This document shows positions 1-64,000 of a DNA stretch of 64,000 nt, piece after piece. Where the stretch lies: positions 434,001 through 498,000 of the forward strand of contig NZ_FRAY01000001.1 of NCBI RefSeq assembly GCF_900142475.1, written 5' to 3'. A program made the position numbers and the translations under genes. Numbering within the stretch: position 1 is the first letter of the stretch; every line of letters begins with the position of its first letter. The DNA comes from Fibrobacter sp. UWH4. Its GTDB lineage: Bacteria > Fibrobacterota > Fibrobacteria > Fibrobacterales > Fibrobacteraceae. The notes below the pieces were generated by a model. The model was not told the origin of the DNA, made no database searches, and worked only from the letters and a program-made list of their open reading frames with translations.

Positions 1-826
1 CGGTGGTGTAGGTGAGACATGTTCCCAACTGCACCATCTGTTCCCCGAAGGGAATGTCGGTGTAGAACAATTCCAGAAAGGATGCCTTGACTTCTTTGTC
101 CAATTTTTTCTTTTTGGCCGTGTGTAATTTGTATGCAATCTGATCGATGAAGGGACGGTAGGGTTCCATGATGTCGTCTGCCAGCGGGAATGCGTCGTAA
201 TAGTTCCGGTGGAAAATTCCGAGGGAGGGCAGTAACCCGCTCGCCATCAGAGCGCGTGCCGTTGCGGCTCGCAGGAGCGTGTAGCCGTAATTCAAAAAGT
301 CGTTGGGGCGTTCACCGAACCTGTCGCGGATGAACTCCTTGCCGAAAAGTTCCCTCCAGTAGTATTGCGCGGCAAGTCCTTCGCGGTTGCTGGAATCCCC
401 GCTAAGGACTCCGGTGGCGTATTTCAGAAGCCTGTCGTGTTTTTTGCCAAGGGACTTTAGGTGCAGCGCCTGGTTCTTGATTTTTGCCTCCACGACATTT
501 TTCCACATCTGTTTTTTCAGCGGTAGGGGTGCGTCCAGCTGCAGGCGGAAGTATTTCTCTTGCAGGGTGTTTGCGTCCAGGTTCATGAGCATGGATGACG
601 GCATGTGCCTTTCGTTGCAGAATACGACGGCGACATTCTGCTCTGCCAGTTTGCCGATGAGCGGCGTGGTGAGAGATGCCGAATGGTTGTCGATGAGGAT
701 GATGGCGATATCCTCGATTGCCCTGAGCGTGACATTGTCGGGATCGTCCTTGTATGTGATTTTGAGCATAGAATTTTGGACCGAAAGCTGGACGGGGCTT
801 TCGAATACGAGAGTCTGTTTGGGCAT
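1..826 (-). CDS. cas1: CRISPR-associated endonuclease Cas1, type II (partial, C-terminus beyond the window)
   Basis: Cas1 is the integrase of the Cas1-Cas2 complex that inserts new spacers into CRISPR arrays. Reading the minus strand from the ATG at 826-824 gives 275 codons with no stop before the left edge. The protein starts MPKQTLVFESPVQLSV. It carries the family residues: Glu149 in NREG, His206 in LGIFH, and Glu221 in LADDIMEPYRPF. These match the Glu/His/Glu metal site of type II Cas1 proteins, which are usually about 290-300 aa, so roughly 20 residues are missing. An AAAGGA ribosome site precedes the start. A small palindrome (TCTCG-AA-CGAGA, 875-886) lies about 50 bp upstream. No cas9 lies upstream, although cas9-cas1-cas2 is the usual order. 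cas2, the array and possibly cas9 must be beyond the left edge or elsewhere. Confidence 0.93.
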   Translation of the reverse strand, partial: MPKQTLVFESPVQLSVQNSMLKITYKDDPDNVTLRAIEDIAIILIDNHSASLTTPLIGKLAEQNVAVVFCNERHMPSSMLMNLDANTLQEKYFRLQLDAPLPLKKQMWKNVVEAKIKNQALHLKSLGKKHDRLLKYATGVLSGDSSNREGLAAQYYWRELFGKEFIRDRFGERPNDFLNYGYTLLRAATARALMASGLLPSLGIFHRNYYDAFPLADDIMEPYRPFIDQIAYKLHTAKKKKLDKEVKASFLELFYTDIPFGEQMVQLGTCLTYTT

Positions 827-1019
827 GTTTATCCTTTTGTTGCTGAGTGTATTTGAAATATGCTAAAATTTAAGTCTCGAACGAGAAATTTCTAAAAAAT
901 GTTGAAATTACGCGTATTCTTGGCGATTTTTACAAAAAATACCTTGCGCACTATTGAAATGAATGAGCTTTTTTGCTTGAATTTTGATTTTTTTTCAAAA
1001 TTTAACCGAATGAAATATT

Positions 1020-1088
1020 AAAATCGTACCGATTGAAAATGTAAAATCAGACCGATTGTATTGACAAAATTAGACCGATTATGTAATG
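1020..1088. repeat. Three 23-bp direct repeats (iterons) upstream of cas1
   Basis: The 15-bp core AAAATCxxACCGATT occurs at 1020-1034, 1043-1057 and 1066-1080 (third copy AAAATTAGACCGATT). The period is exactly 23 bp. Equal spacing of about two helical turns is typical of a cooperatively bound operator or iteron. The cluster lies about 195-260 bp upstream of the cas1 start. The binding protein is unknown. Confidence 0.75.
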
Positions 1089-1175
1089 AATAGCGCAGCC
1101 TGCAAACGCCCCGATGGAGTATTCGTCGTGCCGATTACGGCATTGAAAAATTAGTAAAGGTTGTTTTCCCGCGGC

Positions 1176-1460
1176 TCATAAAGAGCCCCCCTTGACCGGG
1201 AATACACATTTACTTATATTACAATCGTAATTCGATAATCCTCGCGACAGTCGACATAGACCATTTGGTCCGTACGTGCATTCGCGGCGGGGCCCATCAA
1301 CCTTCTTGGCGGTCCTGTTGGATAGCTGGTAGGAAAATACCCTACTCGGGTTCACTCGAAAGAGTGGCAAGTAACGCCGGGGCTGCAACCACTTAGTGCT
1401 TTAGCACTTAGTGGGCCATGGTCCCCTTTAGGGGAGAAAGCCCCCGCCAACAGAATTGCA
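1176..1460. other. GC-rich block rich in hairpins, unidentified
   Basis: This stretch is much more GC-rich than its left flank. It contains CCACT-n-AGTGC / GCACT-n-AGTGG (around 1390-1414), CCCC-TTTA-GGGG (around 1423-1434), and GGGGCT near 1379 facing AGCCCCC near 1440. Short open frames cross it on the minus strand, but none resembles a known protein. A structured RNA or the remnant of a mobile element are both possible. I see no tRNA, rRNA, tmRNA or RNase P signature. Confidence 0.35.
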
Positions 1461-1582
1461 AGATTATCCCATTCCACGCAAATCGTGGAAACTCCATTAC
1501 AAAACAAAAAAGAACGGGCGTATAGTGCGTCGTTTTTACGGTGTATTCGCACCGTTGTGCAACCATTTTAAAGAGGATGTCA

Positions 1583-2686
1583 ATGTCGAAAAAATCTATC
1601 AATATCTTGGACAAGGATTACATTCACTGGGTCAAGGAACTTTCTTCCCGTTATCGCAAGAGCCAGATCAAGGCGGCGGTGAAGGTAAATAGCGAAATGT
1701 TGCGCTACTACTGGGAATTGGGACGCGATATTGTAACCAAGCAGGCTGAAAGCAAATGGGGCAGCGGCTTCATGAAGAATCTGAGCCGAGACTTAAAGGC
1801 TCAGATTCCCAGTGCCACTTGTTTTTCTCCCACGAACATTCTGTACATGAAGAACTTTTATCTTATGTATCGCCCCTATTTGGAAAATGCACCCAAGATC
1901 GGGGAACAAAAGGAAGATTTTCCAATTACTCAACAAGTTGTTGAGCAAATTGCCCATGACATCTTTTCAATTCCATGGGGACATCACGTTGTCTTAATGG
2001 ACAAGTTCAAGGAAAATCCTCAAAAGGCCCTGTTTTTTGCCCGCCAGACGGTAGAAAATGGCTGGAGCCGTTCGTCCCTTTTGAATGCGCTTTCAAGTGA
2101 CCTTTACGAGCGCAAAGGAAAGGCGTTGACGAATTTTGAGCGGACTCTCCCCGCCGAAACAAGCGATTTGGCCCAGGAACTGACGAAAGATCCTTACAAT
2201 TTCGCGTTTACGGGTATTACGGGTCGCTACAACGAAAAACTGCTGAAAGATAGCCTGCTGAACAACATTACCCGTTTTCTTGTGGAATTGGGCACGGGAT
2301 TTGCCTATGTCGGCAGGGAATATGGTATTATGGTAGGCGAAAGGGAGAAGTTCATGGATTTGCTTTTTTACAACCTGAATCTCTCTTGCTATGTCGTTGT
2401 CGAGGTGAAAATCGGGCGTTTCGAATTTGCCGATATCGGGCAATTGGGCGGATACATGGTGGCATGCAACCACATCCTTAAAAAGGAAGGGCGCGACAAC
2501 CCGACAATCGGTCTGCTGATTTGCAAGGAAAAGGACAAGGTGCAGGCACAGTACGCACTGGAATCAAGTACGCAACCTATCAGCATTTCGGAATATGAAT
2601 TGGAAAAATTCTACCCTGAAAAGGTTGAAGGCACAATGCCCTCTATTGAGGAAATTGAGAAAAGATTGTGCGAAGAGTCGCTGTAA
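1583..2686 (+). CDS. DUF1016 / YhcG-family protein with PD-(D/E)XK nuclease domain
   Basis: The 367-aa protein has the two-part DUF1016 architecture. A helical N-terminal domain (about residues 10-160) contains YYWELGRDI and a conserved SWG-like IPWGHH segment. A C-terminal PD-(D/E)XK-type nuclease domain (about 215-330) carries KFMDLLFYN followed by VVVEVKIGRFEFADIGQLGGY, giving a plausible Asp/Glu-x-Lys site. YhcG relatives are predicted DNA-processing enzymes often found near restriction or defence genes; the cellular role is not settled. The start at 1583 is chosen because AAAGAGG lies 6 nt upstream; two in-frame ATGs at 1541 and 1577 lack this. The gene is convergent with the GNAT gene, with only 4 bp between the stops. 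Its position near cas1 hints at a defence neighbourhood, which is inference. Confidence 0.85.
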   Translation: MSKKSINILDKDYIHWVKELSSRYRKSQIKAAVKVNSEMLRYYWELGRDIVTKQAESKWGSGFMKNLSRDLKAQIPSATCFSPTNILYMKNFYLMYRPYLENAPKIGEQKEDFPITQQVVEQIAHDIFSIPWGHHVVLMDKFKENPQKALFFARQTVENGWSRSSLLNALSSDLYERKGKALTNFERTLPAETSDLAQELTKDPYNFAFTGITGRYNEKLLKDSLLNNITRFLVELGTGFAYVGREYGIMVGEREKFMDLLFYNLNLSCYVVVEVKIGRFEFADIGQLGGYMVACNHILKKEGRDNPTIGLLICKEKDKVQAQYALESSTQPISISEYELEKFYPEKVEGTMPSIEEIEKRLCEESL

Positions 2687-2690
2687 AATC

Positions 2691-3269
2691 TTACGGGTAC
2701 TTTGCTCCGGGAATATCCTTCAAAATTTCTTTCCAGAAGTCGCGAAATTCTTTGTCGGTGACGGTGCCGCCTGCGCTGAGTAGGCGGTAGTGCTCGCCTT
2801 GCCAGACGTAATCAAAGGGGGAGGGGTCAAAGCCGTTGCGGGAGTAAAATTCGCGGCGACGATTCCTGCGTTCAAGTTCTTCGGCGTCCTTGGAATCTTC
2901 TTCGACTTCGATATCGACGACAATGCGCGTGTCGGGGTGTTGCCTGCGGATGGCCTGCAAAATTTGCGAACCGTACCCGCGGCTGCGCAGTTCTGGAACG
3001 ACTGCGAAATAGACGATGTTCGTGATGCTCCCGTGCGTGATGGAGTTCGAGAACCCGCAGAACATGGGAGCCGCGGCAATTTCTTTCCCGACTTCAGCGT
3101 GATTCTCGCCTTCCTCCTTGTCGAAAAACGCCCAGAATTCCCGCCTGATTTTGTCATTGAGCAAATGCTTTATCGGGATGCGTTCGTTCGCCGGGAACGC
3201 CGATTCGTACAGCGCCTTGACCTGCGGAAACCAGGGGGCATCTCTTGTGACATCGAAATACTGGAGCAT
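2691..3269 (-). CDS. GNAT-family N-acetyltransferase
   Basis: The 192-aa protein has the GNAT core. A beta-strand with VYFAVVPELRSRGYGSQIL (about residues 87-105) forms the acetyl-CoA pyrophosphate loop (R-x-x-G-x-G). A C-terminal part with EFYSRNGFDPSPFDYVW is typical of the substrate side. The family transfers acetyl groups from acetyl-CoA to small molecules or proteins; the substrate here cannot be told. It is divergent from the SDR gene at 3351. No ribosome site is visible, and TATTCTTT lies 6 nt before the ATG, so the message may be leaderless. Confidence 0.85.
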   Translation of the reverse strand: MLQYFDVTRDAPWFPQVKALYESAFPANERIPIKHLLNDKIRREFWAFFDKEEGENHAEVGKEIAAAPMFCGFSNSITHGSITNIVYFAVVPELRSRGYGSQILQAIRRQHPDTRIVVDIEVEEDSKDAEELERRNRRREFYSRNGFDPSPFDYVWQGEHYRLLSAGGTVTDKEFRDFWKEILKDIPGAKYP

Positions 3270-3350
3270 CAGCAGAAAGAATAGGATAATGCGGCTTGCG
3301 TGTCAAGTTGGGGCGCGCGCTTCGCTGTATTTTAGTGTATATTTACCAAC

Positions 3351-4061
3351 ATGAAATCGTTTGAAGATAAAGTGGTCGTGGTGACGGGCGGGGCGCACGG
3401 GATTGGCGCTACCGTCGTGAGTGAATTCGAGAAAGAGGGGGCGAAGGTCGCGTATATCGACATTCGCGAGAATCCTTGCTTTGTGGGGGACCTCTCCAAG
3501 AAGGAAGTCCTCGAAAAGTTTGCGCAGTTCGTTATCGAAAAGTACGGGCACGTGGATGTGCTGGTGAATAACGCGCTCCCGCTGATGAAGGGCATTGACG
3601 AGTGCAACTATGAGGAATTCAGCTACGCGCTGGCGGTCGGCGTGACGGCCCCGTTCTACCTCGCGAAACTTTTCGCGCCGCATTTTGGGTCGGGTGCAAG
3701 TATTATAAACATTTCTTCGAGTCGCGACCGCATGAGCCAATCGCAAACGGAGAGCTATACGGCAGCGAAGGGCGGGATTGCAGCCCTCACGCATGCGCTT
3801 GCCGTGAGTTTTGCAGGTCGCGTGCGCGTGAATTCTATTTCGCCCGGTTGGATCGATACGGATTTCAAAGTATATGAAGGTCCCGATGCCACGCAACAGC
3901 CCGCAGGCCGCGTCGGGAACCCCTTGGACATCGCGAACATGGTGCTTTATCTTGCCAGCGACAAGGCCGGCTTCATCACCGGCGAAAACATCTGCATCGA
4001 CGGCGGCATGACCCGCCAGATGATTTACCACAACGACTGCGGCTGGAAATTCGAAGGATAA
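3351..4061 (+). CDS. SDR-family NAD(P)-dependent oxidoreductase
   Basis: This is a classical short-chain dehydrogenase of 236 aa. The Rossmann motif VTGGAHGIGA is near residues 11-20, VNNA is near 70, SSS near 123-125 and YTAAKGG near 135-141 (catalytic Tyr and Lys), followed by SPGWIDT. The C-terminus has the usual GENICIDGG. The family oxidises or reduces alcohols, ketones or sugars; the substrate is not apparent. The start directly follows TATATTTA (3338-3345), leaving only 5 nt before the ATG and no Shine-Dalgarno, so a leaderless message is likely. Confidence 0.9.
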   Translation: MKSFEDKVVVVTGGAHGIGATVVSEFEKEGAKVAYIDIRENPCFVGDLSKKEVLEKFAQFVIEKYGHVDVLVNNALPLMKGIDECNYEEFSYALAVGVTAPFYLAKLFAPHFGSGASIINISSSRDRMSQSQTESYTAAKGGIAALTHALAVSFAGRVRVNSISPGWIDTDFKVYEGPDATQQPAGRVGNPLDIANMVLYLASDKAGFITGENICIDGGMTRQMIYHNDCGWKFEG

Positions 4062-4179
4062 AATGCGGAAAATGCTGAAGAACTTGCGTTATTCGTATCA
4101 AAAATGCAGAAATTGTTGCGAAATTGATGTTGAAAATGTAGATTCATTGCGTAGTGGACAAATAAATTAGGGGATGTCT

Positions 4180-5172
4180 ATGAAAAACATGCAAAAATAC
4201 ATCGCTGCGAACTTGCTGAATGCGAATGTCGCAACTTCTTTCACTCTTCTCATGTTCACGTTTTTTTTTGCTGCTTGTTCCACGCCGACGGTTTCTAGTG
4301 ATGATTCTGCTGAAAGTTCTGAAAAGGTTGAACAGGAAGATAACTCGTCTTCTTCTGGCATAATCAATGGTAAAAAGCCCGATAGGTCTAGTTCGTCCGA
4401 AAATAAAATTGAGTCAAGTAGTTCTGCAAGCAGTGTAAATTGCTCTGCTCTTTTGGCTGTAGAGACGGAGTGGAGCTGGAATGTGCCGAAGGAATGCCGA
4501 TTTAATCCTGATATTGACTACGGAATTATGACCGATGAGCGCGACGGCAAGGTTTATAGGACAGTGAAGATTGGTAATCAAGTATGGATGGCGGAGAACC
4601 TGAACTATGCCGATAGTGTCAAAACTCCGAGTTTATTGGAACGCAGCTGGTGCTTCGATGATGAACCCAAGAACTGCGATGTTACCGGTCGACTTTATAC
4701 ATGGGCTGCGGCGATTGATTCTGTGGAACTTTATAGGGACATGTCTATTGATTGTGGAAGCTACAAGGCTTGTACATTGCCCGACACAGTGTATGGAATT
4801 TGTCCAAGCGGTTGGCATTTGCCGACAGAAACAGAATGGGAGGCTCTCATCACGAACATAGGTGGCACCATCAGTCGCAATGGCCAGACGTGGAACTCGG
4901 ATGTAGGACAGGTTCTCAAGTCTAAAACAGGTTGGAAAGAATGGAGCTATTCTGGTAACGGCACGGATACATATGGATTTTCCGCGCTACCTGCGGGCAT
5001 TAGATCTTCTTTTGATGGCAACTTCCATAGCGATGAGGCTGACTTTTGGAGCTCTACGGAGAATGATGAGACTGTTTGGTCTGTATGGCTGTACTACGGC
5101 AATTCTGTTGCTAATCTGATCTCCATTGCTGCCAAATACAATGGCTGTTCAGTTCGTTGCGTAAAGGACTAG
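4180..5172 (+). CDS. FISUMP-domain lipoprotein (copy 1)
   Basis: The 330-aa protein is exported: the hydrophobic N-terminus ends in a lipobox around FFFAAC. A Ser/Glu-rich linker follows (about residues 35-85). From about residue 105 it has the FISUMP domain: DGKVYRTVKIGNQVWMAENL, RLYTWAAAID, CPSGWHLPTETEWEAL, GFSALPAGIR, FWSSTEND and a terminal SVRCVKD. This domain is a large paralogous family in Fibrobacter; its function is unknown. The start at 4180 is preferred over 4174 because AGGGG (4169-4173) then sits 6 nt upstream. A close paralogue lies at 6835-7881, across a toxin-antitoxin operon. Confidence 0.9.
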   Translation: MKNMQKYIAANLLNANVATSFTLLMFTFFFAACSTPTVSSDDSAESSEKVEQEDNSSSSGIINGKKPDRSSSSENKIESSSSASSVNCSALLAVETEWSWNVPKECRFNPDIDYGIMTDERDGKVYRTVKIGNQVWMAENLNYADSVKTPSLLERSWCFDDEPKNCDVTGRLYTWAAAIDSVELYRDMSIDCGSYKACTLPDTVYGICPSGWHLPTETEWEALITNIGGTISRNGQTWNSDVGQVLKSKTGWKEWSYSGNGTDTYGFSALPAGIRSSFDGNFHSDEADFWSSTENDETVWSVWLYYGNSVANLISIAAKYNGCSVRCVKD

Positions 5173-5210
5173 GTTGGCCTTTTCTGTAATAGTGACGTCT
5201 GCCTAGATTT

Positions 5211-5253
5211 AAAAATTATACCATTTGGTATTATTCCAAATGGTATAATTTTT
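5211..5253. terminator. AT-rich hairpin with perfect 18-bp arms
   Basis: Arms 5211-5228 and 5236-5253 are perfect complements around a 7-nt loop, flanked by A5 and T5. It would work as a terminator on either strand. It lies 38 bp after the FISUMP stop, separating that gene from the toxin-antitoxin operon. Confidence 0.75.
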
Positions 5254-5424
5254 GGGGGAGGGGGGTGTGTAACGGATTTGCTACCCTAAATTATAGTCGT
5301 CCGTGATATGCGGGCGGCGTTTGTGTTAAAGAGAATGAGACTGAAAATTGCTAAATAACTGCAAAAGTATTGCTTTTTGCAGTTGTTATGGCTATATTTT
5401 GATATGATAATGCAGGAGGTCTGT

Positions 5425-5733
5425 ATGCCGATGACGGTTTTGCAAATAAGGATTGAAGATGATTTGAAAAAACAGGTTTCCGACCTGTTTGAAAGCCTTG
5501 GAATGGATATACCCACGGCTGTGCGCATCTTTTTTAAGCGTGCTCTTGTCGAAAACGGAATTCCCTTTGAGGTGAAGGGAATGCCTTCTCCTACAAAACA
5601 GGATGGCATTAATTTGTTGAATGCGTTACATGCGGCTCAGGAACAGGCATATAAAAATGGCGTTGCGAATCTAAGCGAAGAGGAAATTGAAGCCGAAATT
5701 AAGGCCGCTCGTATGGAGAGGAAGAAAAAATGA
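5425..5733 (+). CDS. RelB/DinJ-like ribbon-helix-helix antitoxin
   Basis: The 102-aa protein starts MPMTVLQIRIEDDLKKQ. It has the RelB/DinJ-type dimerisation segment (SLGMDIPTAVRIFFKRAL) and ends in an acidic/basic tail (about residues 61-102, EEEIEAEIKAARMERKKK) that typically wraps the toxin. Such antitoxins neutralise the toxin and repress their own operon. The start at 5425 is set by AGGAGG 5 nt upstream. TATATTTT at 5393-5400 is a likely promoter element. It overlaps the PIN gene by 4 bp (ATGA), so translation is coupled. Pairing with a PIN toxin rather than RelE is known but less common. Confidence 0.88.
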   Translation: MPMTVLQIRIEDDLKKQVSDLFESLGMDIPTAVRIFFKRALVENGIPFEVKGMPSPTKQDGINLLNALHAAQEQAYKNGVANLSEEEIEAEIKAARMERKKK

Positions 5734-6323
5734 TTTTTGCTGTGCTCGATACGAATGTTTTAATTTCTGCAGCTCTAGCGCATAATAAGTATTCTATTCC
5801 TTATTCTGTTTTTAGGGGTGTTGTTGAAAGGCGTTTTGTCCCTCTTGTTGATGATAATATAGTTCGCGAGTATTGGGAGGTGTTTTCTCGTCCAAAATTT
5901 TCATTTATGCAAGAAACAATAAATGATATTGTCGGAAATACTATAAAATTTGCGATAAATCAGCCGGTTCCACCATCTGGTATAGAACTCCCTGATAGCG
6001 ATGATGTTGTCTTTTATGATGTGGCTAGGGCTCATCAAGATAAAGGTGCTTATCTTGTGACAGGAAACTTGAAACACTTTCCAAATTGTGGGTTTGCTGT
6101 TTCTCCCCGTGATTTTATGAATATCATTACACCGAACAAAGGAAACCACATGGTTAACGATAATTCTGCTGTTTATGACCCTACGGGGCTTTTGGCTGCT
6201 TTGCACGAAGCTCAGCGTCAGGCTCATGAAAATGGGGTGGACAATCTGACCGAAGAAGAAATCGAGGCCGAAATCAAGGCTGCTCGCGCGGAGAGAAAGA
6301 AACGGCTTGGAACGAACGGATGA
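5730..6323 (+). CDS. PIN-domain toxin (COG1569-like) with an antitoxin-like C-terminal tail
   Basis: The first roughly 135 residues form a PIN RNase: VLDTNVLISA supplies the first Asp, DDNIVREYWEV an Asp/Glu pair, LPDSDDVVFYDVA the central acids, and AYLVTGNLKHFP the terminal motif. PIN toxins cleave RNA. About residues 152-191 are a near copy of the antitoxin tail: 30 of 40 aligned positions match. The base composition changes with it: 5881-5940 has 16 G+C in 60, and 6241-6300 has 31 in 60. This indicates a fusion or recombination event. The gene overlaps the antitoxin upstream and the DUF2442 gene downstream by 4 bp each. Confidence 0.87.
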   Translation: MIFAVLDTNVLISAALAHNKYSIPYSVFRGVVERRFVPLVDDNIVREYWEVFSRPKFSFMQETINDIVGNTIKFAINQPVPPSGIELPDSDDVVFYDVARAHQDKGAYLVTGNLKHFPNCGFAVSPRDFMNIITPNKGNHMVNDNSAVYDPTGLLAALHEAQRQAHENGVDNLTEEEIEAEIKAARAERKKRLGTNG

Positions 6324-6742
6324 ACGAAATTACGGAAAAAGATGTAAAAAGGCTTTGGGTCGAAAAGGACGCTGTTTGTGTCGAACTGAAAGACGGCCGA
6401 ATCGGGCGTGAACTCATCCGCGATTACGAACCGCTGCGGAAGGCTACGCGAAAGCAGTTGGAGAATTGCCGCGTAGATTGCGATGGCGTGTGGTTTGACG
6501 ATCTGGACGAAGGCCTGGATCTTTCGGGATTCTTTTCGCCGAAAAAGACAAATCCCATTGGCCGCATATTTTGGCTGTTCCCCGAACTGAACGCTTCGGC
6601 GTTTGCCCGCCGATTGGGAATCCCTCAGCCCCTGTTCGCCGCATACGTAAACGGAACGAAAAAGCCCTCTTCGGCAAGAAAGAAACTCATTGACGAGGAA
6701 CTCCGCCGTATCGGCAGGGAACTGCTGAAGACCGTGGCGTAG
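6320..6742 (+). CDS. DUF2442 domain protein with C-terminal helix-turn-helix
   Basis: The 140-aa protein has a DUF2442-like N-terminal half (about residues 8-70, VCVELKDGRIGRELIRDYEP and VWFDDLDEGLDLSGFF). A C-terminal helix-turn-helix follows (about 88-130, ASAFARRLGIPQPLFAAYVNG). DUF2442 proteins usually sit in toxin-antitoxin-like pairs with DUF4160; the HTH suggests a DNA-binding repressor. The ATG overlaps the PIN stop (ATGA), making it the third gene of the operon. Its role as operon regulator or second antitoxin is inference. GC content matches the PIN tail, not the PIN core. Confidence 0.8.
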   Translation: MNEITEKDVKRLWVEKDAVCVELKDGRIGRELIRDYEPLRKATRKQLENCRVDCDGVWFDDLDEGLDLSGFFSPKKTNPIGRIFWLFPELNASAFARRLGIPQPLFAAYVNGTKKPSSARKKLIDEELRRIGRELLKTVA

Positions 6743-6834
6743 TTTTTGTCTTCTGTGAGGCCGCCTTTTTGTCGTTTTAGGCGAAATAAATTACATTTGC
6801 TTTGAATTTATTATATCGGGTTACCGGAGGATTT

Positions 6835-7881
6835 ATGAAAAAGTTTCTTGTTGCGATGGGATTGGTGGCGTTTGCTGTTGTCGGGTGCGACGATAGTTCG
6901 TCGGCATCTGCAGGGCAAAACGATGAACCGGCTGTTGAATCGTCTTCTTCGAGTAGTGGCAAGGTCACTGATAAGGTTGGTGAGCCTGCCGAAGGGTCAT
7001 CTAGCAGTGACAAAACGAGTGTGTCCAGCAGCAGTTCTGCTGATGAGCTGTCGAGCTCTAGCCTGGTCGAGATATCAAGTTGTAGCGAGGGTGAAGGGAC
7101 GTCTAGTTCATCCGGACAAAAAATAGAGTCCAGTAGTAGTTCTGCAAGCGGGATAAATTGTTCGGCGCTCTTGGAGGGCGAAACGGGTTGGAGCTGGGAT
7201 GTGCCGAAGGAATGCCGCTTTAACCCTGATATTGACTACGGCTCCATGACCGATAGCCGTGATGGCAAGGTCTACAAGACTGTGGAAATTGGTGATTTGG
7301 TATGGATGGCTGAAAATCTGAACTACGCCGACAGTGTAACGACCACGAGTCTCAAGGGTAAATCCTGGTGCTACAACGACGTGGCCGCCAACTGCGACGT
7401 GGCCGGTCGCCTTTATACCTGGGCGGCGGCGATTGACTCGGTGGCATTGGCGTCCGATGAAGAGAACCCTTTGGATTGCGGTGACGGCAAGACCTGCGCC
7501 ATGCCAGACACTGTGTACGGGGTTTGTCCGCCGGACTGGCACTTGCCAACATATGCAGAGTGGAATGCCTTGTTCATGGCGGTGGGGGGGTATAGAACTG
7601 CGAGCTGGGCTCTCAAAACTCAGAGCGGCTGGATCAATAGAGACAGTCGCACAGAAGGTAACGGCGAGGACGAGTTCGGCTTTTCCGCGTTGCCTGCAGG
7701 CAGCTGGAGCGACGTTGGGTCTTACTACTGCGATGAGGGCCGCAACGCGCGTTTCTGGAGTGCGTCTGAGTATGGTGAAGACAACGCGTACTTTTTAGGC
7801 ATGAACAACGTCTTCTCCGATGCGAGTCTGTCCCCCACCTACAAGAGCCACGGGAATTCAGTTCGCTGCGTAAAGAACTAA
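6835..7881 (+). CDS. FISUMP-domain lipoprotein (copy 2)
   Basis: The 348-aa lipoprotein has signal peptide MKKFLVAMGLVAFAVVGC with the lipobox Cys at residue 18. A long Ser-rich linker (about 20-105) precedes the FISUMP domain (about 115-348: DGKVYKTVEIGDLVWMAENL, RLYTWAAAID, CPPDWHLPTYAEWNAL, GFSALPAGSW, terminal SVRCVKN). The segment NCSALLxGETxWSWDVPKEC is nearly identical to copy 1. The start is fixed by GGAGG 4 nt upstream of 6835. Function is unknown; surface display through the lipid anchor is likely. Confidence 0.9.
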   Translation: MKKFLVAMGLVAFAVVGCDDSSSASAGQNDEPAVESSSSSSGKVTDKVGEPAEGSSSSDKTSVSSSSSADELSSSSLVEISSCSEGEGTSSSSGQKIESSSSSASGINCSALLEGETGWSWDVPKECRFNPDIDYGSMTDSRDGKVYKTVEIGDLVWMAENLNYADSVTTTSLKGKSWCYNDVAANCDVAGRLYTWAAAIDSVALASDEENPLDCGDGKTCAMPDTVYGVCPPDWHLPTYAEWNALFMAVGGYRTASWALKTQSGWINRDSRTEGNGEDEFGFSALPAGSWSDVGSYYCDEGRNARFWSASEYGEDNAYFLGMNNVFSDASLSPTYKSHGNSVRCVKN

Positions 7882-7944
7882 AAAAGCGATTATTATGATT
7901 TCGCTTGCTTTGGTGTAGTTTACTTTGTTTGAGTAGAAAAGGAG

Positions 7945-7965
7945 ATGCCCGACTAAATCGGGCAT
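7945..7965. repeat. REP-like palindrome
   Basis: ATGCCCGA (7945-7952) and TCGGGCAT (7958-7965) form an 8-bp stem. A close relative with arms ATGCCCGC/GCGGGCAT lies at 43302-43323. Confidence 0.7.
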
Positions 7966-8247
7966 GACAATGAGAATGGATTGCTTCGTCGTTGCACTCC
8001 TCGCAATGACGTAATTCGGGGTTTTAGGGGCGGAGCCACTAGGCGTGGGGGTGGTGTAGGACCCGTCGATAGCCTGGCCGCAAAGCGAACATTCCGGAAC
8101 GGCCATGCGAGCGTGCGGAGCAGGCTGAGTCGGGGCCGAAAACAGGGGGAGGCTTCCCCCTTTTGTGTAATTCGGGACTGGATTCTTCGTTTCGTACTTC
8201 GCACTTCACTCAGAATGACGTTTTTTGCACTTTTCTTGCGCGATTCC

Positions 8248-8278
8248 TAATCACTAATCACTAATCACTAACCACTAA
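8248..8278. repeat. Heptad tract, unit TAATCAC
   Basis: TAATCAC occurs three times in a row (8248-8268), then TAACCAC (8269-8275). It lies directly upstream of the ilvC promoter region. It belongs to the 7-bp-period tracts described in the findings. Confidence 0.85.
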
Positions 8279-8327
8279 AATGCTATCTTTCCCCCCGGAA
8301 ACATTCTAATTAACAGAGGTTCAAAAA

Positions 8328-9806
8328 ATGAATTATTTCAATTCTATCCCTATGCGTCGCCAACTCGAAGAAATTGGCCACTGCCGTTTCATGGAACATT
8401 CTGAATTCAGCCGTGGTGTTGAAGCCCTCAAGGGCAAGAAGATCGTGTTCGTCGGTTGCGGTGCCCAGGGTCTCCATCAGGGTCTTGACCTGCGCGATAG
8501 CGGCCTCGACGTCTCTTACACGCTCCGCAAGGAAGCCATCGAACAGAAGCGCCAGTCCTGGAAGAACGCTACTGAAAACGGCTTCAAGGTCGGTACCTAC
8601 GAAGAAATGATTCCGGATGCAGACCTCGTTTGCAACCTCACACCGGACAAGCAGCACCACAACGTGATCCCGGCTATCATGAAGCTCATGAAGAAGGGCG
8701 CAGCCCTCTCTTACAGCCACGGCTTCAACATCGTTGAAGAAGGCCAGGAAATCCGCAAGGACATCACCGTGATCATGGTCGCCCCGAAGGGCCCGGGTTC
8801 CGAAGTCCGTAGCGAATACGTTCGCGGTTTCGGTATGCCCTGCCTTATCGCTGTGCACCCGGAAAACGACCCCGAAGGTAAGGGTTGGGACTACGCCAAG
8901 GCTTACGCCGCTGGCCTCCATGCCGACCGTCCGGGCGTTCTCGAAAGCTCTTTCGTTGCCGAAGTGAAGTCCGACCTCATGGGCGAACAGACCATCCTTT
9001 GCGGTATGCTCCAGACCGGCACCATCCTCTGCTACGACAAGATGGTGAAGGAATTCGGCGTTGAACCGGCTTACGCGGTCAAGCTGCTCCAGTACGGCTG
9101 GGAAACCATTTCCGAAGCTCTGAAGCATGGCGGCATCACCAACATGATGGACCGTCTCTCCAACCCGGCCAAGATCCGCGCAACGGAACTCGCCGAAAAG
9201 ATGAAGAAGATTATGAAGCCGCTCTACCAGGAACACCAGGACAACATCATCTCTGGCAAGTTCTCCAGCACCATGATGGTGGACTGGGAAGCCGGCGACA
9301 AGGATTTGCTCAAGTGGCGTGGCGAAACGGGCGAGCTCGAATTCGAAAAGGTCGAAGCTACCGACAAGGTCATCACCGAACAGGAATACTTCGACCGCGG
9401 CGTTCTCATGACCGCCATGATCAAGGCCGGTGTGGAACTCGCATTCGAAACCATGTGCTCCGTGGGCATCAAGCCGATGAGCGCCTACTACGAATCTCTC
9501 CACGAGACTCCGCTTATCGCGAACCTCATCGCTCGTAAGAAGTTGTACGAAATGAACCGCGTGATCAGCGACACCGCCGAATACGGTTGCTACCTGTTCG
9601 CCAACAAGTGCGTGCCTCTGCTCGCCGACTTCATGAAGAATGAAGTGAAGAAGGACGACATCGGCGCTATCTACGGCGAAGGCAAGACCACTGCTGTGGA
9701 TAACGAAGAGCTCATCAAGGTGAACAAGAACATCCGTCAGCATCCGGTGGAAGAGGTCGGTGCTTGGCTCCGCGAACGCATGAGCGGCATGACGAAAGTT
9801 GTCTAA
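8328..9806 (+). CDS. ilvC: Ketol-acid reductoisomerase, class II (long form)
   Basis: IlvC converts acetolactate or acetohydroxybutyrate to the dihydroxy acid with NAD(P)H and Mg2+, in valine, leucine and isoleucine synthesis. The 492-aa length and the start [21 protein letters not shown] match the long class found in enterobacteria. Residues about 38-55 ([15 protein letters not shown]) form the nucleotide fold. [20 protein letters not shown] and the duplicated knotted C-terminal domain ([12 protein letters not shown]; later [33 protein letters not shown]) carry the metal-binding acids. It stands alone, with no other ilv gene nearby. AGAGG precedes the ATG and a terminator follows. Confidence 0.97.
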
Positions 9807-9949
9807 GCTTCGTCTAGCTTCGTTCTCGACCCTCTCGCTGTACTAGTTGTACAGCTTCGGGGTCTGCGGCCTCGCTATACTCGCTTATCCAAGCTTTCGG
9901 AAAGAAGTATAACTGGTTGTAGTGAACATTTTAATTGTGAGCAATAAAG

Positions 9950-9975
9950 CGCCTCGTATTAACGAGGCGTTTTTT
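9950..9975 (+). terminator. Rho-independent terminator after ilvC
   Basis: CGCCTCGT (9950-9957) pairs with ACGAGGCG (9962-9969) around ATTA, followed by T6. Confidence 0.9.
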
Positions 9976-10097
9976 GCGAGAGTGAGGCGATGTCGTAGGT
10001 ACCTATTTGCTGTAGAGCCGAACGGTCTTGTTTGTACGCTACGCGCAACCACGCCTCGTTCTGCTCGCTTATACTTAGCGGGATGAAAATTGAAGAA

Positions 10098-10128
10098 GTC
10101 CGTCGGGTACGCGCCCGGCGGGCTTTTT
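10098..10128 (+). terminator. Second rho-independent terminator
   Basis: A 10-bp stem (10098-10107 with 10114-10123, two G-T pairs) is followed by T5. It lies 75 bp upstream of the dCMP deaminase start, with no gene between it and the first terminator. Confidence 0.8.
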
Positions 10129-10148
10129 CTGTATTCTCGCTTTGCCTG

Positions 10149-10190
10149 CAAACCACTGTCTACTGCCTACTTCCTACAGTCTACTCTTAC
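10149..10190. repeat. Heptad tract, unit CTGTCTA
   Basis: Successive 7-mers: CTGTCTA, CTGCCTA, CTTCCTA, CAGTCTA, CTCTTAC (10156-10190). It runs into the TATATTAT element just before the deaminase start. The tract at 49550-49588 is the reverse complement of the same family. Confidence 0.85.
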
Positions 10191-10203
10191 TATATTATCC
10201 CAC

Positions 10204-10770
10204 ATGAATAATTCTCAATCTCGCAGCAAGCTTCGTGACGAAGTCTATACCCAGATGATGTGCGCGCAGGCGCGCCTTTCTAAAGACCAGAATACCCAGA
10301 TGGGGGCGGTGCTGGTGAGTGCCGACGGTCGCGTGATCAGCACGGGCTACAATGGCGCTCCGGCTGGTTTCGACGACGAGACGGTGCCGTACACCCGCGA
10401 AAAGCAACTGCTGGCGTACGATTTGCTGGATGCCGATTCGGGCGAGGTCCTGAGCCACCACGAGTTCGAGGCCAACAAGTACCCGTTCATGGTGCATGCC
10501 GAAATCAACGCATTGCACTATGCCCGCGGCAAGGTTCCTCCCGGCTCCAAGCTCTACGTGATCGGTTTCCCTTGTGAACGCTGCTCTTTGGATATTAGCC
10601 TTTCGGGCGTTGCCGAAGTGTTCGTGACCAAGGACGATTATGACCCGAAGTCCACGCTGAACAACGGCCGCGATACGGCTTACTACATGTTTGCGCAGGC
10701 GGGAATTATCGTGACGCTGTGCGGTAAGCGCATTCGTCCGGTGGTTTCGAAGCCGTTAAATAGAGCTTAG
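10204..10770 (+). CDS. Deoxycytidylate (dCMP) deaminase family protein
   Basis: The 188-aa protein has the zinc-dependent deaminase signature: VHAEINALHYA (His and the catalytic Glu, about residues 98-108) and PCERC (about 123-127). NTQMGAVLVSADGRVISTGYNGAPAGFD is the conserved N-terminal core. The likely reaction is dCMP to dUMP for dTTP synthesis; deamination of a different nucleotide cannot be excluded. The start is 10204 because the longer in-frame extension from 10090 runs through the terminator and repeat tract. TATATTAT lies 5 nt before the ATG with no ribosome site, so the mRNA may be leaderless. Confidence 0.88.
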   Translation: MNNSQSRSKLRDEVYTQMMCAQARLSKDQNTQMGAVLVSADGRVISTGYNGAPAGFDDETVPYTREKQLLAYDLLDADSGEVLSHHEFEANKYPFMVHAEINALHYARGKVPPGSKLYVIGFPCERCSLDISLSGVAEVFVTKDDYDPKSTLNNGRDTAYYMFAQAGIIVTLCGKRIRPVVSKPLNRA

Positions 10771-10895
10771 AACTTAGATCGCTGCTCCCCATAGAGGATA
10801 ACTCAACTATAGAGCTAAAGTTCTAAGTTTCGTATAGCTGCAGAACTTAGGTTATTTTTTTTCTAAGCTCTAAGTTCTGTCAACTAAGTTCTTTT
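10771..10895. repeat. Heptad tract, unit TTCTAAG, with inverted copies
   Basis: 7-mers TTCTAAG, CTCTAAG, TTCTGTC, AACTAAG, TTCTTTT run at 10861-10895. Related inverted words (AACTTAG) occur near 10769-10777, 10823-10833 and 10844-10852. It fills the gap after the dCMP deaminase gene. Confidence 0.75.
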
Positions 10896-10960
10896 ATGTA
10901 CTGTAGACATTTTTATTTAAAAAATGTAGACTTTTTGGCTGAATATTTATTATATTAGTA

Positions 10961-10990
10961 ACCGGGAGCATTTTGCGCTCGGTTCTTTTT
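10961..10990 (+). terminator. Possible terminator or attenuator hairpin before the TIGR02147 gene
   Basis: ACCG-GG-AGC (10961-10969) can pair with GCTCGGT (10977-10983), followed by T5 (10986-10990). TATATT at 10951-10956 directly precedes it, so it may instead be a 5' leader hairpin of the regulator mRNA. Confidence 0.35.
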
Positions 10991-11004
10991 ATTGGATTTT
11001 TAAT

Positions 11005-11979
11005 ATGGTGAATCTTTTTGAATACTTGAACTACCGCGAATTCTTGCGTGACGCCTATGAAGAGCGCCATAAGGGTGACTGGCGCTTCAGCCATCGCTAC
11101 ATTGCTGACCGCGCCGGGTTTGATGCGTCGATGTTCAACAAGATTCTGCAGGGCAAGCGCAACCTGACCAGTCGCCTGGTTTCGGTGTTTGCCGATATTT
11201 TTTGTAATGATGACCGCGAAAAGGCCTACTTTGCCGACATGGTGGCGTTCAACCAGGCGAAGAACCATTCCGAAAGCCGTCAGTACCTGGAAAAGCTGGT
11301 GGCCACCAAGGAATGCAAGGTCGAAAATGTGGCCAAGGACCAGTTCGAATACTTTGACCACTGGTACCATGCGGTCATCCGCGAATTGGTGACCTTTTAC
11401 CCGTATGTGGGCGATGACGCGGCGCTTGGCCTGATGGTGCGCCCGCCGATTACGGCTTCGCAGGTTAAGTCTTCGATTGCGTTGCTGGAACGCCTCTCGA
11501 TGATCAAGAAAAACGAGGCGACGGGCTTTTACGAACAGACGCAGGGCCTGATTTCGAGCGGGTCTGAATCTTTCAGTACGGCGGTCAACTCTTACATTCA
11601 GCAGAACTTGAATGTGGCGCAAGACGCCATGGACCGTTTTGAACGCGGTGAACGCAATTTGTCGACGCTGGCCTTTGCCTGCGACGAGCCGACTTACAAG
11701 GAACTGGTCGAAATGGTGCGTCGCTTTAGGCGCGAAGTCTTGGCGAAGGTGGGCCAGTGCGAAAAGCCCAATCGGGTGTTCCAGCTCGGTATGCAACTGT
11801 TCCCGCTTTCAGACCCGTATCCGCCACCGCAGCGACGCGGGCGCAAGCGCCGTATTCGCGGACTTGAAATGACCGAAGGCGAATCGCAGGTTGTCGTTGA
11901 TGCGAACGAGGCGACGGAACTCAAGGATGGATTGACCGAAACCTTAAGAAATGCCGAAGGGGGTGCTGCCGATGCTTAA
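11005..11979 (+). CDS. TIGR02147-family regulator (Fibrobacter paralogous family)
   Basis: The 324-aa protein begins with the hallmark NLFEYLNYREFLRDAYEERH. A helix-turn-helix region follows (about residues 30-60, FSHRYIADRAGFDASMFNKILQGK), then a long helical DUF4423-like domain to about residue 250. The C-terminal 70 residues are charged (RRGRKRRIRGLEM) and acidic. The family is expanded in Fibrobacter and is thought to regulate adjacent surface protein genes. Here its end overlaps the start of the lipoprotein gene at 11972 by 8 bp, so the two are probably translated together. Whether it controls that gene is inference. Confidence 0.88.
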   Translation: MVNLFEYLNYREFLRDAYEERHKGDWRFSHRYIADRAGFDASMFNKILQGKRNLTSRLVSVFADIFCNDDREKAYFADMVAFNQAKNHSESRQYLEKLVATKECKVENVAKDQFEYFDHWYHAVIRELVTFYPYVGDDAALGLMVRPPITASQVKSSIALLERLSMIKKNEATGFYEQTQGLISSGSESFSTAVNSYIQQNLNVAQDAMDRFERGERNLSTLAFACDEPTYKELVEMVRRFRREVLAKVGQCEKPNRVFQLGMQLFPLSDPYPPPQRRGRKRRIRGLEMTEGESQVVVDANEATELKDGLTETLRNAEGGAADA

Positions 11980-13654
11980 GAATTTGTATAAAAGTTTGCT
12001 TGCGTCGGCTTTGCTTGCAGGTTCGTTTACAGCTTGTAGCAATGACAAGAATGTTGCCGGCGGTACCGAGGCGGAATCGACGGTTGTTGCGCTGCAGATT
12101 CAGGTGTCGGGAAATGCCGCTTATTCCCGCGTGCGTGCGCTTCCGGACGATTTCCTGGCAGAAGAGGCGACCGAAGCGGAATGGATCGAAACCGATGAAA
12201 ATGGCTTCGTGAAAATTCCGATGGAACCGGGCGCATACACGGTTGAAGCCCGCCATGTGGATGGATCCGATGCAACGGGCGCCGTTTACAGTGTTGCTCT
12301 TGATTCCAGTTCTTCTAATGTAATTGATACGATCAAGCTTGTTGAACTTTCGTCGATCGAGGGCTTTGTGTTGCTTGGTGAATCAACGCCGGTGATTCGT
12401 ATCGCAGGCCTTGACCGTTATGTAGTTCCCGACAGTACGGGACATTTCGTAATCGACTCCTTGCCGACGGGAAGTTTTGAGGTCCTGTTCGGTGACCCGC
12501 AGACGATCAATTCGGCCAAGGTAGAATCAACTACGGGCGACACTCTGTACGTAGACTGCTCCGATTCCGTGGTTCAGGTGACCGGGTCTGTTGAATCGGT
12601 AGCCACGGAAGTCCCGAATGGCGACTGGAACGAACATGCCGCACTCCTTGCTCAAGTTGACGGTTATGCCGTGGGCGTGCTCGGTGCGGCTGGCGTGACC
12701 GATAGTTTAGGAAATATCTCTGCTGCCGAAGGCGAAATCTGTGTCGTAACAACGACTGAAGACTATGTGATTGTCGAAGATACGACCGAGGTGGATTCGG
12801 CCGGAAATGCGAAAACGTCCGCCGTGATTGCTCCGGGTTCACTTCGTGAGTGCGCCTACAAGGAAGGTCCAACATGGATTTTGTTCGAAAAGAGCGGCAC
12901 CTACAATTTGGAATCTCCGCTTCGCCTCGGTTCCGATAAGACTTTTGACGGCCGTGGGCGAGATGTCCGCATTACGGGTATGGGGATTCTGACGCAGGAA
13001 TCTAGCAATCTGATTTTTGAAAACCTGACATTTACCGCACCCGCTATTACGGTACAGGATACGAGTTCACGCCGAGCGCTTTCGCTCCATAATGGAACGC
13101 ATCATGTCTGGGTCGACCATTGCGTGTTCGAAGAATACCCGCTGGTGGAACTCGATGTAAAACGAGGTTCCCACAACGTGACGATTTCTTGGTCGCGCTT
13201 CGAAAATGCACAGACCGGTGTCCTGTTTGGCCTGGCGGCTGACATCATTATGGATACGGCGCAGAGCTTGACCATGCATCACAATTATTTTGCGGGACTT
13301 TCTCGAGACGGAATTCTTGCTCACGGCGGAAAACTGCATGCTTACAATAATTTCTTCGACTCTGTAGAAAAGTCGGGCGTGGTCTGTTCCGATGCGGCGC
13401 GTTGCCTGATCGAAAAGAATGTGTTCAACAATGAGTTGCCCGTGACGCTTTACCGGTGGTACAACGAAGATGGCTCTCCGGTTGATTCGACGGTCGGCTT
13501 TGTGAATATGGTCGAAAACAAGTTCTCGGCAGGGGGCTCGGATTCAGATTTTGCTGACCATGCGGTTGGATTCGTTCCTGATTACAAGTATGAATCGGGG
13601 CTTGCTGATGTTTCGCTTGTACTCAGGTTGAAAAACGAGAGCGGTTCCCGCTGA
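11972..13654 (+). CDS. Pectate-lyase-like (PL1-type beta-helix) lipoprotein
   Basis: The 560-aa lipoprotein has signal peptide MLKNLYKSLLASALLAGSFTAC. Residues about 30-200 form a carboxypeptidase-regulatory-like beta-sandwich region. From about 245 a right-handed beta-helix resembles polysaccharide lyase family 1: GSLRECAYKEGPTWILFEKSG, KTFDGRGRDVRITGMGI, HHVWVDHCVFEEYPLVELDV, SHNVTISWSRFENAQTG, TMHHNYFAGLSRDGILAHGG, LHAYNNFF. The usual PL1 segment around R-x-P-R-x-R, which gives the catalytic Arg, reads LSRDGILAHGG. The enzyme may be inactive, altered, or only carbohydrate-binding. The longer frame from 11951 is rejected because the lipoprotein signal begins at 11972. Confidence 0.82.
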   Translation: MLKNLYKSLLASALLAGSFTACSNDKNVAGGTEAESTVVALQIQVSGNAAYSRVRALPDDFLAEEATEAEWIETDENGFVKIPMEPGAYTVEARHVDGSDATGAVYSVALDSSSSNVIDTIKLVELSSIEGFVLLGESTPVIRIAGLDRYVVPDSTGHFVIDSLPTGSFEVLFGDPQTINSAKVESTTGDTLYVDCSDSVVQVTGSVESVATEVPNGDWNEHAALLAQVDGYAVGVLGAAGVTDSLGNISAAEGEICVVTTTEDYVIVEDTTEVDSAGNAKTSAVIAPGSLRECAYKEGPTWILFEKSGTYNLESPLRLGSDKTFDGRGRDVRITGMGILTQESSNLIFENLTFTAPAITVQDTSSRRALSLHNGTHHVWVDHCVFEEYPLVELDVKRGSHNVTISWSRFENAQTGVLFGLAADIIMDTAQSLTMHHNYFAGLSRDGILAHGGKLHAYNNFFDSVEKSGVVCSDAARCLIEKNVFNNELPVTLYRWYNEDGSPVDSTVGFVNMVENKFSAGGSDSDFADHAVGFVPDYKYESGLADVSLVLRLKNESGSR

Positions 13655-13717
13655 AACAAGCTGTTTCTGCCCGTGCAAGGACCAGACGATCTTTCATAAT
13701 TTTTTATCTTAGCCGGT

Positions 13718-14035
13718 ATGAAAGAAAAACTGCCGGCTTTTTTGTTTATGCTTGCAATCCCCCTGTCGATTGTTCTCTACCTTAAGGTGGAATCGGCTTC
13801 GGGTTCTGAAATCGTAGCACTCCTGTCGGCGGTGGGACTTTATCTGGTGGTCTTTTTCTTGTTGGCGATGTTCTTCAATTCACGTGCGAAAGATGCCGAT
13901 GGTAAGGCTGTTTCCGCTTTAGATAATTTGTTCGCGGAAAAGAAGACGAAGGCGGAGCTTGCTCGCGAGCAGATCTTACGCAAGCAGAAAGAAATCGAGG
14001 CTCAAAGAGCGGCTGAAAATAAACCGAAATTTTGA
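13718..14035 (+). CDS. Small membrane protein, unknown function
   Basis: The 105-aa protein has two predicted membrane helices (about residues 6-22 and 32-53). A charged cytoplasmic tail follows (SALDNLFAEKKTKAELAREQ and on), probably coiled-coil. TATCTTAG precedes the ATG by 5 nt, so it may be leaderless. I do not recognise a family. It sits alone between the lyase-like lipoprotein and the esterase. Confidence 0.7.
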   Translation: MKEKLPAFLFMLAIPLSIVLYLKVESASGSEIVALLSAVGLYLVVFFLLAMFFNSRAKDADGKAVSALDNLFAEKKTKAELAREQILRKQKEIEAQRAAENKPKF

Positions 14036-14094
14036 CAGCCTCTTTATAGACAAAATAATTTCCTTTAGCTATATTTTGTGCGTAAGGAGATTAT

Positions 14095-15432
14095 ATGAAG
14101 AAAAATGCTTTATTATTGGCATGCTTGATAGCCTTTGCAGGCGCAGGAGAACGCTACAAAGACCGAATGTTCGATGTTTCTGTCGAAAGGGACGTCGTCT
14201 ATGCCTCCGGTGTAAAACACCTCAAGAAACTGAATACGATTTCGCTTGGGCTTTTGACCTATGCTATAATGAACGATGGCATGCCGGTCTATCTCTACGA
14301 AAATGAGACTGACTTGACCAGTGTCAATTTGCATATGGATATTTACAAGCCGAAAAACGATTCCGAAAAGAAAAGGCCGGCGGTCTTGGTGATGCACGGT
14401 GGAGCCTTTGCTGCGGGGTCTAAGAACGATTACGACCAGCATTCAATTACCTATTGTGATTCCTTGGCTGCTCGTGGCTATGTTGCTGTTGCCGTGGAAT
14501 ACCGCCTGGGTATTACGGCGGTGGTTAAAGACAAGGCTCTGACCGTTGATAGCCTTGATTTCTCGAGAACCGTTTATCGCGGAATTCAGGATGTGCGTGC
14601 TGCGGTTCGCTATGTCAGGATGAATGCGGACAAGTTGGGCGTCGATCCGGGACGTGTTTATCTGATTGGAAACAGCGCGGGGGCAATTCTTTCGCTCGAA
14701 AACATCTATATGGACAAGGAATCCGAAATTCCTGCGGCAGCAAGGAGCGTGCCGGACTTGGGAGGGCTTGATGCTTATGGCGTGCAGGGGGCAAATGCCC
14801 AGGCTAATGCGGTGGCGGCTCTTTGGGGTGCGGTTCATGACCCGAAAATTATTGAAGATGTCAAGAAACCGGTGCTCTTGGTGCATGGAAAGGCCGACAG
14901 TACGGTTGTTTTTAAGACCGCTCGCCCCTTGAGCAACATTGCTGGCGTACTTGAAAATTTGATGCCTGCGGCGGCAGCATCGATTGGCGCTCTTGCATTC
15001 CATGTGAACACTCCGACTCTTTACGGAAGCTATGTCATAGACTCGGTGCTTACTGCAAACGGGGTGGAACACGATACCTATTTTGTGGATGGCCAGCCCC
15101 ATGAATTCTATGACGATCCTGCAGAAACGAAGAATGTTCAAAACAAGGTCTTTAATTTCCTATATGCCCAGACGCAAAAGCCGGCAGGTCCCGAGCGCAT
15201 TGTACTTGCCTTGGCAAGGCCGTCTCAGCTTAAGATGGGTGAAGATAATCGCAGTTTCTATTTGACAGGTGGGAACGAACGTCCGTATGCCGTTGCCGAC
15301 TTGAGAGGCCGCATCGTGAAGAGCGGTATGGTGTTTGCGGGCGAATCGGTCGATTTGATGGACCTGGAACGCGGTGTATATGTGCTTCGCGTGAAGGGCG
15401 AACGCCCGTTGCGCTTCGGTTTGACCAAGTAG
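14095..15432 (+). CDS. Secreted alpha/beta-hydrolase esterase with C-terminal sorting-like domain
   Basis: The 445-aa protein has a signal peptide (MKKNALLLACLIAFAGAG). The alpha/beta-hydrolase core contains an HGG oxyanion motif near residue 102 (VMHGGAFAAGS), the nucleophile GNSAG near 192-196, an Asp in HGKADSTV near 264-270, and a His in GQPHEFYDD near 335. It resembles carboxylesterase or acetyl-xylan/feruloyl esterase-like enzymes, which remove ester side groups from hemicellulose. The last 75 residues (VADLRGRIVKSG to GVYVLRVKGERP) look like a T9SS-type C-terminal domain. AAGGAG and TATATTTT (14070-14077) precede the start. Confidence 0.82.
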   Translation: MKKNALLLACLIAFAGAGERYKDRMFDVSVERDVVYASGVKHLKKLNTISLGLLTYAIMNDGMPVYLYENETDLTSVNLHMDIYKPKNDSEKKRPAVLVMHGGAFAAGSKNDYDQHSITYCDSLAARGYVAVAVEYRLGITAVVKDKALTVDSLDFSRTVYRGIQDVRAAVRYVRMNADKLGVDPGRVYLIGNSAGAILSLENIYMDKESEIPAAARSVPDLGGLDAYGVQGANAQANAVAALWGAVHDPKIIEDVKKPVLLVHGKADSTVVFKTARPLSNIAGVLENLMPAAAASIGALAFHVNTPTLYGSYVIDSVLTANGVEHDTYFVDGQPHEFYDDPAETKNVQNKVFNFLYAQTQKPAGPERIVLALARPSQLKMGEDNRSFYLTGGNERPYAVADLRGRIVKSGMVFAGESVDLMDLERGVYVLRVKGERPLRFGLTK

Positions 15433-15490
15433 TTTTTTATAAACCCTGAAAATTGCTATATTTGGCGCGTACAAATCAAGGAGTAGCTAA

Positions 15491-16774
15491 ATGCTCAAAT
15501 CTACACTGCAACAGACCGATCCGGAAATCTACAACATCATCCAGGAAGAAGCCGAACGCCAGGAATATGGCATCGAACTCATCGCTTCCGAAAACTACAC
15601 CTCCAAGGCCGTCATGGAAGCCATGGGCTCCGTGCTGACCAACAAGTACAGCGAAGGCTACGTGGGCAAGCGCTACTACGGTGGTAACGAAGTGATCGAC
15701 AAGATGGAAGCATTGGCCATCGAACGTTGCAAGAAGCTCTTTGGTTGCGACCACGTGAACATCCAGCCGCTGTCCGGTTCTCCGGCCAACGCCGCCGTGT
15801 ACTTCGCCGTCCTCAAACCGGGCGACAAGGTCCTCGGCCTTAAGCTCGACCACGGTGGACACCTTTCTCACGGCCATCCGGTGAACTTCTCCGGCATGCT
15901 CTACAACTTCGTGCAGTACGAAGTCGACAAGGAAACGGGCCGCATCGATATGGACAAGGTCCGCGAAATTGCTCTCCGCGAAAAGCCGAAGATGATTCTC
16001 GCCGGTTTCTCTGCCTACAGCCGCAACCTCGACTGGAAGCGCTTCAAGGAAATCGCCGACGAAGTGGGCGCCCTCACCATGGCTGACATTTCTCACGTCG
16101 CAGGCCTCATTGCCGGTAAGGCTATCGATTCTCCGGTGCCGTACTTCGACATCGTGACGACCACGACCCACAAGACTCTCCGTGGCCCGCGTTCCGCTAT
16201 CATCATGTGCAAGGACCGCACCATCCAGAAGATGGTGAAGGGCGAACTCAAGGAAGTATCTTTGGCCAAGGAAATCGACAAGGGCGTGTTCCCGGGCATG
16301 CAGGGTGGTCCGCATGACCACATCAACGCCGGTAAGGCCGTTGCATTCCTCGAAGCTTTGCAGCCGGAATTCCAGACCTACGCGAAGAACGTCATCAAGA
16401 ACGCTCAGGCCATGGCCGACGAAATGATGAAGCTCGGCTACAAGGTCATCAGCGACGGTACCGACAACCACCTCATCGTGGTGGACATGACCTCCAAGGG
16501 CGTTTCCGGTAAGGAAGCCGAAGTCGCGATGGAAAAGGTCGGCATCTCCTGCAGCCGTTCTACCATCCCGTTCGATCCGCGCAAGCCGATGGACCCGTCC
16601 GGAGTGCGTCTCGGTACTGCCGCTATCACGACCCGTGGCTTTGACGAGAGTGACACCCGCGAAGTGACCCGCATCATCGACCGCTGCATCAAGGCCAAGG
16701 ACGACGATGCTGCTCTTGCCAAGATCCGTCAGGAAATTGTCGAACTCTGCAAGAAGCACCCGCTGTATAAGTAA
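15491..16774 (+). CDS. glyA: Serine hydroxymethyltransferase
   Basis: GlyA interconverts serine and glycine with tetrahydrofolate, supplying one-carbon units; it is a PLP enzyme. The 427-aa sequence has the family landmarks: ELIASENYTSKAVMEA, NKYSEGYVGKRYYGG, LDHGGHLSHG, DISHVAGLIAGK, and the PLP-lysine motif VTTTTHKTLRGPR (Lys about residue 226). The C-terminal part (LGTAAITTRGF) is complete. AAGGAG (15478-15483) and TATATTTG (15457-15464) lie upstream. It is a single-gene unit followed by a terminator. Confidence 0.97.
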   Translation: MLKSTLQQTDPEIYNIIQEEAERQEYGIELIASENYTSKAVMEAMGSVLTNKYSEGYVGKRYYGGNEVIDKMEALAIERCKKLFGCDHVNIQPLSGSPANAAVYFAVLKPGDKVLGLKLDHGGHLSHGHPVNFSGMLYNFVQYEVDKETGRIDMDKVREIALREKPKMILAGFSAYSRNLDWKRFKEIADEVGALTMADISHVAGLIAGKAIDSPVPYFDIVTTTTHKTLRGPRSAIIMCKDRTIQKMVKGELKEVSLAKEIDKGVFPGMQGGPHDHINAGKAVAFLEALQPEFQTYAKNVIKNAQAMADEMMKLGYKVISDGTDNHLIVVDMTSKGVSGKEAEVAMEKVGISCSRSTIPFDPRKPMDPSGVRLGTAAITTRGFDESDTREVTRIIDRCIKAKDDDAALAKIRQEIVELCKKHPLYK

Positions 16775-16895
16775 TTTTGCGGAGCAAAATTACTTGGGCT
16801 ATGAGCTCGGTCGCTACGCTCCCTTTGAGGCGTGAGCGCGGACCTTCGGGCCTTTGAGTAAAATAATGGCGCCTTTGGCGCAAGATATTGAAAAA

Positions 16896-16926
16896 GTGGT
16901 TCGCGTTTGACGGACCGCTTTTTTGC
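16896..16926 (+). terminator. Rho-independent terminator downstream of glyA
   Basis: AGTGGTTCG (16896-16904) pairs with CGGACCGCT (16912-16920, two G-T pairs), followed by T6. It lies 120 bp after the glyA stop. The region before it contains the short palindrome GGCGCC-TTT-GGCGC. Confidence 0.85.
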
Positions 16927-17038
16927 ATTTTCCTTCGACCTCAAAGGCGCTTTGGCGCCGACCTCAAAGCCTTGCATGAGCAAGGCGACCCCATGCTTCG
17001 CACCTTTTATTATCTTTACCGCATAAACAAGAGGTTTT

Positions 17039-17737
17039 ATGCAGTCCTGGACTGAAATCAAGAAAATCGAGAACCCGACCGAAGAACAGCAGCTCGAGGC
17101 GGTGAAACTCAACTGGTATGCCATCAGCCTTATCGAGAACCCGACGGCTGCCGTGCAGAAGGCGGCGTTCGAGCAGAACGTGCAGGCGATTCTCTACATC
17201 AAGAATGGCCTTTGTGAAGATTTGAAGGCGGCGCTCAACGCCCTCGACGAACCCGCGCTCCTTGCCGCGGTGAACGGCGACCCGAACATTCTGAAGTTCG
17301 TGACGAATCCTGAACTTCTCAAGGCCGCTGTGCGTAGCGACTGGAAAATCGTGAAGAAGATTGATAACGCAAGTGACGAATTGTGGGCCGAGGCGGTTCG
17401 CGTGAATGTCGATGCGCTCAAATTTGTCCGTCATCCAGGTGAAGCCGTTCTGATGGCTGCAGTGGAACGTGACTGGACCTATTTGCAAGAAATTGAACAT
17501 CCGACGGCTGCTATCGTTGTTGCCGCGGTCAAGCAGGATTACCGTGCCTTTGAGTATGTGAGTATCAAGAATCGTACCGAGGCCGTGCAACTTGCAGCCG
17601 TACGAACCGATCCGCGTTGCATCCAGTACCTGCAGCGCGCTTCTGAACGGGTGCAGATGGAAGCGGTTCGTAACAACAAGGATGTCTTTCACTTGATCAA
17701 GAATCCGGCCGAAGCGGTCAAGGAATTCTGCAAATAG
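17039..17737 (+). CDS. Helical-repeat protein (DUF4116-like)
   Basis: The 232-aa protein is built from about ten degenerate units of roughly 22 residues, each a helix pair. The pattern is NP-x(3)-Q-x-x-AV-x(6)-A-x-x-x-I, for example ENPTEEQQLEAVKLNWYAIS and EHPTAAIVVAAVKQDYRAFE. Such repeats resemble DUF4116 and form an alpha-solenoid that usually binds other proteins. There is no signal peptide. It ends 8 bp before the ABC ATPase, suggesting an operon. Function is not known. TATCTTTA lies at 17011-17018. Confidence 0.75.
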   Translation: MQSWTEIKKIENPTEEQQLEAVKLNWYAISLIENPTAAVQKAAFEQNVQAILYIKNGLCEDLKAALNALDEPALLAAVNGDPNILKFVTNPELLKAAVRSDWKIVKKIDNASDELWAEAVRVNVDALKFVRHPGEAVLMAAVERDWTYLQEIEHPTAAIVVAAVKQDYRAFEYVSIKNRTEAVQLAAVRTDPRCIQYLQRASERVQMEAVRNNKDVFHLIKNPAEAVKEFCK

Positions 17738-17745
17738 GATTTGCG

Positions 17746-18600
17746 ATGGATTCGTTGCTGCAACGCCCGTTGATTGCTCTCGATTCTGTGACGTTCCGTT
17801 ATCCGAAATCGGATGCGGACGCTCTTTCCTGTGTGTCGCTTGAAATTCCGCAGGGGAGTTTCTTTGCGCTTCTCGGCCCTAACGGGGCCGGCAAGACGAC
17901 TTTGCTTAGACTGCTTTGCGGACGCTTTTCGAAGTTCTCGGGCTCGCTTGATGTTTCCGCGGATGTTCGCGGGGCAAATGGTTTTCTGGATCCGCTAGCC
18001 TGTGGTATTTTGCTTGAAAATCCGGGAATTTATCCGAAGCTTTCCATATCGGAATACATAGATTACTTTGTCGGCTTTTATGCGGCGCGTATTGATTCTT
18101 GGAATGAATCTGTTTCTCGCGAACGCATTGCCGAACTGGCGCGGAAACTGGAATTGCCTTCTCTTGAAACCCGTATGTCCGCCCTTTCGCTCGGAAATCG
18201 CCAGAAGGTGCAGCTGCTGCGTGCGATGGCACCTGCGCCGCGCCTGTTGATTCTTGACGAACCGGTGGCGAATCTCGATCCCATGTCTCGCGAAACGGTG
18301 TGGTCGCTGCTTGCCGATTGGCGAAAAGAAGAAGGTGGCACGGCAATCGTCTGTTCGCATATCCTCGCCGAAATGGAAGAAGAAGCGACGGATTACGCAA
18401 TTATTGATCGTGGCCAGCTGCTAAAAAGCGGACGCGTGGCCGATATTGCTGCTCAGGAAACATCCTTCAAAATAGAATCGTCTGCATCTTTAGAACAAAT
18501 TCGTGCGGCGCTTGCCGCGGCAGGAATCAATGCGGATGTCATGTGCGAAAAAGCGGATCTTGCGAAATTATACCGAGATGTAGTTTCAGGAAAAAGATGA
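17746..18600 (+). CDS. ABC transporter ATP-binding protein
   Basis: The 284-aa protein has Walker A GPNGAGKTT (near residue 44), the signature loop as LSLGNRQKVQLLRAM (near 147), Walker B LLILDEPVANLD (near 170) and the H-loop (CSH near 205). It energises transport of an unknown substrate. A C-terminal extension (about 225-284) resembles the DUF4162 domain of ABC-2 type exporters. No permease gene is adjacent: the next gene is convergent. The partner must be encoded elsewhere or the protein has another role. Confidence 0.9.
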   Translation: MDSLLQRPLIALDSVTFRYPKSDADALSCVSLEIPQGSFFALLGPNGAGKTTLLRLLCGRFSKFSGSLDVSADVRGANGFLDPLACGILLENPGIYPKLSISEYIDYFVGFYAARIDSWNESVSRERIAELARKLELPSLETRMSALSLGNRQKVQLLRAMAPAPRLLILDEPVANLDPMSRETVWSLLADWRKEEGGTAIVCSHILAEMEEEATDYAIIDRGQLLKSGRVADIAAQETSFKIESSASLEQIRAALAAAGINADVMCEKADLAKLYRDVVSGKR

Positions 18601-18634
18601 ACAATGTGAAATGATTTGCTTCACCTTCCTCATT

Positions 18635-18683
18635 TCACACTCCACACTTCACATTTCATACATCACACTCCACACTTTTCACT
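18635..18683. repeat. Heptad tract, unit TCACACT/CCACACT
   Basis: 7-mers TCACACT, CCACACT, TCACATT, TCATACA, TCACACT, CCACACT, TTTCACT run without a break. The tract lies between the convergent ABC ATPase and TamA-like genes. Confidence 0.88.
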
Positions 18684-18696
18684 GCGGCCCTGCCGC

Positions 18697-20592
18697 CTAG
18701 AATGTCTGCGACAGGTCGAACGCGAACCTGCCCCAGCCAAATGCTTCCGGACTCCAGTTGCTCAAATCCTTCTTGAAGGCGTAATCAAGACGGAAGGTCA
18801 GGAACTGCCAACGGTAACGTACGCCGAGTCCGAGGCTTTCGCTTTCGCGTTTGGCGTAGATGCTTTCGTTGTCGGTCACGAGAGTCCAGTCGTAGAATTG
18901 CACGATTTGCCAGCGTTGCCACGATTTCCATGGGAATGTCCAGCGGATTTCTTCGTTTAGGCGGTAATAAAGTGGCGTGAGGCCGGTGTTGATGCGTTCC
19001 TTCTGTTTGGTGCAGTCGTCATCGACGCAAACGGAGTCGGTGTAGCTGGCATAAATGCTGCGGAATCGGTAGCCACGGACGGAACGCGAACCGCCCTGGT
19101 AAAATACGCGTGCGTCGTCTTCGAGTGCCTTGGCGAAGAATTTGCCGACGCTTCCGCTTACGGCTCCGTTGAATGTCCAGAATAACGGATGGTACAGGTT
19201 TACAGTGAGTTCGCCATAAGTGTAGGGGTCGCCAACCATCGTCAGATTTTGAATGTTTCCGTTCCAGTTAGAACCCGCGCCGAATGTCGGTGCAAGTCGT
19301 ATCCCTTTAACCGGATTGAAGTAGTCGTCGGTATAGTCAAAGGTGAGGGCGGTTTCTGCTTTCAATTTGAAGAGTTTGTCTTCGTTCTTGTTCACGTATC
19401 GGGTATCGAGCGTGCCACGGAAGCGGATGTGCTTGGTGATGCCGAAGGTCAAGTCTGCACGGTTGATGACTTCGTAGCGTTCTTCTAGGCTGTCGGGGTA
19501 GGCGGGCGGATTGATTTTTTCGTGGTTCAGCGTGACATGATCTTCAAAGCGGATGGCAGTCGGAATGAAACTGAACGAGGTCCCGAAAAGGAGCGGGTTT
19601 GCATAACCAACGGAAGCCTCCTGCTTGTGCTGGGCCACGATGGCGCTGGTTGAAAATTCGTGGAAGTGCCCGAAGAAATTTTTGTGCTTGGCAGATGCAT
19701 GTGCTCCGAAACCATAAATTTCTTCGTAGAAGAATCCGTAACGCATTTCTCCGGGAATGCGCTCGGTGGCTTCCAGGTAAACATCCGAAAGGCCGTCTTG
19801 GCGGAGGGAATCGCGCATCTTGATTTGGGTGAATAACTGTGTCGAGTAGAGTTTCGATCTGAAGGAGTGGTATTGGTTACCGTCGATAATTTCACCCTGG
19901 GGAATTTTCCACAGCGAAGAAAGCCAGGTTGTGTCGGTCAGTCCGGCTTCCTTGATTGTGTCTTGCCTGTTGCGCTTGTCACGGGAACGGAAACTTCCGC
20001 TCACCATATTGCCCATGATGACTTTTGCTCCGGGATCTACGGTGATTTCAACGCGGATTTTCTTTTGCGCGGTATCCAGGAACTCTACGGAAGAAAGGGT
20101 GGCGTGCAAGTATCCTTCTCGGCGGTAAGCCTTCTGGATGTTCTCCATGTCTTCGCCGATATCTTCCTGATTATAGTAGTGGTCTTGCGCCGTGTTCAGT
20201 CCGCTTGTGTCTATGTCGACGGTTCTTTCTGGTGGCGCAATCAGCTTGATTCCGTCAAAACGATAACGTTCACCGTCGCGAAAGCTGATGAAATATCCGC
20301 GGACAACGCTGTCTGCCGAAATGATGTCCCTCTGGATTTCCATGGAAATGTCCAAGCTGTAGAAACCTCGCGAATAGTAGAGCGCCTTGATGTTTTCGAG
20401 CGAGAGGCGCATCATGAAATCCTGCTTGGTAGTATCCATCATGCCGAATTCTTCGGGAACATCCAGCTGTTCTTCCAGCTGAAAACTCGAGAATGCCTTG
20501 TTGCCTCGAATATTCAAGTACCAAGGGTGCTTATCTTCTTCGGCAAGACAGTATGCTGTTACGAACAAAAGAAGGAGTAAAATTATTCTCAT
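18697..20592 (-). CDS. TamA/BamA-family outer-membrane assembly protein
   Basis: The 631-aa Omp85-superfamily protein has a signal peptide (MRIILLLLLFVTAYCLAEE). POTRA-like domains occupy about residues 20-250 (for example QKAYRREGYLHATLSSVEF). The C-terminal beta-barrel (about 270-631) has FYQGGSRSVRGYRFRS, matching the conserved R-G-[FY] loop motif of this family. It ends in phenylalanine (FAFDLSQTF), as expected for an outer-membrane strand. It overlaps the TamB-like gene upstream by 4 bp. The pair therefore looks like TamA/TamB, which helps insert or lipid-supply the outer membrane. A separate BamA role is less likely given that partner. Confidence 0.9.
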   Translation of the reverse strand: MRIILLLLLFVTAYCLAEEDKHPWYLNIRGNKAFSSFQLEEQLDVPEEFGMMDTTKQDFMMRLSLENIKALYYSRGFYSLDISMEIQRDIISADSVVRGYFISFRDGERYRFDGIKLIAPPERTVDIDTSGLNTAQDHYYNQEDIGEDMENIQKAYRREGYLHATLSSVEFLDTAQKKIRVEITVDPGAKVIMGNMVSGSFRSRDKRNRQDTIKEAGLTDTTWLSSLWKIPQGEIIDGNQYHSFRSKLYSTQLFTQIKMRDSLRQDGLSDVYLEATERIPGEMRYGFFYEEIYGFGAHASAKHKNFFGHFHEFSTSAIVAQHKQEASVGYANPLLFGTSFSFIPTAIRFEDHVTLNHEKINPPAYPDSLEERYEVINRADLTFGITKHIRFRGTLDTRYVNKNEDKLFKLKAETALTFDYTDDYFNPVKGIRLAPTFGAGSNWNGNIQNLTMVGDPYTYGELTVNLYHPLFWTFNGAVSGSVGKFFAKALEDDARVFYQGGSRSVRGYRFRSIYASYTDSVCVDDDCTKQKERINTGLTPLYYRLNEEIRWTFPWKSWQRWQIVQFYDWTLVTDNESIYAKRESESLGLGVRYRWQFLTFRLDYAFKKDLSNWSPEAFGWGRFAFDLSQTF

Positions 20593-23500
20593 TTGGATTC
20601 CTCCTTCGGTTTGTCCTTGTTTTGCATTGTTTCGCAGCGGCCAAGTCCGAGCAGACAGGGATTCCAGAATCGATAGGTGTAGTCAATATCGATATTTTTC
20701 TCGATACGCGATGTTTCACTGCTTTCGGTACCCGTGTTGGTCAGGTACTGTTTTGAAATCAGCATGGCGTTCAGTTCGAGCGATGGCGAAAGATGGTTCT
20801 TGTGCGAGTATTCCGCTTCCTGGAACACGGGGAGCGTGTAGTTGACCCCGAATTGCAAGGCTTGGTCGTAGGTACGGTTTTCGCTGCTCTGGTCTTGCGT
20901 GTAGCCGAAAATGAGACTGAGGTTCCTTACCCAACGGTCAAGCGATACCGGAACCTTGAAGTAGCTCGAATCCTTGTCACTCGTGGTGTTGTTTTCGAAA
21001 AGCATCACCTTCATGTCGATATCACCGATGTAGTCGCCTCCAAGGGTCTTGTTCGCAGTCGACGAGATGACCTTGCCGATTGCCTTACCTGCAAGCTTGT
21101 TCCAGTCGGTTTCTTCGCCGTTGTCTTCTGCAATACAACCTAGCAAAATGTTGTAGTAAATCGATGCCGCCGACGATTCTCCGCCGCAGTTCGACGATGG
21201 TACCGCCTGCAGGTTGGTGATCGTTCCCTGGAGATCCAGATTGATGGGACAGGTCTCCTTTTCTTTTTCGGAAGTCTCGGAGCAGTAGGGAAGTTCCTGG
21301 CTGCTGGATACGTCGATGACGCCGTTTTGCCACGGAACGTCGTTCCAGGAAATCAGAAGGTTGTTCAACTCGAATTCGTATACTTCCCTGACTCCGATAA
21401 AACCACTGTTTGTGTTGGTGATATCGCCGCGCAATAGGGGACGCACGGTATTGCCAAGTACCCAAATGTCCATGGAAAGCGGGAAGGTGGCAAACGGGGT
21501 GACCACGGCGATGGAGTCCATCTGTGAGTCGCTGACATGCAGGGACAGGTTGATAGGGCTTGCAACAGAAATCTTTTCTTCTTGTGCGCCAGTCTTTCGT
21601 AACCTGGCGACAAAATTATTGAACATGGTCAGGTACTTGTCTAGGGCCGACGGCGTGATGTCGATGTCGAAATTCCTGTAGAATACGGCCTTGTCAATCA
21701 CGATATTTCCGGTAATCGTATTGTTCTTGATGAGTCCTTCGCGGCCGTGCGGAATGCTGAAGCCAATATCGCCACGCGCTTTCGCTTCGGCCTGGCCATA
21801 GACTTCGTCGTTAAACTTGTATGAAATCTGAGGAATGTTTGCCGTAATGAGCAGCTCGTCTTCGTTGTCGGTCGTGTGGCTGTGCATGTTTTCGAGCAGA
21901 AGCCAGTGACTGCCGGACTGGATGGTGAATCGGTCTGAATTGATATCGATGCCCATCAGCTTCATGCTGTCAAGGCTAAACTGCAGATTGGCCGAGATGA
22001 CTTCGCCGCTGTCGTTCTGGGTGCGTGCTTCGTTGATGTCCAAGAGTCCATTTTCAAGATGTCCACGCATATAGATGGGGAACTGAACCTTGGTCCTGGG
22101 AGGTTCGTAAATGGTGGAGTCTACCCGTAGATCGGCGGTGATACCCTTGAGTCCTTTTTTGAGTTCCGCCGTCATGTCGATGTGCAGGTCGGTATTCTTG
22201 ATTTCGCTGACGGTTCCCGGAATGAACCAAGAGCCGTTGGCGTCAATGGTTCCGTTGAAAATGAAGTCGTTGTCGATAAATCCCTCGGCCCAGAGGGTTC
22301 CTCCGTTATCGCTACCGTGCGAGAAACTGACATGTCGCTTTTCGTTAAAGACGTTGTTGATGATGACTTGCGTGTTGCCCGTCCAGCCGCCCCCGCCGAT
22401 GTCGAGATAGGAGTTGAGTTCGACCTTGTCGTTTTCGGCAAAAATGTTCAGCTTGCGTATGTTGAAAAGTTCGGGGGGAATGCTCCTGAACTTGATGTCG
22501 TAGAAGTCCAGGTTGCCGATGAGCTTGTTGCCTTGCTTGTAGCTCAGGTCGCCGTTGAGCATGCCCGAGGTCAAGGTGCTGTCGTTCAGGGGTTCCAGTA
22601 GCAAGGGAATGCTGAACTCGTGAGAAGATATGTTGGCGTAGAGTAACTGTACCGGCAAGAATCCGGAGGTGTGGAAGTCGGGGTTGGAATCGTTCGGCAG
22701 GATGAACGCCCCTGTGGCGGTCGCCGTATTCCTGTCATGTGTCGCATCGAACTTGTCTATGAAAATCGTATCGCCATTTTGCCGGACCGCCGCTTCGGCC
22801 CCCAGTTTGAAGGCGTCGAGGCGTCCGTCAATAGATACTTCTGCACTTCCGATGTTGTGGTCAAAATCCTGACTCCACTTACCCGTGACGAGTCCATTGA
22901 TTTTTTTGTCGAGATCGATATCGGAGAAGGGGATTGTTGCAAAGACGACGTGGTCCGCTTCTACATCAAGGGCGATGGTGTCTCCGATGTTCACGTAGGC
23001 GCTAGCCTTGCCGCCGTTCCGCTGCGAAACGTTCCAAGAGGTGTGCGGATGCGGATCGTCCCATTTGACATCTCCGTTGAAGTCGAAAGTTTCTTTGGGG
23101 GAATAGATGATCCCGTTCGAAAAATCGATGCCCTTGAGGTTGAGATCCAATGACACCTGTAGCGAGTCGGCAGCAATGTGGTAGGCGTTCACGATGGAAT
23201 TGATTTTGGCTAGAATCTTGAGCGAGTGCCCGTCGAAAGCTCCGTATACCTTGGAACGCGCCCCTAAGGTCAGGTTTCCTTGCGTCCAGTCCAACGCCCA
23301 TGGTTCGTAAGGGGAAATGTCTCCAGTGAATGTAATCATGAGGGAATCGCTAAGATCGATGGCCCCGTCTACGAGAGAACCTTGTCTAGTTTCTACGGAT
23401 ACATTGATTTTTTTATCGTGCAATTCCGCGGACTTGATTTCCATGTCCATCGGCATCATCTGAGGACCGAATTCGGCACTCATCTGTTTGACGCGCCCCG

Positions 23501-24482
23501 TCATAAAACCGTTCATATTCTTGTCAAAGGAGCCGTTCAGCTTGATGCTTCCTCCCTCGTCGTTCTTCAGGAGGATATCTATGTCCAAATTGTTCTGGTC
23601 TCCCGCAAGCTTTATAGAGACATCTTCTGGCAGCAATGGCCAGAATTCCCCGACCCTGGTCTTGATGGTTGCGTTGTAGGTGGTGCGTTTCTTTTGCAGG
23701 TCAACGGTCGCGTCTGCGGAAACTTTCAGTTTTTCAATCTTGGGAACGATGTCGGGCAATTCAACGGGAATCCAGTCCTTGGGATTGCTAATCGTCATGT
23801 TCGTGGAAGTCTTCAGCGAGGTCAGATTGTCCTTGGGTGCCTCGATATTGACGTTCAGGGAGTCCGACTTCGTTTTTACCTTGCCTTTGAGTTTCAGTTT
23901 CTGGGTTTCGAAGTTGGCATTCAGGGCGATACTTGTGGCTGAGGGCAAGAAGTCGCCTGTGGCTTCCTGGACATTGAGCTGAACGGATTTTCCGCCGTGG
24001 TTTCTTGCTGAAATGTTTTTTGCTTGCCATCCTTTGCCGTCCGATAACATGACCTGGGCATTCTGGACATCAAGCTGGACTAAAACGGGTATGTTCAGGT
24101 TGTCGGGTAATTTTGGTGGGCCGGTTTGGGCGTCGTCGGTATTCTGCATTCCGGAATCGCTGGGGAGTTGGATTACCGCGATGACGGAGTCGACTTGCAA
24201 TTTGGCTCCCCTTGCGCTTCCAAGCAGGGTGATGTCCAGGTCTGGATTAGCGACCTTGATTTCGGTCCCGTCTACGGATATGCGGACGGAATCGAAATGG
24301 TGGACCAGCAGGTTTTCCATGCTATGGCCGTAGGGGGTAATTGTGACGCCTGCAAAAGTGTGCGGAGTGGACAAAATTCGCTCGAAAAGCGCACGCGCAA
24401 ACCAGACGCCAAGGGCAATGGCGCCAACAACAGCCGTGGCAAAGACGGCTGTTCCTACAAATGTCGTAGGTCGTTTACTCAA
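20589..24482 (-). CDS. TamB-like (DUF490/AsmA-like) envelope protein
   Basis: The 1297-aa protein has one N-terminal membrane anchor (about residues 9-30). A very long beta-rich periplasmic region follows, made of repeated short strands with filament-like AsmA/TamB character. The C-terminal TamB domain (about 1000-1297) contains DITNTNSGFIGVREVYEFEL and KVPVSLDRWVRNLSLIFGYT. TamB is a periplasm-spanning bridge, likely for lipid transfer, that works with TamA. The stop overlaps the start of the TamA-like gene by 4 bp. TATACTTG precedes the gene. Confidence 0.87.
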   Translation of the reverse strand: MSKRPTTFVGTAVFATAVVGAIALGVWFARALFERILSTPHTFAGVTITPYGHSMENLLVHHFDSVRISVDGTEIKVANPDLDITLLGSARGAKLQVDSVIAVIQLPSDSGMQNTDDAQTGPPKLPDNLNIPVLVQLDVQNAQVMLSDGKGWQAKNISARNHGGKSVQLNVQEATGDFLPSATSIALNANFETQKLKLKGKVKTKSDSLNVNIEAPKDNLTSLKTSTNMTISNPKDWIPVELPDIVPKIEKLKVSADATVDLQKKRTTYNATIKTRVGEFWPLLPEDVSIKLAGDQNNLDIDILLKNDEGGSIKLNGSFDKNMNGFMTGRVKQMSAEFGPQMMPMDMEIKSAELHDKKINVSVETRQGSLVDGAIDLSDSLMITFTGDISPYEPWALDWTQGNLTLGARSKVYGAFDGHSLKILAKINSIVNAYHIAADSLQVSLDLNLKGIDFSNGIIYSPKETFDFNGDVKWDDPHPHTSWNVSQRNGGKASAYVNIGDTIALDVEADHVVFATIPFSDIDLDKKINGLVTGKWSQDFDHNIGSAEVSIDGRLDAFKLGAEAAVRQNGDTIFIDKFDATHDRNTATATGAFILPNDSNPDFHTSGFLPVQLLYANISSHEFSIPLLLEPLNDSTLTSGMLNGDLSYKQGNKLIGNLDFYDIKFRSIPPELFNIRKLNIFAENDKVELNSYLDIGGGGWTGNTQVIINNVFNEKRHVSFSHGSDNGGTLWAEGFIDNDFIFNGTIDANGSWFIPGTVSEIKNTDLHIDMTAELKKGLKGITADLRVDSTIYEPPRTKVQFPIYMRGHLENGLLDINEARTQNDSGEVISANLQFSLDSMKLMGIDINSDRFTIQSGSHWLLLENMHSHTTDNEDELLITANIPQISYKFNDEVYGQAEAKARGDIGFSIPHGREGLIKNNTITGNIVIDKAVFYRNFDIDITPSALDKYLTMFNNFVARLRKTGAQEEKISVASPINLSLHVSDSQMDSIAVVTPFATFPLSMDIWVLGNTVRPLLRGDITNTNSGFIGVREVYEFELNNLLISWNDVPWQNGVIDVSSSQELPYCSETSEKEKETCPINLDLQGTITNLQAVPSSNCGGESSAASIYYNILLGCIAEDNGEETDWNKLAGKAIGKVISSTANKTLGGDYIGDIDMKVMLFENNTTSDKDSSYFKVPVSLDRWVRNLSLIFGYTQDQSSENRTYDQALQFGVNYTLPVFQEAEYSHKNHLSPSLELNAMLISKQYLTNTGTESSETSRIEKNIDIDYTYRFWNPCLLGLGRCETMQNKDKPKEESK

Positions 24483-24576
24483 CTTGATTACAAGTATAGA
24501 AAATATGGAAACCGCAATCGGCTTCCATATTCAAAATGAGTGCGTAAATTGTTGATGCTCAATAAGTTACGAATTT

Positions 24577-26646
24577 CTAGTGTATTCCGGCGCCGTCAGC
24601 GACATCGCAGGTCACCGGCTTTCCGTTTACCTCAAGTGCGAGTGTATCGCAGAACACGGCGCCACCCTTTGCGGAAAGCGCGATCTTCTCGAAATCTTTC
24701 ACCTTGAGTTCACGCGGTTCGCTCGGAGCTACACCCTTAAATAGGGCGCGGTCACCCGGCTTTGCGTCTTCTGGAACGCTCACGAGTCTGCACTTGTGCG
24801 TTTCGGGTTCGAGGTCGCCTGCGAAAAGCATACCCTGGCTCATAATGCCGCGGAGTGCGCTCGGCTTCAGGTTTGCGAACAGGAGAATCTTTCTGTTCTG
24901 GAGTTCTTCGGCCTTGTAGCTGCTCTTGAGTCCGCTGCAAATCGTGCGGGGCTCGCCTTCGCCAGCATCTACCTTGAGTACATACAAACTAGTAGCGTCC
25001 GGGTGGTCCGCCACTTCGACAATCTGCGCCACGCGGAGGTCCATCGCTGCGGGAACATCGGCAGCTGTCAGCGGCTTGTTCTGCTTGGGCTTCTGCTGGA
25101 CTTCCTGCTTCTTGACTTCTTCCTCGATACGCGGGAAGAGCGGCTTGCCTTCGCCGAACACTTCGCCACCCTTGAGGATGCCCCAGGCGAGGTCGTTCAC
25201 GTCGGTGAACTTGCTGCCGATCATGGCTAGGCCTTCCTGAGCCTTGGTCGGAATCACCGGCCATAGCAGGCACAGCGAGAGACGCACGGCTTCGGCAGAA
25301 ATGTAGAGAACCGTTGCGAGTTCGTCCTTTGCGGCGGGATCCTTCGCGAGTTTCCACGGGGCCTTGATTTCAAGATAGCGGTTGATGCTGCGCACCAGCG
25401 ACATGATTTCGTCAATCACCTGCGAAAGTTTCACCTGCGGCACCCATTCCATCACGTTGCCAATCACGCGCTTTGCGATCGAGACGACTTCATTGGCGGC
25501 ATCATCCAGGTTCGATGCGGCGGGAAGCTTGCCTTCAAAGTTGGTGAGCACCAGGCGGTGTACGCGGTTCAGCACGTTGCCGAGGTCGTTGGCGAGGTCG
25601 CTGTTGATGCGTCGAACAAAGCTTTCGTGCGTGAAGTTTGCGTCTTGTCCCACGACCATTGCCGAGGCGAGGAAATAGCGGAATGCATCTACGCCGTACT
25701 TGGTCATGTAATCCATCGGATTCACCACGTTACCTGCGGACTTGCTCATCTTGTCGCCTCCGTTCACGAGCCACCAGCCGTGGGCGAGGATGTGCTGCGG
25801 AAGCGGAATGTCGAGGGCCATGAGCATGGTCGGCCAGTACACGCTGTGAGTCGTCAAAATGTCCTTGCCGATGAGGTGATATGTGGCGGGCCAAATCGGC
25901 GTGCCGTCGGCATAAGTCTTGTGGAAGGCGGTCGAGGCGCTCACGTAGTTCAAAAGGGCGTCGAACCATACGTAGGTCACGTAGTCCTGGTCAAAGGGCA
26001 GCGGAATGCCCCAGCTGAGGCGTGCCTTCGGGCGGCTAATGCACAGGTCGTTCAGCGGCTGGCGCAGGAATCCGCGGATTTCGTTCCAGCGGTAGTCCGG
26101 TACAATCCAGTCCTTGTGGCTTTCCAAAAAGTCAATCAGCTTCTGCTGGTAAGAACTCATCTTAAAGAAGTAGTTCTTTTCCTTGAGCCATTCCACCGGG
26201 CGGTGACTGATGGGGTCGCACTTGTTTTCGTCAAGTTCGTCTTCGCCAAAGAAGCGTTCTTCGCCGACAGAGTACCAGCCTTCGTATTCCTTCGAGTAGA
26301 TTTCACCCTTGTCCCAGAGCTTCTGGAGGCATTCTTGCACGAAGGCCTTGTGTTCGGGCATTGTGGTGCGGATAAAGAAGTCGTTTTCGATATCCATCTT
26401 TTTCCACAGGTCTTCGAAACGGTGGTAGTATTCGTCCACGTGCTGCTGCGGCGTGACTTCGCGCTTGGCGGCGGCGCGCTGCACCTTCTGGCCATGTTCG
26501 TCGGTACCGGTTAAGAAGAAGGTCTGGTAGCCGATAATCTTGTGGAAGCGGGTCAAAATATCCGCGAGGACAGTGGTGTAGGAGTGCCCGATATGCGGGG
26601 CGTCATTCACGTAATAAATCGGGGTTGTAACGTAAAAATTCTTCAT
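24577..26646 (-). CDS. metG: Methionyl-tRNA synthetase
   Basis: MetG charges tRNA-Met with methionine. The 689-aa protein has the class Ia signatures PIYYVNDAPHIGHSYTTV (HIGH, about residue 18) and GDKMSKSAGNVV (KMSKS, about 298). The C-terminal tRNA-binding (EMAP-like) domain (about 560-665) carries DLRVAQIVEVADHPDATSLY and GIMSQGMLFAG. A further short extension follows. The ATG lies 5 nt after TACATTTG with no ribosome site. TTG is 21 nt upstream of that element, so a leaderless message from a Bacteroidetes-like promoter is likely. Confidence 0.97.
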   Translation of the reverse strand: MKNFYVTTPIYYVNDAPHIGHSYTTVLADILTRFHKIIGYQTFFLTGTDEHGQKVQRAAAKREVTPQQHVDEYYHRFEDLWKKMDIENDFFIRTTMPEHKAFVQECLQKLWDKGEIYSKEYEGWYSVGEERFFGEDELDENKCDPISHRPVEWLKEKNYFFKMSSYQQKLIDFLESHKDWIVPDYRWNEIRGFLRQPLNDLCISRPKARLSWGIPLPFDQDYVTYVWFDALLNYVSASTAFHKTYADGTPIWPATYHLIGKDILTTHSVYWPTMLMALDIPLPQHILAHGWWLVNGGDKMSKSAGNVVNPMDYMTKYGVDAFRYFLASAMVVGQDANFTHESFVRRINSDLANDLGNVLNRVHRLVLTNFEGKLPAASNLDDAANEVVSIAKRVIGNVMEWVPQVKLSQVIDEIMSLVRSINRYLEIKAPWKLAKDPAAKDELATVLYISAEAVRLSLCLLWPVIPTKAQEGLAMIGSKFTDVNDLAWGILKGGEVFGEGKPLFPRIEEEVKKQEVQQKPKQNKPLTAADVPAAMDLRVAQIVEVADHPDATSLYVLKVDAGEGEPRTICSGLKSSYKAEELQNRKILLFANLKPSALRGIMSQGMLFAGDLEPETHKCRLVSVPEDAKPGDRALFKGVAPSEPRELKVKDFEKIALSAKGGAVFCDTLALEVNGKPVTCDVADGAGIH

Positions 26647-26756
26647 GCGCTCAAATGTAGAAAAAACACTTCGGAGGCGTCAAAAACCGCTCCAAAAGGT
26701 CTATGGTTTTCTTGAAAGGCGCAATTATATTTATTTTTGATTGGACTGGAGAGCTT

Positions 26757-27170
26757 ATGAATTGTAGAATATTGATGCGTTTCGTGGGGGTGAGCGAGGA
26801 ACTCGCGGCAATTTATGATGCCCTCATGGAACAGTACCCCGAAATGGACTTGCCCAGTGAAGATGCGGGCGAGTGGTATTCGGTGGACGATGTGATGATG
26901 GACGAGTACGAATGCCGCTTCGAGGAACTCCCCGATGGCGAACTTTTGGCGATGGACGGATCTGTCCTGATCGAAGATGAACTCCCCGAAGATTTTTTTG
27001 CGGAGCTCATGGAACGTTTCGAACATGTCTACGGGGCCTTCAAATGGTCTTCCCTCGATGTGGGAGTCGGTTGCGGCACAAGCGACGGCTGGGGCGAGTT
27101 TATCCCGGACTATGCCGATGACTATTCCGACGAAGCGAACGAAATTTCCGAAGCCGTCATCGGTTTCTAA
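26757..27170 (+). CDS. Acidic protein of unknown function
   Basis: The 137-aa protein is strongly acidic (Asp/Glu-rich throughout, e.g. EDELPEDFFAEL) with no signal peptide or membrane segment. The start at 26757 is preferred over 26703 because TGGAGAG is just upstream and the extra residues lack homology cues. It starts MNCRILMRFVGVSEELAAIY. I do not recognise the family. It is divergent from metG and 38 bp before the MATE gene. Confidence 0.7.
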   Translation: MNCRILMRFVGVSEELAAIYDALMEQYPEMDLPSEDAGEWYSVDDVMMDEYECRFEELPDGELLAMDGSVLIEDELPEDFFAELMERFEHVYGAFKWSSLDVGVGCGTSDGWGEFIPDYADDYSDEANEISEAVIGF

Positions 27171-27208
27171 AAAATACTCGTGTAAAAAATTCTATCTTTG
27201 GCCACCCT

Positions 27209-28621
27209 ATGGTCGATGCAATACTGAATAGGTTCTATAGGCCGTCTCGATTCAAGAAAAACGGCGATGTGAAGGATGTGCTGGTTGTTGCGCTACCGAT
27301 GCTTCTGTCAATGTCGTTCGATACATTGATGACCTTTATCGATCGCTTGTTTCTTTCGAAGCTTGGTCCTGCCGAAATGAATGCGGCCCTCGGCGCGGGG
27401 GCGGTACAGCTGGCCCTCACGATGTTCTTTACGGGGATGATCAGTTACACGACCGCCATGGTGGCGCAACGGCTGGGGGGCAAACGGCGATGGGACTGCG
27501 CCCGAGCGTTTATGCAGGCGCTCTATGTTTCGCTGATGTGCGTGCCGCTCCTGTATTTGACGATTCCCCTAGGACACGTTGTTTTTGGTATGGAACATTT
27601 GCCGGCAGACCAGCTGCAGTATCAGAAAACCTATTTCAACATCTTGATGTTTGGTGGCGTCATCAACTTGGTGCGCAATGTGGCGCCTTGTTTCTTTAGC
27701 GGTATCGGTGAAACGAAAATCGTGATGAAGGCAGCCTTCGTGGGCATGCTCGTGAATGTAGCCTGCAATTTCGTGCTGATTTACGGTATGGGGCCAATTC
27801 CTGCTCTGGGCGTGGCGGGCGCTGCTTACGGGACACTTATCGGGAATTTAGTTTCGACCGTCATCCTGTTCGCTAAATTTTTCGGCAAGAGCTGTCATCG
27901 TCGTTTCCGCACGCGCTACGCATTTGCTTTCAGCTGGCCCTTGACGCAGGAACTTTTGAAAAAGGGAATTCCGTCGGGAGTCGAAATGTTCCTGAACATG
28001 TCGGCGTTCCAGCTGCTAATCCTGATGTTCCATGCGCTCGGTCCTGAGTCGGCGACAGCATCTTCGGTGATGTTCAACTGGGACATGGTGGCCTATGTTC
28101 CCCTGATGGGGCTTGAAGTTGCTTCTACAAGCCTTGTGGGGCGTTATGTGGGCGCGAAGGACGGGGCGGCAGCCTCCCGTTCCACTTATTCGGGTCTCAA
28201 GCTCGGCTGGGGCTATTCCTTGCTGATGGGCATTTTCTTTATATTCCTGCCGGGCATACTTACGGATATTTTCAAGCCCGATGTGACCGAGGCGTCAGCC
28301 GAAGCCATTGCAATCTTCGAATCGGCGCGTCCCATGAGTATCTTTATGTTGCGGATAGCGACCCTCTACATATTCGTAGAAGTCCTGCTGGTCATTTATG
28401 CGGGAGCTCTCCGCGGGGCGGGCGATACGCTATGGGTCATGTTTGCCTGTGCCATTATGAACTGGTGCGTGGCGGGTTCGTTGTACCTGGTAGCCTATGT
28501 GTTCGGTCTGCCTGCGCATCTCGCCTGGATTGCGGTCGTTGCGGTTTACAGCACGGCTCCGGTTCTTTTCTGGCTTCGCTGGAAAAACGGCAAGTGGCGC
28601 CGCCATATCCTGGATGTCTAG
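27209..28621 (+). CDS. MATE-family efflux transporter
   Basis: The 470-aa protein has about 12 membrane helices in two homologous halves. MATE motifs include MLLSMSFDTLMTFIDRLFLSKLG in the first helices, TTAMVAQRLGG, and the second-half counterpart GIPSGVEMFLN with AGALRGAGDT. MATE pumps export cationic drugs or metabolites with H+ or Na+. TATCTTTG (27193-27200) lies 8 nt before the ATG. Its TAG stop and the topB TAG stop share the palindrome CTAG (28618-28621). Confidence 0.93.
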   Translation: MVDAILNRFYRPSRFKKNGDVKDVLVVALPMLLSMSFDTLMTFIDRLFLSKLGPAEMNAALGAGAVQLALTMFFTGMISYTTAMVAQRLGGKRRWDCARAFMQALYVSLMCVPLLYLTIPLGHVVFGMEHLPADQLQYQKTYFNILMFGGVINLVRNVAPCFFSGIGETKIVMKAAFVGMLVNVACNFVLIYGMGPIPALGVAGAAYGTLIGNLVSTVILFAKFFGKSCHRRFRTRYAFAFSWPLTQELLKKGIPSGVEMFLNMSAFQLLILMFHALGPESATASSVMFNWDMVAYVPLMGLEVASTSLVGRYVGAKDGAAASRSTYSGLKLGWGYSLLMGIFFIFLPGILTDIFKPDVTEASAEAIAIFESARPMSIFMLRIATLYIFVEVLLVIYAGALRGAGDTLWVMFACAIMNWCVAGSLYLVAYVFGLPAHLAWIAVVAVYSTAPVLFWLRWKNGKWRRHILDV

Positions 28622-31506
28622 CCGTTAATGACTTCGACGGTTAACTTGTTGAAACCGATTTTGCCACCATCCCTTATTTCAAGAGCTGCGCGGAAGGTGG
28701 TGTCGTTTTTCTTGAACGGCTCCAGTACGGGGGTGCACTTGTTCTTGAGCAACCCTTCGACTTCTTCATCGCTGAATTTGCGCTGGTAGAATATCTGCGG
28801 AATACCGTAGCCGCATTGCGGGTTCATGCAGACGAAGGCGGCGTGCGTTTCGTTGCCTTGCGAAGTCGTTCCGCTGCGGAACCGTAGCTGGTCTCCACAG
28901 ACGGGGCAGGGGAGGTTCCGGTGCAGGAATTCGAAGATGGCGCGGCCCCTGTCGGCGCCTTCGCCCCACTTGAGGCGCGCGGTAAATACGGCGCCTTTCT
29001 TGCTCTTGAAATCCTGGATGAGAGGCGTTGCCCCGTTGGTGAAAAGTTCGCTTATTTCTGCGGCGGTCAACGTGTGTCCTGCGACTGTCTTGAACAGCGT
29101 GAAGTTGCAATCTCCCGCACCGTCATTTGTCGTTGCGGTCGTTCCCTCATTTGTTGTCCCGGTCGCATCCTCGTTGGTCGTCCCGGCCGTCCCCTCGTTT
29201 GTCATCCCGGCCGTTCCCTCATTTGTCATCCCGGCCGTAGTGCCGGGATCCTTAGTCGCAGTACAGAATATCGCGTTCTTGTTTTCTTCGAGAACGGCTC
29301 CGCAGAGCGGGCACCTGTATTCGGTTTTCTGTCCGTGGAACTTGCCGTCGCTTTCGAATTCGAATTGGATGTTGAAATCCTTGTCGACGGTGAGTTTTGC
29401 CGCGAATTCGGTTCCTTTCTTGCTCTTGAATCCGACGAGGGGGCCGACTGCTTTGTTTGTGAGCAGTTCCTTCATCTCGTGGTGGCTGAGCATGCGGCCC
29501 GCTACGGTGTGCCCGATCTTGAAGGTGCAGGCTTCGTTCTTGCAGGTATAACCCCAGGGGGCGATTTCCAGGGGCTGTCCGCACTTAGGGCAGCCAATGG
29601 CGTCGGTCACGGTTTCGCGTTCGAACTGGCAGCCGTATCGTGCGTGTAAATCGGCGAACAGCTGCTTCACGTATTCCACGATGCCGTAGCGGAATTCCAC
29701 CGGCGAAAGTTTGCCTTTTTCGACTTGCGAAAGCTGGTATTCCCATTCGCCCGTCATCTCGGGCGATTTTACCTTTTCGTCCATCAGCTCAATGACTTCG
29801 CGACCGCGGGCGGTGCTCACCAGGTAGTTCTTTTGCGCCTTGATAAATCCGCGTTTCTTGAGTGTCTCGATGATGCCCGCCTGTGTTGCCGGCGTTCCGA
29901 GCCCGCGGTCCTTCATGGCTTCGGCGAGTTCTTCGTTCTCAATCTGCTTTCCCGCGGTCTTCATCGCGGCAAGGAGCGTGGCTTCGGTGTAGTACTTGGG
30001 CTTGCTCTTCTTTTTCTTTTGCAGTTCGATGCTGTCGAACGGGGTGTGGTCGCCGACATTCCATTCGGGGAAACTTTCGACCTGGTTCGTGATTTCGTCG
30101 CTGTCGCCCTTGCCTTCGGCAGCGGCGTCCTTATTGTCGGTCGGTGAGCCTGTCGAACCGTTCTTTTTCTTGCCTTTCGTCTCTTCTTTCGTCAGCGCGC
30201 GGAAACCCAAGTCTTCGTTGCGCTTGAGCTTTAATCTGAATAAATCTTTCGTCTCTCGTCTTTCGTCTCTTGTCTGTAAAATCACCTCCATTTCGTTCCA
30301 GACATACGGTTTCAGCCAAGCCTGTACAAAGCGTTCCTTCGCGAGTTCGTAGATTTTCTGTTCCATTTCAGGGAGTCCGTTTGGAACTTCTCCTGTTGGG
30401 ATAATCGCGTAGTGGTCCGTGACTTTGCTCGAATTGATAAAGACGAAATTTTCTTCGGCGCTCCGCATCACGCCTTTCTGCTCGGGGCTCGCAAGCCTTT
30501 GTGCAAGTGCGTAGGCTTCCTGTTTCATATTGTCGGGCAGGTACTGCGAGTCAGTACGCGGGTAGGTCAAAAGTTTTTTTTCGTATAAATTCTGTGCGCA
30601 GTCAAGCACCTGCTGGGCGCTGTATTTGAACCGTTTGTTGCCTTCTTTCTGCAACTCCGTGAGGTCGAAAGGCTTCTGTGGAAACTGCTTCTTTTGCTGC
30701 GTATCGATTTTTGCAATCGCAATATCGGCAGGAGGACTGCACCGTGTCACCACGGCGTTCGCACCGGCCTCTTTCTCGAAAACAGCAACTTTATCTTCTG
30801 CGAGGTACTGTGCCTGGAATCCTTTCCAGGTTCCGACGACACTATAGTAATACAGTTCCTTGAACTGTTCCACGATGGCGTCGCGTTCCACGACCAGGTT
30901 CAGGGTCGGCGTCTGCACGCGTCCCACCGAAATCATTTTCCCGCGACCGGCCGTCAAGGTGTAGGCTCGCGTGGCGTTCAGCCCGACCATCCAGTCGGCT
31001 CGTTGTCTCAGACGGGCTGCGTAGCTCAGGTTCACGCGCTGCGTGGCATCTTCCAGATTTTTCCAGGCCTTGTCGAGGTCCTTTGCCACGTAGCTGTTGA
31101 CCCAGAGTCGCTTGATGGTCTTCTGCTTGAAGGTGGGGGTGTAGTCGAGGATCAGGTCGAAAATCAGGTTTCCTTCGCGTCCGGCATCCGCGCCGTTCAC
31201 GAGAACGTCCGCCTGCTCCATCATCTGTCGCACCACGTTGAGTTGTTTCTTGGTGCTTTCGATTTCCATTAGTCGGAATTTTTCGGGGAGCAGGGGCAGG
31301 TTCGAAAGTCGCCATCCTCCTTCAAAGCCGGGGTAGGCGTCCAGCGGGGCAAGTGTAATCAGGTGGCCCACGCACCAGGTAATGCAATGGTTCTTACCAA
31401 TCAGGCAACCGTCGCCCTGGGTGAATTTTTCACCTTCCAGGCGTTCGAGCATGGGGCGATAGTGCTGGTTTGCGACGGAGGGCTTTTCGGCGACAAGCAG
31501 AATCAC
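28618..31506 (-). CDS. topB: DNA topoisomerase III with repeat-derived insertions
   Basis: This type IA topoisomerase relaxes and decatenates DNA. The 962-aa protein has the Toprim start MILLVAEKPSVANQHY and ADAGREGNLIF, the core SVGRVQTPTLNLV and the active-site region KLLTYPRTDSQYLPD. Three C-terminal zinc-ribbon modules follow (CPKCG, CPLCG, CPVCG). The start is GTG (31506-31504), overlapping the upstream gene as GTGA. Three segments look like absorbed intergenic DNA: a heptad-encoded TRDERRETK, NGSTGSPTD, and 8-residue repeats (GTAGMTNE) between the third and fourth Cys of the second zinc ribbon. Confidence 0.95.
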   Translation of the reverse strand: MILLVAEKPSVANQHYRPMLERLEGEKFTQGDGCLIGKNHCITWCVGHLITLAPLDAYPGFEGGWRLSNLPLLPEKFRLMEIESTKKQLNVVRQMMEQADVLVNGADAGREGNLIFDLILDYTPTFKQKTIKRLWVNSYVAKDLDKAWKNLEDATQRVNLSYAARLRQRADWMVGLNATRAYTLTAGRGKMISVGRVQTPTLNLVVERDAIVEQFKELYYYSVVGTWKGFQAQYLAEDKVAVFEKEAGANAVVTRCSPPADIAIAKIDTQQKKQFPQKPFDLTELQKEGNKRFKYSAQQVLDCAQNLYEKKLLTYPRTDSQYLPDNMKQEAYALAQRLASPEQKGVMRSAEENFVFINSSKVTDHYAIIPTGEVPNGLPEMEQKIYELAKERFVQAWLKPYVWNEMEVILQTRDERRETKDLFRLKLKRNEDLGFRALTKEETKGKKKNGSTGSPTDNKDAAAEGKGDSDEITNQVESFPEWNVGDHTPFDSIELQKKKKSKPKYYTEATLLAAMKTAGKQIENEELAEAMKDRGLGTPATQAGIIETLKKRGFIKAQKNYLVSTARGREVIELMDEKVKSPEMTGEWEYQLSQVEKGKLSPVEFRYGIVEYVKQLFADLHARYGCQFERETVTDAIGCPKCGQPLEIAPWGYTCKNEACTFKIGHTVAGRMLSHHEMKELLTNKAVGPLVGFKSKKGTEFAAKLTVDKDFNIQFEFESDGKFHGQKTEYRCPLCGAVLEENKNAIFCTATKDPGTTAGMTNEGTAGMTNEGTAGTTNEDATGTTNEGTTATTNDGAGDCNFTLFKTVAGHTLTAAEISELFTNGATPLIQDFKSKKGAVFTARLKWGEGADRGRAIFEFLHRNLPCPVCGDQLRFRSGTTSQGNETHAAFVCMNPQCGYGIPQIFYQRKFSDEEVEGLLKNKCTPVLEPFKKNDTTFRAALEIRDGGKIGFNKLTVEVING
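29123..29250. repeat. 24-bp tandem repeats inside topB
   Basis: Units start at 29123, 29147, 29171, 29195 and 29219, each a variant of TCATTTGTCATCCCGGCCGT plus 4 nt. The last unit runs into CCGGCCGTAGTGCCGGGATCC, a REP-like hairpin. In frame they encode repeats of GTAGMTNE. Confidence 0.85.
30137..30195. repeat. Intergenic-type repeat plus heptad words inside topB
   Basis: GGTCGGTGAGCCTGTCGAAC (about 30139-30158) is a common intergenic repeat type in bacterial genomes; here it encodes GSTGSPTD. The heptad words CTTTCGT and CTCTTCT follow at 30174-30187. Confidence 0.6.
30246..30280. repeat. Heptad tract inside topB, unit CTTTCGT
   Basis: 7-mers CTTTCGT, CTCTCGT, CTTTCGT, CTCTTGT, CTGTAAA run in frame through topB, encoding TRDERRETK on the minus strand. 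It is the only heptad tract of this window inside a gene. Confidence 0.85.
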
Positions 31507-32156
31507 GGGGCGTCATCCTGTTTGGGGGCCGAAGAGTCCCCGAGGTCGATTTGTAACAGATTCCCTTCCCAGGCGGCCTTGGCGTTTCGCAACTTGGCGA
31601 GTGAGTCGTCGTCGGCTCCGCTGGTGTCGCGGAGTTCCATCAGGTCCCGGTAGCCTTGGGCGAGTTCGTGTGCCTTGGGGTAGTCCGTCTCGAGTTCGTC
31701 AAGCTCCTTAAGGATTGCCTCGTCCGAATAGAGTCTCGCGATTCCTTCCAGGGTCCTCAGGATAAAATCTTCATGGCGTCCTTCTTGACGGGCCGATTGA
31801 GCTTCTTCGAATTCCAATGGACGGATACGATCCATCCAGGCTGCTTCGGCGCCAAAAAGTTCGTTGTCCTCGGCCAGGGCGTCCTTTTTTCTAGTAAGTT
31901 CCAGTTGCTTTTGCATAAAGGGGCGGTAGGACTCGGTATCTAGGTCCGTCCCCATTTTGGTGCAAAAATTTTTCAGATTCTGTAAGTTCCCGTTGGTCGG
32001 GTTGTTCAGAAGGCATTCCTTGAGCACGGCGAGCTGGTCTTTGGGGGCTAGTCGCTTGAATCCTTCGCCCTTCATGTTGGCGTCCTTGATTTTTAACCAA
32101 AAAATGCGTAAAAGGATGGCGACGATTGCGATTGTAAATAGGGTAGAAATTGACAT
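31503..32156 (-). CDS. Membrane-anchored protein of unknown function
   Basis: The 217-aa protein has one N-terminal membrane helix (about residues 4-20) followed by a long helical, charged region (KDQLAVLKECLLNNPTNGNL and on). This resembles a tetratricopeptide-like or coiled-coil domain, but no clear family is recognised. Its stop overlaps the GTG start of topB by 4 bp, so the two are probably co-translated. A functional link to topoisomerase III is unproven. Confidence 0.75.
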   Translation of the reverse strand: MSISTLFTIAIVAILLRIFWLKIKDANMKGEGFKRLAPKDQLAVLKECLLNNPTNGNLQNLKNFCTKMGTDLDTESYRPFMQKQLELTRKKDALAEDNELFGAEAAWMDRIRPLEFEEAQSARQEGRHEDFILRTLEGIARLYSDEAILKELDELETDYPKAHELAQGYRDLMELRDTSGADDDSLAKLRNAKAAWEGNLLQIDLGDSSAPKQDDAP

Positions 32157-32371
32157 CTTGTCCTACTATTTAGAATATTTGGGGCGAAAAAAACAAAAAT
32201 TGAGCCAAAAACGCCCGGTGTCTGTTCAAAATGGCGTAAAAGCAGTCTCCATAATTCGCCAAAGGGCCTGTTTTTCCTTTTTTTTTCATAAATGGCGTTT
32301 TAAATCGGGTAGAAAAAGGTGTATATTTAGGGGTGAATGTTTTTAACCCATCTTTAAGGTGTGGAGATATT

Positions 32372-35074
32372 ATGAAGCTGTTTGGTAAAAAAGGTAAGAA
32401 TGTTCTCGGTGCTGTAATCGGTTGTGCATCGATGCTCTATGCTGTAGACGACATTCGTCAGTTGGATATCGTGGTCCGCGATTTCCAGCCGAATCACCCG
32501 GACTTTGAAAACTTCTCGGAAGAAGCTGTCGCCCATGACAACCAGATATTCAACTATTCCGCTAACGGTGCGTTGATGAATGTCTACGGCTACGATGCCA
32601 CGTGGCTCGGCAAAAGGGCTTGCCATACGACTTGTGGTAACATGGCCTCCAAAACGGGAGCCCTGATTGCCCGTGACGGCCATCCCAAGACGGTGAACCC
32701 GGTGTTGCCGCCCTATTTGCAGACTGCCTCCATGGATGAAACCTTGGAATACGGTGAATGTGAAACATCGACGGTTCCTGGAATCACGCAGCGCGGTTAT
32801 AGAAACGCATTGAATACGGTGAGCGGCTTTGTCTGCCAGGGCAACAAGACTTATTGGGCGAATCCGGTGTACTACACCCCGGGGATGGTCGCTACCTACA
32901 TGCAATTCGACGCTCCCAACCCAGAAACGGGTGAACGAGACATGTATGACGGTGCCCATATCGTAAAGCTGAATGAACTTTGTGACAACCAGTTCTTCGA
33001 CCAGTGGTACAACGATGTGGATGGCTGGAACCTGAGAACGAACATGACCATGGATATTCCGAAGGATCCGGCCGGTTCGAACTATTATATCTATGACTAC
33101 AACTACAATAACGGTGGTTACTCGCCTCTCGATTCTATTGATCCGGTAAGTAAAAAGTGGATTCAGCCCAAGGTCTGTAATCCGGATATCCAGGAAAACA
33201 AGAAGTGTGAACAGTACGGTCCGCAGAGTCTTTCCATTTTCTGTCCGCCGTACGATTACCAGTACAACAAGACCCAGACCGACTTCCAGGGAGCCAACAC
33301 TTACGCCCTTTGCACGTCCTGGTTGCAGAATGGCGGTCCCCGAGCCGTTACGGGTCCTATGGCAAACGTTGTCTATGGCGACGGTGTTCGCCCCACCACG
33401 AATATCACTCCTTACGGCAGTGCCGCGTGGAATGCCACCCAAGCGCATGGCGATCTTGGCTGGAAGCACCTGCGTAATTATGCCTTTACGATGATGGGTT
33501 ATGCTAAGTTCAAGTATCGTGCCGCAAACCAGGTTCCGACTCCCGAAGTCTTTGAATTCGCGGGTGACGACGATATGTGGATCTATGTGGACGGTGTGCT
33601 CGCGGTGGATTTGGGCGGTACCCACTTGTCTGCTCCGGGTAGCGTGAACATCCAAACGCTTGCCTTGAATAACCATGGTTGCCATGCGGGTGAACCGCTT
33701 TCAGGCGATTCCAACTGCGAAGGCGCCTCTGACGCAACCGGTTGGGCCGACAATACTTGGCATCACCTGCACTTCTTCTATGCGGACCGCCAGACCGATG
33801 GTTCCAACATCTATATTAGAACGTCCCTTTCTGAACTTGCTCCGTCCCGCTACGGTCAGCCGGCCGTCGGTAGCGTGGTGGTCACTGTGGATGAAAACGG
33901 TAACCAGAACGTGAGCATGCTCTTGAACACGACTCTGGATGACAATACGCTTGCCATGATGCAGACCTCTGGACAGCCGGCGATCCTTGTTATGCGCGAA
34001 GTGGAAAATGCCGACGGAACGAAGTCCAAGGTCGTTTATGGCTTCTATATTAGCTCGGTGCAGCAAGGCCAGAACAAAGGCTCCTCTGGAGTGCAGTACG
34101 ACTTCTCGGGTGTCCTGATGGACCTGCAGGGTAATATCGTTGAAACGGGTATCGTGGGTAACGACAAGATTGCGTTCAACTACCCGAAAACCGAAGGCCT
34201 TGTTTCTGATGAAGATGCCGCCGCCCTGTATTCTGAAGTCTGGACCCAGTTGATGGGCTGGGCCGAAAAGATGAGCTTCTCGGTTATGTCTTCGTCTGGC
34301 AAGGGCGTGACCGGTCCTCCCAACTCTTACGAAGACTGGGCAAACACCAAGCTCGTGGCAAACACCAAGGTGGCTTCGTTTACGCTTGACTCCCTCATTG
34401 AACGTCCTGACTTTACGGGTCAGTCCAATATCCTTACTCAGGTTGCCGACAATAATTCCGGTGAACTGCCGCTGAACTACACGGCCGACCTGTTGATCGC
34501 TTCTATTCCTGCCGGTAAGGGCCGCAACGGAAACCCGCTTGACTTGACCCCCGCAGAAAAGAAGGTTTACTCTGCTGCTGCACCGGAAGCGGGCTCTACC
34601 GGTAACCAGACGACAGCTTTTGTTGGTGGTAATGCCTCTGGCGCCTCTGGAATGTGCTACGGTAACGGTGATGGCACCAATGAAAGCTGCACCAGTATTG
34701 CTTATCCGGTTTCCGGTCCGTTCCGCCTGAATGTTCGCGTCTTTGACCATCTGGGTCATTTCGTAAGCCAGTACCAGCAGATCGTGACCGAAGAAATGCT
34801 GCACAAGGCGTTGGGTACTGAATCGCACCCGAGCGGATGCACCAAGCCGCTCTATGGTGAAACGGGTGCTGCCTGGATTACCGTCAAGATGTATCCGGTC
34901 TCGCAGAATGGCCGTCTCCTTGCAACGGGTCCCTACATTTACCAGGTGACTTTCGTGCAGGAACAGACGACGCATTGCCTTGTGGTGGGTGCTACCCCGC
35001 AGGACAACACCGTGTTCTATAGCCGTTCGAGCGACACCTACCGCTTTGGTTATAAGCGCAGCAAGCACAAGTAA
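32372..35074 (+). CDS. Fibro-slime domain surface protein
   Basis: The 900-aa secreted protein (signal MKLFGKKGKNVLGAVIGCASMLYA) carries the fibro-slime domain found in Fibrobacter and slime moulds. DDIRQLDIVVRDFQPNHPDF opens the mature part. The PA14-like core has FEFAGDDDMWIYVDGVLAVD (about 391-410) and HHLHFFYADRQTDGSNIYIR. Such proteins are linked to cellulose binding in Fibrobacter. The C-terminal 150 residues (LATGPYIYQVTF) resemble the adhesins at 50-64 kb and end in FGYKRSKHK, a tail shared with them. GGAG precedes the ATG at 32372; TATATTTA lies at 32322-32329. Confidence 0.9.
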   Translation: MKLFGKKGKNVLGAVIGCASMLYAVDDIRQLDIVVRDFQPNHPDFENFSEEAVAHDNQIFNYSANGALMNVYGYDATWLGKRACHTTCGNMASKTGALIARDGHPKTVNPVLPPYLQTASMDETLEYGECETSTVPGITQRGYRNALNTVSGFVCQGNKTYWANPVYYTPGMVATYMQFDAPNPETGERDMYDGAHIVKLNELCDNQFFDQWYNDVDGWNLRTNMTMDIPKDPAGSNYYIYDYNYNNGGYSPLDSIDPVSKKWIQPKVCNPDIQENKKCEQYGPQSLSIFCPPYDYQYNKTQTDFQGANTYALCTSWLQNGGPRAVTGPMANVVYGDGVRPTTNITPYGSAAWNATQAHGDLGWKHLRNYAFTMMGYAKFKYRAANQVPTPEVFEFAGDDDMWIYVDGVLAVDLGGTHLSAPGSVNIQTLALNNHGCHAGEPLSGDSNCEGASDATGWADNTWHHLHFFYADRQTDGSNIYIRTSLSELAPSRYGQPAVGSVVVTVDENGNQNVSMLLNTTLDDNTLAMMQTSGQPAILVMREVENADGTKSKVVYGFYISSVQQGQNKGSSGVQYDFSGVLMDLQGNIVETGIVGNDKIAFNYPKTEGLVSDEDAAALYSEVWTQLMGWAEKMSFSVMSSSGKGVTGPPNSYEDWANTKLVANTKVASFTLDSLIERPDFTGQSNILTQVADNNSGELPLNYTADLLIASIPAGKGRNGNPLDLTPAEKKVYSAAAPEAGSTGNQTTAFVGGNASGASGMCYGNGDGTNESCTSIAYPVSGPFRLNVRVFDHLGHFVSQYQQIVTEEMLHKALGTESHPSGCTKPLYGETGAAWITVKMYPVSQNGRLLATGPYIYQVTFVQEQTTHCLVVGATPQDNTVFYSRSSDTYRFGYKRSKHK

Positions 35075-35395
35075 TTTCTGGCAAATTTAAATCTGAAATC
35101 CCCGGCATGGCCGGGGATTTTTGCACTTATGTCCGTTCCTCATCCAGTAGCCGTACGCCTGTATGTCCAGCAACAGTAACCCCGTTCGTCATGCAACAGT
35201 AATCCCATACGTCATCCTGCCCCAGTATGGGGCGGGATCCAGTGGCAGCATTCCTGCTTAAGGAATGAAAGATCTTCCCTTTACTTTTGTATACAGAAAA
35301 GGGCGGATTTGTTTTGCTTTTTGGGGTGCGAAAGTCTATTTTTTTATTTGGAAATACGGCGGATTGTTTCGTCGTTAAAATAAAAAGGATGGATT
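35075..35395. other. Intergenic region with CGTCAT repeats
   Basis: After the terminator, about 35130-35260 holds related pieces containing CAACAGTAA and CGTCAT. One REP-like hairpin (TGCCCC-AGTA-TGGGGCGGGAT) lies near 35218-35240. No gene is supported. Confidence 0.55.
35096..35122 (+). terminator. Rho-independent terminator after the fibro-slime gene
   Basis: AAATCCCCGGC pairs with GCCGGGGATTT around ATG, continuing into T2. Confidence 0.88.
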
Positions 35396-36130
35396 ATGAT
35401 CGACGTGAAGGGCAAATGGACCTTGATTACCGGCGGCTGCCGTGGAGTTGGCCGTCTCACCGCTATCGAAATGGCGAAACTCGGTGCGAACATCATTTTG
35501 CAGGGGCGCGACAAGGCTCATGCCGAACCGGTGATTGCCGAACTCAAGAAGTATGGTGTTGAAGTCCGCGCCGTAGGCTGTAACCTTGAAAACGAATCCG
35601 AAATTGATGCGGCTCTTGCCGAAATTGATAGCTGGGGAGTGCAGGTGGACCTCGTGTTCAACAATGCCGGGCTCATGAGCCATTACTTTACCGACTACCT
35701 GACCAATACCATGGACGATTTCCACCACGCCATGGCGGTGAATTTCTTTGCTCCTATCAAGATCGCCTATCACTTTTTGCCGGGCATGATCAAGCGCGGT
35801 TTTGGCCGTATGCAGCTCACTACGAGTGGTATTGCGAATGAACCCGAACTGATGGGGTATGCGTGCGCCAAGGCCGCTCTCACCAAGTTCGTGAAGGATT
35901 TCGCCTGCAAGCTGAATGGTACCGACGTGATGATGAACGTGATGGATCCGGGTTGGCTCCGCACGGATCTCGGCGGCCCGAACGCACCTAACGCTCCCGA
36001 ATCCGTGATTCCGGGCTCCATGGTCTCTGTGCTTCTTGACGACAAGAAGAGCGGCCGTTGGTTCAGCGCACAGGAATTTACCGGTATGTCCCTTGCCGAC
36101 GCAGTTGAAAAGGGCAAGTCTGTAGAATAA
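35396..36130 (+). CDS. SDR-family oxidoreductase
   Basis: The 244-aa short-chain dehydrogenase has ITGGCRGVGR (about residues 11-20), FNNAG (about 88) and YACAKAAL (about 156; catalytic Tyr and Lys). A Ser-rich TTSG lies before it and DPGWLRT after it. The substrate is unknown. Compared with the SDR at 3351 it has a different cofactor-loop and C-terminus, so they are not recent duplicates. AAGGATG lies upstream. A shared bidirectional terminator separates it from tgt. Confidence 0.88.
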   Translation: MIDVKGKWTLITGGCRGVGRLTAIEMAKLGANIILQGRDKAHAEPVIAELKKYGVEVRAVGCNLENESEIDAALAEIDSWGVQVDLVFNNAGLMSHYFTDYLTNTMDDFHHAMAVNFFAPIKIAYHFLPGMIKRGFGRMQLTTSGIANEPELMGYACAKAALTKFVKDFACKLNGTDVMMNVMDPGWLRTDLGGPNAPNAPESVIPGSMVSVLLDDKKSGRWFSAQEFTGMSLADAVEKGKSVE

Positions 36131-36152
36131 TTGAAAAATCGAGGTGTTTGAT

Positions 36153-36184
36153 AAAAGGTCCGGCAAAGAATGCTGGACCTTTTT
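36153..36184. terminator. Bidirectional terminator between SDR and tgt
   Basis: AAAAGGTCCGGC (36153-36164) pairs with GCTGGACCTTTT (36172-36183, one G-T pair) around AAAGAAT. It is flanked by A4 and T4, serving both convergent genes. Confidence 0.85.
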
Positions 36185-36196
36185 AAGTGCTCGGGA

Positions 36197-37429
<1,233 letters not shown>

Positions 37430-37533
37430 TTATCCATAGCAATATTGAAATTTAACTGGTTCTTACGCAAAAAAGGGGGTAGTTTTAACTTTGGATGGGT
37501 CTACATGTTGTAGATTCCTGCATGGAGTGATAT

Positions 37534-39768
37534 ATGGATTACAAAAAGGTGTGGAAAAGGGCTACCTGTCTTTTGGCGGGCTTGGCTGTGTTTGGCTTAG
37601 CCGACAATCCGGTTTCAACATATCATTATCTGGCGGACCCTTCTGCCGCATCTGACGGCGATACGTTCTACATCCTGACCGATGTCGACGACTACAGTCC
37701 TCAGAAAGATTTTAATTACGATATTGTGGGGCTTAACGCGTTCACTTCACAGGATATGAAGAACTGGACCGATCACGGCATGATTTTCAAGTCGAAACGC
37801 GAGTTTGGAAATTACCCCGACAATACCTGGGCATCCGGCATCGCCGTCCATAAGGGCAGAATCTACATCGTTTACCCTAATGGCGCTAGCGGCGTGGGCA
37901 TGATTACTGCGACAAGCATCGATGGACCCTATACCGATCCTGTCAAGGAAACCCATGGCGTGAACTACATTGCGGCTTCCTTTGGATCTAGCGTGATTGG
38001 CAGCTGCGACCAGATTGCCCACTGCTTCGATCCGGGCATCTTCATCGAAGATGACGGTACGGGCTATGTGGTTTTCGGCGGTGGCGAAAACGCTCAGCGC
38101 CCCTATGGCAACAACCTGGATATCATTAAGTTTACCGAAAACAATGGCAAGATTACGTTCGATAAGAATTCTCTGAAGCGCATCAATGCTCCGGGTTCCT
38201 TCGAAGCTCCCTATATCCATAAGAAGGGGAGCACGTATTATCTGAGCTTCAATACGCAGCCGCAGGTGATCGACTACAGCATGTCCAATAACATCATGGG
38301 CCCCTATACGTTTGTAGGAACGGTCATTCCGGCTATCTGGAAGGTGCCTGATGCCCATAACGCGGGCGGAAACAACCACCAGGGCTTTGCGGAATTCAAG
38401 GGCAAGTGGTATGCCGTGTATCACGACCGCCGCCTGGTCACTGCGGACGAACATCCGGGTTCCTGCACGCAGTCGGGCCAGTGCACCAATAGCCCGAACA
38501 AGGAAAACCACAGAAGCGTGTCCATCGACGAACTCACCTGGAACGGTGACAAGATGAATGAACTCACCTTCACGAGCGAAGGCCCCAAGCAGATCAAGAA
38601 CTTCGACCCGTACAAAACCTACAAGGCACTCACGAGTTCCAAGCAGCGTAACGTGCGCAGCCGTACCGACTGGACCAAGGGCAAGCCCGTGGTGCATGTG
38701 CTGACTCCGCTTGGCACGAAGGAATCCTGGATCCGCGTTTCTGGCGTGGACTTTGGTAACGGTGCCGAGAATCTCCGCGTGAAGGCTGCGAACGTGGGCG
38801 ACGGCAACAAGATTGAAATCCGCAAGGGTTCCGTGAGCGGCACGCTCGCCGGTACCTGCAGCCTCGAAAAGACGGGTAACTGGAACTCCTATGTCGATAA
38901 CGATTGCGAAATGAGTGGTCTTTCTGGTGTTGTCGATGAACTCTTCTTCGTGTTCAAGGGCTCTAAGGATTCCACCATGGGTATTATCGAATGGGAATTC
39001 CAGGGCACCAAGCGCGAACCTGAACCGCAGCAGCCGTTTGGCGGCAAGGCTTGGGCTATCCCGGGCAAGATCGAGATGGAAGACTTCGATGAGCCGGGCT
39101 ATGGCGCAGGCAATGATTCTTATGCCGATAACGATTCCGATGATCACGGTGCCGAAAGTAATGGCGGCAAGAGCTACCGCGAAGGCACGGGTGTAGACAT
39201 CTACAAGAAGGCGACGGGCTATGTGGTTGGCTATAACCAGACTGGGGAATGGCTGGAATACACTGTGGAAGTGGCTGAATCGGGCGATTACACCATGTAT
39301 GCTGCCGTAGCCTCGGCCAATGCGACCTCAGGCTTCAAGCTTTCTATCGACGGTGATGACATTACCGAAGAAATCGCCGTGCCGCAGGCAAGTTCCGGCG
39401 AAGAAAACTACGATGACTACAACAAGGTCAAGGAAAACGTGACCCTCACGGCGGGCAAGCATATCCTCCGCTTCACCGTGACCGGTGACTGGATGGATAT
39501 TGACTACATTAACTTCGTGAAGGGCAAGAATGCCGAAGATTCCGACCCGATCGGAGGTCCGACTGCAATCGGGAACAAGGTTGCGTTCAAGGCGATGCAC
39601 TATACGGCTTACCGTGTGTTCGACCTGCGTGGCTCTGTGATAGGAACAGTGAACCTGGATTATGCTAATGCTGCCGAAGCCCTCAATGCTGCAGGTTTTG
39701 GCAAGGGCGTTTACATGCTCAAGCAGGTGCAGGGCGGCAAGAAATTCATGGTAAATACCGCCAAGTAG
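37534..39768 (+). CDS. Glycoside hydrolase family 43 with CBM6 modules
   Basis: The 744-aa secreted enzyme has a signal peptide (about residues 1-23). The GH43 five-bladed propeller runs to about 330. Its likely catalytic residues are the Asp of LADPSA (about 35), the Asp of HCFDPGIF (about 168) and the Glu of SFEAPYIHK (about 228). A first CBM-like beta-sandwich (about 375-490) and a CBM6 (about 505-675, GKIEMEDFDEPGYG and DWMDIDYINF) follow. The end (VFDLRGSVIG, GVYMLKQVQGGKK) resembles a T9SS-type sorting domain. GH43 enzymes are mostly arabinofuranosidases or xylosidases acting on xylan and pectin side chains. Confidence 0.92.
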   Translation: MDYKKVWKRATCLLAGLAVFGLADNPVSTYHYLADPSAASDGDTFYILTDVDDYSPQKDFNYDIVGLNAFTSQDMKNWTDHGMIFKSKREFGNYPDNTWASGIAVHKGRIYIVYPNGASGVGMITATSIDGPYTDPVKETHGVNYIAASFGSSVIGSCDQIAHCFDPGIFIEDDGTGYVVFGGGENAQRPYGNNLDIIKFTENNGKITFDKNSLKRINAPGSFEAPYIHKKGSTYYLSFNTQPQVIDYSMSNNIMGPYTFVGTVIPAIWKVPDAHNAGGNNHQGFAEFKGKWYAVYHDRRLVTADEHPGSCTQSGQCTNSPNKENHRSVSIDELTWNGDKMNELTFTSEGPKQIKNFDPYKTYKALTSSKQRNVRSRTDWTKGKPVVHVLTPLGTKESWIRVSGVDFGNGAENLRVKAANVGDGNKIEIRKGSVSGTLAGTCSLEKTGNWNSYVDNDCEMSGLSGVVDELFFVFKGSKDSTMGIIEWEFQGTKREPEPQQPFGGKAWAIPGKIEMEDFDEPGYGAGNDSYADNDSDDHGAESNGGKSYREGTGVDIYKKATGYVVGYNQTGEWLEYTVEVAESGDYTMYAAVASANATSGFKLSIDGDDITEEIAVPQASSGEENYDDYNKVKENVTLTAGKHILRFTVTGDWMDIDYINFVKGKNAEDSDPIGGPTAIGNKVAFKAMHYTAYRVFDLRGSVIGTVNLDYANAAEALNAAGFGKGVYMLKQVQGGKKFMVNTAK

Positions 39769-39899
39769 AATTTAGTCATACACACCTCCAAAAACCTTCT
39801 CGGTTCATGCCGGGGAGGTCTTTTGTTTAATGTCGTTGCTAGCCTGATTTGCCAACGAGGTGATCTCTAGAAACAAAGTATTGGATTAGTTTTAAAACG

Positions 39900-39928
39900 A
39901 AAAAAGACTCAGTTTTCACTGAGTCTTT
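39900..39928 (-). terminator. Terminator of tRNA-Leu copy 1
   Basis: Reading the minus strand, AAAGACTCAG pairs with CTGAGTCTTT (39903-39912 / 39919-39928), followed by a T-run. Confidence 0.88.
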
Positions 39929-39932
39929 CTTC

Positions 39933-40016
39933 TGCGGTCGGACAGACTTGAACTGTCATGGGATCGCTCCCACTAGCACCTCAAGCTAGCGTGTCTACCA
40001 ATTCCACCACGACCGC
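39933..40016 (-). tRNA. tRNA-Leu (anticodon GAG), copy 1
   Basis: The 84-nt gene starts GCGGTCGTGGTGG and has a 7-bp acceptor stem GCGGTCG/CGACCGC, discriminator A, a TTGAGGT anticodon loop (anticodon GAG) and the long variable arm of class II tRNAs. CCA is not encoded. It is identical to copy 2 at 41861-41944. Confidence 0.97.
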
Positions 40017-40039
40017 GTGGTCCTTAGCGGAACGACCCA

Positions 40040-40068
40040 AATTTAGATTAATTCATTCCGCATGTAAA
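40040..40068 (-). promoter_or_regulatory. Promoter of tRNA-Leu copy 1
   Basis: On the minus strand TTTACA (40068-40063), a 17-bp spacer and TAAATT (40045-40040) lie just upstream of the tRNA. The -10 element continues as TTG, matching the TAnnTTTG motif seen before other genes. Confidence 0.7.
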
Positions 40069-40102
40069 GGGGTAAGGGCGAATTTTTTTGAAAAAAAGTG
40101 AA

Positions 40103-40133
40103 AAAAAAGAAAATGCCGCACAGGGTGCGGCAT
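40103..40133 (-). terminator. murD terminator
   Basis: ATGCCGCAC (40113-40121) pairs with GTGCGGCAT (40125-40133), followed on the minus strand by a T-run. Confidence 0.88.
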
Positions 40134-40149
40134 AACTTTAAAACTGATA

Positions 40150-40184
40150 ATTCCGAAATCTGAATTCTGAAATCCGAATTACAA
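40150..40184. repeat. Heptad tract, unit AATCCGA/ATTCTGA
   Basis: 7-mers ATTCCGA, AATCTGA, ATTCTGA, AATCCGA, ATTACAA; the last overlaps the murD stop codon at 40179-40181. Confidence 0.85.
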
Positions 40185-41531
40185 TTCGGCGACGAGTTTG
40201 TCAAACACCTGCCCGCGGACTTTGTAGTTCTTGAACAGCCCGAAGCTTGCGCAGGCGGGGCTCATGATGACTGTGCCGCCTTTACCGATTTGCAAGCTGT
40301 CTGCAAATGCTTCTTCGAGGGTGGGGAAGATGCTTGCGGGGACCTTTAGCCCGGCCTGCTTCAGCGATTCCAACATGCGTTCAGCGGTAGCACCGATGAG
40401 CGCGATTCGCTTGAGGTTCGGGCGGTCGTTCACCAGAATCTGCGAGAGTTCGGTAAAGTCTGCGTTCTTTTCGGAACCGCCGAGAATCAGCGCGAAGGGG
40501 CGCTTCATGCTGGCGGTCGCGGCGATCGTCGCGTCGGGGCGTGTGGCGTAGCTGTCGTTAAAGAATTCGATACCTCGCTTTTCGCCCTTGAATTCCATAC
40601 GGAAGGGGAGTGTTTCGTAGCTCTTCAAGGCTTCGAAAGCGTCGGCCACCTTAATGCCCAAGGCCTTGCAAGCGAGGGTCGCCGCCGCCATGTTTTCGAG
40701 TTGGTAGATGCCGCGCACTTTGCAGTCCGAAAGGTAAAGTTTCTCACCGTCGATGGCGAGGGTGGCACCGTCGATGACGGCGTCTCCGTCGCCGGCACTC
40801 GGACCGTCTTTCAAACTGACCGCGAACTTCGTTTTGGCAGGGCTTTCGCTTGCTATCTTTGCGGTCGGTTCAGCATCCTTCAGGTAAACGCAGGTGCCGG
40901 CGCGCTTCTGCCAACGCACCAGGTTCGCCTTGGCATCGCGATATTCTTCGACGCTCTGGTGCCAGTCGAGGTGCTCCGTGGAAACACGCAGCACCACTGC
41001 TACATCCGGCGACACAGACAATGTCATCAGCTGAAAGCTCGAAAGCTCCAGAATGCTCACTCGGTCTGCCGTCTCGTCCTTCAAAAGGTCAAGCGCTGGC
41101 ACACCGAAGTTGCCGCCAATCTCGTTATTCACGCCGCACTTGGTCAGGATGTGGCTAATCATGCTCACGGTAGAACCCTTGCCGAGCGTGCCCGTAACGC
41201 CTACAACCTTCTTTGATTTAGTTTGTTCTAAAAATAGCTGAATCTGGCTAGTCATGAGACCGCCGTTCATCTGGAACTTGAACAGCGCGGGACTCATCGG
41301 GTAAACACCTGCGGAACGCACCACCGTTACGCAGTCCTTAAGGCCGTCCATATAGTTTTCACCGGAACTCACCTTCACATTTATACCGGCTGAAACTTCC
41401 GGTAACTTCACCGGGTTCTTGTCCATGATTACGATGTCCTTGATACCGTTACGAACAAGGTAATTGAAGGTGCTTTGGCCTTCGACGCCAAAGCCCAAAA
41501 CGCCAACAGGGGCTATAAGATTAGAATCCAT
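40179..41531 (-). CDS. murD: UDP-N-acetylmuramoylalanine--D-glutamate ligase
   Basis: MurD adds D-glutamate to UDP-MurNAc-L-Ala in peptidoglycan synthesis using ATP. The 450-aa protein has an N-terminal nucleotide-binding fold (GVLGFGVEGQSTF), the ATP loop VGVTGTLGKGSTV (Mur P-loop GTxGKSST-like), the EHLDWH motif, and NDSYATRPDATIAA and GGSEKNADF in the C-terminal domain. The start 41531 follows AGAAG; the upstream in-frame ATG at 41573 lies inside the neighbouring lipoprotein gene. It overlaps that gene by 11 bp. Other mur genes are not nearby, which is unusual for murD. Confidence 0.95.
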   Translation of the reverse strand: MDSNLIAPVGVLGFGVEGQSTFNYLVRNGIKDIVIMDKNPVKLPEVSAGINVKVSSGENYMDGLKDCVTVVRSAGVYPMSPALFKFQMNGGLMTSQIQLFLEQTKSKKVVGVTGTLGKGSTVSMISHILTKCGVNNEIGGNFGVPALDLLKDETADRVSILELSSFQLMTLSVSPDVAVVLRVSTEHLDWHQSVEEYRDAKANLVRWQKRAGTCVYLKDAEPTAKIASESPAKTKFAVSLKDGPSAGDGDAVIDGATLAIDGEKLYLSDCKVRGIYQLENMAAATLACKALGIKVADAFEALKSYETLPFRMEFKGEKRGIEFFNDSYATRPDATIAATASMKRPFALILGGSEKNADFTELSQILVNDRPNLKRIALIGATAERMLESLKQAGLKVPASIFPTLEEAFADSLQIGKGGTVIMSPACASFGLFKNYKVRGQVFDKLVAEL

Positions 41532-41799
41532 ATTCTTCTCGGTCTTTACATTTGATTTTCTCTGTGTTTGCACGGCACAGGGAATCGATGTTGAGTAGTT
41601 TTTCTGGTTGCAGAGTCGCTTGAATCTCTCGTTGCTGAACCTTGCATTTTTCGACGGCGTCTGTGTCTGTGCAAAGGCGGCTGTCGCGCTCGCGTTCGTT
41701 TTTGAAGAACTCGTTTTCTTCTTGGCAATGTTCGTCTGTCAGCTCCCAACATCCGCATGAGCTCAGTACAAGACAAAGAATTGTGACAAAACGCTTCAT
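41521..41799 (-). CDS. Small Cys-rich lipoprotein, unknown function
   Basis: The 92-aa protein starts MKRFVTILCLVLSSCGCWEL with a lipobox-like LSSC at residues 12-15, and has six further Cys. The mature part is hydrophilic and partly helical. It overlaps the murD start by 11 bp and follows the terminator of tRNA-Leu copy 2. No family is recognised; the lipobox and overlap support it as real. Confidence 0.65.
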   Translation of the reverse strand: MKRFVTILCLVLSSCGCWELTDEHCQEENEFFKNERERDSRLCTDTDAVEKCKVQQREIQATLQPEKLLNIDSLCRANTEKIKCKDREEYGF

Positions 41800-41828
41800 A
41801 TCAAGAAATCTAACATTTTTACTTAGCG

Positions 41829-41855
41829 AAAAAAGTCCGCCACAAGGGCGGACTT
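41829..41855 (-). terminator. Terminator of tRNA-Leu copy 2 / secG unit
   Basis: AAGTCCGCC (41833-41841) pairs with GGCGGACTT (41847-41855), followed on the minus strand by T6. Confidence 0.9.
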
Positions 41856-41860
41856 CGTAA

Positions 41861-41944
41861 TGCGGTCGGACAGACTTGAACTGTCATGGGATCGCTCCCA
41901 CTAGCACCTCAAGCTAGCGTGTCTACCAATTCCACCACGACCGC
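41861..41944 (-). tRNA. tRNA-Leu (anticodon GAG), copy 2
   Basis: The 84 nt are identical to copy 1. It lies 39 bp after the secG stop with no promoter visible between, so it is probably processed from a tpiA-secG-tRNA transcript. tpiA-secG-tRNA-Leu(GAG) order also occurs in gammaproteobacteria. Confidence 0.97.
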
Positions 41945-41983
41945 AGCGTTGCCTGCGCAGCCTAAGCCGCGCGAGACAAAACC

Positions 41984-42412
41984 TTACTTGGCTTCAGCCG
42001 GAGCGGCAGGAGCTTCCGAAGCAGGAGCTTCTGTAGCCGGAGCAACGTCGGCGGCCGGTGCAGCAGCGTTAGCGGGAGCTGCAAAGTCGGCCGGGAGTGC
42101 CGGAGCCGGGGCTTGCTGCTGGGCAGCGTTTTCGCGGGTTGCCTTCTGCATCGAAGATTCTTCGACAGCCTGGTCCTGCTTGGCAGTAATCAGGCCGAGG
42201 GCGAATACGACGATAAAGAAGATCACGGCCACGACGCGGGTCAACTTCTGGATGAAGGTCGCGGCACCTGCGGTAGAGAAGGCAGACTGGGAAGTCATGC
42301 CGCCGAGGCCTGCGAGACCGCCCATCTTGTCGTTCTGAACCAGAACGAGCAACATGAGGAAGAGGCACAGGAACACGTGCAGGACGATACCAATCCAAAA
42401 GAGAGTTGTCAT
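41984..42412 (-). CDS. secG: Protein-export membrane protein SecG
   Basis: SecG supports the SecYEG translocon. The 142-aa protein has two membrane helices (about residues 3-24 and 54-74) separated by the conserved loop LVQNDKMGGLAGLGG. The C-terminal 65 residues are Ala/Pro/Glu-rich (for example APAPALPADF) and longer than in most SecG proteins. It is 30 bp after tpiA on the same strand. Confidence 0.95.
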   Translation of the reverse strand: MTTLFWIGIVLHVFLCLFLMLLVLVQNDKMGGLAGLGGMTSQSAFSTAGAATFIQKLTRVVAVIFFIVVFALGLITAKQDQAVEESSMQKATRENAAQQQAPAPALPADFAAPANAAAPAADVAPATEAPASEAPAAPAEAK

Positions 42413-42442
42413 AGTCGTTTTACCTTGAGTTTAAAGTTTTAA

Positions 42443-43204
42443 TTAGCGAGCTTCGGCAGCGTCGATGATTTCCTTGAAGGTGTTGGCCTTGAGACCTGCA
42501 CCACCAATGAGACCGCCATCGATGTCCTTCTGGGCGAGGAGGCCGGCAGCGTTGGCACCCTTCATGGAACCACCGTACTGGATGCGCATACCTTCGGCAA
42601 CAGCTTCACCGTAGATTTCCTTCACAACGGAGCGAGCGTAGGCCTGGGTGTCCTGAGCCTGTTCGTCGGTAGCGGTAACGCCAGTACCGATTGCCCAAAC
42701 CGGTTCGTAAGCGAGAACGCACTTGGCGGCGTCTTCGGCAGAAACGTCCTTGAAGGCGCCCTTGATCTGGAGGCCGAGGACTTCCTTCAGGATGCCGCCG
42801 TTGCGCTGGTCGAGGGTTTCGCCAATGCAGATGATCGGCTTCAGACCGGCTTCGAGAGTCTTCTTGACCTTGAGGTTGACGGTTTCTTCCGTTTCGTGGA
42901 AGTACTGGCGCTGTTCGGAGTGACCGATAATCACGTATTCGGCACCGATTTCCTTGACCATGTCGATGGAAACCTTACCCGTGTATGCGCCCTGGTCCTT
43001 CCAGTGGATGTCCTGGATGGCGAGCTTCACGTTGGTACCCTTGATGACGTCTGCAACCTTGGTGGCGGCGAGGTAAGTCGGGGCGATGACCACTTCGGTC
43101 TTCTTCACGTCCTTGACGGCTTCCACGATATCCTTAGCGAGCTGAACGGATTCGCTAACGGTCTTGTTCATCTTCCAGTTACCAGCAATGATATACTGAC
43201 GCAT
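42443..43204 (-). CDS. tpiA: Triose-phosphate isomerase
   Basis: TpiA interconverts dihydroxyacetone phosphate and glyceraldehyde 3-phosphate in glycolysis. The 253-aa protein has GNWKMNKT (catalytic Lys), VIIGHSEQRQYFHE (catalytic His), and LAYEPVWAIGTG (catalytic Glu and phosphate loop). AAGGAG lies before the ATG. It heads the tpiA-secG-tRNA-Leu unit. Confidence 0.97.
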   Translation of the reverse strand: MRQYIIAGNWKMNKTVSESVQLAKDIVEAVKDVKKTEVVIAPTYLAATKVADVIKGTNVKLAIQDIHWKDQGAYTGKVSIDMVKEIGAEYVIIGHSEQRQYFHETEETVNLKVKKTLEAGLKPIICIGETLDQRNGGILKEVLGLQIKGAFKDVSAEDAAKCVLAYEPVWAIGTGVTATDEQAQDTQAYARSVVKEIYGEAVAEGMRIQYGGSMKGANAAGLLAQKDIDGGLIGGAGLKANTFKEIIDAAEAR

Positions 43205-43301
43205 AATTAACTCCTTGAGAGGTTTAAAATTTAACGCGCCTAAATTTAGTAAAATTCAACCGAAGGCGGTAGTCGGTCTTTCTTTTTTGCAAAAAAAGAA
43301 G

Positions 43302-43323
43302 ATGCCCGCGTGATAGCGGGCAT
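43302..43323. repeat. REP-like palindrome
   Basis: ATGCCCGC (43302-43309) and GCGGGCAT (43316-43323) form an 8-bp stem. Confidence 0.7.
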
Positions 43324-43340
43324 GAAAACTCCATTATGTC

Positions 43341-43362
43341 ATTCCGGGTTTTGACCCGGAAT
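43341..43362. repeat. REP-like palindrome
   Basis: ATTCCGGGT (43341-43349) and ACCCGGAAT (43354-43362) form a 9-bp stem. A close copy is at 48885-48905. Confidence 0.7.
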
Positions 43363-43372
43363 CCCTACTTAA

Positions 43373-43813
43373 TTAGTAGTTGCTGGAATGCTTGGAGGTC
43401 GGAGCCGGAGAACCACCGTAGCGGTCGCCTTCGATCTTTTCCAGGATCCATTCTTCTTCGTAGCCCTTCAGGCGAGCCTGGTCAGGGTGCTTCCAGATAA
43501 GGCGGGTAATGAGCTTACCTTCGCGGGTGTAATATTCCCAGATGCTCGTCTTGTCGTTGGTCTTTTCGTGGTCGGGAGGGCCCCACAGCAGGTTGACCAT
43601 GTCGTTGGTCATGCCTTCTTCGATATAGCCCTGCTTGAACACGTCCTTAAGACGCTTGTCGATGCCCATACTTTCCTTGACGGCAAAGTATTCGCGTTCG
43701 TATTCCTTGCGACCTTCGCCACGTTCAATCAGGATGGGGGAGGAATAACGGCTGGCGCATGCCCAGAACATCAGGGCGCTCACGCCAAGCACGCATAAAT
43801 GAGACAGCTTCAT
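43373..43813 (-). CDS. BamE/SmpA-like lipoprotein of unknown function
   Basis: The 146-aa lipoprotein has signal MKLSHLCVLGVSALMFWAC with the lipobox Cys at residue 19. The segment GMTNDMVNLLWGPPDHEKTN followed by IWEYY resembles the BamE/SmpA pattern (G-x-T-x-x-V-x-x-x-x-G-x-P). BamE helps the BAM complex insert outer-membrane proteins. The assignment is based on this motif alone. Confidence 0.7.
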   Translation of the reverse strand: MKLSHLCVLGVSALMFWACASRYSSPILIERGEGRKEYEREYFAVKESMGIDKRLKDVFKQGYIEEGMTNDMVNLLWGPPDHEKTNDKTSIWEYYTREGKLITRLIWKHPDQARLKGYEEEWILEKIEGDRYGGSPAPTSKHSSNY

Positions 43814-43892
43814 AGTGACTCCTATAAATTAATGCCTACAAAATAAGAATTTATGGCGCAAATGGGAAAATTATTTTAAATTTTATCCCGAA

Positions 43893-44879
43893 ATGTCTTT
43901 TTTTAAGAAATTTTCGGCCTTTATTGTAGTTTTTTTTACTTGCAACGTCGCCTCTTTAGCTGACGGTTTCAATGAAATTGCCAATTATGGCTTCCGTTAC
44001 GGCCCGAACCTTTCCTGGAGCCTGATGGGGAACACCCCGTTCGTGTGGGGCCAGTGGCTTCCGCAGGCGACGGGTATGTTGCACTATACCTGGCTCGAAC
44101 CCCTGCAGGATCTAGCGTACGGGGAACGTCTCGATGTCAATCCGACCTACCTGCGTATGGATGCCGCGCTGGAGGTGTCTCCGTTTTATGGCGGTTACCT
44201 CGCTGGGCTCGGAATCCGTCCGTTCAAGACGAATCCGCAGCTGGAACTCAACGCGGTTTATGAAAGCTATGTTTATTTCCAGTCTAATCTGGAAATGGTG
44301 ACTGCCGAGGTGGAAGGCGAGGGGCGCATTGCTGAAAGCTGGAACGCCGACTACATCACGGATAACCTTTACGAGGGTGACGACGATATTAACTATATGC
44401 AGCTTATTGACCTTGCCGCAAGTCTCAGCTATTCCTTTCCGAAGGGCTCCATCCTGGGGTTGAAGTTCCACTATGTCCTGTCGGACATCAGTACCGACTT
44501 CGAAGGCAAAAGCTACGACTACCGCAGGAATATTCCCGTGTTCAGCCGCGATTTTATCATCGTCCTGGACGGTTACGGGCGAATTCCCCTGAACAATAAC
44601 TTCGCGGTGCTGTTCGAATCGAGTTTCTACAAGACTGGCCTTTTGCGCGAGAAGAATACGGTGCAGAAGGAGTCGCTCAGTTATGGCAAGGCGATGCTCG
44701 GCACGCATTTCTTCTGGGACGACGGCCTGCAGAACATTATCTTGGAAGTGGGTGGCTGGAGCCGCACCGAAAAGCGTTTCTATAACGGATCACTCGCGCA
44801 GCAGTTCCTGATTCAGCTTGAGTATCAGGGGTATTTTTCTTTCCCCTTTCACCGGAATTTTTCTAAAGAGGTCCGGTAG
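43893..44879 (+). CDS. Predicted outer-membrane beta-barrel protein
   Basis: The 328-aa protein has a signal peptide (about residues 1-23). Alternating beta-strands follow (for example LELNAVYESYVYFQSNLEM, SLSYSFPKGSILGLKFHYV). The penultimate strand ends in an aromatic (LIQLEYQGYFSF), but the frame continues 11 residues (PFHRNFSKEVR), so the usual terminal Phe is not at the end. TAAATTTT lies 8 nt before the ATG. Its last 90 bp overlap the convergent gene at 44790. No specific family is recognised. Confidence 0.78.
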   Translation: MSFFKKFSAFIVVFFTCNVASLADGFNEIANYGFRYGPNLSWSLMGNTPFVWGQWLPQATGMLHYTWLEPLQDLAYGERLDVNPTYLRMDAALEVSPFYGGYLAGLGIRPFKTNPQLELNAVYESYVYFQSNLEMVTAEVEGEGRIAESWNADYITDNLYEGDDDINYMQLIDLAASLSYSFPKGSILGLKFHYVLSDISTDFEGKSYDYRRNIPVFSRDFIIVLDGYGRIPLNNNFAVLFESSFYKTGLLREKNTVQKESLSYGKAMLGTHFFWDDGLQNIILEVGGWSRTEKRFYNGSLAQQFLIQLEYQGYFSFPFHRNFSKEVR

Positions 44880-45560
44880 CGGCTGCTTGGTCTTGCCTTC
44901 GACTTTGTTTTTCAACGGGTCGCTTGCGAGCGCTTGCATCGGATAGGCGGAACGGATCCAAAGTTCGCCACTGTATCTTTCGCTTTCTAGCTTTACGAGG
45001 GTGGGGAGCATTTCACCCGAGTAGTTTTTCCACTGACGGATGCTGAAGGTTCGCTTTTCTTTGCGTGCGCCGTTCATGGTGACCTTGGATGGCGTGGGCA
45101 GCGAATCTGCAACCAGGTTCCACCAGGCCATTGAGAAGGCGGTCGACAGAATGTTCGGCTTTTGTTCCGTAGAATCCTTGCACAGGAACTGCCCGTTTGC
45201 GAGAAGCTCCATGTCGTCAAGTTTCAGGGGCGTTTCGCCGATGGTTTCCTTTAGATGGTGCGTTCCCAGTTGGCGCTTGACCTTGATATCTGGAAATTCC
45301 ATATAGCGGTATTCGCCCGCAGTAATGAAGTTGAACTTGGGCGCGTCAGGCTGGTTTACAAAGAATGTGTCCAGTGCATCTGGATGGTGTCGCCATTCCA
45401 CGTCGAGGCTTGCTCGTGACATCTTCTGGTTGATGAAAAATCCCTCGATGTTCACGACCATCGGGCTTTCCAGCAAAAAGTGCGGACACGACGACTGGGC
45501 GTGGCACAAGGCGGCTACTCCGGCAATCGCTATCATCGCATTCTTTATTTTGCTGAACAT
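44790..45560 (-). CDS. Secreted protein of unknown function
   Basis: The 256-aa protein has a signal peptide (MFSKIKNAMIAIAGVAALCHA) and otherwise beta-rich sequence (VVNIEGFFINQKMSRASLDV; YSGELWIRSAYPMQALA). That layout resembles DUF3108-type proteins, but the match is weak. TATTTTAT lies 4 nt before the ATG, so it may be leaderless. Its last 90 bp overlap the convergent barrel gene. Confidence 0.7.
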   Translation of the reverse strand: MFSKIKNAMIAIAGVAALCHAQSSCPHFLLESPMVVNIEGFFINQKMSRASLDVEWRHHPDALDTFFVNQPDAPKFNFITAGEYRYMEFPDIKVKRQLGTHHLKETIGETPLKLDDMELLANGQFLCKDSTEQKPNILSTAFSMAWWNLVADSLPTPSKVTMNGARKEKRTFSIRQWKNYSGEMLPTLVKLESERYSGELWIRSAYPMQALASDPLKNKVEGKTKQPLPDLFRKIPVKGERKIPLILKLNQELLRE

Positions 45561-45627
45561 ATTTATAAAATAGCAAATAAATTAGACCGGGCGCTTCGGC
45601 TCGAAGCCACCTTGATCTGTAAACGGA

Positions 45628-45674
45628 AAACCCCGACCTGTCCCAATGGCTAAAGGATTGGTCGGGGTTTGTTG
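45628..45674. terminator. Bidirectional terminator, large loop
   Basis: AAACCCCGACC (45628-45638) pairs with GGTCGGGGTTT (45660-45670) around a 21-nt loop, with T-runs on both strands. Confidence 0.7.
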
Positions 45675-45690
45675 CTCTTCAGGAAGAAAA

Positions 45691-45840
45691 GGTTCGTCAT
45701 TCCGGAGCGAGTCGCAGTTTCCCGTAACGGAATCGCAGAATGTTCCGGTTCGTCATTCTGGAGTGAGTTCCTGTTTCCCGTAACGGAATCGCTGGATGCT
45801 CCGGTTCGTCATTCTGGAGCCGTTAGGCGACGGAATCCAG
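45691..45840. repeat. 56-bp tandem REP-like repeats downstream of recA
   Basis: GGTTCGTCATTC starts at 45691, 45747 and 45803, exactly 56 bp apart. Each contains GGAGCGAGT or a variant and, in the first two, CCCGTAACGGAATCGC; the third is shorter and ends GACGGAATCCAG. The family also occurs in part at 49594-49622. Confidence 0.85.
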
Positions 45841-45871
45841 AGACGCATTCCTTGATGAATTCGAGTGACCT

Positions 45872-46969
45872 TTATGCTTCGTCGCTTACGGAGACTTCTT
45901 CGCCTTCGTCGGCTTCGATGGAATCACCTTCGTTCAGCTTGAACAATTCCACGTCCTTCATGCTTTCGCGGATCTTCTGCTCGATTTCGTTGCAGAGTTC
46001 CACGTTGTCCTTCAGGAACAGGCGGGTGTTTTCGCGACCCTGACCGATGCGTTCGTTGTTGTAGCTGAACCAGGAACCGCTCTTCTGGATGATGTCGAGC
46101 TCGGTGGCGAGGTCAAGGATAGAGGCTTCGCGGGAAATTCCGCAACCGTAAAGGATGTCGAATTCGCACTGGGTGAACGGAGCTGCCACCTTGTTCTTTA
46201 CCACCTTGACGCGGGTGCGGTTACCGATAACTTCTTCACCGTCCTTGATAGCGGCGATACGGCGGATATCGATACGCTGCGTGGCGTAGAACTTCAGGGC
46301 GTTACCGCCGGTGGTCGTTTCGGGGTTGCCGAACATCACGCCGATCTTCATACGCAGCTGGTTGATGAACAGCATGCAGGTGTTGGACTTCGAGAGGATG
46401 CCGGTGAGCTTACGCAGGGCCTGGCTCATGAGGCGAGCCTGCAGGCCGACGTGGTTGTCGCCCATTTCGCCGTTGATTTCTGCCTGCGGCACGAGAGCTG
46501 CCACGGAGTCGATGACGATGATATCGATGGCTCCGGAACGCACGAGGGTTTCGGCGATGTCAAGGGCCTGTTCACCGGTGTCCGGCTGGGAAACGAGCAG
46601 GGATTCGATATCAACGCCGAGCTTACGGGCGTAAACGGCGTCAAAAGCGTGTTCCGCGTCGATGAAGGCTGCGACACCTCCGAGCTTCTGGGCTTCTGCA
46701 ATGGCGTGCAGGGTGAGGGTCGTCTTACCGGAAGATTCCGGTCCGTAAATTTCGATGATACGGCCGCGGGGGAAACCTCCCACGCCGAGGGCCATGTCGA
46801 GCTGGATACAGCCGGTCGGGATCACGGGAATGTCTTCGACGGGCTGCTGGCCGAGAGCCATGATGGAACCTTTACCATAATTCTTTTCAATCTGGGCGAT
46901 GGCGGCTTCTACTGCCTTTGCCTTGTCTGCGGAAAGGTTGCTGGTCGGGGTTGTTGTTTTCTTAGCCAT
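45872..46969 (-). CDS. recA: Recombinase RecA
   Basis: RecA drives homologous recombination and SOS induction. The 365-aa protein has Walker [15 protein letters not shown], Walker [13 protein letters not shown]-like [14 protein letters not shown], and the conserved [19 protein letters not shown] (L2 loop). The acidic C-terminus is typical. The start 46969 is preferred because TGGAG lies 6 nt before it; the upstream ATG at 46981 overlaps that site. It lies 40 bp downstream of pncC, the common cinA-recA order. Confidence 0.97.
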
Positions 46970-47009
46970 ATTGGACTCCATTTTGTTTTTTCGTTTTTAA
47001 ATATAACAT

Positions 47010-47594
47010 TTAGTGTTCACTTGTGCAAGTGTTTTTTTGGTTATTTAGCAAAAAAAGTAACTTGCCCAATACACTATACACGCTTTTTTCACGCACACAA
47101 GTGCGGTTTCCTGCGAAAATTTTACAAAAAGCCGTATTTTTTTTACCATTGGTCACTGCCATCCATACGGTGCCGACGGGTTTTCCGGGTTCTGCACCAC
47201 CCGGACCTGCGATTCCCGAGGTGGCGATTGCCCACTGGCAACCGAATTTTTTGCGGGCACCTTCGGTCATGTTGAGCACCGTTTCGGCAGAAACGGCTCC
47301 CTTTTCCTCGAGAACGGAATGCGGGACTCCGAGTAGGGCTTCCTTGATTTCGTTCTGGTAGGCGACAATGCCTCCGGCGAACACGGCGGAACTTCCGGCA
47401 ATATCGACAATGTGGCTTGCCACGAGACCGCCCGTAAGCGATTCGGCGGTGGCCATCATCTGTCCGCGCTCCAGAAGGATCTGCTGAATCTGTCGAGCGA
47501 TTTCCTGCGTCTTTTCGCGGATGGTGGCGAGGTCTTCGCTGCGCTCGATTTCGTCCAGTTCGGCCATTTCGATTATTTTCGTTTCGTTTGCCAT
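47010..47594 (-). CDS. pncC: Nicotinamide-nucleotide amidohydrolase (CinA C-terminal family)
   Basis: PncC deamidates NMN to NaMN in pyridine-nucleotide recycling. The 194-aa protein has the CinA_C core: TAESLTGGLVASHIVDIAGSS, FAGGIVAYQNEIKEALLGV, and ATSGIAGPGGAEPGKPVGTV (about 120-140). The N-terminal MoCF domain of full CinA is absent, and about 40 extra residues precede the core. The start 47594 follows AAAGGAAAG. TATATTTG lies upstream. The neighbour recA follows in the same direction. Confidence 0.9.
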   Translation of the reverse strand: MANETKIIEMAELDEIERSEDLATIREKTQEIARQIQQILLERGQMMATAESLTGGLVASHIVDIAGSSAVFAGGIVAYQNEIKEALLGVPHSVLEEKGAVSAETVLNMTEGARKKFGCQWAIATSGIAGPGGAEPGKPVGTVWMAVTNGKKNTAFCKIFAGNRTCVREKSVYSVLGKLLFLLNNQKNTCTSEH

Positions 47595-47799
47595 GTTCTT
47601 TCCTTTTACATTACCAAATATAGGTAAATTTAGTGTCATAAAATGACAATGAAGTCAATCTGTGAAAAAAAGTAGAAAAAAACGAACTTGGAATAACGTT
47701 ATTGCGAGCGAAGCGCGGCTATCTGCAACCGTAAAAAGGTCCCTGGGCTTGCCGTAGGGGCGACTATGCCTTATCAACTATTTTCTATATTCACGCTCG

Positions 47800-48879
47800 A
47801 TGTTTTTCCGTTCGTTTATTATGGGCGTTGTCTTGGCGGTACTGTTTGCGGTGCCGTCTTTTGCCGACGACAATCTGGCGGAAAAAGTTGCAGAACATCC
47901 TGCAGAAGTTGAACCTGCTCCAGAATCAGCTCCAGAAACGGCGGCTGTAACGGATTCCTCTGTGGTGGATTCAGTTACTCCGGCGAATCCCTTGCAAAAG
48001 GGCAAGACGGGCATTGTCGCTATTGATACGCTTACGGTGAACGAGTGGGATATTCCGACATCGCATAATTCATTGCCGCTTACGCTGCTGTTTGCCATTT
48101 TCCCCGGTGGCGGTCAGTACTATACGGAACATTATGTGCGGGGCGGCTTTATTACGGGCATCGAGTTGTTGCTTCTTTACGAGGTGACGGCGAACAAGAG
48201 TTACCAGGACCGCCGCGTGCGGGAACAGACGAAACCGTTCCAGGATTCGGTCGGGATCTATACGCAATGGTTGCTCCATTCCTCTACGCGGGACAGTCTC
48301 GAGTATTATCACGAAAAACGCGCCGAGTTCGTGGCACGCGTCCGCGAAAAAAATGACAAGAAGATGGAACAGGAAGATCTCCGCAAGGCTGAAACGGCCT
48401 GGATGTACGGATTGTATCTGTATAGTTTCTTTGATGCGTTTGGAATCTGGTATAACAACAATTACCGTAGCGTTGAACTCAAGAGCATGAAAACCGCTCT
48501 CCTCTGGTCGATTATCCCTGGTTTTGGACAGATGTACAATCGCGAATTCGGCAAAATGGGACTGTTGTATATGGCGTTCATCGGTTCTGCCACCAGCATC
48601 TGGACATCGCAGAACATGGTGGAATACTATCTGGACCGTAAGCACCTGGTCGAAAAGGAAAGTACATCGTCCGAGGAATACGAACGGGTCTGCGAACGCA
48701 TCACCTACTACCGCAAGAACCGCAACCAGTACATTTGGGCGATTGCTTTAATTTATCTGTATTCCGTTGGCGATGCTGCGGTCGATGCCCTGTTGAGCGA
48801 TTTTGACAACCCGATGCACCTGGCCGTTCTTCCGCGTCTCGAAGGCGGAGTGCAGGCACTGATGTCCTTTGATTTTTAA
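47800..48879 (+). CDS. DUF5683-like membrane protein
   Basis: The 359-aa protein has a signal peptide (about residues 1-22) and a Pro/Glu/Ala-rich linker. Two similar membrane segments have the pattern PG-x-G-x-x-Y: LTLLFAIFPGGGQYYTEHYVRGG and ALLWSIIPGFGQMYNREFGKMG. This duplicated motif is characteristic of DUF5683 in the Bacteroidetes/Fibrobacter group; the function is unknown. TATATTCA lies 6 nt before the ATG, so it may be leaderless. Confidence 0.8.
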   Translation: MFFRSFIMGVVLAVLFAVPSFADDNLAEKVAEHPAEVEPAPESAPETAAVTDSSVVDSVTPANPLQKGKTGIVAIDTLTVNEWDIPTSHNSLPLTLLFAIFPGGGQYYTEHYVRGGFITGIELLLLYEVTANKSYQDRRVREQTKPFQDSVGIYTQWLLHSSTRDSLEYYHEKRAEFVARVREKNDKKMEQEDLRKAETAWMYGLYLYSFFDAFGIWYNNNYRSVELKSMKTALLWSIIPGFGQMYNREFGKMGLLYMAFIGSATSIWTSQNMVEYYLDRKHLVEKESTSSEEYERVCERITYYRKNRNQYIWAIALIYLYSVGDAAVDALLSDFDNPMHLAVLPRLEGGVQALMSFDF

Positions 48880-48884
48880 CTGTC

Positions 48885-48905
48885 ATTCCGGGCATGTCCC
48901 GGAAT
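48885..48905. repeat. REP-like palindrome
   Basis: ATTCCGGG (48885-48892) and CCCGGAAT (48898-48905), downstream of the DUF5683-like gene. Confidence 0.7.
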
Positions 48906-48926
48906 CGCCATTTCTGTTTAAATACT

Positions 48927-49544
48927 TTAGCCGATTTTCAGCGGAGCCATCTGGATGCCGTCGTGGATTTTTTCGAATGTTCCGCGGAAGTGCCCTTCGG
49001 CGTCGCGCTTGAACTCGAAACGGGTTACCATGGCGTAACTAAAGGCTCCTTCTACGAACTGTTCGTCGGGGAGCCCGCAGGCAAAGTGCTGCAATGCGGC
49101 AATCACGCCCGCGTGCGTAATCCACAGGAATTCGCCGTTGTCGTCGAGCGTGTCCAGCAGCGACTGCACGCGGCGGTCGATATCATAAAAACATTCGCCG
49201 TCCTTGAACTTGTATCCGCGCAAGTCGCTGGCCCAGGCTTTCATCTCCTCTCGGGGAACTTCCGTGAGTTTCTGGCCTTCCCAGGTTCCGAAGTTCATCT
49301 CGATGATTTCTTCGCGCTTTTCCATAGAAAGGCCCGTTGCTTTTTCTGCCTTTTCGGCGAGTCGCAGACAACGGAGGAGTGGGCTCGTGAACATTCTTGT
49401 GGGTTTTGCGCCAGCGCCCAGCAACGCTTTCAACGCCCCGTCGCTTTCTTCTTCAAAAGTGGGGGATACATCAAAGTCGAGCCTGCCGTAGCAGACGTCG
49501 TTAGGGTTGTAGGGCTTGGTGTGGCGAATGGTCCAAAGAATCAT
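48927..49544 (-). CDS. Histidine phosphatase (alpha-ribazole phosphatase-like)
   Basis: The 205-aa protein has the histidine phosphatase signature RHTKP (near residue 7; phospho-His), CYGRLDFDVSP, the Arg-containing TSPLLRCLRLAEK, EMNFGTWEGQ and the second His in ITHAGVIAAL. CYGR-x-D and the short length match CobC-type alpha-ribazole phosphatases of cobalamin synthesis, but other phosphomonoesters are possible. No cobalamin gene is nearby. A heptad tract lies just upstream. Confidence 0.85.
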   Translation of the reverse strand: MILWTIRHTKPYNPNDVCYGRLDFDVSPTFEEESDGALKALLGAGAKPTRMFTSPLLRCLRLAEKAEKATGLSMEKREEIIEMNFGTWEGQKLTEVPREEMKAWASDLRGYKFKDGECFYDIDRRVQSLLDTLDDNGEFLWITHAGVIAALQHFACGLPDEQFVEGAFSYAMVTRFEFKRDAEGHFRGTFEKIHDGIQMAPLKIG

Positions 49545-49549
49545 TTTTT

Positions 49550-49588
49550 TAGTAGACAGTAGGCAGTGGTTAGTAGACAGTAGACTGG
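49550..49588. repeat. Heptad tract, unit TAGTAGA/CAGTAGG
   Basis: 7-mers TAGTAGA, CAGTAGG, CAGTGGT, TAGTAGA, CAGTAGA. It is the reverse-complement family of 10149-10190. Confidence 0.88.
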
Positions 49589-49632
49589 CGCAACGTCATC
49601 CTGGAGCGTAGCGACGGAATCCATTTTTTTAT

Positions 49633-49756
49633 AAAAAAAGCCCTGCTAAGGGCGAAAAAAAATCCTAGGCGACCTGAGCACATAAAAATTCGCAAGTCCG
49701 TTGCTGCTTTCGCCCTGGCGATTTGCCCGCAAATAGTCATTGCGCAGGGCCTAGGA
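49633..49756 (-). ncRNA. Probable small RNA with own promoter and terminator (possible SRP RNA)
   Basis: On the minus strand, a long rod can form: TCCTAGG-n-CCTGCGCA at the 5' end pairs with TGTGC-n-CAGG-n-CCTAGGA about 94 nt later (49663-49756). The apex reads CAGG-GC-GAAA-GC-AGCA, similar to the SRP RNA apical loop, but with one base pair fewer between the loops than usual. GCCCT-n4-AGGGC with T7 (49633-49653) would terminate it. A near-consensus sigma-70 promoter lies upstream. It could be 4.5S RNA or another regulatory RNA. Confidence 0.5.
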
Positions 49757-49762
49757 CTACCA

Positions 49763-49792
49763 AATCTAGCAAAATTCGTTGATTTTTGTCAA
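49763..49792 (-). promoter_or_regulatory. Promoter of the small RNA
   Basis: On the minus strand TTGACA (49792-49787), an 18-bp spacer and TAGATT (49768-49763). Confidence 0.75.
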
Positions 49793-50003
49793 CGATATTG
49801 CGCGTTAGTGGCTAAAATGAGTGATTTTTTGACATTTTGTTAACGAAAATACGATAAGTAGTTAAAAAATAGTAACATTTGTAAATTTTTTTGTATATAT
49901 TAAGGGTGTGATGTTGGACACATTCCCTGCATCACGGGGGTAGTTGTATTTACTTGTTGATCCAATTTGGAATATGCCAGGTCGGAAAAAACAGGAGGTT
50001 TGT

Positions 50004-53000
50004 ATGAAGCTGAATGTGAAAAATATAGGGGTGATTTTTGTAGGGCTTTTAGCCGCCAGTTGTCTATGGGCGGCAGAGTCGACCTATTCTGTAGATGTTT
50101 ATCCTCTAACGTTTGGTACCCAGGACACGACGGCGCAGCTTAAGGTGTGGAACCGTCTGATGAAGTATAAGCTGTTCGCGGAGGGGCTTGCAGACGCCGA
50201 TGGAATAGAGGGCGTTACCTTTGCGGGCCAAAATATCCATATTACCGATGAAGTGGGCTATGTCGGGAGCGCTACGGGCGATTTCCGTTTACAGGGAAAC
50301 CTGAACCATTCTGTCGGCGGTCCGGTCCTGTTTGCTGGAAAGTTTGTCAACGGGGATGGTACGGATTCCATTCTTACTGGGCCGACGCGTTTTCTGCAAA
50401 AGTTTGAACCGACGTTCAATAGTAAGGACAAGAACTTTTTTGCGGGCTTTTATTGTTTTGATGCGGGGTATAACGACGTATATACGAATCCTGGAATTGA
50501 AGCGGGAAAGACTGTAGTTCCGAATACGGCGATTCTTAGTACCACCTCGTGTGCCGATACGTCGGTTGTTCCTGCTGTCGATACGGATGTGGATATCCCG
50601 GAACTCACCGGCGGTGTCGATGCGTATGCCTGGAAAACGGGTATTAGCGGAAACGGGACGACGGAATATATTCATGTGCCGCCTCCGGTTGATGAAAACG
50701 ATTTCAGCAGCTATAGCTATTTTGTCGAGTCCATTTCGTTCAGCAATAATTCGAAGCTATATATTGTCATGCCTCCCGAGGGCCGCTTGACGAAGGTTTT
50801 CGTTAAGACCTCGATTTATGGCTTGGGAAGTACAGACAATAATGACATCGTCGTGGTTTCCGGTGCTGAGGGATCCTGGAATGGGACGGAATGGACTGAA
50901 ATTGGTGAACCGCTAGAAAATAAGGACTATGCGGGAAATCTTCTCTTTTTCGTCAATGAAGATCTTAGTCTGGGGGCCGGTCAGAAAACAATGCAGGGTA
51001 CCTACATTTCGACCGGTGTAATCAAGTTCGCGCAGCACACCAAGTTCGCGGGGCAGCTTCTTGCAAAAGTCATCAGGATTGATGCGGATTTTGAAGCCGG
51101 AGACTTCAAGTATGTTCCGTTCAATCCGCCCGTACTTGATCCTACGGCGCTCGCGTCAGGCCTTTTCTTGGAAAACGACAAGGACGTGAAGGTCCCGGTT
51201 CACCTGAACAAGGCTACAGAAACGGGAGTGTCCTTCAAGTACTGCTTTGAACTGAACGATTCGATTGCGGAAGCTGATTTCAACAAGATTATCGGGGACT
51301 ATCCTCGCAAGGGAATGTTGCCCCCGTTCTGCGGAATCGATTCTGCTGAAGTTAAAATTGATAAGAATGGTACGGAACCGACATTGCTTACCGAGGTTTA
51401 CCTGAATGTCACGGACGACAACCTTGAAGAAGGCAACGAAATGCTCCGGATGCATATCTCGGAGTTGACCGGCGCAGTGCTCCCGGGTAACAAGCGTTCG
51501 GGCTTCTTTACGTTGACCCTGGTTGACGCCCCGATTATTGACTTTGTCGACAACAAGGGTGACTATAGCGTCGAGGAAAATTCTCCTACAGAAACCGAAG
51601 TGGTGAGAATCAAGCTTCGGGGAAGTGATGCTTCCAAGATGGTGCTTTCGATGGAGGATAACGGAAGCGTAAAGTTCCCGCTCGATAGCCTGTTCAAGTA
51701 TGAATTGGTCAAGGAAGGTTCTACTTACTATGCTGTCATTACCGTAAGGGATAGTGCCAAGCTGGATTATGAACAGATTGACTCTGTGTACAAGGTGACG
51801 CTTGTGCTGAAGGACAAGAATGGTGCCGAAGGCTCTCATACGGTAGAGGCTCCTTTGAACATTCACATTATTGATGTCAACGAAATGCCGATTGCCATAC
51901 ATCCGACTCCGGATCTGACAATTAACGAAAACATTCCTTCGGGAACGGTTGTCGATACCCTCGAATATGACGATATCGACAAGGCTCTCAAATACAGGGA
52001 CGATGTGTTTGTTGCCGTCGGTGGTGATACGACTTTCTTCAGCATCGACCCCAGTGGCGTCATCAGGACCAATCAGGTTTTCGATTACGAAATGAAATTG
52101 TATGACAATCGCGATACGACCTATCAGTTGATTGTCCTTTTGAGGGACCGCAACGACGCTACGCTTTCGGTACTCGATACGGTCGTGATTCATATCAAGA
52201 ATGTGAATGAAATCCCCTACATTCTGACCGATACGACAAGCGTTCCCGAAAACACGAAGCCGGGGACGGTGGTCGATACGTTGAAGGCTGTCGATGCTGA
52301 CTTTGACGATGTCGATTCCTTGCTGAAGTTTACCTTGGTCGAGGATCCGAGCGGCTGCTTTGTTGTTTCTGAAAAGGGCGTCATCACGGTCAAGGAATGT
52401 AAGGATCTCGACTACGAAAAGAACAAGCAAATCTCGATCGTGGTCAAGGTGGAAGATTCGCACGGCGGTTCCAGCACCAAGACAATCCGCGTGAAGGTCC
52501 TGGATGTTCCTTCGCCTACGCTTGAAATCACCGAGGCTAGCAATAAGGATTCCATTTGGGTCAAGCCGAAAAACCCGATTTATACGAATGAGTCGGACAT
52601 GAACGTTTGCTGGGAAGTGAACCGAACGAACCAGGATTGTGCCGATACCATCCTCAAGCCGGGAAAGAATGTTATCCGCAAGGAAGTCTGCGACATCGAA
52701 GGCTTTGAGGGCTGTGCCGTAGACTCGTTGATCGTGTATTACAGCAATGCGGCTCCGGTCGTGATCGTGTCTGCGAATCCGGATGACCAAAAGGCCGCCA
52801 ATATCTACACGATTGTCGAAAAGATGGATTCCGCCGATGCGAATATCTACGTGAACCGAACCCAGAACGATATCTTGGTGACGGTGAAGGATTCCGCAAG
52901 CCATAAGGACACCTCGTTTACGGTCAAGCTGAATTTGGAAACGTTGTCTGTTCCCAACAAGACTTACGAAACCCTGGCGTCCGTGGTGAAGGAGTCGGTC

Positions 53001-54530
53001 GCCCTTGACGAAAATGCGAAGAACAAGAAGTTGACGCCCGTAAACGGTACCGAAATCAAGGTGTCGTATCCGGCAAAGGTAGCTGGCGTCGATGTGACCG
53101 TAAGTTACATGACCGACAATGACGGCGAAATCGTCAAGCAGAAGGTCGTGAACGACAAGGGCAAGGAAGAATCGATCGAGGTCATCACGGTGTCCTACGA
53201 AACGGTAATCAACGGAAAGACCGTGACGGTCTCTTATCTGGCGGATGCGGCGACCGGTGCCAAGCTGGTCAAGGAGGCCTCGGGCCGGTTGATGATGGAA
53301 TCTGCGGCCGAAAGCGAAAAGGTGCAGGCCGGATCGTACTCCGTGACTTACGAATACAAGGATGCTTCGGGCAATACCGTGGTGGTGACCTACTTTGTAG
53401 ACGAAAAGGGCTCTTTGGTGAAGAATTCCGAAGGGAACACCGGCTACGAGGTCTCCTACACTTATGAAAACCAGTACGGCAATTCCGCGACCCAGTCCGT
53501 GTTTATCGTGCTGGACCAGGTGGGACCCAAGGTTGAAATTATTACGCCCGTCAAGGGACAGGTCATCCGTTCTAACTTTGTAAAGGTGGTGTGGATGGTC
53601 GATGGCTTGGAACAGGATTCCCTGACGCTCCAGGGCCTAGAAAAGGGAAAGAATTCGATCAAGCGAATCTATCGCGACAAGGCGGGTAACGAAGCTGTTG
53701 ACTCGGTAGTCGTCATTATGAAGGATAGCAAGGATGTCGATATCTCGGTCGAACAGCCGGTGACCGAGATTTCAAAGGATAAGATTGAAAAGTTCTATTC
53801 GGAAAATCCGCCTAAGGAAGGCCAGACCTTTGCGGTGAGCATCAGGAACCCGGGGACGGGCAAAGAAGTGGAAACCCTGATTGGCGGAGATTTCAAGACG
53901 ACGGCAGGAAGCGGTAAGGAACCGTATTCGGGTGAAACGACCCATTTGGGCCCGACACTTGCCCTGGATGTGAAACTTCCCGTGGTGAGCGGCGTGGGTG
54001 GCCTTGCGACACTAGACGACCTGTTGAGTTCCGATGGATTGATCCCGATGGAAGGCGTGGATGCCGATGGCGGAACCAAGATGACCGTAGAGGAATATGT
54101 CCAGGAATACTGTGAAGACGACGTAAAGACAGATGACTTGAGCCGGGTGAATCTGTATAAGACCAAGCTGAGCGTCAAGATCTGGGTATACACGACTCTC
54201 GGGAATTTTGTGGATTACTTCAGCTTCGGACAGGATATGAACGATCCCGATTATACGAACGATGCCGGCATGCTCCAGATGTTCTTTGAACTGAAACCGG
54301 ACAAGGATGGCTACGTTCGCGCCGAAAACGGCAAGATGATGGGGACAGGCGCCTACCTGTACAAGGTGGAAGCTTCGATCAAGTCGCATCTCCGTTGCAC
54401 CCTCCCGTCCAAGGAATTCGATTCCAAGACGAAGACTTTCGGTGCAAACGCCAAGAAGAAGGGCGATTCCATCCGTTCTTCCGAAGACCTGCTGAAACCC
54501 TTCGGTTACAAGCGCCCCTCCGGCAAGTAG
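50004..54530 (+). CDS. Large cadherin-like surface adhesin (1508 aa)
   Basis: The secreted protein has a signal peptide (about residues 1-23). A beta-rich N-terminal region contains GFFTLTLVDAP preceded by a Calx-beta-like segment (about 390-510). About three cadherin-like repeats follow (about 510-836), with the junction pattern LDYE ... DVNEMP / NVNEIP. After an internal YSNAAPVV region, two SYETVINGKTVTVSYLADAA-like segments and a FlgD-type Ig end (GTGAYLYKVEASI) complete it. It ends FGYKRPSGK. The start 50004 follows AGGAGG. It is the shorter paralogue of the next gene; both likely mediate calcium-dependent adhesion. Confidence 0.88.
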   Translation: MKLNVKNIGVIFVGLLAASCLWAAESTYSVDVYPLTFGTQDTTAQLKVWNRLMKYKLFAEGLADADGIEGVTFAGQNIHITDEVGYVGSATGDFRLQGNLNHSVGGPVLFAGKFVNGDGTDSILTGPTRFLQKFEPTFNSKDKNFFAGFYCFDAGYNDVYTNPGIEAGKTVVPNTAILSTTSCADTSVVPAVDTDVDIPELTGGVDAYAWKTGISGNGTTEYIHVPPPVDENDFSSYSYFVESISFSNNSKLYIVMPPEGRLTKVFVKTSIYGLGSTDNNDIVVVSGAEGSWNGTEWTEIGEPLENKDYAGNLLFFVNEDLSLGAGQKTMQGTYISTGVIKFAQHTKFAGQLLAKVIRIDADFEAGDFKYVPFNPPVLDPTALASGLFLENDKDVKVPVHLNKATETGVSFKYCFELNDSIAEADFNKIIGDYPRKGMLPPFCGIDSAEVKIDKNGTEPTLLTEVYLNVTDDNLEEGNEMLRMHISELTGAVLPGNKRSGFFTLTLVDAPIIDFVDNKGDYSVEENSPTETEVVRIKLRGSDASKMVLSMEDNGSVKFPLDSLFKYELVKEGSTYYAVITVRDSAKLDYEQIDSVYKVTLVLKDKNGAEGSHTVEAPLNIHIIDVNEMPIAIHPTPDLTINENIPSGTVVDTLEYDDIDKALKYRDDVFVAVGGDTTFFSIDPSGVIRTNQVFDYEMKLYDNRDTTYQLIVLLRDRNDATLSVLDTVVIHIKNVNEIPYILTDTTSVPENTKPGTVVDTLKAVDADFDDVDSLLKFTLVEDPSGCFVVSEKGVITVKECKDLDYEKNKQISIVVKVEDSHGGSSTKTIRVKVLDVPSPTLEITEASNKDSIWVKPKNPIYTNESDMNVCWEVNRTNQDCADTILKPGKNVIRKEVCDIEGFEGCAVDSLIVYYSNAAPVVIVSANPDDQKAANIYTIVEKMDSADANIYVNRTQNDILVTVKDSASHKDTSFTVKLNLETLSVPNKTYETLASVVKESVALDENAKNKKLTPVNGTEIKVSYPAKVAGVDVTVSYMTDNDGEIVKQKVVNDKGKEESIEVITVSYETVINGKTVTVSYLADAATGAKLVKEASGRLMMESAAESEKVQAGSYSVTYEYKDASGNTVVVTYFVDEKGSLVKNSEGNTGYEVSYTYENQYGNSATQSVFIVLDQVGPKVEIITPVKGQVIRSNFVKVVWMVDGLEQDSLTLQGLEKGKNSIKRIYRDKAGNEAVDSVVVIMKDSKDVDISVEQPVTEISKDKIEKFYSENPPKEGQTFAVSIRNPGTGKEVETLIGGDFKTTAGSGKEPYSGETTHLGPTLALDVKLPVVSGVGGLATLDDLLSSDGLIPMEGVDADGGTKMTVEEYVQEYCEDDVKTDDLSRVNLYKTKLSVKIWVYTTLGNFVDYFSFGQDMNDPDYTNDAGMLQMFFELKPDKDGYVRAENGKMMGTGAYLYKVEASIKSHLRCTLPSKEFDSKTKTFGANAKKKGDSIRSSEDLLKPFGYKRPSGK

Positions 54531-54563
54531 CCCAAGGTTCTGTTCAACGTTATGTGTACAAAG

Positions 54564-54585
54564 GTCGTCCTGTGGGACGGCTTTT
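54564..54585 (+). terminator. Terminator between the two adhesin genes
   Basis: GTCGTCC (54564-54570) pairs with GGACGGC (54575-54581, one G-T pair), followed by T4. Confidence 0.7.
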
Positions 54586-54727
54586 ATTGTTTTGAAATGT
54601 TTACAAAGGAAACCTTTGGAATAGGCGAAATTTAGTGCAATATCTCACGGAAAAACGTCTTTTCTACAAAATCTGGATAATTAGTCAATGAAAAGAACGC
54701 TTTGTAAACTTTTTGTGCAAAAGGTTG

Positions 54728-54756
54728 TTGTAATTAAAATAAAATTTTTCTATCTT
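54728..54756 (+). promoter_or_regulatory. Promoter of the giant adhesin gene
   Basis: TTGTAA (54728-54733), 17-bp spacer, TATCTT (54751-54756), about 58 bp before the start. The gene therefore has its own promoter as well as a terminator behind the previous adhesin. Confidence 0.65.
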
Positions 54757-54813
54757 TTACATAAGAAAAAAATATAGGGGTGTATTGTACACTCTTGAGA
54801 TTAGGAGTTTATT

Positions 54814-57800
54814 ATGTGGTTTGGAAAGAACATAATGACAAAACTCGGCCTCGTACTGGCCATGGCAGTCCCTGCTCTTGCTGCGGATGATGAAAATGAA
54901 GCGTTTCCGCTTGATCCGTTGTATTTTCCTGGTGCGAGTGATGATGCAAATGCACAGGAACTTTGGAGTGAGTTGATGAAGTACAAACTTTGGGCGACAT
55001 CCGGCTTTGATGTTGGTAACCGCCTAGAGGTAAAAGAAGATAAGGGATGGGTCGGTACTTCTGATGGTGACTTTGTAATGACTGGTCCCGGCGCTCAAGT
55101 GGGTGGGCCTATTATTATTGGTGGTAACGTTGATTTGCAGAATAAAGGTGCCGGTTTTTTAACAGGACCTCTTCGTGTAGAAAAAACATTAACACTTAAT
55201 ACTGAAAGTGAATTTTATGGGACGGTTTGTATTCAGGGCGATACTGTCGTGCCTACGCGTGACGATTGGAATGCGGAATTTATTAATGGAGTATATCAAA
55301 ATGTACATGGTGAAATGATTATTGGCCCCACAGAGGCAACGACAGGTGCTTGCGCTAACGATAAGGTTGCTTTTGTTGAAAAGAAAATGACAGTCCCTTC
55401 TTTAAAAAGTGTTACATATAACGGAAACTTGGTTGCGACAGGGAACCATCAAATTAATGTGCCTAATGAAGAGGGACCTTATGATCTTTATTATGAAAGC
55501 GTTAAAATTAGTAATGATTCCAAATTGCACATTAATATGCCTAAGGGCGGTCGTCTGACTCGAATTTTTACAAAAAGCATAACCTTTGGTAATCAGGCTG
55601 AACTTCAAGTGATGTATGATGGTACTCTTTTGTCGAATCAAGAGTACGAAGGTATGTTTATGATTTATGTGGATGGAGATATTGTTTTTGATAATACAAA
55701 TGATAAAATTTTGCAGGGAACTTTTATTAGCTCGGGAACGATTACAACTAAATGTAATATGAAGTTTGCTGGTCAGATGATTGCTAATAAAATTGTTATA
55801 GGTAATGAAATTAAAGGTGATGATGCTTTTAGATATGTCCCTGTTGTTCCACCTGTAATTGATATAAAGCCGACAGCATCTGCGATGGGTGGCTTTATTG
55901 AAAACAATACGACTGTGGAAATTCCTATAACTTTGAGCACCGCAACAAAAAATGGTGTTAGCTTTAAGTATTGCTTTGAATTGTCTGAGTCTTCGGCAAA
56001 ACTTGATGACTTTAACGTATATCCTGATAAAGACAAAGATGGTAACGAGTATCCGGCATTCCCTGTATGTGGATCGTGTGGATCAAATTGTGGAACTGTG
56101 GATATTCCTCGAAATGCCAAAGAACCTGACAAGAAGGTTTATCTTAATGTGAAACTTGATGATGATGGTGAGGAACCGACTGAAAAACTTGCGATGAAAA
56201 TTTATGATTTGAATGGTGCTGTGTTGCCTAAAAATAGTAATGGCCTGTTTGATTTGAACATTTTGAATGTCCCGTTGTTTGATTTTGGTGATGTTGAAAA
56301 AGAATACAAGATTGCAGAAAATTCAGTTTCACCGAATGATACTGTTGCTAAAATTCCTATTGAAGGACAGAATTTTACGGATTTTGTAATTGAAATGGTT
56401 GATAAGGCTGGTTCTGATACTCATCCTGTAAAACTTAATGATTTGTTTGATATCGCTATTAATGAAACTGAAAAATTCGTTGCGATTACAGTAAAAAAAC
56501 ACGATGAATTGGATTATGAAAGTGATAGAATAAAGCACGAATATCAGGTTACGTTGAACCTTAAAGATAAGGGTGGTGTAGAAGGTTGCAAAACTGTTTC
56601 TGCGCAAACAACGCTTAAAATCACCGATGTCAATGAACCTCCTTACTTTGTTGAATTCGGTCCCTATAAGATTCCGGAAAATTCTGAAGTTGGTGTCGAA
56701 GTTGATCCGAATCGCGCTCATGCAGAAGATCCCGATAAGGATGTTGCTTTTAATACGTTGGTCTATTCGATTCCTGTAAATGAAGATAATGATAAAACGA
56801 ACGATGTTCCTTTTAAAATCCATCCTCAAACAGGTGTGATTACGGTTGCGGATAAGTCAAAGCTTGACTATGAAACTCATTCGCTGCCTTATGTGTTTAA
56901 TGTTGAAGTTTTTGATAATTTGAATAAGGTTCCTCAGGAAGTCGAAATTTATATTCTTGATGAAAACGAACCGCCTGTCATTATAGATACTACTGGTGAT
57001 ACTATCTCGGTTGCTGAAAATTCTCCGGTCGATTTGACGAAGATGGCATACTTTGAAGTCTCTGATCCCGACGAAGACGACAATGCCAATTTGCTGACAC
57101 AGATCGTTCCCTCTATTAAGGACAATAAAAAGAAAACCGGTGTTGTCTCTGCGGAAGATCTGTTCGAAATGGTCATGGAAAAGGTTAAGGATGAATATGG
57201 CGTGGACAAGTATTGGGCCGTGCTAAAAGTTAAAGCGGATCTTGACTTCGAAGCCATTATGGCTGCCCGTGGAGATTCTGTATTTGACGTGACCTTGACC
57301 TTTACGGATCAGGCTGGTGCCGGTTTGGATACTTCGCTCGCCAAGAAAATTGCCGTAACCGACGTGAACGAAGAACCGTACTTTACTGCAGCAGGTCCGT
57401 TTGATGTCAAGGAAAATTCTCCTGTGGACACTCCTATCGGTGAAGTAAAAGCCGCCGATGATGATATTAAGGAAGAGTATAATACGCTCTATTATACGAT
57501 TCCCGTGAACGAAGATAGCGATCCGGATAACGATGTTCCGTTTGCTATTGTGAACATAAAGTCTGGTTTGATAACTGTTGCTAATAAAGAAGCCTTGGAT
57601 TTTGAAGATCCCAATATTCTTGAACATAAGTTTGAATTCAAGGTTCAAGTGACTGATGGGGAATTTGTGAAGGATACCCTGGTGACAATCACTTTGGTTG
57701 ACGATGACGAACCGCCTATCATTATTCCTATATGCGAAGGCGATGAGTGTCCCACAATATGCCAGGGCGACAAGTGCGTCGAGTGCAAGGACGAAAGCTG

Positions 57801-60800
57801 TCACGAGGAATGTGTTGAAAACTGCGACAAACCTAATGATCCTGTTGATGTCTTGACTGTGTCTGTGAATGAACGTTCTCGGCAGAATTACGAGATCATG
57901 AGGTATCTGGTTCGCGATGAGGACTTTGGCGTTGGACATTCCACGGCGTTGACGGCCGAAATCAAGAATACGACCGTTAACACCGGTGCTGAAGACCTTT
58001 TCGGTGCCAAAATGGAAAAGGATGCCGACGGTAATTGGAACGTAGTTGTCTATGTAGCTGATAGCTCGAAGCTTGATTACGAGACGTTAGACTTCTATAC
58101 GCACGACGTGACGATTAACGTGCGTGATCCTGAGGATGCGGAAGGCGTGCATGGCTCTCTCCTCCGTGTTATCAAGGTTGTCGATGTGAACGAACCGCCT
58201 ACTGTTGCAGACACGACGTTTATTATTCCTGAAAATCTGGGTAACGATAAATTCGTGGGCGAAGTTGTTGGTAAGGATCCGGATTCCTTGAATCAACATG
58301 GTTTCGAACACTTGGAATACTTTATTGACCCGGCCAATACGGTTGCCAATGCTGCCTTCAAAATTGTGGATCCGACGAAAGGAAATATCACCGTTAAGGA
58401 TTCTACGAAATTGGATTATGAAACGGTTCCGGGCCATAAGTTCGAATTTGACGTGCTCGTTAGAAACTGCGAATACGATGCAGTCAAGAAGGACTATACG
58501 GCAAATTGCTTAGAGGACGTGGTTTCCCATGTTACTGTTGAACTGACCGATGAGGGCGAACCGCCTATCATTATTCCTATATGCGAAGGCGATGAGTGTC
58601 CCACAATATGCCAGGGCGACAAGTGCGTCGAGTGCAAGGATGAAAGCTGTCACGAGGAATGTGTTGAAAACTGCGACAAACCTAATGATCCGGTCGATGT
58701 CTTGACGGTGTCTGTGAATGAAAATTCTCGGCAGAATTACGAAATCATGAGGTATCTGGTTCGCGATGAGGACTTTGGCGTTGGACATACCATGGCGTTG
58801 ACGGCCGAAATCGAGAATACGACCGTTAACACCGGTGCGGAAGACCTCTTCGCTGCGAAAATGGAAAAGGATGCCGACGGTAATTGGAACGTGGTTGTCT
58901 ATGTCGCTGATAGCTCGAAGCTTGATTACGAGACGTTAGACTTCTATACGCACGACGTGACGATTAACGTGCGTGATCCTAAGGATGCGGAAGGCGTGCA
59001 TGGTTCTCTCCTCCGTGTCATCAAGGTTGTCAACGTGAACGAAGCTCCGACGATTACTGGCGTTGAAGATTTGAACGGCGATTATAAGGATACCAAGGAT
59101 GACTTTACCTTCTACCCGAAGGAAGACCTCGTGGCAGGTGGTCCTGTGGGTTATGTCCATACGTATGATCCGGATGTGAAGAATTTGAATGAATTCGGTT
59201 ATCGCGAATTCTCTCTCGATAATCCCGATAACTATCCGTTCGAAATGAAGGACTCCCTGCTGGTTCTGACGAAAAAGCTTGACTATGAGAAAGATTCCAA
59301 GGTGTACACGTTCGATGTCATTGTCAATAACTGCGAGCGAGCAAAGAATAGCGCGGGCAAGTATGAAAAGATAAATCCGCCGAAGTGTACTGAACCAGTA
59401 AAGCAGACTGTAACTGTTAAACTGCAGGATGTCCCAGAACCGCCTAAGATTATTCCCGTATGCGAAGGTGGTAATTGCGTCGAAATCTGTAAGGGAGACA
59501 AGTGCGAAGTGTGCGTGGGAGAAATTTGTGACGAACACGAAATTTGCACTGACAACTGCGATAATCCCCGTGGTGACGACCCTGCAAAGACTTTGACAGT
59601 TGCTGTGAATGAAAATTCGCAGACAGGTCGTAAAATTATCAGCTATGCAGTTCGCGACGAAGACTATGGCGTTGGCCATACCACGGCTTTGACCGCTGAA
59701 ATTAGGAATACAAATGGTTCTGGTGCGGACACCCTCTTCGAAGCCAAAATGGTGAAGGATATAAATGGTAATTGGAACGTTGTGGTTGCTGTGATTGACA
59801 GTGCTAAGCTTGACTACGAAAAAGTCAATGAAACCCATAATGTGACGATTTACGTTTATGATCTCGATGATCCGGCTGGCATGTATGATTCGCTCCTCCG
59901 TGTCATCAAGGTTGTCGACGTGAACGAAGCTCCGATTGCCGAAGACGCTGACTTTAAGCCGGAAGAAAACCTGCCGGATAGCGCAATCGTGGGTGAGTTG
60001 AAGGTTGCTGAGCCGGATACCAAGCATGTTCCGGAATTTGGCCATCTGGAATATTCGATTATCGGTAAGGACGAAACCTTCGTATTTGCGATGGACTCCA
60101 ATAGGGTCATTGTGAACGATCCGTCCAAGATGGATTACGAACTGCCCGTTCATTTCTACACCTTCGATGTCTTGATTACAAACTGCGAATTGAACAAGAC
60201 TTCGGGTAAGTATGATGGTGCTTGCTTGCATGACACTGCTACGGTGACTGTCGATATCCAGGATGTCAACGAGAAGCCGGAAATCATCATTGACGGTCCT
60301 ACTCCGGACGGTGGTGACGATTCTGAGCCGTTCTGCGTTGCCCATTGCGATACCACGGGTCGTGGTGTTTGGAAGGATTCTATCCTTACGGTAGGTGTCA
60401 AGGAAAATACCGACGATAGTTTGCTCTCTAAGACGGGTATGGTCTTGTTCCAGTACCATTACGTCGACGAAGATACGGGCCATGTTGCTGGTGCCAAGGT
60501 TACCTGGTTCGATGCTGGCTCGACAATTTCGAGTGTGTCTACGAAGGGTTCCGACCTCTTTAACATTGAGGGCAAAAACGGTGTGATTACGGTGACCGTC
60601 AAGGACCAGAAGCTGCTCGATTACGAAAAGCTCAGAAACGCAACGTCTCGTGATGATCCTGATCCGGAATACACGATGGGCATTGTCGTGACAGACCCGA
60701 AGGGATTGAAGGATACTCTCTATCGTATAATCCGCGTGGTTGACGTGAACGAAAAACCGTTCTATACAGCGGAACCCAGTGTGATTGTCGAAGGCAACCA

Positions 60801-63800
60801 TCCTGGCGACTCTATTGGCCATGTGGAACATCCGAGCGATATCGACTCCTTGTCTAGGAATCCGGCCTTGTATGATAACCAGTTCAAGATGACTAAAGTG
60901 TCCCATGAAAACCTGTTTGACTTGAGAAAGGATACAACTGATTTGATGAGAGTTGTGCTTGCCGCACTCGATTCGATTGATTGTGAAAATGGTTATACCT
61001 GTGGTGACAGTACCATCTACTGGGTTGAATTGACCTATGGAGATACTTCGCTCAAGACGGTGTATTCCAATTTGAAAATTCCGGTTACGATTCTTGACAG
61101 GAATGAAGATCCGATTATCAAGACCGATACAATCGGTGTTGCAGAAAACTCTCCGAAGGGAACACCGGTTGATTCTATCAGATGGTTTGATTACGATGTG
61201 TTTGATAAAGAAGGTTTGCACTTTGAGATCAGTAGTGACCCGAGCGGTTGCTTCGAAATTGATCCGAAGACCGGTTTTGTGACAGTGAAGAAGGATAAAT
61301 GCTCCGCTCTTGACCATGAAAAGAACCCGACCTTGGAAATCGAAGTGTCTGTAACGGACATGGTGTATGTTACTGACGCCAGCATGATTTATGGTGGCCC
61401 CAATACGGTCAAGAAGACTATTAAGGTGAATGTCCACGACGTGAACGAACCTCCTTCCATCATAGAGGAAACGTTCTCTGTGGATGAAGATGCTAAGAAG
61501 GGCTCCGTGGTGGATACGGTCAAGGCGACCGATCCTGACAAGGATCCTAAGTATAACAAGCTCATCTTCACGGCTATCGGTGGCGACACTGCTACGTTCA
61601 AGATCGATTCCATTACAGGTATCGTTACTCTGAAGGATACCTTGGATTACGAAACCAAGAACAAGTACGAACTTGTTGTTCGTGTGTACGACAGTGAATA
61701 TGCCGATACGGCAATCGTGCCGATCTATGTGAATAACAAAATCGAAAAGACCGAGGTGAAGATCACCTTGTACGACGATTCGACGAAGGTTTGGCATGAT
61801 CCGGATACGGTGTTCACGAATAGTCCGGGGCGCGAAATCTGCTGGGTGCAGGGACGTTCTGACCGTGACTTGAAGGATACCTGCATGGATGTCCACATTA
61901 CCAAGGATTCGGTAATCGTCATTCGCTATAAGGATCCGACGACGGATTCCTACGGTGTCGATTCCGTGTTTATCTTCTATAGCAACGCGACTCCGATCGT
62001 GACCATTTCGGGTGACCAGGAGACTAACCTGGCGAACAACTTCTATACGATTGTCGAAGACACGGACAAGGGCGATACCAACCTGTACGTGAACGAGCGT
62101 AAGAAGGATGTACGCGTGACGGTGAAGGATCCTGCGAACAAGAAGGATACGTCTTTCGTGGTGAAGTTGAACCTGCAAACGGTGAATGTCCCGCAGAAGA
62201 CGCTTGATGAGGTCAATACGATTGTCAACGAAAATCGCTTTGTCTTGAACGAAAACCCGAAGGGCGGCGTGACCCGCACTCCGGTAAACGGCAACGAAGT
62301 CAAATACTCCTACAGGGAAGTCTTTGGCAAGGATACCGTGACGGTTTCTTACAAGACCGATAACAATGGTAACCCGGTGCTGGTTCCTGTCTTGAATGAT
62401 AAAGGCAAGGTTGATTCTATTGAAGTAATGACCGTTTCTTACAATGTCGTGATTGACGGCAAGACGGTGACGATCTCTTTCGTGGTTAATGCTGCGACGG
62501 GCGAAGTGCTGGTGAAGGATTCCAACGGAACGCTTATGGAAAGTGGCGCCTCCAAGGTCGCATCCAGCTCGTCTTCGAAGGGCAATGCAACCTCTTCTAG
62601 CTCTAGCAACAAGTCTAGCGTGACCGAAGGCATGTTCCTGATTACATACAGCGTGAAGGATCCTCTTGGAAATTCGACAACGGTTTCTTACTCTGTCGAC
62701 GAAAAGGGTAAGATGGTGCAGAATGCCGATGGCGATACGGGTTACGCTGTGGCCTATACCTACACGAACAAGTATGGCAATTCCGCAACGCAGTCCCTGT
62801 TCATCGTGCTTGACCAGAAGGGTCCGACTGTTGAAATCTTGAAACCGCTCAAGGGTCAGGTGATTCGTTCCAACTATGTGGAAGTGGTCTGGACGGTCAA
62901 TGGCGAAATCCAGGATACCTTGACGGTGCAGGGACTTGACAAGGGTCCGAACTATATCAAGCGCTTCTATCGCGACAAGGCCGGTAACGAGGCTGCGGAT
63001 ACGGTGCTTGTGATCATGAAGGACAGCAAGGATGTGGAGATTGCCGTCGTGACGCCGGTGACAGAAATGAACCCGGACGAGGTGAAGGAATACTACGAAG
63101 AAAATCCGCCTGAAGAAGGAGAAACCTTCGCGGTCAGTATCCTTAACCCGACGAGTGGCAAGGAAGTCGAAACCCTGAAGGGTGGCTCCTTCAAAACCAA
63201 GAAGGGTAGTGGTGAGGAACTCTATCCGGGCAAGGAAAAGAAGCACCTCGGTCCTACCCTTGCTCTTGATGTGAAGCTCCCGACCATCAAGGACGGCGAG
63301 GGCAACACGGGCCTGGGCGGTCTTGCGACACTTGACGACCTTGTGCTCCCGAACGGCAAGATTTCGAATATCGGTATCGGTATCGATACGTCGAAGCTGA
63401 GCGACGAACTCAAGCGCGAGTATAAGGAGTACACGGTTGAAGAATACGTGGAAAAGTTCTGCGAAGACGGAACCAGCGTGCCGAGCGACTTGAGCAAGTT
63501 CAACATGTACAAGACCAAGATGCAGGTGAATATCTGGGTTTATACCTCTCTTGGAAACTTCGTGGACTACTTCAGTTTCGGTCAGGAAATGAACGATCCT
63601 GAGTACACTAACGATGCCGGCAAGTTGAAGATGTTCTTCGAAATGAAACCGGACAAGGATGGCTTTGTCAGGGCGGATAACGGCAAACTTTATGCGACGG
63701 GCGCCTATCTGTACAAGGTGGAAGCGACAATCCGTTCGACTCTGCGTTGCACGATCCTGGACGAAGCGGTGCTGCACGACAAGCCCAATGCCAAGCGCAA

Positions 63801-63870
63801 GGGCGACAAGATCAAGTCTGACGACGAACTCTTGAAACCGTTCGGCTACAAGCGTCCGAAGACGAAGTAG
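54814..63870 (+). CDS. Giant cadherin-like surface adhesin with Cys-rich modules (3018 aa)
   Basis: It has the same plan as the 1508-aa neighbour: signal peptide, similar N-terminal region (LWSELMKYKLWATSGFDVG), cadherin-like repeats, then a matching C-terminal block ending FGYKRPKTK. Here about 13 repeat junctions of the DVNEPP type are present, against three in the neighbour. Between repeats, three 8-Cys linkers (CEGDECPTICQGDKCVEC and on) start near residues 974, 1257 and 1550; the first two lie in an 849-bp duplicated segment. A Ser-rich linker (about 2580-2605) precedes the end block. The start at 54814 follows AGGAG. The first third is far more AT-rich than the rest (56461-56520 has 17 G+C in 60; 63121-63180 has 32). 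Confidence 0.88.
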   Translation: MWFGKNIMTKLGLVLAMAVPALAADDENEAFPLDPLYFPGASDDANAQELWSELMKYKLWATSGFDVGNRLEVKEDKGWVGTSDGDFVMTGPGAQVGGPIIIGGNVDLQNKGAGFLTGPLRVEKTLTLNTESEFYGTVCIQGDTVVPTRDDWNAEFINGVYQNVHGEMIIGPTEATTGACANDKVAFVEKKMTVPSLKSVTYNGNLVATGNHQINVPNEEGPYDLYYESVKISNDSKLHINMPKGGRLTRIFTKSITFGNQAELQVMYDGTLLSNQEYEGMFMIYVDGDIVFDNTNDKILQGTFISSGTITTKCNMKFAGQMIANKIVIGNEIKGDDAFRYVPVVPPVIDIKPTASAMGGFIENNTTVEIPITLSTATKNGVSFKYCFELSESSAKLDDFNVYPDKDKDGNEYPAFPVCGSCGSNCGTVDIPRNAKEPDKKVYLNVKLDDDGEEPTEKLAMKIYDLNGAVLPKNSNGLFDLNILNVPLFDFGDVEKEYKIAENSVSPNDTVAKIPIEGQNFTDFVIEMVDKAGSDTHPVKLNDLFDIAINETEKFVAITVKKHDELDYESDRIKHEYQVTLNLKDKGGVEGCKTVSAQTTLKITDVNEPPYFVEFGPYKIPENSEVGVEVDPNRAHAEDPDKDVAFNTLVYSIPVNEDNDKTNDVPFKIHPQTGVITVADKSKLDYETHSLPYVFNVEVFDNLNKVPQEVEIYILDENEPPVIIDTTGDTISVAENSPVDLTKMAYFEVSDPDEDDNANLLTQIVPSIKDNKKKTGVVSAEDLFEMVMEKVKDEYGVDKYWAVLKVKADLDFEAIMAARGDSVFDVTLTFTDQAGAGLDTSLAKKIAVTDVNEEPYFTAAGPFDVKENSPVDTPIGEVKAADDDIKEEYNTLYYTIPVNEDSDPDNDVPFAIVNIKSGLITVANKEALDFEDPNILEHKFEFKVQVTDGEFVKDTLVTITLVDDDEPPIIIPICEGDECPTICQGDKCVECKDESCHEECVENCDKPNDPVDVLTVSVNERSRQNYEIMRYLVRDEDFGVGHSTALTAEIKNTTVNTGAEDLFGAKMEKDADGNWNVVVYVADSSKLDYETLDFYTHDVTINVRDPEDAEGVHGSLLRVIKVVDVNEPPTVADTTFIIPENLGNDKFVGEVVGKDPDSLNQHGFEHLEYFIDPANTVANAAFKIVDPTKGNITVKDSTKLDYETVPGHKFEFDVLVRNCEYDAVKKDYTANCLEDVVSHVTVELTDEGEPPIIIPICEGDECPTICQGDKCVECKDESCHEECVENCDKPNDPVDVLTVSVNENSRQNYEIMRYLVRDEDFGVGHTMALTAEIENTTVNTGAEDLFAAKMEKDADGNWNVVVYVADSSKLDYETLDFYTHDVTINVRDPKDAEGVHGSLLRVIKVVNVNEAPTITGVEDLNGDYKDTKDDFTFYPKEDLVAGGPVGYVHTYDPDVKNLNEFGYREFSLDNPDNYPFEMKDSLLVLTKKLDYEKDSKVYTFDVIVNNCERAKNSAGKYEKINPPKCTEPVKQTVTVKLQDVPEPPKIIPVCEGGNCVEICKGDKCEVCVGEICDEHEICTDNCDNPRGDDPAKTLTVAVNENSQTGRKIISYAVRDEDYGVGHTTALTAEIRNTNGSGADTLFEAKMVKDINGNWNVVVAVIDSAKLDYEKVNETHNVTIYVYDLDDPAGMYDSLLRVIKVVDVNEAPIAEDADFKPEENLPDSAIVGELKVAEPDTKHVPEFGHLEYSIIGKDETFVFAMDSNRVIVNDPSKMDYELPVHFYTFDVLITNCELNKTSGKYDGACLHDTATVTVDIQDVNEKPEIIIDGPTPDGGDDSEPFCVAHCDTTGRGVWKDSILTVGVKENTDDSLLSKTGMVLFQYHYVDEDTGHVAGAKVTWFDAGSTISSVSTKGSDLFNIEGKNGVITVTVKDQKLLDYEKLRNATSRDDPDPEYTMGIVVTDPKGLKDTLYRIIRVVDVNEKPFYTAEPSVIVEGNHPGDSIGHVEHPSDIDSLSRNPALYDNQFKMTKVSHENLFDLRKDTTDLMRVVLAALDSIDCENGYTCGDSTIYWVELTYGDTSLKTVYSNLKIPVTILDRNEDPIIKTDTIGVAENSPKGTPVDSIRWFDYDVFDKEGLHFEISSDPSGCFEIDPKTGFVTVKKDKCSALDHEKNPTLEIEVSVTDMVYVTDASMIYGGPNTVKKTIKVNVHDVNEPPSIIEETFSVDEDAKKGSVVDTVKATDPDKDPKYNKLIFTAIGGDTATFKIDSITGIVTLKDTLDYETKNKYELVVRVYDSEYADTAIVPIYVNNKIEKTEVKITLYDDSTKVWHDPDTVFTNSPGREICWVQGRSDRDLKDTCMDVHITKDSVIVIRYKDPTTDSYGVDSVFIFYSNATPIVTISGDQETNLANNFYTIVEDTDKGDTNLYVNERKKDVRVTVKDPANKKDTSFVVKLNLQTVNVPQKTLDEVNTIVNENRFVLNENPKGGVTRTPVNGNEVKYSYREVFGKDTVTVSYKTDNNGNPVLVPVLNDKGKVDSIEVMTVSYNVVIDGKTVTISFVVNAATGEVLVKDSNGTLMESGASKVASSSSSKGNATSSSSSNKSSVTEGMFLITYSVKDPLGNSTTVSYSVDEKGKMVQNADGDTGYAVAYTYTNKYGNSATQSLFIVLDQKGPTVEILKPLKGQVIRSNYVEVVWTVNGEIQDTLTVQGLDKGPNYIKRFYRDKAGNEAADTVLVIMKDSKDVEIAVVTPVTEMNPDEVKEYYEENPPEEGETFAVSILNPTSGKEVETLKGGSFKTKKGSGEELYPGKEKKHLGPTLALDVKLPTIKDGEGNTGLGGLATLDDLVLPNGKISNIGIGIDTSKLSDELKREYKEYTVEEYVEKFCEDGTSVPSDLSKFNMYKTKMQVNIWVYTSLGNFVDYFSFGQEMNDPEYTNDAGKLKMFFEMKPDKDGFVRADNGKLYATGAYLYKVEATIRSTLRCTILDEAVLHDKPNAKRKGDKIKSDDELLKPFGYKRPKTK
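57709..59930. repeat. 849-bp tandem duplication, plus a diverged third copy, in the giant adhesin
   Basis: The module beginning GAACCGCCTATCATTATTCC starts at 57709 and 58558, exactly 849 bp apart. The two copies are nearly identical over at least 340 bp. A diverged third copy starts near 59437. Each encodes the 8-Cys linker, then a cadherin-like repeat with YEIMRYLVRDEDFGVGH or a variant. Confidence 0.85.
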
Positions 63871-63878
63871 GAATCTTT

Positions 63879-63909
63879 GGCCCCCGCCCCTTAGAGCGAG
63901 GGCCTTTTT
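63879..63909 (+). terminator. Terminator after the giant adhesin gene
   Basis: GGCCCCCGC (63879-63887) pairs with GCGAGGGCC (63896-63904, one mismatch), followed by T5. Confidence 0.85.
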
Positions 63910-63921
63910 ACAGGAGTGGAT

Positions 63922-64000
63922 ATGTCTATAGAAGAACGTTCAACGCTGGTTTATTCGACGGCCCTGGGCGGCCGTGTCAAGCAGGAAAAGCTCAAGGCTG
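63922..64000 (+). CDS. SUI1/YciH-family translation factor homologue (partial)
   Basis: Only 26 codons are inside the window. The start MSIEERSTLVYSTALGGRVK matches the YciH/SUI1 N-terminus (VYST-x-x-G-R). AGGAG precedes the ATG. The family relates to eIF1 and influences start-codon selection. Confidence 0.75.
   Translation, partial: MSIEERSTLVYSTALGGRVKQEKLKA

Follow-up and report, generated by a model that had tools for sequence, protein, structure and literature searches.

Intergenic-type repeats in the hypervariable loops of Fibrobacter topoisomerase III

Three repeat families within one topoisomerase frame

The locus described here raises the question of how short repeats of intergenic type come to be read in frame within a conserved enzyme. 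The window, by which we mean the whole 64,000-nucleotide stretch of DNA from the gut bacterium Fibrobacter sp. UWH4 that was analysed, contains a topB gene in which an initial annotation had noted three such repeats in frame, and all three are indeed present within a single unbroken ORF of 962 amino acids, each with relatives elsewhere in the genome (Table 1). The product is a DNA topoisomerase III (TopB), in that E. coli Topo III is closest to it both by fold (the nearest PDB structure by Foldseek, with a TM-score of 0.82-0.83 over the target) and by sequence (phmmer E 2.5e-78), with a type IA core.

Table 1. Features of topB, given as positions of the window
Feature	Coordinates	Strand	Remarks
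topB, DNA topoisomerase III, 962 aa	28618..31506	minus	Toprim, Topoisom_bac and three C-terminal Toprim_Crpt zinc-ribbon repeats (Pfam)
Loop A, residues 235-240	30787..30804	minus	Empty in the window's genome; aligns with E. coli TopB residues about 241-246
Loop B1, heptad tract (AGACGAR)n, residues 411-421, read QTRDERRETKD	30244..30276	minus	Beta-hairpin tip
Loop B2, GGTTCGACAGGCTCACCGACC repeat, residues 442-468, read GSTGSPTD	30139..30159	minus	pLDDT < 50
Loop C insert, residues 753-798, between Cys748 and Cys800 of zinc ribbon 2	29113..29250	minus	REP hairpin and tandem 24-bp units
TGTC-tagged REP hairpin at the end of the 24-bp array	29224..29252	plus	8-bp perfect stem, 6-nt loop, tail CCT

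The 24-bp array (29123-29238) comprises 4.8 copies with 81% matches by TRF, and with its terminal hairpin spans 29123-29250. This hairpin, TGTC-ATCCCGGC-CGTAGT-GCCGGGAT-CCT, is unique within the window at a chance expectation of 0.00, which is also the expectation for GGTCGGTGAGCCTGTCGAACC, the GGTTCGACAGGCTCACC-type repeat of loop B2, and the heptad tract (TRF core 30245-30275) gave 3 matches where 0.19 were expected. The 24-bp units lie between the third and fourth cysteines of the second zinc ribbon, as first described, but the interval from C748 to C800 is of 51 residues and not 45; many relatives have 2-9 residues there, with 'CPAC' or a short turn in place of the insert, and outgroups have 'CPAENC'. 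In the AlphaFold model the pLDDT is below 50 at residues 442-468 and 752-798, and the inserts of loops B2 and C are predicted to be disordered; B1 is placed at the tip of a hairpin whose flanking strands are residues 401-412 and 422-432.

Matching intergenic copies of these repeats, the absence of which would have counted against the initial annotation's reading, exist in the same genome, for instance at C5:188004 and C3:543323. The REP half-site GTCATCCCGGC has five sites in the genome, namely two in topB, one in the intergenic hairpin at C5:188004 and two at C6:122099, where the pair stands 24 bp apart next to a hairpin and so repeats the anatomy seen in topB. This pair is probably non-coding and upstream of its gene, because the gene model (gene calls are from our own hexamer model) puts it in an N-terminal ORF extension before a probable signal peptide. 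There are 19 genome sites for TGAGCCTGTCGAAC at no more than one mismatch, with none for the reversed pattern, and 23 for a 20-nt heptad pattern, including the exact intergenic copy on C3. When seven repeat consensuses were scored over 464 kb of the genome (400 kb plus the window) with a cut-off of at least 15, they matched at 21 intergenic and 15 coding places, five of the latter in topB, and nowhere in codon-shuffled genes.

Rfam identified only two tRNAs and one SRP RNA in the window and had no match at the repeats. Intergenic CGTC/TGTC-tagged REP hairpins also lie on the plus strand of the window at 35210, 43337, 45807 and 48881, and a 56-bp tandem repeat at 45691-45820 overlaps one of them.

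Variation and turnover of the loops across the genus

Comparison of TopB from about 60 Fibrobacter genomes, the alignment that the initial annotation had called for, revealed a conserved core and polymorphic inserts at four hypervariable loops, A (after residue 238), B1, B2 and C, with repeats of up to about 110 residues in loop A of relatives. At a score of at least 13, the seven consensuses matched 112 of 214 loops, a cut-off reached by 0.5% of loops after codon shuffling and by none of 1253 core segments; nearly half of the loops matched no consensus. The consensuses were picked after the translated loops had been viewed, a choice on which neither the 12-mer test that follows nor the pattern counts in the genomes (29-nt and 26-nt units, below) depend. 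Loop 12-mers were found in the intergenic DNA of their own genome at 3.3-10.8 times the level of codon shuffles, and core 12-mers at 1.3-1.7 times. Over 33 named loci the density of repeats was 0.60 per kb in topB, 0.25 in intergenic DNA and 0.024 in other coding DNA, and the contrast between topB and other coding DNA is understated, because three of the 11 matches classed as other coding are topB genes missed by the classifier. Full-length topB ORFs range over about 840-1180 amino acids, as against about 820-880 for open frames of the type IA paralogue, which serves as a natural control; the repeat loops account for length differences in annotated TopB, and we caution against reading them as domains.

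The inserts are absent from L225-L227, three species that represent a second genus of the family (g5), and from distant phyla, where conservation of the loops would have refuted the initial annotation's reading, and the insert-bearing state is therefore derived. An assembly or pseudogene artefact was considered and rejected, because no internal stop interrupts any topB match listed for the genus, and the same sites are filled in many independent assemblies. The earlier description of topB as an essential-type gene was too strong. Several near-complete genomes, among them G015 (99% complete), G073 (95%) and G014 (93%), show only the distant type IA paralogue, so a strict requirement for topB does not hold across the genus, and this suggests that it is dispensable or has been lost in some Fibrobacter lineages.

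Change at fixed sites is apparent even between close relatives. The nearest to the window's topB (G002/L148, 93% DNA identity) has TTCGACAGGCACACC in loop B1 where the window's genome has the heptad, and a REP in loop B2 where the window's genome has TTCGACAGGCTCACC, and its loop C is shorter by exactly 72 bp. In the relative L061, loop C holds one hairpin only, at the site of the window's hairpin; judged from these alleles, the 24-bp array appears to have begun as a single REP hairpin and to have grown by tandem expansion afterwards, the terminal hairpin of Table 1 being the presumed founder. Core identity reached at least 90% in 175 pairs; of these, 142, 151 and 125 were unalike in loops A, B1 and B2 respectively, and 48, 58 and 67 held two different recognised repeats there. 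On the core tree the minimum number of changes in repeat state is 25, 30, 23 and 7 for A, B1, B2 and C, and for the heptad state alone it is 9, 10 and 12 in A, B1 and B2. This polymorphism, with different repeats at the same site, supports the original proposal of multiple independent insertions into tolerant loops.

The heptad is read on the RDERRETKD strand in 41 of 41 loops, in all three frames, and never on the other strand, which is likewise stop-free and more hydrophobic, and REP1 is nearly always read as DPGSEAGMT. These strand counts include shared ancestry, although the heptad state alone still needs the numbers of changes just given, and the choice of heptad strand reflects filtering by strand.

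Source of the inserts and proposed means of copying

The host genome is the evident donor in the case of G046, whose loop A is a composite of a heptad followed by two REPs. At no more than 3 mismatches its 29-nt unit was counted 22 times in G046, once in G042 and not at all in G000, G002 and G077. The 26-nt unit was counted 31 times in G046, 26 times in G042 and 0-1 times in the latter three genomes, with no sites for either reversed pattern; 36 of the 53 copies examined lie between genes or at gene edges. This host-specific match strongly indicates that the loop repeats were copied from the host's own genome.

We therefore favour, with a probability of about 0.85, the explanation that permissive surface loops of TopB (A, B1, B2 and C) repeatedly acquire intergenic repeats of their host, which are then replaced, stacked or expanded. 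The donor pool would consist of the CGTC/TGTC-tagged REP hairpins, the AGACGAR heptad and the TTCGACAGGCTCACC-type elements of the host genome, and insertions would survive if the frame is kept and the hydrophilic strand is read. Inserted repeats may later be replaced, be joined into composites, or grow in tandem, as the 24-bp array would have grown from one REP hairpin. Since the enzyme core stays conserved, the loops would behave as near-neutral docking sites. Copying by template switching or by repair-linked host enzymes is the mechanism that we prefer, because structurally unrelated repeats share sites and the window's genome is without Y1/RAYT transposases.

Exchange of alleles may add to this turnover. 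That it should explain most of it, with old repeat loops shuffled by homologous recombination of topB between Fibrobacter species and few true insertions, seems to us rather unlikely: certain loop types do reappear in non-sister lineages, and flanks are about 0.01-0.04 more alike in pairs sharing a loop, but the flanks of the window's topB and that of G002 are mostly 90-99% identical right up to the swapped loops, the G046 units that abound in their own genome are nearly absent from G000, G002 and G077, and many state changes are required on the core tree.

It is distinctly unlikely that the loops are instead selected to vary, for example to tune activity or to evade a protein antagonist. Such selection would fit the higher repeat density of topB than of intergenic DNA, and also the position of loop A, which aligns by sequence near what we take to be the decatenation loop of the E. 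coli enzyme, the residue numbers of that loop being assumed. However, unrelated proteins hold the same repeats in linkers, loop A of the window's own TopB is empty, and the loop sequences have little in common except hydrophilicity.

Movement of the loop REPs by REP-associated Y1 tyrosine transposases, as proposed for GTAG (RAYT-mobilised) REPs, is very doubtful. The window's genome has no match to Y1_Tnp (PF01797), for which control genomes were positive. Of the suggestion that the repeats are mobile or templated, copying of the host's own repeats is strongly indicated, but the searches turned up no mobilising enzyme. Y1_Tnp genes occur in 18 of the 44 genus genomes searched (15 of 40 good genomes), but are absent from the insert-rich G042, G046, G001, G008 and G018; the same sites are used by the heptad and TTCGACAGG repeats, neither of which is a hairpin REP; and no dedicated transposase has been reported for CGTC REPs (PMC3733652). 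No less doubtful is a dedicated process that would copy arbitrary intergenic repeats into fixed protein loops by cassette-like exchange, with topB as a favoured target. Slippage alone, in which local tandem growth produced the loops and their likeness to intergenic repeats is low-complexity convergence, is scarcely credible. The tandem nature of both the heptad and the 24-bp array, and the growth of loop C by 24-bp steps, are in its favour, but codon-shuffled loops fail to match, and the non-tandem 26-29-nt units match many copies in their own genome only, some of them exactly, which contradicts slippage for G046.

Related repeat systems and other genes

As in the heptameric simple repeats of bacteria, the unit of the Fibrobacter tract is of 7 bp and passes through all three frames without a stop; unlike these, the tract lies in a protein loop where other species have REPs. 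Another parallel is the class of CGTC-tagged REPs, in-frame copies of which occur in genes for DNA repair and tRNA modification, uvrB and pseudouridine synthases among them, and for which it has been proposed that such copies are tolerated in flexible loops (Di Nocera et al. 2013, PMC3733652); Fibrobacter and topoisomerase are unmentioned in that report. The Fibrobacter REPs are like this class in their CGTC/TGTC tag and in a stem beginning AT. The topB hairpin starts with TGTC, which is among the unpaired end tags of the class (CGTC, TGTC or CCTC), and most intergenic hairpins with CGTC or TGTC under a search pattern that required xGTC. Its stem, ATCCCGGC/GCCGGGAT, has 8 bp, within the 8-9 bp of the class, many intergenic relatives having 5-6 contiguous pairs only by manual count, and its tail is CCT, where many intergenic copies end in CCA, the tail of the class. 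We call these repeats CGTC-like and stop short of assigning them to the class, because the loop of the topB hairpin is of 6 nt and not 4-5 nt, and those of intergenic copies vary widely (manual count). In contrast to the CGTC REPs, the Fibrobacter sites are also used by non-REP repeats, several in one gene, with replacement at the same site genus-wide.

Rickettsia palindromic elements (RPEs), of 105-146 bp, are similarly found in intergenic DNA and also, in frame, within conserved proteins (Ogata et al. 2000, reviewed in PMC2229807), and their in-frame insertion is tolerated by the enzyme, as tested for gmk (PMC2229807). In contrast to these elements of 100-150 bp, the Fibrobacter units are of about 20-40 bp, belong to several unrelated families and are replaced rapidly at fixed sites. 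In the literature searched on Fibrobacter repeats, topoisomerase REPs and in-frame insertions we found no prior report of the topB case. Intragenic CGTC REPs and RPEs in bacterial proteins are thus already known; what is new is the sharing of sites by unrelated repeat families, their replacement at the same site, and the repeat density and turnover within one gene, topB being denser than intergenic DNA and a hot spot. The alleles of about 60 genomes form a dense natural series that shows unrelated repeat families entering shared protein loops, and the movement of short non-coding repeats and the rise of new protein segments are therefore directly measurable.

The same repeats were also found in frame in other proteins, namely UvrB (twice, in G046), MnmE (G046), a transporter of LysE type (two species, one shared site), the C-terminal linker of SecA, the linker of a pseudouridine synthase and a TonB-receptor-like protein. 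All but the last of these come from loci L274, L282, L283 and L243 of G046, L240 of G042, and L031 and L042 of the window's genome. The presence of these repeats in linkers of UvrB, MnmE, the LysE-type transporter, SecA and the pseudouridine synthase has its parallel in other phyla, where CGTC/GTAG REPs are listed for genes of repair and tRNA modification.

In some relatives, arrays of RDDKKESVRDDKKESV, SRSPVRPGMTAES and VIARNEATKQSL are read in frame in two or three loops of a PLP-dependent aminotransferase with a conserved core, at L161, L164, L168 and L183, where it lies about 3-5 kb upstream of topB, and also at L167; it is a putative second hot-spot gene. At L049 in the window's genome (C7:72030) the heptad is read on its hydrophobic strand (SSLVSRLT) at the start of an apparent signal peptide, and here a repeat may have become part of an export signal. 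Within the window, a serine-rich putative lipoprotein (6802-7881) has a TTCGACAGG-type repeat (KVGEPAE) at 6975-6993 inside its polyserine linker.
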